Shown piece after piece: positions 1-64,000 of a DNA stretch of 64,000 nucleotides. The translations under genes were made by a program, and so were the position numbers. The notes beneath the pieces were generated by a model, which was not told where the DNA came from, made no database searches, and saw nothing but the letters and a program-made list of their open reading frames with translations. Source of the stretch: Agelas oroides (lineage: Eukaryota > Porifera > Demospongiae > Agelasida > Agelasidae); contig OX422183.1 of assembly GCA_949130485.1 (NCBI GenBank), positions 30,122,316 to 30,186,315 on the forward strand. Direction: 5' to 3'. Numbering within the stretch: position 1 is the stretch's first letter; each line of letters begins with the position of its first letter.

Positions 1-2163
1 AAAATGCACACCACACTTTATATACTTAAGCCACACATGTACTTTTCATGTCATAGTGTTTTACAGTGTAGTAAGAGAATCAGCTTACATAGTGAGTTAA
101 AGCAACCGTGTGGCCATCTTGCTGTTTGTTAGATCCAATGTATCGCCCATCCCCAGAAAAGTAATTAACAGTCCATGCAACAACATGTTTTGAAACTACA
201 ACATGATGATGTCATACCTATGATGTCATGTTCATCGCTCTATATGGTTACAAAACATGTTGCACTGAGCTGGTCATAGTCCTGAATATTACATTCTTGT
301 TAGTAAAGTGTAAAGGGACATCCAGCCTACCAAAATATTCACCCACAGTTGCATTACAACATCCTGTTCACTGCTGCAATGTGACATCATTATTTAAATG
401 GTTGAGATGAATTGTAAACAACATCCACTTTTGTACATGAATGATAAGTATAAACTTCAATCTATGTTAGCCTTCAGAAGTGATGAACACTCTCTCAATC
501 ATATTAGATATCATTTACTTATGTTAAAGCATATAACACACTAGCTGCACACAGACTATGAAAGAATTAAATTTGCAATGCATTTGGGTCTGCAACTGAA
601 GGTTGAATTTCCATTTTTAAGTTGCAGTGAAGATCATTTGAGCAATGCACAAACAGAACACCCACATACATACCTATATTTTTCAAACAATACTGCTGCA
701 GTACACTATCTTTACAAAGCCACTTGAATAGAATAGTGAACAACACCAGTATGGTATGCATGACTATTTCAAGTAAAAAAAGTGCCACCAGGAAGAGTTA
801 ATAAAAGCTTTAATGGTGTATTGAGCTTCTGCTCCAAGGAAATTGGTGTATGGCCCACTAGTGTTTTTATTGAGAATGGGGCAAGCTGCTTTTTGGGTGC
901 TGTTGCTGTGTTAAAAATGTTTGGGGAAATTCGCGTGTTTATACTGAATGTAGAGTGGTTTCACAATTTATAATGTTTATAAATAGTGGTAGGTACATCA
1001 TTCAACAACCACATAGCTTTCAGCTTGGGAGACTTGGGACCATGTAGTGCAAACTGTTGTGATGTTTCACCAAGCATTGTGCATACATATTACTTTGTGG
1101 GTCCTTGGCACAGCATTAAGTACTGTAGATTAGAGTGTAATTTTACGTATTAGTTTACCACTGTGAACTGCTGTGGTGCTTAGCTAGTTTGGTTTTTAAC
1201 TGCACTTGGAGTAACACAATGAGGGGATCATCTGTCAGAGCCAGAGCACCACCTTCATCCCATGTTAATGAAGTAAGAGTTCTTCTGCAACTAGCGTATT
1301 GTTCTTTGCTTGAATTTATACATTGGATCTGAGTGCTGCCTCAGAATTACATTGTGTGCAATACTTTCTCCATATCCCCTTCCAACTTCACACTTTAATG
1401 CAACCGTGCTACTGCAACCCGCTTTGTACCCTTCATTTGAACTAAAGGTAGTGCTGCCAAGTTAGCATTTTACGTAAGCTGTTTTGAACTTCTGCATGAA
1501 GTTTGTATTTGTGTAAATTAGTGTACAAATTTACTAATAGTGTTGTTATTGAGATTGGAACCAAACTGCTTTATCGCACAGTTGGTTGTGTTTAAAATGA
1601 GTTTGGAAAACTGTGTTTGTACTAAAAGTAAAAGTCTTATCACAACTTCTATATTGATTTACTGTCAGGTGATAACTACATTGTTAGTGCATAGTGCTTT
1701 CAATTTATTGCTTTTAGGCAAACTGTTGTTGATGCAGTTGTGGGTTGACTATGACTGTATGGTGTGACTAATCACACTTACTTTCCACCTTATATCCTGT
1801 TTGTTGTCCTACATGCAGTTGTCCTATGGATGAGACTGCTAAGGGTGTTATCAATCAGTAGTTCAAGGTCTATTACATTAGAATTACTATCCCTCCCTGG
1901 TTGCAGTCAACTAAGTGGTTAAAGACTGTTTAGGGAGTATCTGCTGTCTTATTGCATTTGCTGTACCATAAAAATTAATAATACTTAATTAAAAACAATG
2001 GCATTTATGTACATCAAATTTCAAATCATAAGTAATTATAATACGGCTGACACTCAGCCTTATACAAAACAAAATAGTAGAAGTATCACAAATTGTGTCA
2101 AAAACTTGCCATGTATATTTAACTAACAGTTTGATAGAAGAAGATGTGTGCACACTAGTTAGA
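1..2163. other. Gene-free stretch left of the first receptor-like gene
   Basis: Only short open frames with no recognisable domains are seen. Loosely similar AT-rich segments around 900-960, 1570-1640, 6900-6960 and 15480-15560 share a run like TTTGGGAAATT-GTGTGTTTATACT and look like diverged copies of an old dispersed repeat. No clear AATAAA for the minus-strand gene that ends at 2164 was found here. Confidence 0.5.
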
Positions 2164-5100
2164 TTAAGAGCAATACTCTAACAGTGATTCACGCAGTTCA
2201 ATTCTGGCATGAGTTACTCTTGGCTGAGTGTTCTGGTTGGGGCTTTTCTGCTTGTAGAAGAGCTTTAGAGCTGACCTGACTTTGGATAGTGTAACTCTCA
2301 TTTTCCTTACTATGTTCACATAAATCCAATTACAACGATGTGAAGATCTAAACCTTTTTAGTGCACGAAATGTAGCAGTGGTAATAAACTGAGTGAAAGC
2401 AATGCTAATCGAACTATATGAATATCCTATTTGGCCTCGCTCTGTGACTGTTGTGTAAAGTGTGGCAGTTGATAAGATGCCAAGGTTGAGGAAGTAGGAA
2501 TATTCAATGACATTCAGAGACCATGTCTTGTAGACAGTGCCAACAACTACACTGTGCATGAAGAGAGAAAACACTGTTACAGTTATTGCCAGAAGGTTAA
2601 CATCAGCACTTCCAGGAGTGGTCAGTGAGAATATGAGGAAGAGTACAATGCGAACTAGCAGAAGTAGTCCAGTCCAGTAGCGGTGCCTGTCTTTATAGGG
2701 TCCAGTGTATGCATCAAAGAGTGGCTTCAGTTTCTTTACCCAAAACAGCACTCTGTGACTGGAAAATTTCTGGAGGAGCTGGATGAAAATAAGAATGACT
2801 GTGTAGGGGAGGGAGATGAGAAGTAGGAGCAGAGTAGCTATGAAGAGTGGAATGTGTTTGCCTTTCAAATAGTCAATATTTCCATCATAAAACCAGATCT
2901 TTCTCACAGAGTTATCAGGGTATTCAAGCTTAGTTGACTGGAATACAGTGATGATGATCCGAAGTAGCTTTGCATATGATAGAAGAAAGAGTGTTGCTAG
3001 GACCGGCACTGCATTTCTGCCACTCAACCTTGCTGCTAGTGTGAAGTAGTGGCTCAGTACTATGATTGTGATGACCAGGAACCAGATGTAGAGCGGGAAG
3101 ACAAACTGCAGCCATGTCTTGACATAGGCATCTAGCCCATTGTAGAAACAGGTCTCAATGCCGAGGTCTAGGTTGATCCAGGCTATGAACCAGCTGAGGA
3201 ATGGGTTGGTTGTGTTAGGAGGGAAGAAAGTAGAATGGTTGGCTCTCACTATGTTGGCATAGAAGATGAGACCATTAATTGTTCCCACAGATACAGTGAG
3301 GTTTAGCCCAATCAAAAGCACTACTAGAGCTATCCCGGCTAAGGCAATGACTGGAACCCAAAGCAAGGCCCACAGACTTGAGCATTTCCTACATGAAGAT
3401 GTTCCAAAAGCATGACTGAGGTTGTTCTTACATGCTCCACAGAGGATACCAGAGCGGTGGAATGCACATTGTTCATCTGGGTCCTCCAAGTCAAGATCAA
3501 AGCTGTCAGGCTTGCAGTAGTCAAATGGGCAGTGATCATGGACTATGACTCCATTAAAAAATGTTGCATTGATCCACATGGATGATGGTCTGTAGATCTT
3601 CTGGGTGTCAATACTGCAGTTTATTGCATGTTGTTGTAGTTGAGAGTGACAGGTGCATGAAGAGTTGTGCAATACAAACCCCAGTGGGCAAGGATGCAAA
3701 GCAATGCAGACAAAAAGTTCTGCGAATTGGAGGAGTACTGCTTTTGATACCTTTGTAGGCATAGTGGTTACTGGAATGCCAACTTTGTCAACATTCAGTA
3801 TCATCCTTTCATTTTGATGCCTGGAGAAAATGTTATATGTTAGATCTGTACATTTCCCTTCAACCTTTTGTGTTTCCTGCAATGGTTTCATTTGTGGTGG
3901 TCTACTAGAGCTGACTGAAGTAAACCTAGCATGCACTGTAAATGGTACTGTTCCAAACCTCTGTCCAACTGCAACTGCCGGTATTTGAAATGTCTCACCA
4001 GGGTAAGCTGTGACATTATACTGAGTAATGTTGCAGTCAGGAAGATTATTTGTGCATAAACAAACCCTTGTTGGATTGGAAGATACTGCTGACAGTTGCT
4101 GTAGAGTATCCTTCAAGTGAAATGTTGCATCAAACACAAAAGTAAATGGTTTATACTGGCACAAATCCACCCATCCACCGTAGATGCTGCTTCCAGCATT
4201 ATCAGCAGTATTGTTGAGAAACACCAGACTTGGAGGTGAGGTAAGTACTAGTCTTCCATGAGAGATGGTGTTTCCTGTCTGAAAGAAGCATGTAATAAAT
4301 GGGCTTACATAGATTATTTTTTGTGCAATGTTAGTCACATATAGGGCCCCACCATTATGCTGAGCATGATTTCTTGTGAGGATCATTTGGCTATGTGAAC
4401 CAAGTATGATTGTGGCACCATTTTGCAGTGCTAGTGCTCCACCATTATAACCTTCATTTTCTATAAACGTTATGTTTGCATACCTTTGGACAACTATAGT
4501 GGAAGCATCAGCTAATATAGCCCCACCATTCCGCTGAGCCTTGTTTCTCAGAAAAGTGACTTTACTTTGTTCCCAAAACACCAAATGAGATTTTCGGTAC
4601 AATGCTGTCACACCACATGCTCTCCCTTCATTTTCCACTAGTTCAAAGTTTTGTTGAATTATTATTGTAGAGTTGACTGCAAAGATTGTACCTCCCCATT
4701 CCTGAATCACCTTATTGCCAGCAAACTTTGTGTTCCCATGAAAATATATGATGGTTTTGACAGTGAGTAGTATATACTTTCCAATGTTGTGTGTGAAAAA
4801 ATTGCTCCCATAAAGTGTGATGTTGCTATTGGATGCTACTACTCCCCTTAAATGATTGTAAATAAACCTCATATCTTGTAGCTCAATGGATAGCATTCTC
4901 TTGATGTATAGTGCGCCAAGTCGAGTACAGTTTTGTATAGTAATGTTCTGCAGTTTTATTTTAGCATCACAGTAGTATTTTTGGTTTGACTCCACCCATA
5001 GTCTTGTTCCAACAAAATGACTTTCGGAGATGTGCACCATGTAGTCTTCTTCTGATTGGCAGGTAGAGGTATGTAAAGAGCTGTTGCCATAGTGTAGCAA

Positions 5101-6108
5101 TATTCTTAATACGTCATACGATCCTGCTGTGTTAAGAGTTGCAATCTGCTTTGCTTGAATCACTGAACAATGACACATCCAATTTTCAATTGTAATATAC
5201 AAGTGACTGTGCCTCCCATTTTGTATGTCCGTGTTTGCATTAGTTACATTGTTTATGTAAATGCGAACTTTGTAGGTAGTCTGTGCTAGTTTAATGTTGA
5301 GTCCTGTAGCATACTGAAGTCTGAAATGCTCTTGCATTTGTGTGCTTTCAAAAGTAATTTGTAAATCCACAAGATTGAAAACTGTAGGTAAAATGATTTG
5401 TAAAGTTGTGGGAATGTCCAGAAAGATTAGCAAGTAGTTTGGCTTGTTTCTACTAAATATAGTTTGGGAGATAGTTGAAAGTCCAAGCATGTTGATTCCC
5501 AGTAACCCGGCTCCTGTTGAACTGTTTATAACTACCTCAGAGATGGTTACATTAATGGTTTGCAGAAAGTACAAAGTTACTTTAGACACCTGTGTGGTAG
5601 ATAATTTGTCATGAGGATAAACAAACCTCTCCTTGACTGTAAAATTTGAGGGAAATTCCGCCCCACAGAAAGAGAACATCAGTTTTGCAATCTTTAATGC
5701 TGTGACATTTACAAATGCAAATCCTAATGATCCTGTACATTGAATCACACTCTTTAAGTCACTATTGGTAGGACCGTATCCAACCATGGAGATATTCCTC
5801 ACGTCCTTGATCAGCACTGAAGGTTTCCTGTTTGTCTTTGTTTGATGGTACCCGGGCAGAAATGTGATGACTGTGTTGGATGTAAAGAACAGTGGTGGAT
5901 CTTGTACCACATCAGTCAGAGTGTAGCAGGGATCCCTGGGACATCCTGTGTTACTGCTGGGTATGATGTAGAACTGCTTTGCTGTGACTGTCCAGGATAG
6001 CAGAAAGAAGGAGGACAACACTAGCAGCCACATTTCAGACTCAGCTTCTTCTGGATTGCTTGCTTTCTTTGACAATCTGATAAAAAGTACTATAGTATAG
6101 CTTTCCAA
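2164..6108 (-). CDS. Large receptor-like protein: beta-helix ectodomain plus multi-pass membrane domain (paralogue 1)
   Basis: Intronless frame of 1,314 codons. The likely start is the internal Met at residue 26 (codon at 6031-6033), because a hydrophobic signal peptide (MWLLVLSSFFLLSWTVTA) begins there and the paralogue at 8491-12384 starts at the matching point. A Cys-containing N-terminal block (PSSNTGCPRDPCYTL) is followed by a long N-glycosylation-rich ectodomain. Around residues 400-640 it has repeats with NGGA motifs (about 525, 555 and 586), as in right-handed parallel beta-helix / pectin-lyase-like and Pmp-type repeats. A Cys-rich juxtamembrane block follows (DYCKPDS, GILCGACKNNLSHAFGTSSC). 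From about residue 908 to 1240 there are roughly nine hydrophobic helices, then a short basic cytoplasmic tail ending LRESLLEYCS. The topology suggests a surface receptor or sensor, but ligand and function are unknown. The gene sits head-to-tail 2.4 kb from its paralogue, so it is a tandem duplicate. Confidence 0.85.
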   Translation of the reverse strand: MESYTIVLFIRLSKKASNPEEAESEMWLLVLSSFFLLSWTVTAKQFYIIPSSNTGCPRDPCYTLTDVVQDPPLFFTSNTVITFLPGYHQTKTNRKPSVLIKDVRNISMVGYGPTNSDLKSVIQCTGSLGFAFVNVTALKIAKLMFSFCGAEFPSNFTVKERFVYPHDKLSTTQVSKVTLYFLQTINVTISEVVINSSTGAGLLGINMLGLSTISQTIFSRNKPNYLLIFLDIPTTLQIILPTVFNLVDLQITFESTQMQEHFRLQYATGLNIKLAQTTYKVRIYINNVTNANTDIQNGRHSHLYITIENWMCHCSVIQAKQIATLNTAGSYDVLRILLHYGNSSLHTSTCQSEEDYMVHISESHFVGTRLWVESNQKYYCDAKIKLQNITIQNCTRLGALYIKRMLSIELQDMRFIYNHLRGVVASNSNITLYGSNFFTHNIGKYILLTVKTIIYFHGNTKFAGNKVIQEWGGTIFAVNSTIIIQQNFELVENEGRACGVTALYRKSHLVFWEQSKVTFLRNKAQRNGGAILADASTIVVQRYANITFIENEGYNGGALALQNGATIILGSHSQMILTRNHAQHNGGALYVTNIAQKIIYVSPFITCFFQTGNTISHGRLVLTSPPSLVFLNNTADNAGSSIYGGWVDLCQYKPFTFVFDATFHLKDTLQQLSAVSSNPTRVCLCTNNLPDCNITQYNVTAYPGETFQIPAVAVGQRFGTVPFTVHARFTSVSSSRPPQMKPLQETQKVEGKCTDLTYNIFSRHQNERMILNVDKVGIPVTTMPTKVSKAVLLQFAELFVCIALHPCPLGFVLHNSSCTCHSQLQQHAINCSIDTQKIYRPSSMWINATFFNGVIVHDHCPFDYCKPDSFDLDLEDPDEQCAFHRSGILCGACKNNLSHAFGTSSCRKCSSLWALLWVPVIALAGIALVVLLIGLNLTVSVGTINGLIFYANIVRANHSTFFPPNTTNPFLSWFIAWINLDLGIETCFYNGLDAYVKTWLQFVFPLYIWFLVITIIVLSHYFTLAARLSGRNAVPVLATLFLLSYAKLLRIIITVFQSTKLEYPDNSVRKIWFYDGNIDYLKGKHIPLFIATLLLLLISLPYTVILIFIQLLQKFSSHRVLFWVKKLKPLFDAYTGPYKDRHRYWTGLLLLVRIVLFLIFSLTTPGSADVNLLAITVTVFSLFMHSVVVGTVYKTWSLNVIEYSYFLNLGILSTATLYTTVTERGQIGYSYSSISIAFTQFITTATFRALKRFRSSHRCNWIYVNIVRKMRVTLSKVRSALKLFYKQKSPNQNTQPRVTHARIELRESLLEYCS

Positions 6109-7554
6109 TATTACTGCCTTATTTCTACAAAGGTTTTTTCTGCTTGTTTGTTTGTTTCTATGATATGTCTACTGTGTAGATTCTCTCTGCATTAGGACGA
6201 CAAACTGAAACATGTTTTTTGATGGCACAGTTTATTTAAACCACCCTAGACATAAATGTTTTGCAATTAGTAATTACTGCAGTCAATTACTTTAACAATG
6301 ACAAAGTCAATTATTGAAATGTTTTGTAAATTGGGTTATCGCATCCAATTGCAATTGCACTTTCAATAAACCAAACACTGACAACAGGTTACCATATGTA
6401 GTAGATTTAAGTAAGTGATACAGTTGCAGATGATTTCATACCGTTTAGTATTGCATACACTTTGCATTCATGAATTAGCTATGTGTCATCATTATGTGCT
6501 TTACAGTATTGACTGCATGATTTGCTTTCACAACCTTTGCATGCATATGGAATGCTTCCTGATTCCTGATCAGAGGCAAGATGCATAAAAAAAAACTTCA
6601 GTAAGGTCATGCCAAAGCAATCTAGTTTTCGAGGTCTACTGTCATGAATGAACAAACAGTACAATCGTCATGCATGATTTGACAATTTGGAACCCCAAGA
6701 GAGGAGCAAGGCATGCTTTATAATAATCCACTTCACCCTTAGCCGTAAAGTGTCCCATATAAAATGGAGATTGAATTATAAACAAGACTAAATATGCTGA
6801 TGTAGTAAATCACATTGCTAGCATGCAAGTAAATAATGCTACTACTGGGTATGACACAGAACTGTGTTCTTTTAAGTTTTGGGGGATGCTGTTGTTGGTT
6901 GACTATAAATTTATCACTGCTACTGTATTTTGGGAATTTGTGTGTTTATGCTAAATGAGTAAAAGGTTTATGACAACTTTCACTGTTTAGGTAAACATTA
7001 TATCTATTGATCACAGTCTCAGTTTATTCCAGTAGCTACAGCCATTATGGCTTATGCATTGCATGTATAGATGTGCGTACTCTGATCACCGTATTAGCAC
7101 AACTCACATTTTCAGTCATTCTTAAATTTTTATAGACTTAATCTGCAACCAGTAAAAACTGCATCCAAGACCATGTGTTTTAAATGAGTACTAAATATAC
7201 TGTGAAAATGAATTTGGAAATTGCGTGTGCTTTCAATAAAGGTAGAAGTTTCTGAATACATGGTACTTTCAACACTGCTTTTGATACAGTTTCGGCCTGA
7301 TTATAATGCATCACTGTTACTGTAGATGTATTGTAGAAAATTACTTTGGGACACTTGTATTGTAAGTATTGCATAGAAGCAGAACTGTTATTGAAGCTTT
7401 ACTACTGTTTTTCTAAGTCTAAAGTTCCTACCTGTTCCATCCAGCATAGCCCAAAGGAGTCAATCTGTATGCTGTAACTGCATTCACCCAGTACATATGA
7501 ATAACCTGCTAACTGGGGTACTTTCAGTATCTCTTACATCGCTGAATGTTGTAC
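6109..7554. other. Intergenic spacer between tandem paralogues
   Basis: This is AT-rich sequence with no supported gene. Short frames are random. It contains diverged copies of the same old dispersed repeat seen near 900 and 15500. Confidence 0.45.
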
Positions 7555-7563
7555 ATAGGTACT

Positions 7564-7895
7564 TAGTCTCGTTCCCAGACCCTCCTGGCTGGCGAATATA
7601 GTACAGCCTCACACCATGGGCTAGCCATTGCTATGGATTCCGCTAAAAGCGAAGCCTTTGAAGTCGCTTGCTGGGCTTCAGCAAATTGGAGGTGTGCTAA
7701 GTAGGTCTGTAAAGGTGTGATGAGTAAAGCTAAGTGGTTTGCGGTAAGGAGGCCCAGTACAGGTGAGATAATTGCCAAATTAGCCAATCAGATTGTGCCG
7801 CCGAAATTCCGCGGAGGTACAAAAATTTTGTACTATATTCACCAGACCCCCCTTTCCTCTTGGAGGGTTGAAGGGGGGGTCTGGGGACGAGACTA
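7564..7895. mobile_element. Mutator-like MITE, 332 bp, 9-bp target duplication
   Basis: The ends are TAGTCTCGTTCCCAGACC on the left and GGTCTGGGGACGAGACTA on the right, an imperfect terminal inverted repeat. The 9 bases ATAGGTACT occur directly before (7555-7563) and directly after (7896-7904) the element, an exact target-site duplication. No coding capacity is seen. Nine-base duplications with TIRs are typical of Mutator-like elements, so this is called a non-autonomous MULE-type MITE. It belongs to the same family as copies at 26058, 26916, 33553, 58139 and 60568. Confidence 0.85.
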
Positions 7896-7904
7896 ATAGG
7901 TACT

Positions 7905-8486
7905 ATAACTGTGTGCAGTAAGCCATGCTCGCATTGTCAATGGAAATGTGATACTCAACATAGTTACAGGTATTTCCTTCGTCTGACAATTTTTTTTCTC
8001 ATGCTATTCTTTACCTACATAAAATGGTTGATACTTTGTATGAAAGTTTTTAGTAATCTATTAGCAAATTGGAATGTATGTATGCTAATCATGTATCATC
8101 GCACTTGTTCCCAGGCTCTCATGCCCCCAGCTTTTGCCACTTGCTGTTATGAAAATCGGTGGATGTGAGAGCATGGGAATGTGGCTAGTTCTCATGTGCC
8201 AAACAGGTCATCTGTGTCATCCAGCAGGCAGTTGTATCAGAACTTTTGAAGGGCTGATAATTGAAGCTCTTATTGTTCTGTCTTCTGAAAAATTAGGTAT
8301 CATGCACTGTCAGCAGAAGAAAAGTTCAAACAGAACTATCAATTTTATACACAGTTTTTACACTGTTTTGCTCACTTGTGCAGTTGGTAGTTTACACTCT
8401 AAGTACACAAATAATAAAATTGTAAGGTGTCAATATGACAGAAATGCAAAAATAGCAAAGTAATATGTGTTAGTTCACAACTAGTA
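7905..8486. other. Spacer with a short MITE relic
   Basis: No gene is seen. At about 8108-8186 a short inverted pair (TTCCCAGGCTCTCATGC near 8108 and GTGAGAGCATGGGAATG near 8165) looks like a worn relic of the TAGYCTCGTTCCCAG family. Confidence 0.35.
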
Positions 8487-8492
8487 TTTATT
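8487..8492 (-). promoter_or_regulatory. Candidate poly(A) signal overlapping the stop codon
   Basis: On the minus strand the stop codon TAA at 8491-8493 runs directly into AATAAA (plus-strand TTTATT). If used, the 3' UTR of the gene at 8491-12384 would be only some 15-30 bases. Confidence 0.35.
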
Positions 8493-11400
8493 AAGAGCAG
8501 TATTCCAGCAGTGATTCGCGTAGTTCAACTGAGGCATGGCTTATTCCTGGCTGATCATTGTGTTGAGAGCTTCCTTGCTTGCAGCAGAACTTCCTTAGAG
8601 ACAAACTGAGTTTGGATAATTTAACTCTCAGTTCTGAAACAATTTTTATGGAAATCCAGTTGCAATTCTGTGAGGACGTAAACTTTGTGATAATATGAAC
8701 TGCAACAATGATGATGAAAAGAGCAAAAGCAATGCTACTTGAAGTACATGCAACTGGTACTTGACCATGCCCAGTGATTTTGGTGTATGATGTGGCAAAC
8801 GCAAAAATCCCCAGGTTGAAAAAGAAGGAGTATTCGATGACATTCAAAGACCATTTCCTGTAAAAACCACCAGCAAGTACCATGTACACAAGCAAAATAA
8901 GCACTGCTATAATAATTGCCAGCAGGTTAATGTTAGAATTTCCTCGAGTGTTCAGTGAGAATATAAGGAAGAGTACAATGCGAACTAGCAGAAGTAGTCC
9001 AGTCCAGTAACGGTGCCTATCTTTGTAGGGTCCAGTGTAGGCATCAAAGAGTGGCTTCAGTTTCTGCACCCAAAAGAGAACTCTATAGCTGGAAAATTGC
9101 TGGAGAAGCTGGATAAATATGAGGATGGCTGTGTACGGGAGGGTGAAAAAAAGTAGGAGAAGAGCAGCTATGAAGAGCGGAATGTGTATCCCTGTTAAGT
9201 AGTCAACATTTCCATCATAAAACCAGACATTTCTAACAGAATTATCAGGGTACTCAAGCTCGGTTGACTGAAATATAGTGATAATGATTCGAAGTAGCTT
9301 TGCATAGGATAAGAGTAAGAGTGTTGCCAGGACCTGCACTGCATTTCTGCCACTCAGCCTTGTTGCACGTTTGGAGTAGTGGCTCAATACTATGATTGCA
9401 ATAACTAAAAACCATATATATAGAGGGAAAACAAACTGCAGCCATGTCTTGACATAGGCATCTAGCCCATTGTAGAAACAGGTCTCAATGCCAAGGTCTA
9501 GGTTGATCCAGGCTATGAACCAGCTGAGGAATGAGTTGGTTGTGTTGGGAGGGAAGAAAGTAGCATGGTTCGCTCTCACTATGTTAGCATAGAAGATGAG
9601 TCCATTGATAGTTCCTACAGATACAGTGAGGTTTAGCACAATCAAAAGCACCACTAAAGCCATCCCAGCTAAGGCAATGACTGGAACCCAAAGCAAGGCC
9701 CACAGACTTGAGCACTCCCTACATGTGGATGTTCCGAAGACATGACTAAGGTTGTACTGACATGCTCCACAGAGGATGCCAGTGCGATCGAATTCACACT
9801 GTTCATCTGGGTCCTCCAAGTTAAGATCAATACTCTTTGGCTTGCAGTAGTCAAATGGGCAGTGATCATGTACTAGGATTCCCTCCTGTGAACCATTTAT
9901 TACTGTTGCATTGATCCATGTTGTTGATTTTCTGTAGATCTTCTGGGTATCAATGCTGCAGTTTATTCCATGTCGTTGTATTTGTGGTAGACAAGTGCAT
10001 GAAGAATTGTGCAACACAAAGCCCAGTCGGCAAGGGTTTAATTGGACATTTATTTGCAGGTCTTTGAGTAGTAGGAGAATTTCATTGCTGTCTGGCTTTT
10101 GATTGATATATTCAGGAGATAGCTTATAAAGTTTGCTTACCGTTAGCACCATCATTTCATTTTGATTAGAAGACGCAATGGTGTATGTCAGGTTTTTACA
10201 AGCTCCTTTAATGTGCTGAGTTCTTTGAGATGGTTCTATTTCTGGAGAGCTATCAGGGTTAACTGAAATAAACCAGGCATGTACTAGAGCTGGTACTGTC
10301 CCAAACCTCTGTCCAACTGCAACTGCAGGTAATTGAAATGTCTCACCAGGGTAAGCTGTGACATTGTACTGAGTAATGTTGCAGTCAGGATAACCATTGG
10401 TGCATAGACAAACCCTTGTGGGGTTAGAAGATACTGCTGACAATTGTGATGAAAGTTTTTGGAAGTGAAACAATGCATCGAAAACCTCAACACCTGGTTT
10501 ACCAGTGCAATTGCAAAAATCAACCCATCCACCATAGAGAATATCACCGGCTGAGCGAGCAGTATTGTTTGTAAACATCAAACTAGTGTTTGTAGGCAAA
10601 CTTTGGGACGGTACTTCAAAGAAGCATCTAATCATATAACGATGCAAGTGAAATGTAATTTTAGGTGAGGGTTCTTCTACATACAAGGCACCTCCATAAT
10701 GCTGAGCATGATTTCTCATGAAAACAATTTGACTTTGTGAATTTACTGTAATTCTGGCATCACTTCGAAATGATAGTGCTCCACCATCATAGGCTTTATT
10801 ATCTGTGAACGTAATTGTTGCTTCACTTTCAACAAACAATTTTGAACCTTCAGCTAATATAGCACCACCATTCTGCTCAGCATAGTTTCCAATGAAGCTG
10901 ACATTACTTTGGTTCCCAAAAATTAACTGAGAACGATCGTACAGTGCTATAGCACCACCTACTTTTCCTTCATTTTCCACTAGCTCTGCTGTTTGTTGGA
11001 ACTTTATCATGGAGTTTTGTGAAACGATTATCATTGCCCATTCCACCTTATTTCCAATGAATATAGCATATTCATTAAATGACATGGTACTTTTGTATAA
11101 GTAGAGTATTCCTGTGTAGCCAGTGTTGTTCATAAAGAAACATCTTCCAGAAACTGTAACATTGCTGCTGTGTATTAAAATTCCATTTTGACTGTTATTG
11201 GCAAATTTCACATCTTGTAATTCGATGTATTTCATTCCTGAAATTTGCAATGCATATATAGAGCTGTTTTGCACAGTAATGTTACGCAAAATTATTCCAC
11301 TATCACAATCTTTCGTCTTTGCATCCATAAGTATCCCTACTCCCACAAAGTAGCTGTCTGACATCTGAACCATGTCTGCTGGTTTTGAGCAGTTGAATGT

Positions 11401-12384
11401 ATGTAAGATGTGACCACTAGCATTAAACTTTAGCTGTATTTCTGCGGTATCCTCCTTCTTTGCTATGTTAGTACATGTGATTTGTCTGGCTTGAATCACT
11501 GAACAGTGATGCTCCCAGTTCTCAATAATAAATTGAAAGTTGCCATTCCAGTTCCCCGCCTTCCTATTACTGAATGTTGTGATATTGTTTATGGAAATGT
11601 GTACATTGTATGTAACTTGCGCCAGCATAATACTAAGTCCAGTGGCACCCCAGGGTGTTCTCTTTAAACCGTATGGTATTTCTCCAAATTCCACATGTGA
11701 ATCCTCAATGGTTAGTGCAGTAGGTGGAATTTTTTCCAAGGTGGAGGGAATGTCTAGGAAGATTAGCATGCAGTTTGGTTTGTTATCACTAAATATAGTC
11801 TGAGAAATAGTTGAGAGTCCGAGCATGTTGATTCCCAGTAATCCAGTTTCTGTGGAATTACTTATGACCACCTCCGAGATGGTTACATTAATGGTTTGCA
11901 GAAAGAATAAAGTCACTCGCGAAATTTTGGTGGATGGTACTTTTTCAAAGTCATGTGGATATATAAAGTTCTTTTCAACTGTAAGGTTCGAGGTAAAACG
12001 TGCCCCACAGAAAGAGAAATGCAGTTTTGCAATCTTTAGCATGGTTACCTTTATGAACATGAATCCAAATGATCCTCCACAGTCAATCACCAAGTCATCA
12101 TTGGTATGATTGTATCCAACCATGGAGATGTTACTCACATTCTCTATCAGTACTTTGTGGTACAACTCCCTATGATAGTTGGTTTGGTGGTGCCCTGGTA
12201 GAAATATTATGACAGCATTGGATACAAAGAATTTCGACGAATGTTTCACCACGTCAGGCAGAGTGTAGCAAGGATCCCTGGGACAACTTGTGTTACTGCT
12301 GGGTACGACATAGAACTGCTCTGCTGTGATGGTCCATGATAACAGAATGAGAAAAGACAACACTAGCAGCCACATGGATTGCAT
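8491..12384 (-). CDS. Large receptor-like protein: beta-helix ectodomain plus multi-pass membrane domain (paralogue 2)
   Basis: Intronless, 1,297 aa, paralogous over its full length to the protein at 2164-6108. Order of parts: signal peptide (MWLLVLSFLILLSWTITA, just after the first Met), conserved Cys block (SSNTSCPRDPCYTLPDVV), glycosylated ectodomain with beta-helix-type repeats (NGGAILAEGS about 503, DGGALSF about 533, YGGALYV about 564), a block beginning VCLCTNGYPDCNITQYNV, a Cys-rich juxtamembrane segment (ILCGACQYNLSHVFGTSTC), about nine membrane helices from residue 890, and a C-terminal LRESLLEYCS shared with paralogue 1. The first membrane segments and the loop FYNGLDAYVKTWLQFVFPLY are nearly identical between the two, whereas residues of roughly 230-440 differ strongly. 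It is probably a surface receptor of unknown ligand. Confidence 0.85.
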   Translation of the reverse strand: MQSMWLLVLSFLILLSWTITAEQFYVVPSSNTSCPRDPCYTLPDVVKHSSKFFVSNAVIIFLPGHHQTNYHRELYHKVLIENVSNISMVGYNHTNDDLVIDCGGSFGFMFIKVTMLKIAKLHFSFCGARFTSNLTVEKNFIYPHDFEKVPSTKISRVTLFFLQTINVTISEVVISNSTETGLLGINMLGLSTISQTIFSDNKPNCMLIFLDIPSTLEKIPPTALTIEDSHVEFGEIPYGLKRTPWGATGLSIMLAQVTYNVHISINNITTFSNRKAGNWNGNFQFIIENWEHHCSVIQARQITCTNIAKKEDTAEIQLKFNASGHILHTFNCSKPADMVQMSDSYFVGVGILMDAKTKDCDSGIILRNITVQNSSIYALQISGMKYIELQDVKFANNSQNGILIHSSNVTVSGRCFFMNNTGYTGILYLYKSTMSFNEYAIFIGNKVEWAMIIVSQNSMIKFQQTAELVENEGKVGGAIALYDRSQLIFGNQSNVSFIGNYAEQNGGAILAEGSKLFVESEATITFTDNKAYDGGALSFRSDARITVNSQSQIVFMRNHAQHYGGALYVEEPSPKITFHLHRYMIRCFFEVPSQSLPTNTSLMFTNNTARSAGDILYGGWVDFCNCTGKPGVEVFDALFHFQKLSSQLSAVSSNPTRVCLCTNGYPDCNITQYNVTAYPGETFQLPAVAVGQRFGTVPALVHAWFISVNPDSSPEIEPSQRTQHIKGACKNLTYTIASSNQNEMMVLTVSKLYKLSPEYINQKPDSNEILLLLKDLQINVQLNPCRLGFVLHNSSCTCLPQIQRHGINCSIDTQKIYRKSTTWINATVINGSQEGILVHDHCPFDYCKPKSIDLNLEDPDEQCEFDRTGILCGACQYNLSHVFGTSTCRECSSLWALLWVPVIALAGMALVVLLIVLNLTVSVGTINGLIFYANIVRANHATFFPPNTTNSFLSWFIAWINLDLGIETCFYNGLDAYVKTWLQFVFPLYIWFLVIAIIVLSHYSKRATRLSGRNAVQVLATLLLLSYAKLLRIIITIFQSTELEYPDNSVRNVWFYDGNVDYLTGIHIPLFIAALLLLFFTLPYTAILIFIQLLQQFSSYRVLFWVQKLKPLFDAYTGPYKDRHRYWTGLLLLVRIVLFLIFSLNTRGNSNINLLAIIIAVLILLVYMVLAGGFYRKWSLNVIEYSFFFNLGIFAFATSYTKITGHGQVPVACTSSSIAFALFIIIVAVHIITKFTSSQNCNWISIKIVSELRVKLSKLSLSLRKFCCKQGSSQHNDQPGISHASVELRESLLEYCS

Positions 12385-13537
12385 TTTCAGACTTAGCTTC
12401 TTTTGGATCCAGTAGTCAATGATATCTGAACTCAGAACGATTAAGGCGGCCTTAAATTTATTATTCGTAACACGGAACTACGCGAGGATATTGCTACAGG
12501 AGTTTACGGAAATTGAATGGCTGCCGAGTGCAAGCTCTTTGCTTTGTCATAGTTAGTCTTTTCTGTATAGCTTTGTTTTAGCGCTGATTGTGAAGTAGGA
12601 ATGTCCGAACTTCAGAAGGGATATCACTGAGACCGAGAGCTGCGTGTTTCTGCGAGCAGAAGACAGAAGTAAAGCTCAAGTCATTTCGTACGACGATGAC
12701 CAATCGTCTTTGGCGGTTTATGCGGAACACTCGCCAGCCTTGGGACCAAGATCTGATGGCTTTTCTGTGTACAGGAGGAGTTGAAGTTGTCATAACCAAG
12801 TGGCATTTGTGCTGTTAATGCTGTGCTGTGAAAGCCTTAGTGTTTAAATGGTAAGGGCTACCCGAATATGCCCCAATTTTCGCCTCTTTCCAATTATATT
12901 GCAGCCGTAAAAAGGATTGCTGTTTCATGCCACTGTGTTTCTGTTAGACCATGACCAGTAGTAATAGTGGCTACAGTGGCTTAGCTCTCAGGCTACGTCT
13001 TCAGTTCCACATTTAGCTGTATTTATTGCTACAAACGGTTTGTTTATACGAGCGCGGCTGCTGTTAATTAGTTGCCATGACAACAAATTGTTTTCATTTA
13101 CGGAATCGGGGAGCATCATCGTTCTCATTGTTGCAAACCCCATGTTCATACTGCCATGGGTTCATGAGATATTTACAGTTAAATTTACTACGTAAAAAGT
13201 TGATGGGTGTATGATTTGCATAGTTAAGGCTGCCTTAACTGTTCTGAGAAGACATTCACTTAATGCGATATTTAATTTAGACGTATAGTTACTTCATTTA
13301 GAGTTGTGTTTTCCCACACTCCCAAACCCTGTGTTGACAAGACAAACTGAAAAACTGAAGTACAGGTTTTTATACACAGCTTTTGTTTGAAATAAAAACC
13401 ACATGAATGTTTCTACAACTGATCTAGTTGTTTTGACTGTGCAGTGGTTGTAATACACACCCTTATATGTACATCTGGTGCATGAACAATCAACGAACCA
13501 CATCTCCCTTATAAAACAGGCCTAGATGTTATGCAAA
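12385..13537. other. Upstream flank of paralogue 2; no gene seen
   Basis: The minus-strand promoter of the paralogue 2 gene should lie here. Homology between the two paralogues extends about 30 bases upstream of the start Met (a shared AAGAAGCTNAGTCTGAAA block), then ends. No long frame or domain is visible. Confidence 0.4.
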
Positions 13538-13600
13538 GTCACCCACTGCGCAGGACGCGTTTCGGCCAATACCAGGCCTCATCAGCTGCGCTGGGGTGAC
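13538..13600 (-). ncRNA. Type I hammerhead ribozyme of a Penelope-like element
   Basis: Read on the minus strand, the three-way junction is complete. Stem I 5' strand is GTCACCC-ca-GCGCAG, followed by the conserved CTGATGA (13585-13579). Stem II is GGCC-TGGTATT-GGCC, followed by the conserved GAAA (13563-13560). A very short stem III (ACGCGT, a self-complementary hexamer) leads to the cleavage triplet GTC. Stem I 3' strand is CTGCGC-agt-GGGTGAC. Both arms of stem I (6 + 7 bp) pair perfectly around a small internal loop. Cleavage is predicted between 13554 and 13553. Further out, CATCTCCC and GGGAGATG can also pair. Short stem III with long stem I is known from hammerheads carried by Penelope-like retroelements. 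Confidence 0.92.
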
Positions 13601-13924
13601 CGGGAGATGGGGACTGCTATCTCATGCACAGAATGCAGTCAGGTGGCTGGCCTTATTCAAAAGTCGGTAGAGACTCCTCGAAAGCACCGTCTCTTCGTGC
13701 AGCTGTTCTTCGTGCAGCTGTCTTTCGTTCGAAGGTCTTACGTAGCGATTGATCGTCACGTGTTATCGACGGGTGCGTGCGCGCGCGCGCATACAGAGGC
13801 ACTGGAGGTACCGGAAGTATTGTTAATAAGGCACAAGGCAAACAGTGTAAGGCAAACAGTGCGTGTTTAAAGGCTGTGTGTGCATAAATGTGCCAAGCCA
13901 AATAAACTGCATGTTCAGGCTGCG

Positions 13925-15052
13925 TTAAACAGTAGCTATGGCAATGCATTCAGTAATAATGTTTTTCAGGCACCTCCTGTACTTCTGTAAAGTCCTGGGG
14001 TAGCGATGCACAAAGGTCTTGTAGGTGCTACAGAGTTTTTGGTATACGTATCCCTGTCTAAGTAATCTGGTTGTGAGTAGTTTAGATCTGTAAACAAAAT
14101 CTTGGTAATTACAACATATCCTCAAATATCGAACTAACTGTGAAATTACTACTCCGTATGCTGGTTTTGAGGGTATGTTGCTATCCATGTGTGGAAAATT
14201 GACTATTGAAAAGTTGAAGGCATCCCTCTTATCATACAAGTCTGTGCAAAACTTACCATTCAGGACATTAATGTTAAGATCCAGGTAGGAACAGCTGTCA
14301 TGGCTCTCTGTAGTTTTCTTAAGCTCTAATTCTGGGGGGTAAATTTGGCCTATGCATGCTTGAAAATCAGGGTTGTTAAGTGTAAGCAAGTCATCAATAT
14401 ATCTGCAAGTATTACTAAATTTAGCTGCTACAGAGAGGTCAGTCCGGATTAGGGATTTCATAAACTCAAATTCATAGGAGAAAAGAAATAGATCCGCAAC
14501 TAATGGAGCACAATCAGTACCCATAGGGATGCCAATTGTTTGTTGGTAGACAGCTGATCCTATCTGGATGTATATGTTATCTATCAAGAAATTGAACATC
14601 TCAACTAACTGGTTCACCGTTAAGTTACGGGTATTAGCTACAGGTCTGGAAGTCCAGTAAGCATAATCTTTTCCTAAGGCCATGTGGGAGGCATCTCTAG
14701 TATTGTATGCATTTCTAATTAACTCTTCCATGCGTGTTTTGAGCTGACTATGGGGGATGTTAGTATAGAGTGTACTGAAATCAAAGCTATCCAATGCTCT
14801 TGCATGTCTCAACTTTTCTAGGGTGTTAGTCACTTCAGTGGAGTTGTTAATGACCCAAAAGCAGTTTACCCCGGTTCTTCTTTCTATACCATTGCAATAT
14901 TCCTTGTAATGTTTAAGTATCAGCTGGAGACAGTGGGTAAGCAGCTTAGATAAAGGTTTGGTTGTGCAGGAGGCAGAAGCTGCTATAAAGCGATGTCCAT
15001 AGGGATTTTTGTGTAGTTTAGGCATCCAGTAAAAACCAGGCAATCTCTTCAT
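13925..15052 (-). CDS. Penelope-like reverse transcriptase ORF (partial)
   Basis: The frame of 375 codons codes for the RT core of a Penelope-like element. Visible motifs in order are PGFYWMPKLHKNPYGHRFIA at the start (the LPKLHK-type finger motif), ALDSFDFSTLYTNIPHSQL (motif A region), GIPMGTDCAPLVADLFLF (motif B), RYIDDLLTL (motif C with the YxDD catalytic aspartates) and SYLDLNI (motif D/E region). The catalytic residues look intact. The Met at 15052 is not the natural start: only 22 bases upstream there is an in-frame stop, while another frame just upstream (to about 15166) reads STYVHC, IVQKHL and related residues expected before the finger motif. A single-base-type frameshift around 15060-15080 is therefore likely. 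It ends without an endonuclease domain. Confidence 0.85.
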   Translation of the reverse strand: MKRLPGFYWMPKLHKNPYGHRFIAASASCTTKPLSKLLTHCLQLILKHYKEYCNGIERRTGVNCFWVINNSTEVTNTLEKLRHARALDSFDFSTLYTNIPHSQLKTRMEELIRNAYNTRDASHMALGKDYAYWTSRPVANTRNLTVNQLVEMFNFLIDNIYIQIGSAVYQQTIGIPMGTDCAPLVADLFLFSYEFEFMKSLIRTDLSVAAKFSNTCRYIDDLLTLNNPDFQACIGQIYPPELELKKTTESHDSCSYLDLNINVLNGKFCTDLYDKRDAFNFSIVNFPHMDSNIPSKPAYGVVISQLVRYLRICCNYQDFVYRSKLLTTRLLRQGYVYQKLCSTYKTFVHRYPRTLQKYRRCLKNIITECIAIATV

Positions 15053-15240
15053 GTCTTCTGCTACTCCTTCGTGCTATGCATGTATGCTAAATGTTTTTGT
15101 ACAATCTGGTCTACAGAATCCCTACAGTGGACATATGTAGATGCTTTCCCACTCTTTCGCATGCATGCAGAATGCAAGCAACTGTATTAGTGTTCTTATG
15201 ATATAAAATAGTGACCATTGCGGCGACTTAATTTGACTGG

Positions 15241-16571
15241 GATTGAATGTTACGATGCAGTCTGCACATTCAGAGTAGAATGGTTATGTATATAATCTAG
15301 GCTAAGCAACTTTATGGCTGTTGCCACAGTGAGATCATTTGGAGTTGACTCTTAATGCATTACAGTGCTGATTTGCTTTTAATTTGTATTTTCGTAAACA
15401 TTATTGATGTACAATGTACAAATACTGATACATTTCATTGAGAAAAGTATATTGTATTTTAAGGCAAACATTTTCTATGTGCAGTTGGGTGCTTGACTCA
15501 AGTGTTAGTGTTTTGAAAATGACTGGGAAATTTGTGTGTTTGTACTGAAAGAAGTCTTACCTTCCTCAATAAGTTTGTATTTTGGTAAATGTTTTTGAAC
15601 ACCAACTCACTAGTATAGTGATGAGCTACAATGAAAGGGCATGGTAGGTACCAGACCATTTGCTTGTATTATTTGTATTCTCATTTGCATGTTCCATCTG
15701 TGAATTCTTTGTGAAATGTGTGTTACTGCTTCTTCTGTTCTGCATTTATATTAGCATGCGATACTATTTATGTAGCCTCTGTCCATTTTGGTATAAACTT
15801 TCATAGAAAAAACGATTTAATTAAAATGCTGCAACCTCTCTGAATGCATGCCCATGCAGATTCAAGAATTTCAGACATGTAAGCCTGTTCATAATAAATG
15901 CATGTCTACCTTTGCAAGTGTGTATGGGGAATTTATACAGTATTGTAGCCTTATAACATCATCATTATTAACAGAAAGCATGTCCTGCATGCATGCTACC
16001 AAGGGTTTGATATACTTCTGACCCCTTTGAATGACAACCTGGATTTGCTTCCTCCACCAGTAGGTCCTGTCTCCTGCCATGGTCCAGCAGTGGTCAATGT
16101 GCCCTCTGACTCAAGCTCCCGTGCATTTTATTGGGGCAGGCCTGAGTGAGCCCCACACTAGCGTGACTAGCTACATTGCGCACTTGTGTGTGTATGCTTG
16201 TTGGACCGACCACTTCGACCGTGACCGTGAATTTCTAATAAGTGCATCCAAACTTGTAGATAATATTGTTTGCATGTCTAGTGACTAGCCCACAGACTGT
16301 TGACAATAACAAAATAGGTTCCTCTTCAGCACTGGAAGGTAATGTGATTAGTAGCTTGGCTGCTAATTATCACCAGCAGGGTGTTTCTGTATGGCTAATT
16401 TGTGCCACCATAATGCATGTAGCCAGATGTGGATGTGCATACAGGGGTCCTGGAAAGGGAGGCTACCAATATATAAAAGTATAGGTGGGGTATGCAAGTG
16501 TAGTGTAATGATGGTGGTCGTTTTTAAACTCATCTTGTATATATAATTATATAAATTTCTTTTTTTGTCAG
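15241..16571. other. Intergenic spacer
   Basis: No gene is recognised. At 16131-16180 there is a copy of a short dispersed motif (GGGC-GCCTGAG-GAGCCCCACACTAGCG) that recurs near 22362 and 58929. Confidence 0.4.
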
Positions 16572-17047
16572 AAACCTATGACCACCGAGGAATTTGGGCA
16601 GCTGCTGTTGAGTGCAGTACAAGGAGTGGCCATGCCAAAGGTGTGTATTTTATCTACATCTACAGACTATGTTGAAATATCCAGATTATCATGAATCTTA
16701 TTATAAAATGTACGTACTTTCCTTCCTGCATGCTGACTGTGTGCAGGAATTTGGCAATGGGCAGTCTATGCCATGTTTTGCAGTCCTCATGCCTGAAATG
16801 CAACAACAACTCAAGTCAAGCAAAGTTTCTGTACCACAAAATCTTGCTGCTCTGATGGTGTCAACACACCCCACCCAAGTTATGAATGGTGTGAAAAGAG
16901 AGTTTCTGAAACCGGAATCAACCCTGCATTTTATTCCATGAGGTCGGGCAGCCAGGGTGAAGGGAGCAGAGCATACGGTGTACAGGCGTACCTTGCAGAT
17001 CAACAAGGAGGCGTTTTCAAGTGATTGTAAGGAGCAGTTGGAGAAAG
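16572..17047 (+). CDS. Two putative exons of an unrecognised gene, with an in-frame TGA
   Basis: The first exon is 16572-16640 (69 bases, after ...TTTTTGTCAG and before GTGTGT) and reads KPMTTEEFGQLLLS. The second is 16747-17047 (after ...GTGTGCAG, before GTTAGT) and continues in the same phase with EFGNGQSMPCFAVLMPEM. Both have consensus splice sites and joined phases, which supports real exons. However, a TGA at 16939-16941 interrupts the second, while the same frame continues open for 35 more codons up to the splice donor (GRAARVKGAEH onward). It could be a decaying gene, an allele with a nonsense change, or two overlapping ends. No domain is recognised, and the phase does not connect directly to the first frame of the PHD gene downstream. 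Confidence 0.35.
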
Positions 17048-17216
17048 GTTAGTTACAATATAATGCTACTAACCTCCTTAAGGGTAGTGTTAAGTTTCCA
17101 AAACAAGCACTAAGTCACCTGTAGCTATGTATACAGCCATTTCAAGTGACAGTTACAAGCTCAACTTAATGTAGTAACATGCAGGTACATGTGCCTGTGA
17201 TGCATTGGAGTTATAC

Positions 17217-18062
17217 TTTTGGAAAAGCAGGAAATGGAAATGAAATGGAAACTGGAAACTGAAAACAGAAATGAAAACACAACCTCTTAGCTGTTGTAGT
17301 CCTAGCAAGTTGTTGGTTCCTAGGCATCCCAGTGCTCTCCCCGCCTCCAGTTTTTGATCAGTTAGCCTAGTTCCCAGGCCTTCGCCACCCCCAGTTGTAG
17401 CGTAATGTGTGATTGTTTAGTATTTCTCACTTGGGTGTGCAAGTCATTGTTTATGTTGTCAGCAGTATTCTATCTTTGGTGTTCCATACATAGTAACTAG
17501 GTGATTCTGTATAATATGTACATGTCCTGAGATTAATGTTTGAATCAGTCAGGCAGAACACTACACCTATTTCTGCATTGGCAAGTATTGGGGGAGGGGG
17601 AGCAATGCATGTGCTGGGAATGGGGCTATTGTACCCAGGGCCTGGGTATGAAGCCATAATTTGCTTCACACACTGCAAGCAATCAAAACTGGAAGTGGGT
17701 CTAGGAACGAGGCTGCAAGAGTAGGAATGCTGGCCTTGTTCCAAAACGAACTCTCATGGTCAGATTGCAACTAGTCTCGTGCCAAGACCCTCTCACATGT
17801 GAACCAGACTAGATTGCAACATTGCTTGCCACATGAGCGCTAGTCAATCACACTAAATAAGTAATCACAAAGCACAGAACAAGAGTAAAGGCAAAGCACA
17901 TGACTTGCAAAGCCAGTCATATAAACATTGCTAAGCACAATAATGACTAAGCACACTACGAAGAAAACATTGCACCAGTGATTGGTGCGTTTTTTTGTAC
18001 CCATTTCCGTTTCCAATTTCCATTTCCAATTTCCATTTCATTTCCATTTCCTGCTTTTCCAT
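17217..18062. repeat. Inverted repeat pair with GGAAATGGAAATG ends
   Basis: The segment at 17217-17265 (AAAAGCAGGAAATGGAAATG and on) is the reverse complement of 18004-18062 (CATTTCCATTTCCTGCTTTT at its end). The enclosed part also contains a worn TAGCCTAGTTCCCAGG / AGGAACGAGGCT pair (about 17363-17714). It is likely an old foldback element with a second element inside it. Confidence 0.5.
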
Positions 18063-18128
18063 ATGCCCATACCTTTGTGTTCTTTGTGCTTGCTTTATTT
18101 GTTTATGGTTTGACCAGCTGGCTAGCTC

Positions 18129-18207
18129 ATGTTCACATCTTCCTGTATCACATGTTCACACCCTCCTGTATCACATGTTCACACCCTCCTGTATCACATG
18201 TTCACAC
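18129..18207. repeat. Short 23-bp tandem repeat
   Basis: About three and a half copies of CATGTTCACACCCTCCTGTATCA follow a TTTCCATTTCC-rich stretch. Nothing coding is seen. Confidence 0.75.
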
Positions 18208-18294
18208 CTTCCAAATCATGTTCTGCACTTTTAGTAGCCTAGTCATATAAAAGGCTAAGTTCTGTATACATGGGTGGTTGGTTGAGAATCGTAC

Positions 18295-21027
18295 ATGAGA
18301 TTTGAGTTTAGCAAAGTTACTGCGACCATAGATGAGAACCGCGCATCTCGCCACTTCGGCTGCGTGACAGTGCCTTCATCTTTATACCCAGCATGTGAAC
18401 AGGAGTGGCAACACAGCAAGAACACTTCCAATCCTAAAAAGGGTAGCAGATCAGCTTCAACTACTGATTCAGCAGCGTCAGCAAGGTCCAGAAGGAAAGG
18501 GAAACAAAAGAGACGTAAGATATCACAAAGTATGAGATAGCTAGCCAGTTACACTAGCTATAGTTCAGGTATGCTACTTTCTCCGCAGTTGATCATGGAT
18601 ATGCAAGCAGTAATGAAGGTATGATATAAAAGTACACTTTATTGTCACCCATAAAGTAATGATGAATCGGTATTTTCCTCAAGATTTTGAAGAGCAGCCC
18701 CGACTGTGGCAAAATCTTGGAAACAAAAGCAAATACATGTGTACGTTCACCTATCAATAATGAACAGTAATAGATGAGGGATGGCGAATACCTAAATACC
18801 AATATATGTAGTATAAATGCATGCATAATGCACTCTTGACATGTAATATACTGTGTCAATGAATCAAGGTGTATATAGCCAAGTAATGAACAAGTGTTGG
18901 ATCATCTTACAGATTTTGAATCAGACTCAGAAGACACTAGTAACACTGGTCCAGGTATGCATCCCTATGCTGCAGCTTTTATACTATTAGCTATGTTGGA
19001 ACTTGGAAGCATCCCTTATTCAACCCCCTGCAGTGATATCAGCTGGAAAACTGTCAAAAAGTGCTGAACCATCACCCCTGAAAACTAGTTCCTCACATGA
19101 AGGTATGTTATGGCTAATGGAATTGGATTACTAATTGCAGAACCAACCATAACTGTGCACTGTGACAAAGAGACCTTTTTTATCACATAACATAAAGGAC
19201 CAACCCCAAGCCCTAGCAAGAAGCTGGATACAGAACAAGAGTGCCAGAGTGCAGATTACCCTGGTGAGCATGCTCATAGTAAATATATGCATTCTCTGCT
19301 AGTTGGTTCAGCGATAAACTGGTTTAATTCAAACTCCTAGGACGCAAGGAGACCTCTGACAACCACACATGCCCTGATCGTTCTCGCATGATGTCACCCT
19401 TAAAGAAAGTGAAGTCTACCCCTCGAGGTTAAACATCTAACATTAATGGACATTACAGAGCTATATAATCACTATCATAAATATACATGCAAGTAAAAGA
19501 TCACTCTGCACTGTAACATTTTTTTATCCCACACCATGCAGCTAGGTCCAACCCCAAGCCCTAGCAAGAAGCTGGACACAAGTGAAGGGTGCCAGAGTGC
19601 AGATTACCCTGGTGAGCATGCTCATAGTTAATATACGCATTCTCTGCTAGTTGGTTCAGCGATAAAATGGTTTCACTCAACTCCTAGGATGCAAGGAGAC
19701 CTCTGACAACCACACATGCCCTGAAAGTGAAGTCTACCCCTCGAGGTTAACAATTAACTAATTAATATTAATGGGCATTGCAGAGCTAAAAAGCACTATT
19801 GTAACCATGATGCAAGCAAAACTTTGGAACTATCACTCTAGTTTTTATCCCATATCATACAGGTCCAACCCCAAGCCCTAGCAAGATTCCTATAGGCCAC
19901 CAGGATACTTCCAAGTGCCAGACGTCCACCAATGCTTCAAAAAAAAAGCTTAAGACTTCCTCTCAAGGTTAATCATCTGGACAGACTATTGCCCTGAATG
20001 CACTGTATCATTAACACAGACCGCACTCTTTCATCCCAGGCCGTAAAAGAGAGATCCCCAGTAGAGGAAAACGAAAAAGACCACTGGAATATGCAGAAGG
20101 GATTGCAGATAAGCCTGGTTAGCAATGCATGCGCAAATGATTAAGTTGTCAGCTTACTAATTATCAATCTCTTCTTGCATATCATAGGCCACAAGGAGAC
20201 TTCAGAGGAACAGCTATCACCCTCGAAGACAATGAAGACTGAAGGTAGCAATGCAGAGCTAATTGTAGAATTCGTAAACAAACTAAACTAGGTAAAACTT
20301 CGTTACCCAAGCCAAAGAAAAGGAGTATGAAGGCAAGGGCGTAGGAATAGGGGGGGAGCTACTGGGGAGGCTTAGCCCCCCCCCCCAAGTTCACTGTATT
20401 TATATAGGTACTCGGATAAGTACTGGTACTCGCCGTTTTATGTGCCACGTACTCTTTGTCCACGGGTAATTAATACAGGAGCATCTGTAGCTTGTACAGC
20501 AACAGGTTGCAAATGAAGCGATTATCGTCTTTTGAATCGTGCCTGTATCCAATTCCACGTTGGAGAAGAGAGCGCATCCAAAGGCGAGTTTTTCACTAAT
20601 TAGTGGGCGTAGTTTTAATAAAATTTCACCGCACGCTTTGCGCGCAGTATCTTTTACCAACACTACTAAAGCTTAGCCCCCCCCCTACTAAATACCCTTT
20701 CCTACTACACCACTGGGTGAAGGCTAACCATCGCAACATAATTATACCTATTTAATTTATTACCATGTGCATGTACATTCATGCATACCTGCAGGTGTGC
20801 AAAAGAAGCTCAGGTTCTTGACGAGACGTAAGCAGGTGGCAAGAACATATGTAATAGAGAAGAAGGAGCTCGATACGGAGACTTGTCCAACATGTGACAA
20901 AACCTTTTCTGAAGGTGAAGAGTCTCTCTGGGTTGGATGTGACACCTGCCCAAGATGGTACCACAAAAAGTGTGTCCACAACCCAAGGCTGAAGAAACTA
21001 TGGAAATGTCCAATCTGTAAAATTTAA
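18295..21027 (+). CDS. PHD-finger protein gene, 12 phase-1 exons
   Basis: The exons I can define are 18295-18514, 18589-18618, 18913-18954, 19034-19102, 19198-19263, 19341-19427, 19546-19611, 19688-19745, 19863-19967, 20040-20117, 20188-20244 and 20795-21027. All have AG/GT borders and, except the eighth, split codons after the first base, so they can be added or dropped without changing frame. The product is Ser/Lys/Pro-rich and probably disordered, with basic clusters (RRKGKQKRRK in exon 1, GKRKRP in exon 10) that look like nuclear localisation signals. The last exon carries a C4HC3 PHD zinc finger: CPTC, VGCDTC, WYHKKC, KCPIC, with the usual aromatic WVGCD. PHD fingers bind histone tails, so a chromatin role is an inference. 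The ATG at 18295 follows an in-frame TGA and may be the true start. Exons 5-6 and 7-8 are a tandem duplication, and exon 8 is damaged. Confidence 0.7.
19190..19862 (+). repeat. Tandem duplication of an exon pair within the PHD gene
   Basis: Exons 5 and 6 with their introns (about 19190-19540) are repeated as exons 7 and 8 (about 19541-19862). The intron between the pair is also duplicated (GTGAGCATGCTCATAG and TTGGTTCAGCGATAAA in both). Exon 9 begins with a third copy of the first part (CCAACCCCAAGCCCTAGCAA). The second copy of the 87-base exon is only 58 bases long. Confidence 0.85.
20336..20717. mobile_element. MITE in the last intron of the PHD gene
   Basis: The ends are GGGCGTAGGAATAGGGGGGG on the left and CTTTCCTACTACACCACTGG on the right, an imperfect terminal inverted repeat of the CAGTGGCGTAGGAA type, with G- and C-runs just inside. 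No coding capacity and no clear target duplication are seen. Confidence 0.55.
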
Positions 21028-21584
21028 AACATTACCACATCTCAGACTAGCATATTTTTGGATAGTGTTTGGATTGTTAATTGTGTTATGTTGTGTTAGG
21101 TTGTGTTATAATGATATATTACACGCTAGTGTTGAGAAGACAGCATTGACATACACGTAGCCGGATGTATAGCTAACCTTTAGTCAGCTCTACCTACCCA
21201 TCCCACATATTTGGGGGTGAACCTCATTCCAGCCTATGTGTGGGTCTGGGCGATAGGCTGGGGCAGAAGTGTACAGTGCGCCTGGAATGCAAGATAACTA
21301 ACGTGTGTTAATTGGAAAAATTTTTCATTTTTGAATCGCTTTTCGTGCGTTTAGTTAAAGCGCTACTGCATTACTGTGCTTCTGAGAGTCAGCCATTTCT
21401 CTGACATCCAGGTACAGCCAGAGTATGTGCTACAGAAATCTACTAAGCCAGCATTTTTTTTTAACAATATTCTCCTTTGGCCTTGGTAACCTGTTTATGA
21501 GACCATAAAGGTAAAGGTCAACTTGACCATAATAGCCATGTACACTCCATGTGCACAATTTTAACATGCCAGAATGCATGCAAC
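21028..21584. other. 3' flank of the PHD gene
   Basis: Short TGTGTTAG-like iterations occur near 21080-21110. There is no clear AATAAA soon after the stop at 21027 and no gene is seen. Confidence 0.35.
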
Positions 21585-21828
21585 CAGGTGAACCAGTGCA
21601 CCAGGTGAACCAGTGAACCAGTGTACCAGGTGCACCAGGTGAACCAGTGCACCAGGTGAACCAGTGCACCAGGTGAACCAGTGCACTAGGGCACCAGGTG
21701 AACCAGTGCACTAGGGCACCAGGTGAACCAGTGCACCAGTGAACCGGCGCACCAGGTGAACCAGTGAACCGGCACACCAGGTGAACCAGTGCACCAGGTG
21801 AACCAGTGAACCAGTGCACCTGGTGCTT
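21585..21828. repeat. Minisatellite, GTGAACCAGTGCACCAG type
   Basis: Roughly 15 imperfect copies of a 15-17 base unit made from ACCAGGTG and AACCAGTG. Open frames across it are repeat artefacts. Confidence 0.9.
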
Positions 21829-22059
21829 CTATTACATAGCAAATTCAAAATCAGTGTGCCCCAGTGAACCATGCACCACTAAAGTTGTATCAGCGTCCAT
21901 CCTCTTGACACATACAGGGGTAACTTCGAAGAAACTTCGCACGTTCTATATACTGGTAAGCTAATTACACAGTTCCTGCACTGTATTGCTGTCTTGTTGT
22001 CATCCCTTCGCAGTACGCTATAAAGTGCACATGCCTCACGCGGGGGAAATTTTGTTATC

Positions 22060-22260
22060 GTCCATAACTAACTAGGGAGGGGAAATTTTGTGTTTCCCCA
22101 CATCAAATTTCCCCTCTATGGGCAGGAAATTTTGTGTGCACTACCTAGCCTCGTTCCCAGGTCTCCCCCGTTTTTGTTCTTCGGGGAGGCCTGGGAACGA
22201 GGCTATGCAAAAATTTCCCCTCCATGGGAGGAGTGAAATGTCATTTTGTGTAGTTATATC
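22060..22260. repeat. Repeat with GGGGAAATTTTGTGT modules and a 60-bp TAGCCTCG hairpin
   Basis: Direct and inverted GGGGAAATTTTGTGT modules flank a short hairpin (22146-22205) whose ends are TAGCCTCGTTCCCAGG and GCCTGGGAACGAGGCTA. A second copy of the same outer module set, without the hairpin, is at 43966-44130 and ends in the same ATGTCATTTTGTGTAGTTAT. Confidence 0.7.
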
Positions 22261-22265
22261 TTAGC

Positions 22266-22339
22266 CGTTTGCGTGCACAATAATACACGGGAGCGGAAGA
22301 CCGGTCTTCCGCTCCCGTGTATTATTGTGAACGCAAACG
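22266..22339. repeat. 74-bp near-perfect palindrome
   Basis: Two 37-base arms meet with no spacer at GACC/GGTC and match at 36 of 37 positions. The arm (GTTTGCGT, CAATAATACACGG, GCGGAAGA) recurs inside the MITEs at 33553 and 40501. Confidence 0.9.
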
Positions 22340-22539
22340 TAACTAGAAAATGTAGAACATTGTGGGGGCGAGCCTGAGCAAGCTGATACAGGATATTATG
22401 TCACTGATGAGTGATGTAGTACATCAAGTCAATCATCCTCCTACATGCACATCTATTTACCATTCACAGGGGGCTTTGAAAGTGTTTTTGCTTGCTGGTT
22501 TACTAATTTGCCATGGCATCTAGCAGGATTTGTCACTAT

Positions 22540-23545
22540 AGCCAATTTATTCAGTGATCAGTCCCTCACGGTGCATGGATCGTATATTTATAGGTTTGCC
22601 TTAGCCTTGTACACAGGCTCTCTCAACACAAGGCTATGTTCACATATTTGAAACAGTCTCAGACTTCACAATGCCAAACCATTCCCTACCATTTCTCTCG
22701 GAGCATCTCCCCTCCTTCCACTCATTTACATTTTAGTTGATGTAATTTGTAAATCAAGACTTGTTGTGTATGCTACAGTGATATGATGGTCGTCACAAGA
22801 CCAGCATTTATTATTTTTTTGCTGTTTCATACAGGTGGTTGCTTTATACAGGTCATTTTGCACAACATTAGTACAAGTGGGACCAGGAGTAGTGGCCGTA
22901 ACAAAAAAGAGGTGGCTGTCTTTAACATGCAGTGACCACTATGGACAGGTTTCACTCTAGTGACAATACATTGAGTGAGAATGCAGCATATCAACTAGTA
23001 AGTGGTAGAATATAGGTAGTCAAAGGAGAAGGTACACATTCTATGAAGAGTTTGAGTACAGCACAGTTAGCTTGCAGTACATGCCGATATTAAATGCACA
23101 CTGTCACTGCTCACTTTGGCCTGGGCTTGCTATGGAATATGATGCACACAAATGATCAAAAAGTAATTCGTGTGAAATACTAAACCTTTTACAAGCCTTT
23201 GCTGCCCAATAGAGCACAAATTTAGGGCTCAAGAACAGACTGTACCTTCAAATGGTCATCTCAGTTGATCCAACATGCCTCTTATGGAGGGCTAGCTCTG
23301 AGCTGTACAATCCATTTCTCCCTCCACAGCTGCCACGAATATATACCTACTTTAGCTCATTCTTACTTGTTCTCTTTTTCCTTGACATGCTGCATACTCT
23401 CTAAATGCATGCCAGTACAGAATTTCAGCTAAGTTAAATTACGTAGAAAGAGGGTTAAACTCTAAACATAAATAGTGGCGCGGGGAACTCCCATGTGTAG
23501 TTTTATGACGTAACCTCATGGAGCTATGTAAACTTCCCGTTTCGT
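22540..23545 (+). repeat. Dispersed ~1 kb noncoding repeat, copy 1
   Basis: The stretch from about GTGATCAGTCCCTCACGG to AACTCCCATGTG matches 41290-42255 in reverse complement along its length. Its last 200 bases or so also match 43340-43680 in direct orientation. No coding frame is conserved among the copies. Confidence 0.8.
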
Positions 23546-25455
23546 AATGATGGCAACGTGCCCACGCAATATGCGGCCAGTACAGCAAGCGATCGAACAG
23601 TAAAGTTTGCCAAGGCGTTTTGCCGACAGCTACGGACTTCGCAAGTACCAAGTCGCTAACGAAGGGTGTGTAGACGTACCACTATCCTCAAGGAGGCTCA
23701 GAGCCAGGGCTGAACGGCTTAGATAACTTGTAAATACCTACAAGTAGCCTGGGAAGGTATAAAACCCGGAACGGAACGGAACGGAACGAAACGGAACGAA
23801 ACGGAACGCGGAACCGGAAGTAATTGGTGCACAATACAGACGTGGCGCAGGACACGTGGCCAGAAATTAGCGTTAATTATCGTTTTTGTGTACGGACTCT
23901 GATCTTACGTTCTGTAACAGCTACAAAGACAGGACAAGCACCAGCAGAGAGCCACGTAAAGCGTATAAAACTGCTGAGGAAGGATACAGCCAGCTATGGG
24001 CTCAGTAATGGTCACGTTAGCTTACGAGTTCTCAGTAGAACAGGAAACGGGTCTCACATTCTGTACTATTGAATAAGTCGAAACAAGCTCTAGCACAAAG
24101 CTAGGTATGATAATGAAACATCTTAGCCACTAGTAAACTGAGCTATAGTAATACATCTCATGGCTGAGCCAACAACTGTCCTAGCTCGCGGCAGTGGCGG
24201 ATCTAGGATTTTCAAAGGGGGGTTCCAGTGTGCACTTGATCGGTATACTTGGCGAAGTGTAATAAAGCGCGCCCGCTAGGGGGGGTGTGGGAGCATGCTA
24301 CCCCGGGAAAATTTTTGATTTCAGACTTTCTGTGATTGTTTCTGGTGCCGTTTTGGGGTGAAATAGCAAGAGTTGGACGACCTTCCGCCAAATGTAGTCA
24401 TTGTGTTTGAAGCCATTAAACGCTTGCAGAATTTAAAGGCGTGGCTCCGCTTCGCTCCGCAGAGGCTGCAAAGCAGCCGTGAGGCGCGGGAAAAAAAGAG
24501 AATTTTAACTAGCTACTGTACTTGTTCAGTCGTCGCTCTGTGGAGCTGAGAGATACAAATACTAACTCAACTGTATGTCATCGGATCCTTAGCTATTTGA
24601 ATTTATGATATTCGACTATGGTTAGTGTGGGCTGTTAGTGTACGTAGTTACGTTTGCGCAGACTTACTAAGTATACGCGAAGGCAGCCCTTCAAAAGGGG
24701 GGTTCCATGGAACCCATGGAACCCCCTCTAGATCCGCCACTGCGCGGGATGTTGACATGCCGGTGGACGCTCTCTGGTGATCCTTGTTTCGTATTTGTGG
24801 AGAGTACAGAACGCGATACCATTCCTCTCCTGTTCCAGGGTAAGCCACAGGTAACTCCACTCCCCACGGCTGACTCCGGGGAGACGGTAGTGACATCGCC
24901 GACCCCTCGCTTATAGAGAAGGGTCGGCGACGCCAGACGAAGATACCAGGTAGACGGCTAGAATGTTTCATACGCTTGGTGTGACTCTATACTGTCTACT
25001 GTATGCTTGTCCCGTCTTCGTGGCTGGTACAGGACGCGAGATGAGCTCTCCTTACATAATTTGATGAGCTGACATATTAACACCAATTTTTCCATCGCAT
25101 ATCCGGCGTCCACGCCCTTATTGTGCATCAATTACTTCCGGTTCCGTTCCGTTCCGGGTTTTATACCTTCCCAAGTAGCCTTTCCACCTGTTTCTCCGTT
25201 CTTGAGGATGGTGGCCCGAGTGCAGAGACTTGTTTTGACAACGACGCGCTTGCCCTACACAGTCGACACACACAACGCATAACGCCTTCCACTTACGTCT
25301 ACACACCCTTCGTTAGCGACTTGGTACTTGCGAAGTCCGTAGCTGTCGGCAAAACGCCTCGGGGACGAACCGAGTCAACCATTTCCGGTCCGTGACGTAG
25401 TATTGGTACCAGGTCTGCGAGATAAAATCTGGGAGTGGCCTGGGAACGGGGCTAT
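23546..25455. mobile_element. Large foldback element with ~300-bp arms
   Basis: The left arm (23546-23830: GATGGCAACGTGCCCACGCA, later GGCTCAGAGCCAGGGCTGAA) is matched in inverted, diverged form by 25125-25455 (CTTCCGGTTCCGTTCCGTT to AGATAAAATCTGGGAG). A GGAAC-type short tandem repeat (23767-23815) lies at the inner end of the left arm. The same arm pair occurs at 52645-53430 inside the AMP deaminase gene. No transposase is seen. Confidence 0.65.
24192..24742. mobile_element. MITE with CAGTGGCGGATCTAG ends
   Basis: It starts CAGTGGCGGATCTAGGATTT and ends CTCTAGATCCGCCACTG, with GGGGGGTTCC just inside both ends. It lies in the middle of the larger foldback element. CGCGG occurs at both borders, but a longer target duplication cannot be shown. 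TIRs of this kind are often from hAT-type elements, so the superfamily is tentative. Confidence 0.7.
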
Positions 25456-25591
25456 CAAACTAGTTATCAGTTTACTAGCGGCTAGAGACGGGAATAAAAT
25501 CCATTAGTGAACTTTGACCTTGAGTGCATAATTGTGTATCTGAACGCGCGCGCACCGGATTGAGCTACTTTTCTCGTTCCCAGTCTGTGCC

Positions 25592-26057
25592 AGAGGAAGT
25601 TGGAAGCTAGTAATTAGCGACGCGCGCGAGGTAGCAATTAGTGCTACGTGAATGACGTAATCATACAGGCTGCCATAGAGGCCCATAGTATAGTAAAAGG
25701 TGAAATCGATTTACACAAACAGCTGTTGTTTGTTTGGAACAAAACTCGCTCAGTGGATACCGTCAGGTGAGCTCTAGATCGACCGCTATGGCATTTTATG
25801 ACGCACAAAATTTTTCGCGGGGATTCCCAAGGAAACACTCAAATGCTTCGCGTATAAGGAAGAGCTATAGCGGTCGATCTAGAGCTCACCTGGCAGCATC
25901 TACTGAGTGAGTTTCGTCCCAAACAAACGAAAGCTGTTTGTGTAAATCGATTTCACCTTTCACTATGGGCCTCTATGGCGTATGATTACGTCATTCACGT
26001 AGGACTAATTGCTACTTCGCGCGTATCACTAATTACTAGCTTCCAACCTCCTCTGAG
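25592..26057. mobile_element. Foldback element, ~200-bp arms
   Basis: The arms are 25592-25790 and 25858-26055. Shared blocks are AAGTTGGAAGCTAGTAATTA, ATGACGTAATCATAC, AAATCGATTTACACAAACAG and GAGCTCTAGATCGACCGCTA, the right arm being inverted. The centre is about 65 bases. The right arm is interrupted at its outer end by the element at 26058-27295. Confidence 0.8.
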
Positions 26058-27295
26058 TAGCCTCGTTCTAGCAACTAAGTTGGAGAAATAAGTGTACCGC
26101 GACCTATAGCCTCCCCCGCAATGTTTCTGATACAAACCGGAAATAAATCCCTGCCCGACCCTATACCCTACCCTTTGTTTCAGAAACACACTTCCTGTTG
26201 GGAGAATTATACGTTCCCAGGCTTTCCCCTCGCCTCGACGAAAAATAGAAAAGGAGGGGGAGAGCCTGGTATCGATTCGCACGTGATACCGCGGCACGAC
26301 GACGTCACGGCAATAATTGCTTAAGCCGTGACGTTTCACTTCGCTTCGTGATCGTGCGCTAGCGGCTTTCAAGTCAACCGACAGTTGTGAATGCGAAGTT
26401 GGATGACAGTTCACCAGTCAACTGTGAGTCTGAAGACCTGTTATGGCCCAAACGGCAACCATGAAGGAGAAAGCCACCTGGTGTACGTAGCGTCTGTTCA
26501 CATTTTGTACTAGTACAAGTACAGCTGGTAGCCCCGTTCCCAGACTTTCCACTCGCCAGCGAGGGGAAAGCCTGAGAATGAGGCTAACAGCGTGGCATTA
26601 TTTGTTGTACATTGCTGTAGCTAGCTAATTTTGTGTTTACTTTTGGAAGTGCTTTCTTGTATTTAATGCTGCACTCCGGTTTACACTACCCGGAAATACC
26701 GAGGCATCATTAACTAGCTATTTTGTTTTACCTAGTAAGTTCTGTACAAGACCTGTAACTAGCAATTTTAGTCGTTACAACAAGTATTTATTTGTACCTC
26801 TGAACCCGGCGGGTACTTCGCGGTCTGCACGTGACTGACGTCAAGCCATTTCCTAGATAATACTAGTTACGTGCGTGCCGCGGTATCACGTGCGAATCGA
26901 TACCGGGCTCTCCCCTAGTCTCGTGCCCAGACCCCACCCAGCTCACGCGAGGAGAAGGGGTCTGGTGTCACAAGTCCAAATCCTTGGGCTAGCTCCAGAA
27001 GCTTGGAGCGGCCAATCAAATCGCAGAGCGGCGTTTATTGGAATAATGCGGAAGCGAGAACTAGTACTTCAATCGTACCGCTCAAAGCGTGTTATGAGAT
27101 TCATTATCTAACACTGAGCAATTTGTAATTCTACACTAACAATTACGAGGCTTCAACACTTCCGCAAGCCCAAGGATTCAGGCTTGTGACACCAGACCCT
27201 TTCCTCGTGAGAGGGTTGGGTCTGGGCACGAGACTAGCTCTCCCCCTCCTTTTCTATTTTTCGTCGGGGCGAGGGAGAGCCTGGGAACGAGGCTA
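26058..27295. mobile_element. Mutator-like element A, 1.24 kb, 9-bp target duplication, with a nested copy
   Basis: The ends are TAGCCTCGTTCTAGCAAC and GCCTGGGAACGAGGCTA. TCCTCTGAG is duplicated exactly at 26049-26057 and 27296-27304. The inner arms pair, for example TCGACGAAAAATAGAAAAGG near 26236 with its reverse complement near 27250. Element B (26916-27236) is inserted in the right arm, and a 58-base relic (26529-26586) with TAGCCCCGTTCCCAG / GAGAATGAGGCTA ends lies inside as well. No transposase frame is seen. Confidence 0.85.
26916..27236. mobile_element. Mutator-like MITE B nested in element A, 9-bp target duplication
   Basis: The ends are TAGTCTCGTGCCCAGACCC and GGGTCTGGGCACGAGACTA. 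GCTCTCCCC occurs at 26907-26915 and 27237-27245, and removing the element restores the arm sequence predicted by the opposite arm of element A. A second inverted pair (GGTGTCACAAG near 26962, CTTGTGACACC near 27183) lies inside. Confidence 0.9.
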
Positions 27296-27304
27296 TCCTC
27301 TGAG

Positions 27305-28284
27305 TCTGTGCAATGCGACTGGTTTCGAAGTTACTTTAATGACTGCCTGTGCAATCGTTGAGTGAAGAAACGGCTGGTGCAGATTTGTGAAATTTCCCTC
27401 CACTAGCTACAAAGTACACATCTGTCCTCCTCTGCCAATCCACATCTCATCTTCAAACAACCCTGCAGGACCTGACTTCAATCAGAACCTCAACCTAACG
27501 CGGCCAGATGTCTTTCCTATGAGCCCATGTAGGTCTCTGGCCCCTGCTCTTCTTTAACTACTTTCCATGTCTACCTCTTCTAGACAGTTTGTTTCCTATC
27601 TTCATTTTCCGAACTGCTGCATGTGCTGCGGACCCTGACTCTTAGTCTTTCTCAGTAGTATCTTGTATTCCTCCCGCCAACCTACACCTGGGTCTTTCAA
27701 TATCTGGTTTCACCAATCTCTCTTAACCAATGCTTCCAAAGTCTCCGTCCATACATCTCTCTTCTTCTTTTTCCAGCCCATCTCCCTTCTCATGCCACTG
27801 TTCTAATACTCCCACAGCAATTTTCTTCCACCCTATCCTGTACAGCCTGTAACTCCATTACTTAGAAGTATTATCACGGCTCAATGTAGCAACACTGAGC
27901 TTAGGACAAGGAGCATAATGTTATTACAATTTGTGGTTGACATAGGTTACACAAGCAAAAGGACATTCTGCCTGCTGAGCAGATTTGTACTACAGTGTGA
28001 GTGATATCCCTCTGCAGCTCCAACACAGCTGCATGAAGTCCTGAAATGAAAGATAAAAAGCATTACAAGTGTCAGGCAAAGTATACCAAACAAATTCTGC
28101 TCTGAGCTATGCATGGATTGACTCACTGTGTACATATTTAGGTGGCATCTATATACAAACTAAATAATGTCATTGGGACATTAATTTGTGATCCCCCTCC
28201 CCTATCCTCATAATGTCATGCCTACCGTCAAATGCCGATCAGACACTGCCCTCAAATAGCAGCTGCACAATTGGAAGTAAAACC
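27305..28284. other. Spacer, partly pyrimidine-rich
   Basis: The stretch 27410-27850 is C/T-rich with no long frame. Nothing coding is recognised. Confidence 0.35.
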
Positions 28285-28293
28285 TGAGTCTAC

Positions 28294-28581
28294 TAGTCTG
28301 GCGAAGCCGGACCCAAGCGCACAGCTCAAGGGTCTGGTCTAATGCCTATACCTGACCTGTGCATCATGGAATATGTATCAACTGGTTATTATAAGCTTAT
28401 TCATGATATGAATGTCATTATAACGCGGGAATCGATGTACAAGCAGTACAGTTCAAAGCTATGACGTATCAACCGATATATTCCCGTGGCGTTCTGTGAT
28501 TTGATTGGAGCTGCAACATATTTGCAGCGGGGAGAGGTCAGGTAAAGGTGTTAGACCAGACCCTCGTGCGCTTCGCCAGAC
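28294..28581. mobile_element. MITE of TAGTCTGGCGAAG type, 9-bp target duplication
   Basis: The left end is TAGTCTGGCGAAGCC and the right end GCTTCGCCAGAC, with inner GGGTCTGGTCTAATG and GTTAGACCAGACCC pairing. TGAGTCTAC is repeated exactly at 28285-28293 and 28582-28590. It is related to, but distinct from, the TAGYCTCGTTCCCAG family. Confidence 0.8.
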
Positions 28582-29041
28582 TGAGTCTACCTCCCTCACC
28601 CTTAACGTCAGAATGTTATTTTTCGAAAACTAGTTTGTAAACTGCCCCCTTACTGTTTTAAAAAATGAACTTTCTCTCCACTTTAGGTCATGTGTATAAA
28701 ACTTGACATCAGAACTCAATAAAAAGGTTGCTTTCATTTTACTATAGCTAGTGTCATCTATGTACGTAGCTACAATACTCACCTCAATATTATCAATCTT
28801 CCCCGGCCTCGCGAGCTCGCAAATGGAAAATGCCACGTGGCACTGGCCTCACCTCGGTCTGCATGGAACGAGGTTTTCTCATTGGTTTGGAACCGCGGCG
28901 TGAAAGGTCAAAGTTCACTAATGAGTTTTATTCCCGTCTCTAGCCGCTAGTATCAGTTTGGATCAGTCAGGTCAAACAAACTACTCAACCAAGTCAATGT
29001 AGCCGCCTAACAGACGGAAGGAGACTCATTCGAACTGTAGT

Positions 29042-31025
29042 TAGTGATTCCGGAGGGTTTTCCAAACTTTTACATAAACTATTGTAATAATACTTATCGG
29101 ATTCAGCATTCAATTTTGAGTACAACGGTTTTTGTTTCACGCGAATCGGTGCAGTAGAAGCCGAGATGTGCATCATTATTGCAAAGTGGTCGGTACAAAA
29201 TTTTGGGTTACTTTTAAATAGACAAAGTGGTACATTCGGTAATCATCACGTGCGTGCACAGAAAATCCAAACTTGCACATATCTCGGGAACGGTTAGGCG
29301 TACAAAGATGGAACTTGCACCAAACTGTTGCGCACGGAGTGGTCTATCTTATGAGAGTGTCATCGTGTACAGAGCTCTATGGCCTTCAGGAAAAGCATGC
29401 AGAAATCTGAAGATATGAGATCCAAATAAAGCCTGAGAATGTATAAATCAGTCTGAAGCAACAGCAGTGATAAGCAACGGAGTATGGGTATGTTATTGCA
29501 AACTGTTTTCACCAATGTACCCCGGGTAGGGTAGGCAACAATGAAGTATAGTTGCCTGTCTCCCCCCGGGTCTGTTTGGATGGCATAGTTCAATGAATCC
29601 AAAGTACCTACACTAACCTGCAACTGTATGACAGGATACGGTAAATGAGCCTCATTCCCAGAGTTTTGTAGCTGGAGAGAAGAGGCCTCAGGTGCACATT
29701 TATTTTGTGCGTGTGCGAGGTCTCTTTTGTACTTGCATATTAGTGTGAGGTACTCTGGATGGTTTTGAAGTCAGAACTAATGTCCCTTTGATGATGGCAA
29801 GTCTTAATTTTCTTATAATTTTTTGAGGAAATTGTTAGACACTCGAAAGTTATTAGCCTCGTAACCAGGCTTTCTCACCCTAGTGTTTTCCATCTGTAGC
29901 ACCTACTAACCTTCGTGGTACGGCAAATGGTGTGGCGATAAAACCTGAGTATGAGGCTAAACACGCAAGCACAAGCCGAACGCAGCAATACAGCGCTTGC
30001 CAACCACTAAATTTGACTGCTGAATATTGAACATGTGTATACCAGGACAGCCTGGGAATTAGGCATGTGTGCATGTTTGAGAGGGATTGGATGATCTGAT
30101 TATGATGGGATTTCATGCAGCCTCTGGCCTAGTGTCTGTCATTTCTGCAAGTCATAGTAGAGATTATTGTGTTGTTCTGCTATTTACTGTTTTGTTCAGC
30201 AATTCAAACCTATATGTATATATAGAAGACAGGAATACTCTAACTCAGAAGAGTCGAACCCTGTGCAAGTTGCCTTTTGCAATTGAGGTAGCCACAAAGG
30301 GGCACAATCAGGCTTTTTACAAAGCACACCACAGGGCTATTCCTGCTTAGCAATAACAAATGATGTTGTCCACAACACTTTTCACCTCTTCTTCATTGAG
30401 GCTGAAGATTGCACTTGAAATCTGCGTTAGAAGCCATTGATATTTGTATAGGAATGAAAATGGGTAGCTATTCACATTACGTTGTGTGTTTATCCTTCCT
30501 TACAGGTGATGGTCATCCTACACCTATGTAAAGTTGCTGCTTTTGACTGGATGTGTTCACATTGCATGCCTTAATTTTCCGAAAGCTTGATTGTGTAAGA
30601 ACAGAACATTATTCTCACTAATTACTCTATGATTGGAATTGCAAGCATTACAGTTCACATACACTGTATTACCGCTCCTGTACTGTGAAATATTTAGTTT
30701 CAGCAGCAGTGGTAGAAGGGGGTTCTTGGTGCAAGGAATGCGATTATGTCACTTTCGAAGTCGAGCATCTCACCGATCAGCTGGTACACGGAAGTTTTCT
30801 CCGGTTTTCACAAAGAAGCACTTCAAAGTTACAGTAAAGTGAACGAAAGACCAACCAATCGATTCTCCGATCAAAGAGGATTCGAGAAATATATATTTTG
30901 TCGGGGTATGTAGCTACCGTGAGAAGCGCCGAGGTGAAAATGTAAACATGCACGCGATACCATTTCCGCAGTTTAAATTTTGCCAGCGGAAATTACGTAT
31001 GAATACTGAACTTCCGGAATCACTA
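29042..31025. mobile_element. ~2 kb DNA element inserted upstream of the 31 kb gene
   Basis: The termini TAGTGATTCCGGA and TCCGGAATCACTA are perfect 13-bp inverted repeats. CTGTAGT flanks both sides (29035-29041 and 31026-31032). The duplicated locus at 44.2 kb has the uninterrupted sequence (GAACTCTGTAGTCTTGC near 44270), which shows the empty site. A 7- or 8-bp target duplication fits, with hAT-like as one option. No transposase frame is seen in 1,984 bp, so it is probably non-autonomous. Confidence 0.8.
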
Positions 31026-31260
31026 CTGTAGTCTTGCTGGCATCGTAAGACTTGGCCGCGCCGCAGTTCAACAGTTATCACTTATCACTTAGGATAATTA
31101 GCTACCAGTTCAAGGCGACGTGAACTTGCATAGCTATACAATCTCTAGAGGTGCGGTCGGATCAACTTGCTTAGAATTAACTACCGTACTCCTATAATCC
31201 AATCCGCCCCTATTTTCATCTGAATAGACATGGGTTCACTGTACTGATGAGAATTTGGTC

Positions 31261-32286
31261 ATGAATCAGCGACTCGGGATAATTCTGCGAGTGATATTGG
31301 TTTGTCTCTCTGTCTCTGCCGTAGTGTACTGTTACTGTATGAACACAGATGGAGCCAGTCCGAAGCTACCATTAGTAAGTGTCAAGACTGCTGCATGGTC
31401 TGGAAACAAGAAGATACTGTATTTACTACAAACGGAGAGCTGCCTCCCCCTGTATTTGAGGTTAGTTGATGTAATGGGAAACACGTCTATTTGCATGTGT
31501 GATGTTTTGGTTTTAAGCTACAAACAACCTTGCAATGATACTTTGTCACTACCTCATGTGGAGTATATCTTCAATTCATCTACCGCTTGGACAACAGGAA
31601 GGAATCTGCTTCTTGAGGTTGCCATGTTGAGAATAGAAACATACCTATACTATATTTTCCTGGATGATGACATTGTGCTCTTTGGAATACAAGAGACAAC
31701 TCTTAACCCTTGGAGGAAGCTTGAAGATTCACTGAGAAAAATGGAGCCAGCAGTGGCAGCAATATTAGTTGTTGTGGATGGCAAACAAAAGTGTATTGAT
31801 CAACTCAACAGGTTTTATCGAGCAAGACAAAAGAAAGAGTGCAGTTTCAATAGAACAGACTTTCTTCAAATAGTAAATTGGGATGCAGCTTTCAGTGCAT
31901 TCCATTATCAGTCAGTGAAACATATTCTACCCTACTCAAGCAGGTATGATGAACTCAACTGGTGGTACAGTCAAGTATATGTTAGCATCAAATGTGAAAA
32001 CATTTTTCGAGGTCAAGTGTTACTGCATACTGATATATGTGCAGTGAATCTAAGTCATCGTCCATACCCACGAGGACAAGGACGTCTGAATAGATCTATC
32101 ACGAATGCTATTGTGAATGAGATTAAAGAAGAAATTCCTAATAAATATCGTACTAAACTGTCAAGATTGATTCTAGGGTGGAAGACAGACGGATACTATA
32201 GTCATGCATCAACATCATCAACTTTATGCCTACCACTTCCAACACCGCACAAGTCCATAAAACCGTACGCACATCTTGTGGATTAA
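31261..32286 (+). CDS. Putative secretory-pathway glycosyltransferase-like protein
   Basis: This single-exon frame of 341 aa starts at the ATG at 31261. A hydrophobic N-terminus (LGIILRVILVCLSVSAVVYC) suggests a signal anchor, i.e. a type II membrane protein of the ER/Golgi. The central motif YYIFLDDDIVLF looks like the DxD metal/sugar-nucleotide motif of GT-A enzymes. It is preceded by TAWTTGRNLLLEVAM and followed by NPWRKLEDSLRKMEPAVAA, an arrangement I associate with uncharacterised GT-like families. Several N-glycosylation sequons are present. No donor or acceptor can be assigned. A decayed second copy lies at 44475-45965. An AATAAA lies about 400 bases after the stop. The promoter-proximal region carries a 2 kb insertion ending 235 bases before the start. 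Confidence 0.65.
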   Translation: MNQRLGIILRVILVCLSVSAVVYCYCMNTDGASPKLPLVSVKTAAWSGNKKILYLLQTESCLPLYLRLVDVMGNTSICMCDVLVLSYKQPCNDTLSLPHVEYIFNSSTAWTTGRNLLLEVAMLRIETYLYYIFLDDDIVLFGIQETTLNPWRKLEDSLRKMEPAVAAILVVVDGKQKCIDQLNRFYRARQKKECSFNRTDFLQIVNWDAAFSAFHYQSVKHILPYSSRYDELNWWYSQVYVSIKCENIFRGQVLLHTDICAVNLSHRPYPRGQGRLNRSITNAIVNEIKEEIPNKYRTKLSRLILGWKTDGYYSHASTSSTLCLPLPTPHKSIKPYAHLVD

Positions 32287-32681
32287 GAGTACTTCTGTCA
32301 AGTCCATAATAATGCAGCGGAGACAGATTCTCTTGTATGTATTTGGTTACAATGTCTTGGGAAAATGAACCTACTTCCACTTTTGTGTTCCAAGTTAAGT
32401 GACATGCAAGCTAGTCTCATATTTATCTTACTTTGTATTTGTGCAGTTAGAGAATGTAGTTGAATTTTGACAGGTAAAACACTTTGACTTGCACACTCTT
32501 GGTGGGCACATAACAATGAACATTACTGTACAGGTATATATGTGGATGTAGTCTTGACTAGACTTGTTGACTGGAGAGATTTGGACTGAGATTTAGATGT
32601 GGAGCCACTTAAACAGCTGGAAATCACCACCTAGAGTGGCAGTACACCATGTGAAGTTGTGTTACTCTTTGTACATTTCGA

Positions 32682-32687
32682 AATAAA
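32682..32687 (+). promoter_or_regulatory. Poly(A) signal of the glycosyltransferase-like gene
   Basis: AATAAA, 395 bases after the stop at 32286, within sequence conserved with the duplicated locus (there inverted, 49234-49355). Confidence 0.6.
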
Positions 32688-32789
32688 GATGTGTTGTCAG
32701 TTAGTTCACCTTGAGACTTTGATTCAATGAGTGTTTGAAGAGTATTTCTCATAGATCATATAGTACAAATCTCTAAGTATAGGTTATTG

Positions 32790-32965
32790 CCCAACCGGAA
32801 GGGCTGTTTGTCTGGCTATGACGTGAAACCCTTGGGGCTACGGCCCTCAGATTTGACGTCATAGGCAGACTGCGGCCCTCGGGTTTGACGTCATGCATAG
32901 GCAGACTGTGGCCCTCGGGTTTGACATCATAGGCAGACTGTATCAGGCATACAGCCCTTGTGGTT
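32790..32965. repeat. Short tandem/inverted repeat, AGGCAGACTG units
   Basis: Three imperfect copies of a unit with GGCCCTCGGGTTTGACGTCAT and AGGCAGACTG are bracketed by GCCCAACC-GAAGGGCTG and CAGCCCTTGTGGTTGGGC, an inverted pair. It looks like a small foldback unit. Confidence 0.6.
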
Positions 32966-33289
32966 GGGCACTTATGTCATGATGACATGTTGTGTTACCA
33001 TGGTTTTGCAAAAGACTTCAAATGGTTGCTATGGTTTAAACCAATGGTCTTCTTAAACGTCATAAAACATGTATATAGCTATTATGCAGCGAGCACTACC
33101 ATAGAATTATAGTAAAAGCTGGACTCTGGACTGGACTCATGGACTGGACTATAGACCTACGGGGCGCCATATGTAAAAATATTCAGAAAATACTGATATT
33201 TATCTAACATCATGATAGTAAATATCATGATTATAGTGCGTGGGCGGATCAAAGGCGCCGCATGCGGTCATATATGGCATATACACCGC

Positions 33290-33465
33290 GCAGCGGCGAC
33301 CGCAGGGAGTATATTGCTGAGTCAGGGGTGTAATTTCAACCGCAAGGGAGTATATTGCTGAGTCAGGGGTGTATATTTTCAACCGCAAAGGAGTATATTG
33401 CTGAGTCAGGGGTGTATATTGCTGAGTCAGGGGTGTATATTGCTGAGTCAGGGGTGTATATTTGG
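33290..33465. repeat. Tandem repeat, GTATATTGCTGAGTCAGGGG
   Basis: Five copies of GTATATTGCTGAGTCAGGGGT occur. The first three are spaced by an extra CAACCGCAA-GGA segment (about 45-base unit) and the last two are packed at 24 bases. Confidence 0.85.
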
Positions 33466-33552
33466 CAATTCATAACTGCAGCACAGGCTGCACAGATAAA
33501 CAGAATTTTTTTTTTGTTTAATGCCCAATTCCCCCCAGTCGTCACTATAGCC

Positions 33553-34018
33553 TAGCCTCGTTCCCAGGCCTCCCCCGTTTTCGTTCTTCGGTTTGCGTTC
33601 AATATAATACACGGAGGCGGAAGAGCGCGAAAAACGGGGAAGGCCTGGGAACACTTATCACGTGAATGACGTCAGGTGGACGCGAGGTGGACGTAGGGGG
33701 GGAGGGGTCCGCATTCAAATACATGAAATAACGTACTAGACTTCATCATCGAGCGCTCTATCGCCAGGCAAGACCCCAGACGTTCACAAGATCGCGAGTA
33801 CTCCGCTTGACCAGTAAGAAACTCGCTCTCAGGTTTATTGCGCCCGTACTTGTAGTCGGGCACCGCCCCCCCTACGTCCACCTCGCGTCCACCTGACGTC
33901 ATTCACGTGATAAGTGTTCCCAGGCCTTCCCCGTTTTTCGCGCTCTTCCGCCTCCGTGTATTATATTGAACGCAGCAAACCGAAGAACGAAAACGGGGGA
34001 GGCCTGGGAACGAGGCTA
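33553..34018. mobile_element. Mutator-like foldback MITE, 466 bp, 9-bp target duplication
   Basis: The ends are TAGCCTCGTTCCCAGGCC and GGCCTGGGAACGAGGCTA. ACTATAGCC is repeated exactly at 33544-33552 and 34019-34027. The arms are about 165 bases each and almost perfectly complementary, including GTTTGCGTTCAATATAATAC, GGAAGAGCGCGAAAAACGGG and GTGGACGCGAGGTGGACGTA. The arm-internal module is shared with the palindrome at 22266. Confidence 0.92.
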
Positions 34019-34057
34019 ACTATAGCCTATAGGAGAGCCACTGCCAGCACTACAGAG

Positions 34058-34090
34058 CCCCCCCCCCCCCCCCCCCCCCCCTCCCCCCCG
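34058..34090. repeat. Poly-C run
   Basis: More than 25 C residues, nearly uninterrupted. Similar runs occur at about 34914-34943 and 35183-35203. Confidence 0.9.
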
Positions 34091-34499
34091 TACTCAGTAC
34101 TAGCACAACAGCCAAAGCGTCGCACAAATTTCCCAGGTTATTCGTGCAGCGATACAGTGCTTACTTGGTGTGTTGAACCACGCACGGCTGGACAGACGCT
34201 ACTGCTCCCCGGCAGCTAGCAGGCACTACCCTGACGGATGCCGACGATAATTTCACTCGCCAGGCGGTTGATCCAGGGATAGCGCTAGGACCAGTTTGTA
34301 TTCGACGAGTCGTTGGCATCACTGCCAGCTGAACTGTGAGGCTGGGCGTTCTACTGCCAGTTCGAACCATTGTTTCATGATCGCCAGCTTCCGAGAGCGG
34401 CTAGGTAGCAAGCTAGCTGCCCATCGGCATCATGGCCGAGCGCCAGCAGCATCGGGCTATTCCATTTAATAAGCATACACCCCCTGTGGATGGACAGTT

Positions 34500-35312
34500 T
34501 GGGTAATATGGCCCCCTAGACATAATTAGTAGCCAACACCCCCCCCCTGGACAGCTAATCAAATGGGTTGTAATGCCCCCCTGACACACTTAACTGCATG
34601 TCCACCCCCCTGGACAGCTAATCAAATGAGTTGTAATGCCCCCCTGACACAATTAACTGCATGTCCACCCCCCTGGACAGCTAATCAAATGAGTTGTAAT
34701 GCCCCCCTGACACACTTAACTGCATGTCCACCCCCCTGGACAGCTAATCAAATGGGTTGTAATGCCCCCCTGACACAATTAACTACATGTCCACCCCCCT
34801 GGACAGCTAATCAAATGAGTTGTAATGCCCCCTGACACAATTAACTACATGTCCACCCCCCTGGACAGCTAATCAAATGGTTTGTAATGCCCCCCTGACA
34901 TAATTAACTGTATGACCCCCCCCCCCCCCCCCCCCCCCCCCCCTTGGACAGCTAATCAAATGAGTTGTAATGCCCCCCTGACACAATTAACTGCATGTCC
35001 ACCCCCCCTGGACAGCTAATCAAATGAGTTGTAATGCCCCCCTGACACAATTAACTGCATGTCCACCCCCTGGACAGCGAGTTGTAATGCCCCCTGACAC
35101 TATTAACTGCATGACCACCCCCCTGGACAGCCAATCAGATGGGATGTAATGTCCCCCTGACACAATTAACTGTATGTCCACCACCCCCCCCCCCCCCCCC
35201 CCCACCCAGACAGCTAATCTAATGGGATGTTGTGCCCCCTGACATAATTAACTGTATGACCACCCCCCTGGACAGCCAATCAGATGGGATCTAATGTCCC
35301 CCTGACACAATC
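34500..35312. repeat. 63-bp tandem array
   Basis: About 12 copies of a 63-base unit containing CCTGGACAGCTAATCAAATG, TTGTAATGCCCCCCTGACAC and AATTAACTGCATGTCCACC. The period is exact in the first copies (34561, 34624, 34687). Because 63 is a multiple of three, a 90-codon frame runs through it, which is an artefact. Confidence 0.92.
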
Positions 35313-35825
35313 AAATGCACAAACAATGCACTGTGTATCCCTGAAATATTTAGTGTCACTAGTTGACTGGTGACTCAAGACTACCTAGGCCGAACATATA
35401 CAGAAGCCTTAGCATCAACTAGGCCACAGAATAATGACACTTTTTTACAGTTTACAAACTTTGTATATAATATTGAATTTGTGTTCAGTAACTGCCCAAG
35501 TTCAAGGAGGACAAATAGGTGAAGTACGCAATGCTGCTAGTTTAAAAAATGCTTTTATATCCACACTTTTAATTTGTAAGTTTAACTTCAATATTAGCTT
35601 CTTTGTCATCTTGTTTGTTTATGACTTTGTAACTGGGGTGCTTTTCATTAGCTATGCTATCTTGTATCCTTTAACTTTCATAGAGAAAAAGAAAGGTTGG
35701 TTATAGCTAGTAAACTACGTATAAATCCCATGCATGGCTACCAAGCTGTAAGTGCACTGTGTATCCTACTAACCCTTGTATCCTTGGTAATAAACCAGTG
35801 CATTGCTAAGATCTTCCCAGCTTTA
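35313..35825. other. Unique-looking sequence inside the 6.6 kb segment
   Basis: A frame of 90 codons (35434-35706) begins with a hydrophobic stretch and includes a second hydrophobic stretch. I see no domain and no supporting splice or poly(A) signal. Confidence 0.25.
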
Positions 35826-36105
35826 TCCTTGTTTCCAAGCAACAGATGGGGAACAGCCTGAGTAGAGGATCGAAATGATGTTTTCTTTTTCTATAGTAAC
35901 AGGTGGGGAACAGCCTGAATAGAGGATAAAAATGATGTTCTTGTTTCTATGGTTAAAAGGTGGGAACAGGATAGGAATGATTTTCTTGTTTCTATGGTAA
36001 CAGGTGGGAACAGCCTGTGCAGAGGGTAGGGATGATGTTTTTGTTTCTATGGTAACAAGTGGGGAACAGCCTGTGTGGCGGTAGGAATGATGTTTCACCT
36101 TGTTT
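35826..36105. repeat. ~56-bp tandem repeat, five copies
   Basis: The unit carries TTGTTTCTATGGTAACAGGT, GGGAACAGCCTG and AGAGG-TA-GAATGATGTT. Copies are imperfect. Confidence 0.85.
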
Positions 36106-36571
36106 ACAGTGTAAACTATCTTGTATGAATAACAACAAAGACCAATCCTTTGAGGTATATATAGCCACGTAGCTTGCAAACTTGTTCTCAGCTTTGCCCT
36201 TGGACTTGGTGATCCTAAATCCTAAGCTACCATGCAATATTTTTTACAATCAGTAAATCATTGTTTCGCTTACATGTAGACAGAAAAGAAATCAAAAACT
36301 TACAGCTGTATAAAAAAGGCCTATGATAAGTGAAGTACACAATGCTTAGCTATAACATGGTAGCCATGGGAGTTGTGCAGCAACCCTTGTCCTCAGATTA
36401 AAATTACCATACAATAACTTGACCTGATTTGCCCTTGGTGTTATTAGCATACACACAATTGTATATTGGTCTTTTCATATTGTAAATCTGAATCTAAACT
36501 CTTGCAAGACTTGTAAGACTACAAGTAGCCCCTTGGAAATGTAGCACATGACTGAGATGTAGCCCTTAATT

Positions 36572-37006
36572 CACTGAAAAAAACAAGTTGATTGTTTTAA
36601 CCAAAGAGTGGTTACCATGGTTGCATACAAGCTGAAGAGACAGTGGTTATGAGAGGTTTGCTTTGATATTGAAGACTTATTGCATAAGGCAACCTGAGAG
36701 GCAGCTGCCCAGTTCATCTTACAACCACAATGCACTGACAACCCTCAGAACATCTGTGGAGTCATTACAAATGCACTTCAAAGTTGCAGTATACCTCACT
36801 TTCATGTTCTTAATGTAACCATGCATGTGAGGGTTTTCAGTGTATTGTGGTTGTAACATGAACTGGGAAGCTCCCCCTTGCATGGGTGCCTTATGCAATT
36901 GGTCTTCAATATCAAAAGCAACCTCTCATAACCACTGTCTCTCCACTTTGTCTGCAACCAGGGTAACCACTCGGGTGGTTAAAACAACCAACTTGTTTTT
37001 TCAGTG
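36572..37006. mobile_element. Foldback MITE with CACTGAAAAAA ends
   Basis: It starts CACTGAAAAAAACAAGTTG and ends CAACTTGTTTTTTCAGTG. The arms of about 170 bases pair (GGTTACCATGGTTGCA, GACAGTGGTTATGAGAGGTT, GATATTGAAGAC). The termini resemble those of the MITE at 44538 (CACTGTAAAAAC). Confidence 0.8.
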
Positions 37007-38730
37007 AATTTGCTACAATCCTATACATGCATAGTATAGGGACATGACCTCTAGTAGCTATAGAAAGAGTACATAAGAATGGCTATATACATCGTACAGA
37101 AGCATGGTGTATATCTGTTGGTTGGGCCTGCACAAAATGTATGTATAGCCAGGTGTATGCTAGACCACTCAAAGGATCCACTAATTGCAAGAAGACTTTC
37201 CATGCATGTGGATGATGTTGGTGCATCCTTGTTCTGAGGCTTGCGCTATCAATGATGGCATAAAGAACAACATAATACCAAAGATCCGTTGCCAACCCCA
37301 CCCTGCTCTGTTATCCATGATGATACCTACTGCATAGACAAGTAACTATAGAGACTTGTGCAAGTAGGGCTATATTATCTACACTTATAGCCACTAGGTG
37401 TTTATATAAAACAGATATTCTTGATGACAGGTAACAGCTCTGTAGCATGCTTTTGTATGTCTAGCTACCAGTCACTCCAGAGTATATACATGTACACGAC
37501 CCTTTTGTGCAAGCAGATATGCCAAGTATCAGTCAAATCTTGTACAGTGCTACAGGTACATAACCCGTGAACTATTACTAAATTAGATTTGTACTTGTTA
37601 GCATGTAGGGTTGCCGCCCACATGCCATATATAGACCAGTTGGTTTACTTATCTAAGTGGCTTCAATTACACTATCCACAATACATGCTTAGGCGCTTGC
37701 AATCTCTATGTGGCAAGTGGCAACTTTACCCCCTCGCTGCAGTAAATACAAGCAGCAAAATCAAAAATCATCCCAAAAATTAGAATGAGACAGCAGTAGT
37801 AGATGTAGGTGTAATGGGCTTATAAATGTGATTGCAAAAAAATGCTGTTGACATACTTTCATTTTGCAAGCTATTGAGCTCAGCAATAGGTTGGAAAACT
37901 TGGAGATGGTTCAACAAGCTTCTGCTGCCTCTTTCAACAAAGTAACTGGCACTTATCCTCAAACACTAATAATTACTGTTGTCTCTGTAATGCATGTGAT
38001 GACAATAACTGGCACATGAAATAATGTGAGCAAGCCTATTACAGGCTTTAGAGACCATGTTGTGTTGCAATGAATACTCAATGAGCTTTGTGCCGTAGGC
38101 TATGTTGAGCTAATAAATGTTGAGTGCCGAAGCTGTTACAGTTCTTATACTGTTGGTGCAGTATAATTGACATTGGCTACCTAAATGACCAAAACAGTGA
38201 ATATAAAATAGCTATGAACACAATTTTAACTATTTTTCCACTTCATTCTTGTTTCTGTAGTATCAGGTAAGTAATGAACTCATAGGAAGTTTTAGGTTCG
38301 TTATAGTTAGAGCATGGTAGCCAGGGATTTATGATCCCAAGTCCCAGAGCACAGGCTGAGCTAAAACATAACTCTACTGGTGTGGCTAACATGCATGCTG
38401 TGTAATCAAATTACTCTTATTGATCGTTGTTGTTATTACCAGTTGTACAGTAACAACCTGACACAGCTGCTCTTCACAACTGTACTTGTGTTCACTAAGC
38501 AAAGATTACAATTACAAGTCTTCAAGCTTTATTCTGTACTTGGAGTGTGCATAGTGCTAAGTTCCATAGAGCTAATGTGCAATATCCACAGGTAGTGTTA
38601 AAATAGTATAATGTAAAGCACCGCTCGGTTGTTGGCAACACAATTTTGTCCATTATTTGAAATAACTAATTTCCATGCAATGTAAGAGATGATAAAAACT
38701 GAGCGTGTGTCTCGCGCTTTGTGCTCGTCA
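37007..38730. other. No gene seen
   Basis: AT-rich, with only short random frames. Confidence 0.35.
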
Positions 38731-38734
38731 CACC

Positions 38735-38996
38735 CCCCCACCTGGACAGCCAATCAAATGGGACTTAGAGCCCCCCTGATACAATTAAGGGCATACCTAC
38801 CCCCTTGGATAGCCAATCAAATGGGATATAGTACCCCCTGACATAATTAACAGCTTTTCCAACCCCCTGGACAGCAAATCAAGTGGGATGTAGTACCCCC
38901 TGACAAAATTAACAGAATTAAGCCATCATGTATAACCAAGTAGCTATTTTCTACTTTTTATAGAAATAGAAACTAGCTACTTGGTTGTATATGATT
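38735..38996. repeat. C-rich tandem units and a hairpin
   Basis: Three units related to the 63-bp array (CCTGGACAGCCAATCAAATG, CCCCTGACATAATTAA) are followed by a hairpin at 38932-38996 (ACCAAGTAGCTA and TAGCTACTTGGT arms). Confidence 0.75.
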
Positions 38997-39117
38997 TAGC
39001 TATAGATTTTTTTTAATGAAATTGAGTGATTTCATTTCATGTATGTAAGTTCCACCACGCCTGCTCACAAGAGTTAACCAACAGTTGCTGAAAGGCTTTA
39101 GCTGTGCAGGATGTCCG

Positions 39118-40492
39118 TGGAGTTGTATTACAACAGTTCACAATTCTGGCAACACACCCCCTGGTTGTATTACAACAGTTCACAATTCTGGCAACACACC
39201 CCCTGGTTGTATTACAACAGTCACAATTCTGGCAACACACCCCCTGGTTGTATTACAACAGTTCACAATTCTGGCAACACACCCCCTGGTTGTATTACAA
39301 CAGTCACAATTCTGGCAACACACCCCCTGGTTGTATTACAACAGTTCACAATTCTGGCAACACACCCCCTGGTTGTATTACAACAGTTCACAATTCTGGC
39401 AACACACCCCCTGGTTGTATTACAACAGTTCACAATTCTGGCAACACACCCCCTGGTTGTATTACAACAGTTCACAATTCTGGCAACACACCCCCTGGTT
39501 GTATTACAACAGTTCACAATTCTGGCAACACACCCCCTGGTTGTATTACAACAGTCACAATTCTGGCAACACACCCCCTGGTTGTATTACAACAGTTCAC
39601 AATTCTGGCAACACACCCCCTGGTTGTATTACAACAGTTCACAATTCTGGCAACACACCCCCCGGTTGTATTACAACAGTTCACAATTCTGGCAACACAC
39701 CCCCCGGTTGTATTACAACAGTTCACAATTCTGGCAACACACCCCCCGGTTGTATTACAACAGTTCACAATTCTGGCAACACACCCCCCGGTTGTATTAC
39801 AACAGTTCACAATTCTGGCAACACACCCCCCGGTTGTATTACAACAGTTCACAATTCTGGCAACACACCCCCCGGTTGTATTACAACAGTTCACAATTCT
39901 GGCAACACACCCCCCGGTTGTATTACAACAGTTCACAATTCTGGCAACACACCCCCGGTTGTATTACAACAGTTCACAATTCTGGCAACACACCCCCCGG
40001 TTGTATTACAACAGTTCACAATTCTGGCAACACACCCCCGGTTGTATTACAACAGTTCACAATTCTGGCAACACACCCCGGTTGTATTACAACAGTTCAC
40101 AATTCTGGCAACACACCCCGGTTGTATTACAACAGTTCACAATTCTGGCAACACACCCCCCGGTTGTATTACAACAGTTCACAATTCTGGCAACACACCC
40201 CCCGGTTGTATTACAACAGTCACAATTCTGGCAACACACCCCCCGGTTGTATTACAACAGTTCACAATTCTGGCAACACACCCCCCGGTTGTATTACAAC
40301 AGTCACAATTCTGGCAACACACCCCCCGGTTGTATTACAACAGTTCACAATTCTGGCAACACACCCCCCGGTTGTATTACAACAGTCACAATTCTGGCAA
40401 CACACCCCCCGGTTGTATTACAACAGTTCACAATTCTGGCAACACACCCCCCGGTTGTATTACAACAGTCACAATTCTGGCAATACACTCCC
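39118..40492. repeat. 42-bp minisatellite, about 33 copies
   Basis: The unit is GTTGTATTACAACAGTTCAC plus AATTCTGGCAACACACCCCC plus TG or CG. The left third ends in CCCCCTG and the right two thirds in CCCCCCG. Occasional units lack one T (CAGTCAC for CAGTTCAC) or one or two Cs. GTTGTATTACAAC is itself palindromic. All three forward frames stay open for over 460 codons only because the period is a multiple of three and no frame of the unit has a stop. It is not a gene. Confidence 0.97.
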
Positions 40493-40500
40493 TGATGAAC

Positions 40501-40600
40501 TAGTTCCCAGGCCTCCCCCGTTTTTTGTTCTTCAGTTTGCGTTCAATATATTATACTGAACGCAAACCGAAAAACAAAAAACGGGGGAGGCCCTGAACCA
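40501..40600. mobile_element. Degenerate TAGTTCCCAGG hairpin MITE
   Basis: A hairpin of TTCCCAGGCCTCCCCCGTTT and GTTTGCGTTCAATATA with its inverse (AACGGGGGAGGCC) sits at the junction between the 42-bp minisatellite and the next array. It is a member of the TAGCCTCG family with worn ends. Confidence 0.75.
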
Positions 40601-40604
40601 CTTG

Positions 40605-41015
40605 TACCCCCCTTGACACTAATCATACTTCTGGCAATACACCCCCCTGGACGTAATTCTACTTGAAGTTTATCCACTTCATCCCCCCTTGACACAAATC
40701 ATAATTCTGATGATACACCCCCTGTACATAATTAAGCTTGAATCACTTGTACCCCCTTGACACTAATCATAATTCTGACAACACTGGCTCCCAGACATAG
40801 CTAATCCTACTTAAAGTTTACCCCCTTTGACCCAAATATCACCCTCCCCCCCATCCTCCCCATACATAATTAAGATTAACCAATTCTACCCCCCTGGACA
40901 CAAATCATAATTCTGATGATACACCCCCTGTACATAATTAAGCTTGAACCACTTCTACTCCCCTTGACACAAATCACAATTCTGACAATACACCCCCCTC
41001 GACGTAATTAAAACT
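40605..41015. repeat. Degenerate C-rich tandem array
   Basis: Imperfect units contain CCCCCTTGACACAAATCATA, ATTCTGATGATACACCCCCT and GTACATAATTAAGCTTGAA. The ATTCTGxxAAYACACCCCC core resembles the 42-bp minisatellite unit, which probably expanded from such a unit. Confidence 0.8.
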
Positions 41016-41289
41016 CATCCACAGGGGGTGTATGCTTATTAAATGGAATAGCCCATCTTGGTTTTAAGTCGACACGAGCCCTTCGTCATGGCTCAGACTC
41101 TGCCTTGACTGCAGAGATGTTTCGGGGGTCTTTTGGTGGCCTAAGCGTACTTAAACTCATCCTTTTCCAGTCAAAAAGCAGCAGCAACGCACAACGACAC
41201 TAGCCTCGTCGATTCAAAATTCAAAAATGCAATACAGGAAACGGAACCGCTTACGTATCCGCCCGCGCAGTATAGTATATGGAATCGTC

Positions 41290-42255
41290 TAAGTGCCATG
41301 AGGTTACGTCATAAAACATCACATGGGAGTTCCCCGTGCCCACTGAATAATCGCGATAACCCTCTTTCGACCTAATTTAACTTAACCAAAAATTGTTCTG
41401 AACTAGCATGCATTCAGAGAGTATGCAGCATATCAAGGAAAATATCAGTAAGATAAAGTAGTCAGGATGAAGGTGTATATTCGTGGCAGCTGGGAGGGAG
41501 AAATGGATTGTACAGCTCAGAGCTAGAGGCATGTTGGATCAACTGAGATGACCATTTGATGGTACAGTCTGTTTTTGAGCCCTAAATTTGTGCTCTATTG
41601 GGCAGCAAAGGCTTGTAAAAGGTTTACTATTCCACACAAATTACTTTTTGATCATTTGTGTGCATTGTTCCGTAGCAAGCCCAGGCCAAAGTGAGCAGTG
41701 ACAGTGTGCATTTAATATCGGCATGTACTGCAAGCTAACTAACTCTGCTGCACCCAAACTCTTTGTAGAATGTGTACCTTCTCCTTTGACATAGTCTACC
41801 GCTTACTAGTTGATATGCTGCATTCTCACTCAATGTATTGTCACTAGAGTGAAACCTGTCTATAATGGTCGCTGCATGTTAAAGACAGCCAGCTCTTGTT
41901 TGTCACGGCCACTACTCCTGGCCCCAGTTGTACTAATTGTGCAAAATGACCAGTATAAAGCAACCACCTGCCTGAAACAGAAAAAAAAAATGAATGCTGG
42001 TCCCATGACGACCATTATATCACTGTAGCATACACAACAAGTCTTGATTCACAAATTACATCAACTAAAATGTAAATTAGGAGAAGGAGGGTTGATGTTC
42101 TGAGAGAAATGGTAGGGGATGGTTTGGCATGGTGAAGTCTGAGACTGTTTCAGACATAGCCTTGTGTTGAGAGAGCCTGGGTACAAGGCTAAGGAAAGCC
42201 TATAAATATACAATCCATGCACCGTGAGGGACTGATCACTGAATAAATTTGCACG
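41290..42255 (-). repeat. Dispersed ~1 kb noncoding repeat, copy 2 (inverted)
   Basis: The reverse complement of 22540-23545, including AGAGGGTTATCGCGATTATT-like flank, GCTCTATTGGGCAGCAAAGG and CACCGTGAGGGACTGATCAC. Diverged by scattered substitutions and small indels. Confidence 0.8.
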
Positions 42256-43339
42256 AGGATGCAAGATTCAATGAATAGTTCAGCCAGACTTCTGATTTCT
42301 AATCATGCAATCACTACCACAACTTTTCTCAGCAGACGGAGTTCATAAATACAGACTCAGACAATTTCATCAAGTGAATAAGTGATGGAAGTATCTGTTA
42401 AGCCCCATCCAGAACAGCACAGATAGGCAGCAAATGGGTCATGGGATGCCTGACACTTGAAGTGAGAGTTGGAACATACACCCAGGATGCTTGTCGTCAA
42501 ATATAGGATGTCTCCATTTTCTCCAAGAGGGTTGCTAGAGGAAGGTCTGTTGTGTGCAGTCTGTCCCCTCATGTTTTGAGAGGAGAGGGTTCTTTTGAGT
42601 TTTGGGGGGAAGCTGTTTGAAGCATTGTCTAGGGGCTCTGGGAGCATGCTCCTCAACAAAAATTTGGGTTTTAGGTGCTCTGAGATTGTTTGCGATGCAA
42701 TCTGAGAGGTAAAACCTATAACTGTATTTTTTATTTTTTAGGTGGTCTTTAACAAAAGCCATTTCCTAGTACTCCTCCAGGGCTCAGGGGTGGGGGAGAA
42801 GCTTCCCCTAGTCTATTTCTTGGTGATCTGATAGTGGTATTAGAACTTGTGTGCATTTGTGTAGTCGCTTTGTTGGTGAAGAGAGGGGAGTGCATACACA
42901 AGTTGAGCATAACCTCATTTCCAGGCCTTCTTTACTTAGCTTTCCATCACTTGCAGTGCTGACAGAAAGCTGGGCGGGAACTTGGCAACAAGGCTGATTT
43001 CAAACATACAAGTGTGCTAAAGTAATGATTGGTATACTTGTGTGACACGGTCTTGGGCTTGTAGTATGAGGCTGGGCCTGGCTGGCTGTGTATGCAGTGA
43101 CACAGACAGTATCATTGAGTGAGAATTTAGCATGTCAAGTGTAATAGAATCAAGTAAGCAACATAAGTAGTCAGTGGAGAAGGTAGAAATTTCATGGATA
43201 GTTTGAGTGCAAGCTCACAATGCACACAGCTAAGTGTACACAGCAGGTTTGCCATGGTACTAACAAAATATGCACACAGACACTTGAAATCTTGATCAAC
43301 TTGTGTGTGACAAGAAGTTACCATGTACATGCTTTCACT
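42256..43339. other. No gene seen
   Basis: Only short frames without domains. GTTCCCGCC/CTTCCAG-type worn inverted repeat near 42905-42995 (CATTTCCAGGCC, GGGAACTTGG). Confidence 0.3.
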
Positions 43340-43680
43340 GTCCAAATTTAGGCCTCATGGACTGATATTTGTACTCTCACATGATCATCTTTACCAAATA
43401 TGCTGTACTCAGCCTTATATTTGAGGCTAGCTCTGTCCTGTACAGTCGATTTCCTCCCCAACGAATATATACCTTCATCCTGACTACTTCACCTTACTGA
43501 TATTATGCTTACTTGGTCTCCTTTACCTTGATATGCTGCATACTCTCTGAATGCATGCTAGTTCAGAACAATTTTTAGATTACGTAGAAAGAGGGTTATC
43601 GCGATTATTCGGTGGGCACGGGGAACTCCCATGTGATGTTTTATGACGTAACCTCATGGAGCTATGTGAACTTAGACGAT
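43340..43680 (+). repeat. Dispersed repeat, copy 3 (partial)
   Basis: Matches the right end of copy 1 in direct orientation: GATATGCTGCATACTCTCTG, ATTACGTAGAAAGAGGGTTA and GGGAACTCCCATGTG are shared. Confidence 0.75.
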
Positions 43681-43705
43681 CCCTATATTATATTATATGT
43701 CTGAA

Positions 43706-43882
43706 TGAACCATGGTAAGGAGGTGTATATCGCGAATCATACTACCCTCGACCTCGGTCATCGGTTTGCAGTTAGATATACCCCGAGCCACAGGCGAGGG
43801 GTATATATACTGCAAACTTCCTCTGACCTCGGTCTCGGGTAGTATATTCGCCATATACACCTCCTTACCATGGTTTATATAT
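43706..43882. repeat. Foldback unit, GGTAAGGAGGTGTATAT arms
   Basis: AACCATGGTAAGGAGGTGTA at the left pairs with TACACCTCCTTACCATGGTT at the right. Further pairing around the TACCC-GACCTCGGTC segments. It is followed by four copies of AAATATCATGATAT (43885-43965). Confidence 0.85.
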
Positions 43883-43965
43883 AACATATATTAATATCAT
43901 GATATGTATTAAATATCATGATATATAGTAAATATCATGATATATACCTAAATATCATGATATTA

Positions 43966-44130
43966 GGGGGGGCACACAAAATTTCCCCTCCATAACTAGG
44001 GAGGGGAAATTTTGTGTGAGGGGAGGGAAATTAAATTCCCCCTCCCTAGTTATGGAGGGGAAATTTTGTGTTCCCCACATAAAATTTCCCCCGAGTCCAT
44101 GGGAGGAGTAAAATGTCATTTTGTGTAGTT
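43966..44130. repeat. GGGGAAATTTTGTGT inverted modules, second copy
   Basis: Related to 22060-22260. CACAAAATTTCCCCTCCATA and its inverse alternate four times, ending in ATGTCATTTTGTGTAGTTAT. Confidence 0.75.
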
Positions 44131-44474
44131 ATATCTCAGACCTGGGAGGTGTGGCCGTGGCATGTGACTTGTGCAAACTAGTTATCAGTTTGGATCAGTC
44201 AGGTCAGCCCAAACAAACGACTCAATCGAGTCAATGTAGCCGCCTAACAGACAGAAGGAGTCTCATTCGAACTCTGTAGTCTTGCTAGCATTGTAAGACT
44301 GTTGGCCGCGCCGCAGTTGCAGTTATCACTTACGATAATTACCACTTCAAGGCGACGTGAACTTGTACAATCTCTGGGGGTGGGGTCGGATCAACTTGCG
44401 TAGAATCAACTACTGTACTCCAGTCCGTCCCTGTTTTCAAACGTGGAGTTCACTGTACTGATGAGAATTTGGTC

Positions 44475-45965
44475 ATGAATCAGCGACTCGGGATAATTCT
44501 GCGAGTAATATTAGTTTGTCTCTCTGTTGCTGCCGTACACTGTAAAAACATTTGGGTTACTTCAACCATATTATGGTCATCTCAGTTGCATGCCTGTTGT
44601 GTACGTGACACGCTACAAACTTCAAGGGATGCTTCCAATTTGATTGAAAGCTTAAGTGTAGTTGAGATGCTTCTCCTTTTTGTTAACTTTGGATCGTCTT
44701 GCAGAAAGCCTAGCTATTTGACTACATTCCTGGATAACCATGCAACCAAGGAACTCCTCCAGGGGCGGATGTGTAGGATCTAAGAAGCACCCAACCTTAC
44801 CAGAAATGCTGATTTATAGGCTTTCTGCAAGATGATCCTAATTTAACAAAAGGGAGAAGCTTCTCAACTACCCTTTGATTCAAATTGTAAGCATCCCTTG
44901 ATGAGGTTCATAGCTAATGTTTCACTTACACAACAGGCATGCAACTGAGATGACCAAAATATGGTTGAAGTAACCCAAATGTTTTTACAGTGTAGTATAC
45001 TGCTACTGTATGAACACAGATGGAGCCAGTCTGAAGTTACCGATAGTAAGTGTCAAGAATGCTGCATGGTCTGGAGACAAAAAGATACTATATTTACTAC
45101 AAACAGAGAGCTGCCTCCCCCTGCATTTGAGGCTAGTTGATGTAATGGGAAACACATCTATTTTGCATGTGTGATGTGTTGGTTGTGAGCTACAAACAAC
45201 CTTGCAATGATACCTTATCACTACCTCATGTGGATTATATCTTCAATTCATCTACCGCTTGGACAACAGGAAGGAATCTGCTTCTTGAGGTTGCCATGTT
45301 GAGAAGAGAAACATACCTATATTATATTTTCTTGGACGATGACATTGTGCTCTTTGGAATACAAGAGACAAACCCTTAACCCTTGGAGGAAGCTTGAAGA
45401 TTCGCTTAGAAAAATGGAGCCAGCAGTGGCAGCAATATTAGTTGTTGTGGATGGCAAACAAAAGTGTATTAATCAACTCAACTGGTTTTATCGAGCAAGA
45501 CAAAAGCAAGAGTGCAGTTTCAGTAGAACAACGGACTTTCTTCAAATAGTAAATTGGGATGCAGCTTTCAGTGCATTTCACTATCAGTCAGTGAAGCATA
45601 TTCTACCATACTCAAGCAGGTATGATGAACTCAGCTGGCACTACAGTCAAGTATATGTTAACATCAAATGTGAAAACATGTTTCGAGGTCAAATGTTACT
45701 GCATACTCGTATATGTGCAGTGAATCCAAGTCATCGTTCATACCCACGAGAACAAGGACGTCTGAATAGATCTATCATAAATGCTATTGTGAATGAGATT
45801 GAAGAAGAAATTCCCAAAGAATATCGCACTAAACTGTCAAGTTTGATGCTGGGGTGGAAGACAAATGGATACCGTGGCCATGCATTAACATCGTCAACTT
45901 TGTGCCTACCACCTCCAACACCACACAAACCCATAAAGCCATATGCACATCTGTCAAGTCCATAA
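44475..45965 (+). pseudogene. Broken second copy of the glycosyltransferase-like gene
   Basis: High similarity to 31261-32286, from the start (MNQRLGIILRVILVCLSV) to the C-terminus (HKPIKPYAHL). The copy is interrupted after about 20 codons by a 455-bp MITE (44538-44992). It also carries an extra T near 45160-45164 and an extra base near 45370-45376, each shifting the frame, plus a codon-sized insertion near 45529. The DDDIVLF motif is still encoded but not in one frame with both ends. Upstream sequence back to about 44180 also matches the intact locus. Confidence 0.9.
44538..44992. mobile_element. 455-bp Tc1/mariner-type MITE inside the pseudogene, TA target
   Basis: It begins CACTGTAAAAACATTTGGG and ends CCCAAATGTTTTTACAGTG. 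The arms are some 170-200 bases long and complementary, including TTCAACCATATT, GGTCATCTCAGTTGCATGCC, AGCTTAAGTGTAGTTGAGA-like and TTGCAGAAAGCCTA segments. TA lies on both sides (44536-44537, 44993-44994), and the intact gene has a single TA at that place (GCCG-TA-GTG near 31320). Arms this complete suggest a foldback MITE with no coding capacity. Confidence 0.92.
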
Positions 45966-46151
45966 GTGCATATTAATGCAACAGAGACAGATTGTAAATC
46001 ATATCTTGTATGTATTAGGTTGCAATGTAAATTAACCTACTTCCACTTTTGTGTTCCAAGTTAAGTGACATGCAAGCTAGTCTCATATTTATCTTACTTT
46101 GTATTTGTTAGAGAATAATTCTGACAGGTAAACTGGTGGTAAAAGTTGGAC
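45905..46151. repeat. 247-bp direct repeat, left copy
   Basis: Starts CCTACCACCTCCAACACC in the pseudogene's last codons and runs through its 3' flank to AAAAGTTGGAC. The same 247 bases recur at 48642-48888, apparently without change. The two copies bracket the Ty3/gypsy fragment. Confidence 0.93.
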
Positions 46152-47460
46152 CTTCTCTGTGAGCCGGTATAGTGGCCTGGCCTTGTGAGCAAAATTCTTG
46201 ACAAACCGCCTATAGTAGGAGGCTAATCCTAGAAATTGCTGGAGCTCCTTGACATCTGTAGGAATTGGCCATTCCTAGGGGCTGGGCATCTTTCTTTGTC
46301 ACCAGGTTCACCTTACGGAAATCAACACAGAATCGAGTTGATCCATCCTTCTTCTTTACCAATACGACGGGTGACGACCAGGGGCCTTGAGCTGGTTCAA
46401 TGATGTTCCTGGACAGCATTTGTCCAACAAGGTGTTGCATTTCGCCTCTTTGGTTGAAAGGAAGTTTCCTGGCTCGTTGTCAGATTGGAGCAGCATCTCC
46501 AGTGTCAATCCGATGTTTTACAACATCTGTACACCCAAGGTCGTCATCTCCTAAAGATATCACTCCTCCAAATTCAAACAGGAGGGACTGGAGGTGCTCT
46601 ATGTCCACACTAGACAGGTCCTTGGCCCGGGATGTCATCAGCTTTACTGCTTTCTCCAAGGTGCCTGGGTCTTTTCTGTTTTCCATGCTGCCTCGAGCTC
46701 TGTCCAACTCTTTGAGGGCACAGACTCCCTCAGCTTCCGACAAGGGATGGAGGATTCCAACCTTTTGATTGGAGTAGACTGCCACTGGAGCTGAGGATGG
46801 ATTGAGTACCCGGATGATACTGCTTCCCTTTTCCATGGAGCAGACAGAGCGGGCAATGATGAGACCTTGCTGTTCCATGAAGCTGACAGCAGGTTCCAGA
46901 ACACCTGAACCCTTCTCCTGCTGAGAGTGAGAAACTGGAACATGCATCTGGCAGTGCCCTGGGATTACAGCATCTGCAGAAAAAGAAACATGGCACACGG
47001 ACATAAGTTCAGGAAATTGGTTGGGTTGGCACACAACCTGTTTTCCTCCAGCCACCAAAGTCCGTTCTCTCATATTGATTACACAGTCGTGTTGTTTCAG
47101 AAAATCTGCCCCCAGGAGGCATTCTTGAGTTAATTCCCTGGCAATGAAGACTGGGAACTGGACCTGTAAATCTCCCACTTGTAGCTGGAGCTCGTCCTGT
47201 CCTAGGAGGTCCAACTCTCCACCATTAGCAGCTACGATTGGTCGGACTGGAGGAGTCAGTAGATCCACAGGAAGCTCTGTAGCTTCCCTCCAGACATCTT
47301 CACGAACCAAGGAGACAGCTGAGCCAGTGTCAATGAGCATTCTTGTGCAGCGGTCTCCCAATTTCCCTACCACCACCAGAGCTGAATTTGGAGCATTGTT
47401 AGACAGAGAGGTTTGGGTCTTAAAAATTGCAGCCGACGGTCGACCCGCGCCGCCGGCTGA
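46152..47460 (-). pseudogene. Ty3/gypsy pol remnant: protease and deleted reverse transcriptase
   Basis: The protease shows LIDTGSAVSLV (active-site D-T-G) and later CLLGADFLKQHDCVIN, typical of gypsy retropepsins. A TGA at 46480-46482 replaces an expected Arg codon, consistent with CGA to TGA decay. After it the same frame continues MLSRNIIEPAQGPWSSPVVL and CVDFRKVNLVTKKDAQPL (RT fingers). Directly after this, near 46269, the sequence jumps out of frame to [18 protein letters not shown] and RPLYRLTEK (RT thumb/connection). The palm with the YxDD motif has been deleted. The element is inactive. Confidence 0.85.
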
Positions 47461-47462
47461 GC

Positions 47463-48360
47463 CTAGTTTAAAGGCTGCTTACGATCTTGTTGCTTTCCCT
47501 GCTTTGGGCAATTCCGTCTGAGATGGCCTCGTTCCCTGCACCCCCAACAGACTGGTCCACGTTGTCTCCGGTCAGCTCTCTCTCCACGTAGTTGTGCTAC
47601 CTCTTTAGTGAGGTACCTCACTTGAGTGGTTAGTTCCTCGATCTCAGAGTTTCTGCCATGCCGGGTTGTGTTCGTTGACGGTTGAGTGGCGACACCCATT
47701 TGAAGCCTTTCCACGTCAGTCTCCAGGGCTAAGGCCTCTGAGGTAAGGTGCTTTTCTTTGTGGAGCCGCTTCTGAGCTATCTCTACTGTCTCCTGTTGAT
47801 TTGCAATGCGCAGGGCTTCGTCGATGGTTCTAGGCATCTCTCGCATCAACCAAAGCTGCACTAGCTGATGAGGAACGAATTCCTTGGATAAATTGCCCTC
47901 GTAGAATTTCCTGCCGCTGTTCAACGGACCAAGTAGGATAGGCCTTGTCAGCGAGCACGCGCAGAGCTCCTGCAAAGTCGGCCAGCTGTTCTCCCGGCCT
48001 CTGAGTTCTGGTCTGTAGCTTGTACTGCCACTCCAATTCGTTTCCGTCTGGCGCATAGTGCTGTCGCAAGCACCCGGTCACTGCACGATAGTCACCCGTC
48101 TCCAGTAGCCCGTGTTGGGAGACGACACGAAAAGGCTCGTCCTCAAGGAGGGAAAGGAGCTCTTTCACCCGCTGGGGTTCGGCAATGTCTGCCTGCTGTG
48201 TGTACATTTCAAATCTGGTGAGCCACAACGTAAAATCAGCGCCAGTAGCAAATCTTGTCGGTGGACGCAAACTCATCCTGACCAACCGCGTAACGTCTGA
48301 GCCACGAACTGGAGTAGCTCCTTCATGCGGAGTAGGCGGAGTAGTATCTTCTTCAGCCAT
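47463..48360 (-). pseudogene. Ty3/gypsy gag, frameshifted
   Basis: The ATG at 48360 lies next to the primer binding site. The N-terminal part (to about 47830) contains FTLWLTRFEMYTQQ, ELLSLLEDEPFRVV and QRPGEQLADFAGALRVLADK, as in gypsy capsids. The C-terminal part is in another frame (LMREMPRTIDEALRIANQQE onward) and ends with the zinc knuckle CWGCRERGHLRRNC (CX2CX4HX4C). The switch lies about 47840-47900, so an indel has broken gag. Confidence 0.85.
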
Positions 48361-48378
48361 ATCCCACTTCTGACACCA
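48361..48378 (-). promoter_or_regulatory. Primer binding site of the LTR element
   Basis: TGGTGTCAGAAGTGGGAT follows the LTR end after one base. It looks complementary to the 3' end of a tRNA-Leu (CCCACTTCTGACACCA); the tRNA identity is from memory and only probable. Confidence 0.75.
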
Positions 48379-48379
48379 A

Positions 48380-48641
48380 TGTAATGTTCGGCGCGGCTGC
48401 GGGGCGAGTCAGCGGCTTCAACCAGAAGAATGGCAAAAATGATAGTATTTGCATGTGCCAGGACAACTTGTGCATACAGACTCACTCTTTTTATAGCCAG
48501 GTACAAAATCAGGGCCGATATAAAATCAGGGCTAGACCATAAAATCAGGTGTGACTAACCATGTACAGATATTACAAGACAGATAATACAAGACAGATAT
48601 TTCAAGACAATACATCATGTTTCATTGTCCAGTTCGTTACA
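48380..48641 (-). mobile_element. 5' LTR of the Ty3/gypsy element
   Basis: A 262-bp region that on the minus strand begins TGTAACGAACTGGACAATG and ends GCCGAACATTACA. A TATAAA-like TTTTATATCGG lies in the middle, near 48515. The outer end abuts the 247-bp direct repeat. Confidence 0.8.
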
Positions 48642-48888
48642 CCTACCACCTCCAACACCACACAAACCCATAAAGCCATATGCACATCTGTCAAGTCCAT
48701 AAGTGCATATTAATGCAACAGAGACAGATTGTAAATCATATCTTGTATGTATTAGGTTGCAATGTAAATTAACCTACTTCCACTTTTGTGTTCCAAGTTA
48801 AGTGACATGCAAGCTAGTCTCATATTTATCTTACTTTGTATTTGTTAGAGAATAATTCTGACAGGTAAACTGGTGGTAAAAGTTGGAC
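48642..48888. repeat. 247-bp direct repeat, right copy
   Basis: Same 247 bases as 45905-46151. After it the pseudogene's 3' flank continues as in the intact locus (TTGCACACTCTTGGTGGGCA, near 32488-32510). Confidence 0.93.
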
Positions 48889-49233
48889 TTGCACACTCTT
48901 GGTGGGCACATAACAATGAAAACTACTGTACAGGTGGGTGGATGTAATATTGACTAGACTTGTTGACTAGTGAGATTGGGACTGAGATTTGGATGTGGAA
49001 CTAGGGGGAAGGCATCATTTCAATGCAAGAAATCAACACAAAAGTTGATGCTATTACATGTATTACATATAGCTTAGTCTTGCTGTGGCCAGCAAGACTA
49101 AGCTATAGGTTCTATGTCTTCAAAGATATAATATGTATGTCATATATACATAATTAGAGATTTCTGCGACTCTAATCCATATTAATTTTATGCAGTTTAC
49201 TGAAACAGTGCAATTTTTAGTATGGTAAACAGC

Positions 49234-49355
49234 AAGAAATACTCTTCAAACACTCATTGAATCAAAGTCTCAAGGTGAACTAACAACTCACATCTTTATT
49301 TTGTCCAAATGTACAGAGAAACACAACCTCACATGGTGTACTGCCACTCTAGGTG
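49234..49355 (-). repeat. Inverted copy of the 3' end of the duplicated locus
   Basis: Reverse complement of about 32630-32752, the end of the 3' flank of the intact gene, including the AATAAA context. In front of it (49067-49106) is a hairpin with TATAGCTTAGTCTTGCTG arms. This is a local inversion in the 44-49 kb copy. Confidence 0.85.
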
Positions 49356-49419
49356 CACACCTTGGAATATGGAATATATGATGAGATTGTGCATTGGAAA
49401 AGAAACCTATTCAAAGTCC

Positions 49420-51600
49420 CCTCAGGCAAGGCCGGAATGGCTTTGTGCGAGTGCTCTCCCTAAAGTTTAGAGCATACGCTAATTGTTTAGCCCTTGAAGG
49501 CATAGCAATGAAAGCGGCAATGGTCATGCATGCCTGCTCCGCTTCTTCAAAAGCCCCACCCTAGGTCCAAAGCTAAAGATCATGTCCTCAATCTGGAGCA
49601 CCGCCTAAACCTATGGACGAATGGAAATGTGAAGGAACTTCTCGATGAAAGCCCCACAATTCAATGCCAGTTAACTCAAACTTAGCCAAAGAAGCAGGAA
49701 GATTCAGCACGAACCTTTGCTAAACTGATGAAGGAAGGGAAAGTATGCGCAGCCCTTTGAATTGTAACAGAGGCCAACAGTAGAGGCACACTTCAGTTGG
49801 ACAGGGAGGCAGACCCTGAAAGCAGCAGCCCAGAAACAGTTCGTGACGTTTTGTTGAAAAGCACCGACCTAAACAATCACCAAAACCATCATTCCTGATC
49901 AATCCGAATAAACCATCTACAGAGCTACATGCAGTCATTTTGAGGCGATAGATGGGCAATTAATCCACAACACTGTGCTGAAGATGGATGGTGCGGCCAG
50001 ACCCTGCCTGGAAACGAATGTGCACATCCTTCAAGTCAGCATCAGCAGACCTTTGTGATTCTGTTGCAAGTACAACTAGTACATTGTGCTCTGAATATGT
50101 GGACCCTGTAGCTAGTAGCTAACATATCTTCCCTTGTTGCCTGTCGACTGATAGCCCTTGATAAGTGCCCAGAGTTTGACCAATTGGCGTTGGAGAGACA
50201 GTATGACGGATTATTGGAAAGGCAATTGCAACCGCCATTAGCAATGACATTCAAGAAGCTGCTCTCCAAGTTTATGCAGGGTACTTATTGGGTTGCGAAG
50301 CTGCAGTGTTTCAGTCCTCAAGCACGGAGGCTGTGATGTTAGTGGATGTTTGCAATGCATTTAATTCACCAAACCGAGAGACCACGTTGTGGAACATCCT
50401 ACATCTCTGCCATCCAACGATCATTATCGAGAATATGTCTATCTATAGCTATTCATACATGGAGACACCATACTCTCCCAAGAAGGAACCACTGATCAAG
50501 AGCCTTGAGAATGATGAAACAAAAGTTTGGTTTGCAGATGATACCACTGCTGGTGGAAGCCTCACTGGACTCAGAAAATGGTCGGATCTCTTGGTGGAGA
50601 GAGGACCGGGCTTTGGCTACTATCCAAACCCAACCTGCTAGTTACAGAAGAAAGTGCTAGCTACAAATGCCAAAGAAGTTTTTAAAGGAACTGGCATTTC
50701 GATCACCGAAGAAAGCAAGAGACATCTTGGAGCCACTGTCAGCACACAAACATTTGTCGAAGCTACGAAAGTATCCGAATGTAAAGGGAAAGTATCTGAA
50801 CGGGTTAACGCAGTTGAGCATCTGTCTTCCATTGCACATACCCAACCCCATAAAATGCAGCATATGCTGCTCTTACACATGGTCTTATGAGCAAGTGTAC
50901 CTACCTCACCAGAACCATCACCAACATTGGTGAATTGCTACAACCATGCGCTTTGAGGATGCAATTAGGCAGAAATTCCTCACATCTCTAACAGGCCAGA
51001 ACTCCTTCAATGATGTCACCCCAGAGCTGGTGGCTCTGCCAGTGCAACTAGGTGGCCTTGGAATTGCCACCCATCGACTGATGAATCCTCACAGTATGAG
51101 TCAGCTCTTTGATGATGATGGCCCCACTCACAGCTTTCATTATGGAACAATCTCGAGAGTATTCCACTACTGCCAAGGCCGAACAAATTCACATCAAAAA
51201 GGAATCAGCAAAGACGAGGAGACGCCTTCAGTCAGAAGCAGCCGCTGAATTAAAGGACAAACTTCCCAATGACAATGACATGCAAAGGACAATGAGCCTT
51301 CAGCAGAGAAGGGGGGCTGAAGGCTGGTTATCCACTTCCAATAGCAGAACATGGCTTCATACTCCATAAGAGCGCTTTTCGTGATATGCTCTCTGTCTCA
51401 GATATGGCTGGCACCCATCAAATTTGCTCCCTCAATGCTCCTGTGGGAAGCAGTTTACAGTTCAACATGCTTTAAGTTGTTCTCAGGGTGGCTACCCTGT
51501 ATATTACATGAGTGCTCCTTATACCAGGAAAAAAAGAACATGTCACTGGACTTTCATAATGTTGTTTGTGACTGCTAGCGTTTGCACAGTAATGTGTTTC
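49420..51600 (+). pseudogene. Decayed reverse transcriptase of a LINE-like retroelement
   Basis: No full frame remains, but pieces in changing frames line up in order: KAKDHVLNLEHRLNLW (about 49570), LVDVCNAFNSPNRETTLWN (50340, motif A region), KVWFADDTTAGGSLTGLRKW (50525, motif C with the ADD aspartates), a GPGFGYYPNPT segment (50610), TGISITEESKRHLGA (50690), ELVALPVQLGGLGIATHRL (51030), and Cys-containing residues near 51450. This order matches an RT family common in marine-invertebrate genomes that I place loosely with non-LTR elements. The frame switches and missing palm residues between motifs A and C show it is dead. Confidence 0.7.
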
Positions 51601-51930
51601 TGAGAAGAGTGAAGCAATTAAGACTACAGTACAATCGTCATGCAGTTGCATTTGGAAGTCACTTATCGAACCCTCCCAAAAAGAACAATCCTAGATTTGT
51701 GCCGCTCCGAAAGCTTTGCATTCCAAATAGTATGGTTTCATTTATTCAACACTCTCTGAACACTGACTTTTTACTGCACATAAACTCAACATGACAGGTG
51801 TGCTATGGCACAAGAGAAATACTTGATTGTTGGGTATGAATATCATCACAGTTTTAAATAATTCAAAACTCAACTTTGAAAAGTGAAAACACATAAAAAT
51901 TGAAACTTGAATTTTAGGAAGATATACTGA

Positions 51931-51936
51931 TTTATT
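51931..51936 (-). promoter_or_regulatory. Poly(A) signal of the AMP deaminase gene
   Basis: Minus-strand AATAAA 79 bases after the stop codon at 52015. Confidence 0.65.
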
Positions 51937-52014
51937 GTAAATTTGTATAAGACACTCATGATCAATGTAGGTGCTCATGTGCATAAATAGAATTCCAGGG
52001 ATTGCTTGCGGCTT

Positions 52015-64000
<11,986 letters not shown>

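Follow-up and report, generated by a model that had tools for sequence, protein, structure and literature searches.

The window, i.e. the whole stretch of 64,000 nucleotides from the sponge Agelas oroides that was analysed here, carries on its minus strand a copy of a Penelope-like element (PLE) that is truncated at its 5' end and, located in the pseudo-LTR of this element, a type I hammerhead ribozyme motif (Table 1). The copy corresponds to residues 602-1012 of a 1012-codon frame, which are distributed over two reading frames (602-631 and 627-1012; tblastn with the element protein P0001), and is 99.06% identical to the tandem copy at locus L009 (blastn). It is flanked by TGCATGCATGC and CATGCA, and a comparison of junctions places CATGCA also at its 5' junction, near 15159-15169. 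The reverse transcriptase (RT) ORF matches the Pfam family RVT_1 (PF00078) with an E value of 2.7e-6 and 27.7 bits, just below the Pfam cut-off of 29.6.

Table 1. Positions of the PLE copy and of the parts of its hammerhead in the window
Feature	Positions	Strand	Basis and remarks
5'-truncated PLE copy, ~1.7 kb	13482..15158	-	blastn, tblastn, flank junctions; pseudo-LTR at 3' end
C-terminal RT part of PLE frame, 375 aa ORF	13925..15052	-	ORF list, Pfam RVT_1
Element 3' end and target, ...GATTGTTCAT|GCA	13479..13484	-	junction comparison
Type I hammerhead ribozyme motif, 63 nt	13538..13600	-	sequence, descriptor scan, sub-threshold Rfam HH9 match
Predicted cleavage site	between 13554 and 13553	-	C17 = 13554
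Core CTGATGA	13579..13585	-	sequence
Core GAAA	13560..13563	-	sequence
Palindromic stem III hexamer ACGCGT	13555..13560	-	sequence and folding; monomer 2 bp, dimer 6 bp
Stem Ib, GTCACCC / GGGTGAC, 7 bp	13600-13594 / 13544-13538	-	sequence
Stem Ia, GCGCAG / CTGCGC, 6 bp	13591-13586 / 13553-13548	-	sequence
Internal loop CA / AGT between the two stem I helices		-	sequence
Stem II, GGCC / GGCC, loop 7 nt	13578-13575 / 13567-13564	-	sequence
Outer helix enclosing the hammerhead, 13609-13602 / 13508-13501	13501..13609	-	fold of 13640-13479, z -2.59

The PLE copy is located upstream of an ORF at 8491-12384 (minus strand), which together with its paralogue at 2164-6108 (minus strand) encodes proteins of 1297 and 1314 aa, respectively; both resemble secreted proteins of the beta-helix kind whose C-terminal part is transmembrane, and the ORF at 8491-12384, the one submitted to Pfam, matches Beta_helix and Chlam_PMP. 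Further paralogous ORFs, glycosyltransferase-like by eye and the second apparently partial, are found at 31255-32286 and 45339-45965 (plus strand), and an ORF at 46480-47376 (minus strand) with the motif LIDTGSAVS resembles, again by eye, an LTR-retrotransposon aspartic protease. Repeats comprise a 42-bp tandem array of 33 copies with 98% matches (39122-40492), which is followed by a long hairpin (40505-40597) with sub-threshold matches to microRNA families on both strands, as well as a 63-bp C-rich array (34542-35319) with a similar-unit array at 38741-38915. Two hairpin-forming copies ~356 nt apart (33558-33656 and 33914-34013), likewise with sub-threshold microRNA matches on both strands, are possibly MITE-like.

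The hammerhead motif of the window

The invariant core of the hammerhead (CUGANGA, GAAA and UH) is present in the window together with its three helices, stem III being 2 bp long in the monomer. Re-reading of the minus strand from 13600 to 13538 gave exactly the coordinates and the cleavage site of the earlier note, as well as all of its core positions, stems and the ACGCGT hexamer, and its description of a complete minimal type I hammerhead adjoining a PLE RT, with the RT ORF 5' of the motif on the same strand, is right. The Penelope-like RT ORF named there is indeed the RT of a PLE, but the ORF constitutes merely the 3' part of the 1012-codon frame.

A descriptor scan demanding the core, stem II, at least 2 bp of stem III and at least 4 bp of stem I recovered the hammerhead as the one matching place on both window strands; first-order Markov sequences, 100 of them at 128 kb each, contained none. 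Across the genome, the core pattern CTGATGAG-N-CGAAAC-N-GTC occurs 300 times versus 6 times for a backwards control, and the exact 32-nt core of the window was counted in 62 of the 100 places listed of these 300. The hammerhead is hence confirmed as a real motif that is complete and beyond chance. Hammerhead cores with another loop II lie at C2:1934630, C2:1988731 and C2:15855593 and perhaps represent other subfamilies.

The covariance-model check that the earlier note had proposed gave a match below threshold only. A search of 351 bases matched the Rfam model Hammerhead_HH9 (RF02275) with an E value of 0.0015, but all matches stay below the gathering threshold (23.2 versus 52 bits): the whole window yielded no Rfam match at gathering thresholds, and none of its 32 rows with E<=5 was a hammerhead. 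Locus L033 bears the same motif, yet was not recovered by Rfam in a 6-locus search at E<=1. The window motif resembles HH9 in core, stem order and type I topology, whereas its stem III is minimal and its score far under the threshold. Since the Rfam hammerhead models remain sub-threshold on this minimal form, the absence of hammerheads reported elsewhere could partly reflect search sensitivity.

In RNA folding, the best monomer fold pairs GAUG of the core with CGUC at a probability of ~0.6, and a monomer with its core kept open reaches -29.7 kcal/mol versus a minimum of -30.9, i.e. 1.2 above it. The corresponding dimer reaches -67.1 versus -67.6 kcal/mol, i.e. 0.5 above its minimum, so that the folding models are consistent with the suggestion that the palindromic stem III would serve a dimer.

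An element with permuted domain order

The hammerhead was found 3' of the RT in all 20 loci (L029-L048) that were chosen by protein alone and cut from the 48 protein matches listed, as well as in 5/5 older copies fetched (L049-L053), of which L051 has only its 3' half. This constant place, within a unit of 3558 nt, shows that the hammerhead belongs to the element. Nine of the 48 protein matches listed span the frame from residue 1 or 2 up to residue 1012, and four of these whole-frame copies (L029, L030, L031 and L037) follow a truncated unit in tandem and thus have two hammerheads, 3553-3558 nt apart. Tandem copies with two ribozymes, for which a genome search had been proposed, accordingly exist, with spacings of 3558, 3558 and 3553 nt (L009, L010 and L011) and a fourth case at L031. 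At L009, ~1.7 kb of 30-bp tandem repeats (8199-9901, contig C11), which read PVPPLSYGGP in one frame, lie 1 kb downstream of the tandem PLE copy.

With a 351-nt query, 3298 first-look candidates emerged across the 259 Mb of the genome, and 40 of them, window included, were scored. The element is apparently young, as judged from its sequences: the other 39 of these 40 are 98-100% identical across ~270-290 nt, and seven of the nine whole copies have a stop-free frame. The RT motif GIPMGT(D/N)CAP occurs at 64 genome places with near-identical matched sequences.

In the 1012-aa protein P0001, a GIY-YIG domain at residues 148-237 (24.7 bits, above the Pfam cut-off of 22.6) precedes RVT_1 at 652-862 (E 2.7e-5; 24.4 bits, under the cut-off of 29.6); hence the endonuclease (EN) is N-terminal and the frame ends after the RT. 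The order of motifs along the protein is EN at 150, a CxC motif (CKC) at 449, ADKASNN at 576 and YIDDL (YxDD) at 855. The element thus unites RT, with RVT_1 under Pfam's cut-off, and GIY-YIG endonuclease in one frame and displays pseudo-LTRs, 5' truncation and tandem copies, as is characteristic of PLEs. An endonuclease N-terminal to the RT and a CxC between the two, here CKC at 449, correspond to the definition of the Naiad type. The distance between RT motifs A and B amounts to 83 aa versus 59 and 60 aa in two other PLE frames of the genome that were measured (L054 and L055), which is expected if the RT of the element has a fingers insertion. AlphaFold2, run on the RT fragment of the window without an alignment, gave a pLDDT of 34. 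By its domain order, the element is a permuted PLE, and it is likely to belong to the Naiad clade.

Among the 95 GIY-YIG matches listed for the genome, L054, L055, L057 and L058 were picked for their long open frames of 661-800 aa, and in 4/4 the RT comes first and the endonuclease last; further permuted families may be present among the remaining matches. Compared with these four C-terminal-endonuclease frames, the element is 35-38% identical in the EN and 21-25% in the RT, while their RTs are 32-36% alike among themselves (L055 versus L058, 82%). A hammerhead was not found around the four frames within 5.0-5.5 kb each, a range that maybe leaves the pseudo-LTRs partly outside; the descriptor used accepts the motifs of L033, L050 and L053 but fails to detect the decayed one in L049. 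At L057 (C6:4942600-4948100), a C-terminal-endonuclease PLE is present twice, the copies being inverted head-to-head, with a 661-aa frame on each strand.

Outside the genome, no confirmed relative was found in viral contigs by protein or by RT-motif pattern, nor in prokaryote genome contigs by protein. The pattern search of 84,980 prokaryote genomes with the same RT motif gave one stretch on one contig, L056 (JACCHT010000015.1), from the assembly of a Bathymodiolus symbiont. This contig carries animal-type PLE RT pieces and is probably a contamination from the mussel host. The RT pieces are 46% and 56% identical to the element over 41 and 55 aa (E 5e-24), versus an E value of 2e-4 for the best of the four C-terminal-endonuclease frames, and this match, at the level of sequence, fits a spread of the permuted clade across animal phyla. 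No hammerhead was found in the 8 kb of L056, where the PLE is a decayed fragment. PHROGs returned 0 families, and a search of PDB sequences returned four ribosomal matches at chance level and nothing else.

Element ends, target sites and conservation

At all 31 loci compared, i.e. the window, 20 DNA matches and 10 protein matches, the 3' junction is formed by ...GTTCAT and lies ~72 nt beyond the cut site; duplicates of the same places and L031 (its 5' end being outside the stretch) were left out, and L020 and L021 are not independent, as their flanks are shared. Ranking by similarity to the stretch favours complete 3' ends among the DNA matches, whereas the 10 protein matches are free of such bias. 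Since genomic 3' ends extend past the cut site, the inserted templates would have been either circular or left uncut at the 3' ribozyme. The predicted cut does not coincide with any of the 5' ends read, that of L033 coming nearest, 19 nt downstream, and thus the 5' ends show no ribozyme processing; four whole copies continue past the cut site into the upstream unit. The target sites are biased, with TGCA at 18/31 of the 5' junctions versus 463/6200 background windows (7.5%), and GCA follows the 3' end in 12/31 loci.

Conservation was assessed on the four older copies that are covered in full, i.e. on all but L051. Mismatches amount to 62/764 (8.1%) in the 3'UTR before the pseudo-LTR, 29/876 (3.3%) in the pseudo-LTR, 10/252 (4.0%) in the hammerhead and 183/5141 (3.6%) in the ORF bins, and gap columns number 258 for the 3'UTR and 19 for the pseudo-LTR. 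By Fisher's test, the 3'UTR differs from the pseudo-LTR (p 3e-5) and from the hammerhead (p 0.02), while pseudo-LTR and ORF are alike (p 0.77); hence, the pseudo-LTR is about as constrained as the coding part. Within the pseudo-LTR the hammerhead is not singled out (4.0% versus 3.3%). Its 10 changes are all located in stems or in the stem III hexamer and none at the 13 core positions, which has a chance probability of ~0.1; these few changes look like CpG decay. Covariation inside the hammerhead is uninformative, as the copies are near-identical.

Proposed role of the hammerhead and relation to known systems

Minimal type I hammerheads have been well documented in PLEs, and the literature leaves the role of these motifs open (PMC6155905, PMC7761336, PMC7229834). 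In the Anolis PLE Poseidon, a similar motif needs protein to cut RNA and reverse transcription starts internally; ribozyme mutants insert normally in vitro and no RNA reads end at the cut site (PMC11167929).

We consider it probable that the hammerhead of the window is a self-cleaving ribozyme in the pseudo-LTR of an autonomous, recently active, permuted (Naiad-type) PLE. Tandem or read-through transcripts would allow two or more ribozyme copies to meet and to pair via ACGCGT as a 6-bp stem III, whereupon the dimerised hammerheads would cut the multimer into units. The resulting unit RNA would span 3558 nt from one cut site to the next, with its 5' end ~200 nt upstream of the first ATG in the frame. 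The element protein, in turn, would nick DNA at TGCA-like sites, and reverse transcription would start internally at ...GTTCAT|GCA, ~72 nt beyond the ribozyme cut site, as a consequence of which each complete 3' end would keep an uncut ribozyme. Given the likeness to Anolis and the open-core dimer just 0.5 kcal/mol above its minimum, we favour a cutting of multimeric transcripts that is conditional, i.e. dependent on dimerisation or on protein, and separate from insertion.

Two other accounts of an element-borne motif deserve consideration, each with a modest probability of about the same size. In one of them, which appears rather unlikely, the pseudo-LTR fold is a conserved structured RNA that offers the RT a platform for binding and initiation, and the hammerhead core is a relic without a working ribozyme. 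The conservation of the pseudo-LTR throughout, without special conservation of the hammerhead, the larger helix that encloses the motif, the templates uncut at the 3' site and a minimum-energy monomer fold that differs from the catalytic one all speak for such a relic; on the contrary, the 10 changes spare the 13 core positions, albeit at the chance probability given above, and a PLE motif of such kind does cleave when protein is present (PMC11167929). In the other, which is similarly doubtful, the template is, as in retrozymes, a circular RNA that arises when hammerheads cut at both ends and the product is ligated, and whose copying round the circle yields tandems and 3' ends past the cut. 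This would accommodate the joined units of 3558 nt, tandem copies that exceed one unit and the location of 3' ends 72 nt beyond the cut site, and type I hammerhead retrozymes are known to exist as circles, PLEs having been proposed as their movers (PMC7229834, PMC7761336). The same data, however, are explained by simple read-through transcription of a tandem locus, and mutated hammerheads do not block insertion in the Anolis system (PMC11167929).

The remaining explanations dispense with a permuted element that owns its hammerhead. The earlier note had implied a canonical PLE, with its endonuclease at the C-terminus and the hammerhead usual for such elements, and the minimal type I motif, short stem III, pseudo-LTRs and tandems are indeed as reported for PLEs (PMC6155905, PMC7761336). 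This candidate is contradicted by the N-terminal endonuclease, the end of the frame after the RT and an RT that is less similar to the four C-terminal-endonuclease frames than these are to each other, which makes it very improbable. Still less credible is the landing of an unrelated, non-autonomous retrozyme with its hammerhead beside an ordinary PLE fragment: retrozymes do bear type I hammerheads (PMC7229834), but the same place of the motif in every protein-chosen and older copy, inside the 3558-nt unit, contradicts this origin. A ribozyme that belongs to a permuted PLE is thus the preferred reading.

Hammerheads are established for canonical C-terminal-endonuclease PLEs. The statement of the earlier note that hammerheads in PLEs are established knowledge is therefore correct as such, but does not obviously cover the present element, which is permuted and not canonical. 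The permuted clade was described by Craig et al. in 2021 (Mol Biol Evol), whose abstract reportedly states that canonical hammerhead motifs are lacking; if this is right, the family of the element constitutes an exception. Among the titles and abstract openings listed from the open-licence literature, no report of a permuted PLE with a hammerhead was found. The chances are roughly even that this is the first permuted PLE shown to keep a complete tandem hammerhead, which would mean that a rule of 'no hammerhead' for the permuted clade is wrong and that the ribozyme either predates the split of PLE architectures or was swapped between lineages. Why PLEs carry hammerheads is an open question, given the normal insertion of the Anolis mutants in vitro (PMC11167929). 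A permuted PLE with a hammerhead uncouples the ribozyme from the C-terminal-endonuclease architecture and allows a natural comparison with permuted relatives without a hammerhead.

Naiads possess an N-terminal GIY-YIG endonuclease with a cysteine pair and histidines, a CxC motif, a C-terminal RT whose motifs A and B are spaced farther apart, as well as pseudo-LTRs and tandem copies, and they target microsatellites. The element shares the whole of this layout but targets TGCA-like sites and not microsatellites, and it carries a complete hammerhead, whereas the lack of a canonical one reportedly belongs to the description of the Naiad type and not to its definition. Compared with Poseidon of Anolis carolinensis, a canonical PLE, the pseudo-LTR hammerhead, tandem units, an RT start beyond the ribozyme and biased targets are alike; in Anolis, by contrast, the RT precedes the endonuclease, the reverse of the order found here, and there is an overlap between ribozyme and frame start, while the cut site of the element lies ~200 nt before its first ATG (PMC11167929). 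With metazoan retrozymes (PMC7229834), the element has in common type I hammerheads in tandem units; retrozymes, on the other hand, are small and non-autonomous, whereas the unit of the element measures 3.56 kb and encodes both RT and endonuclease.
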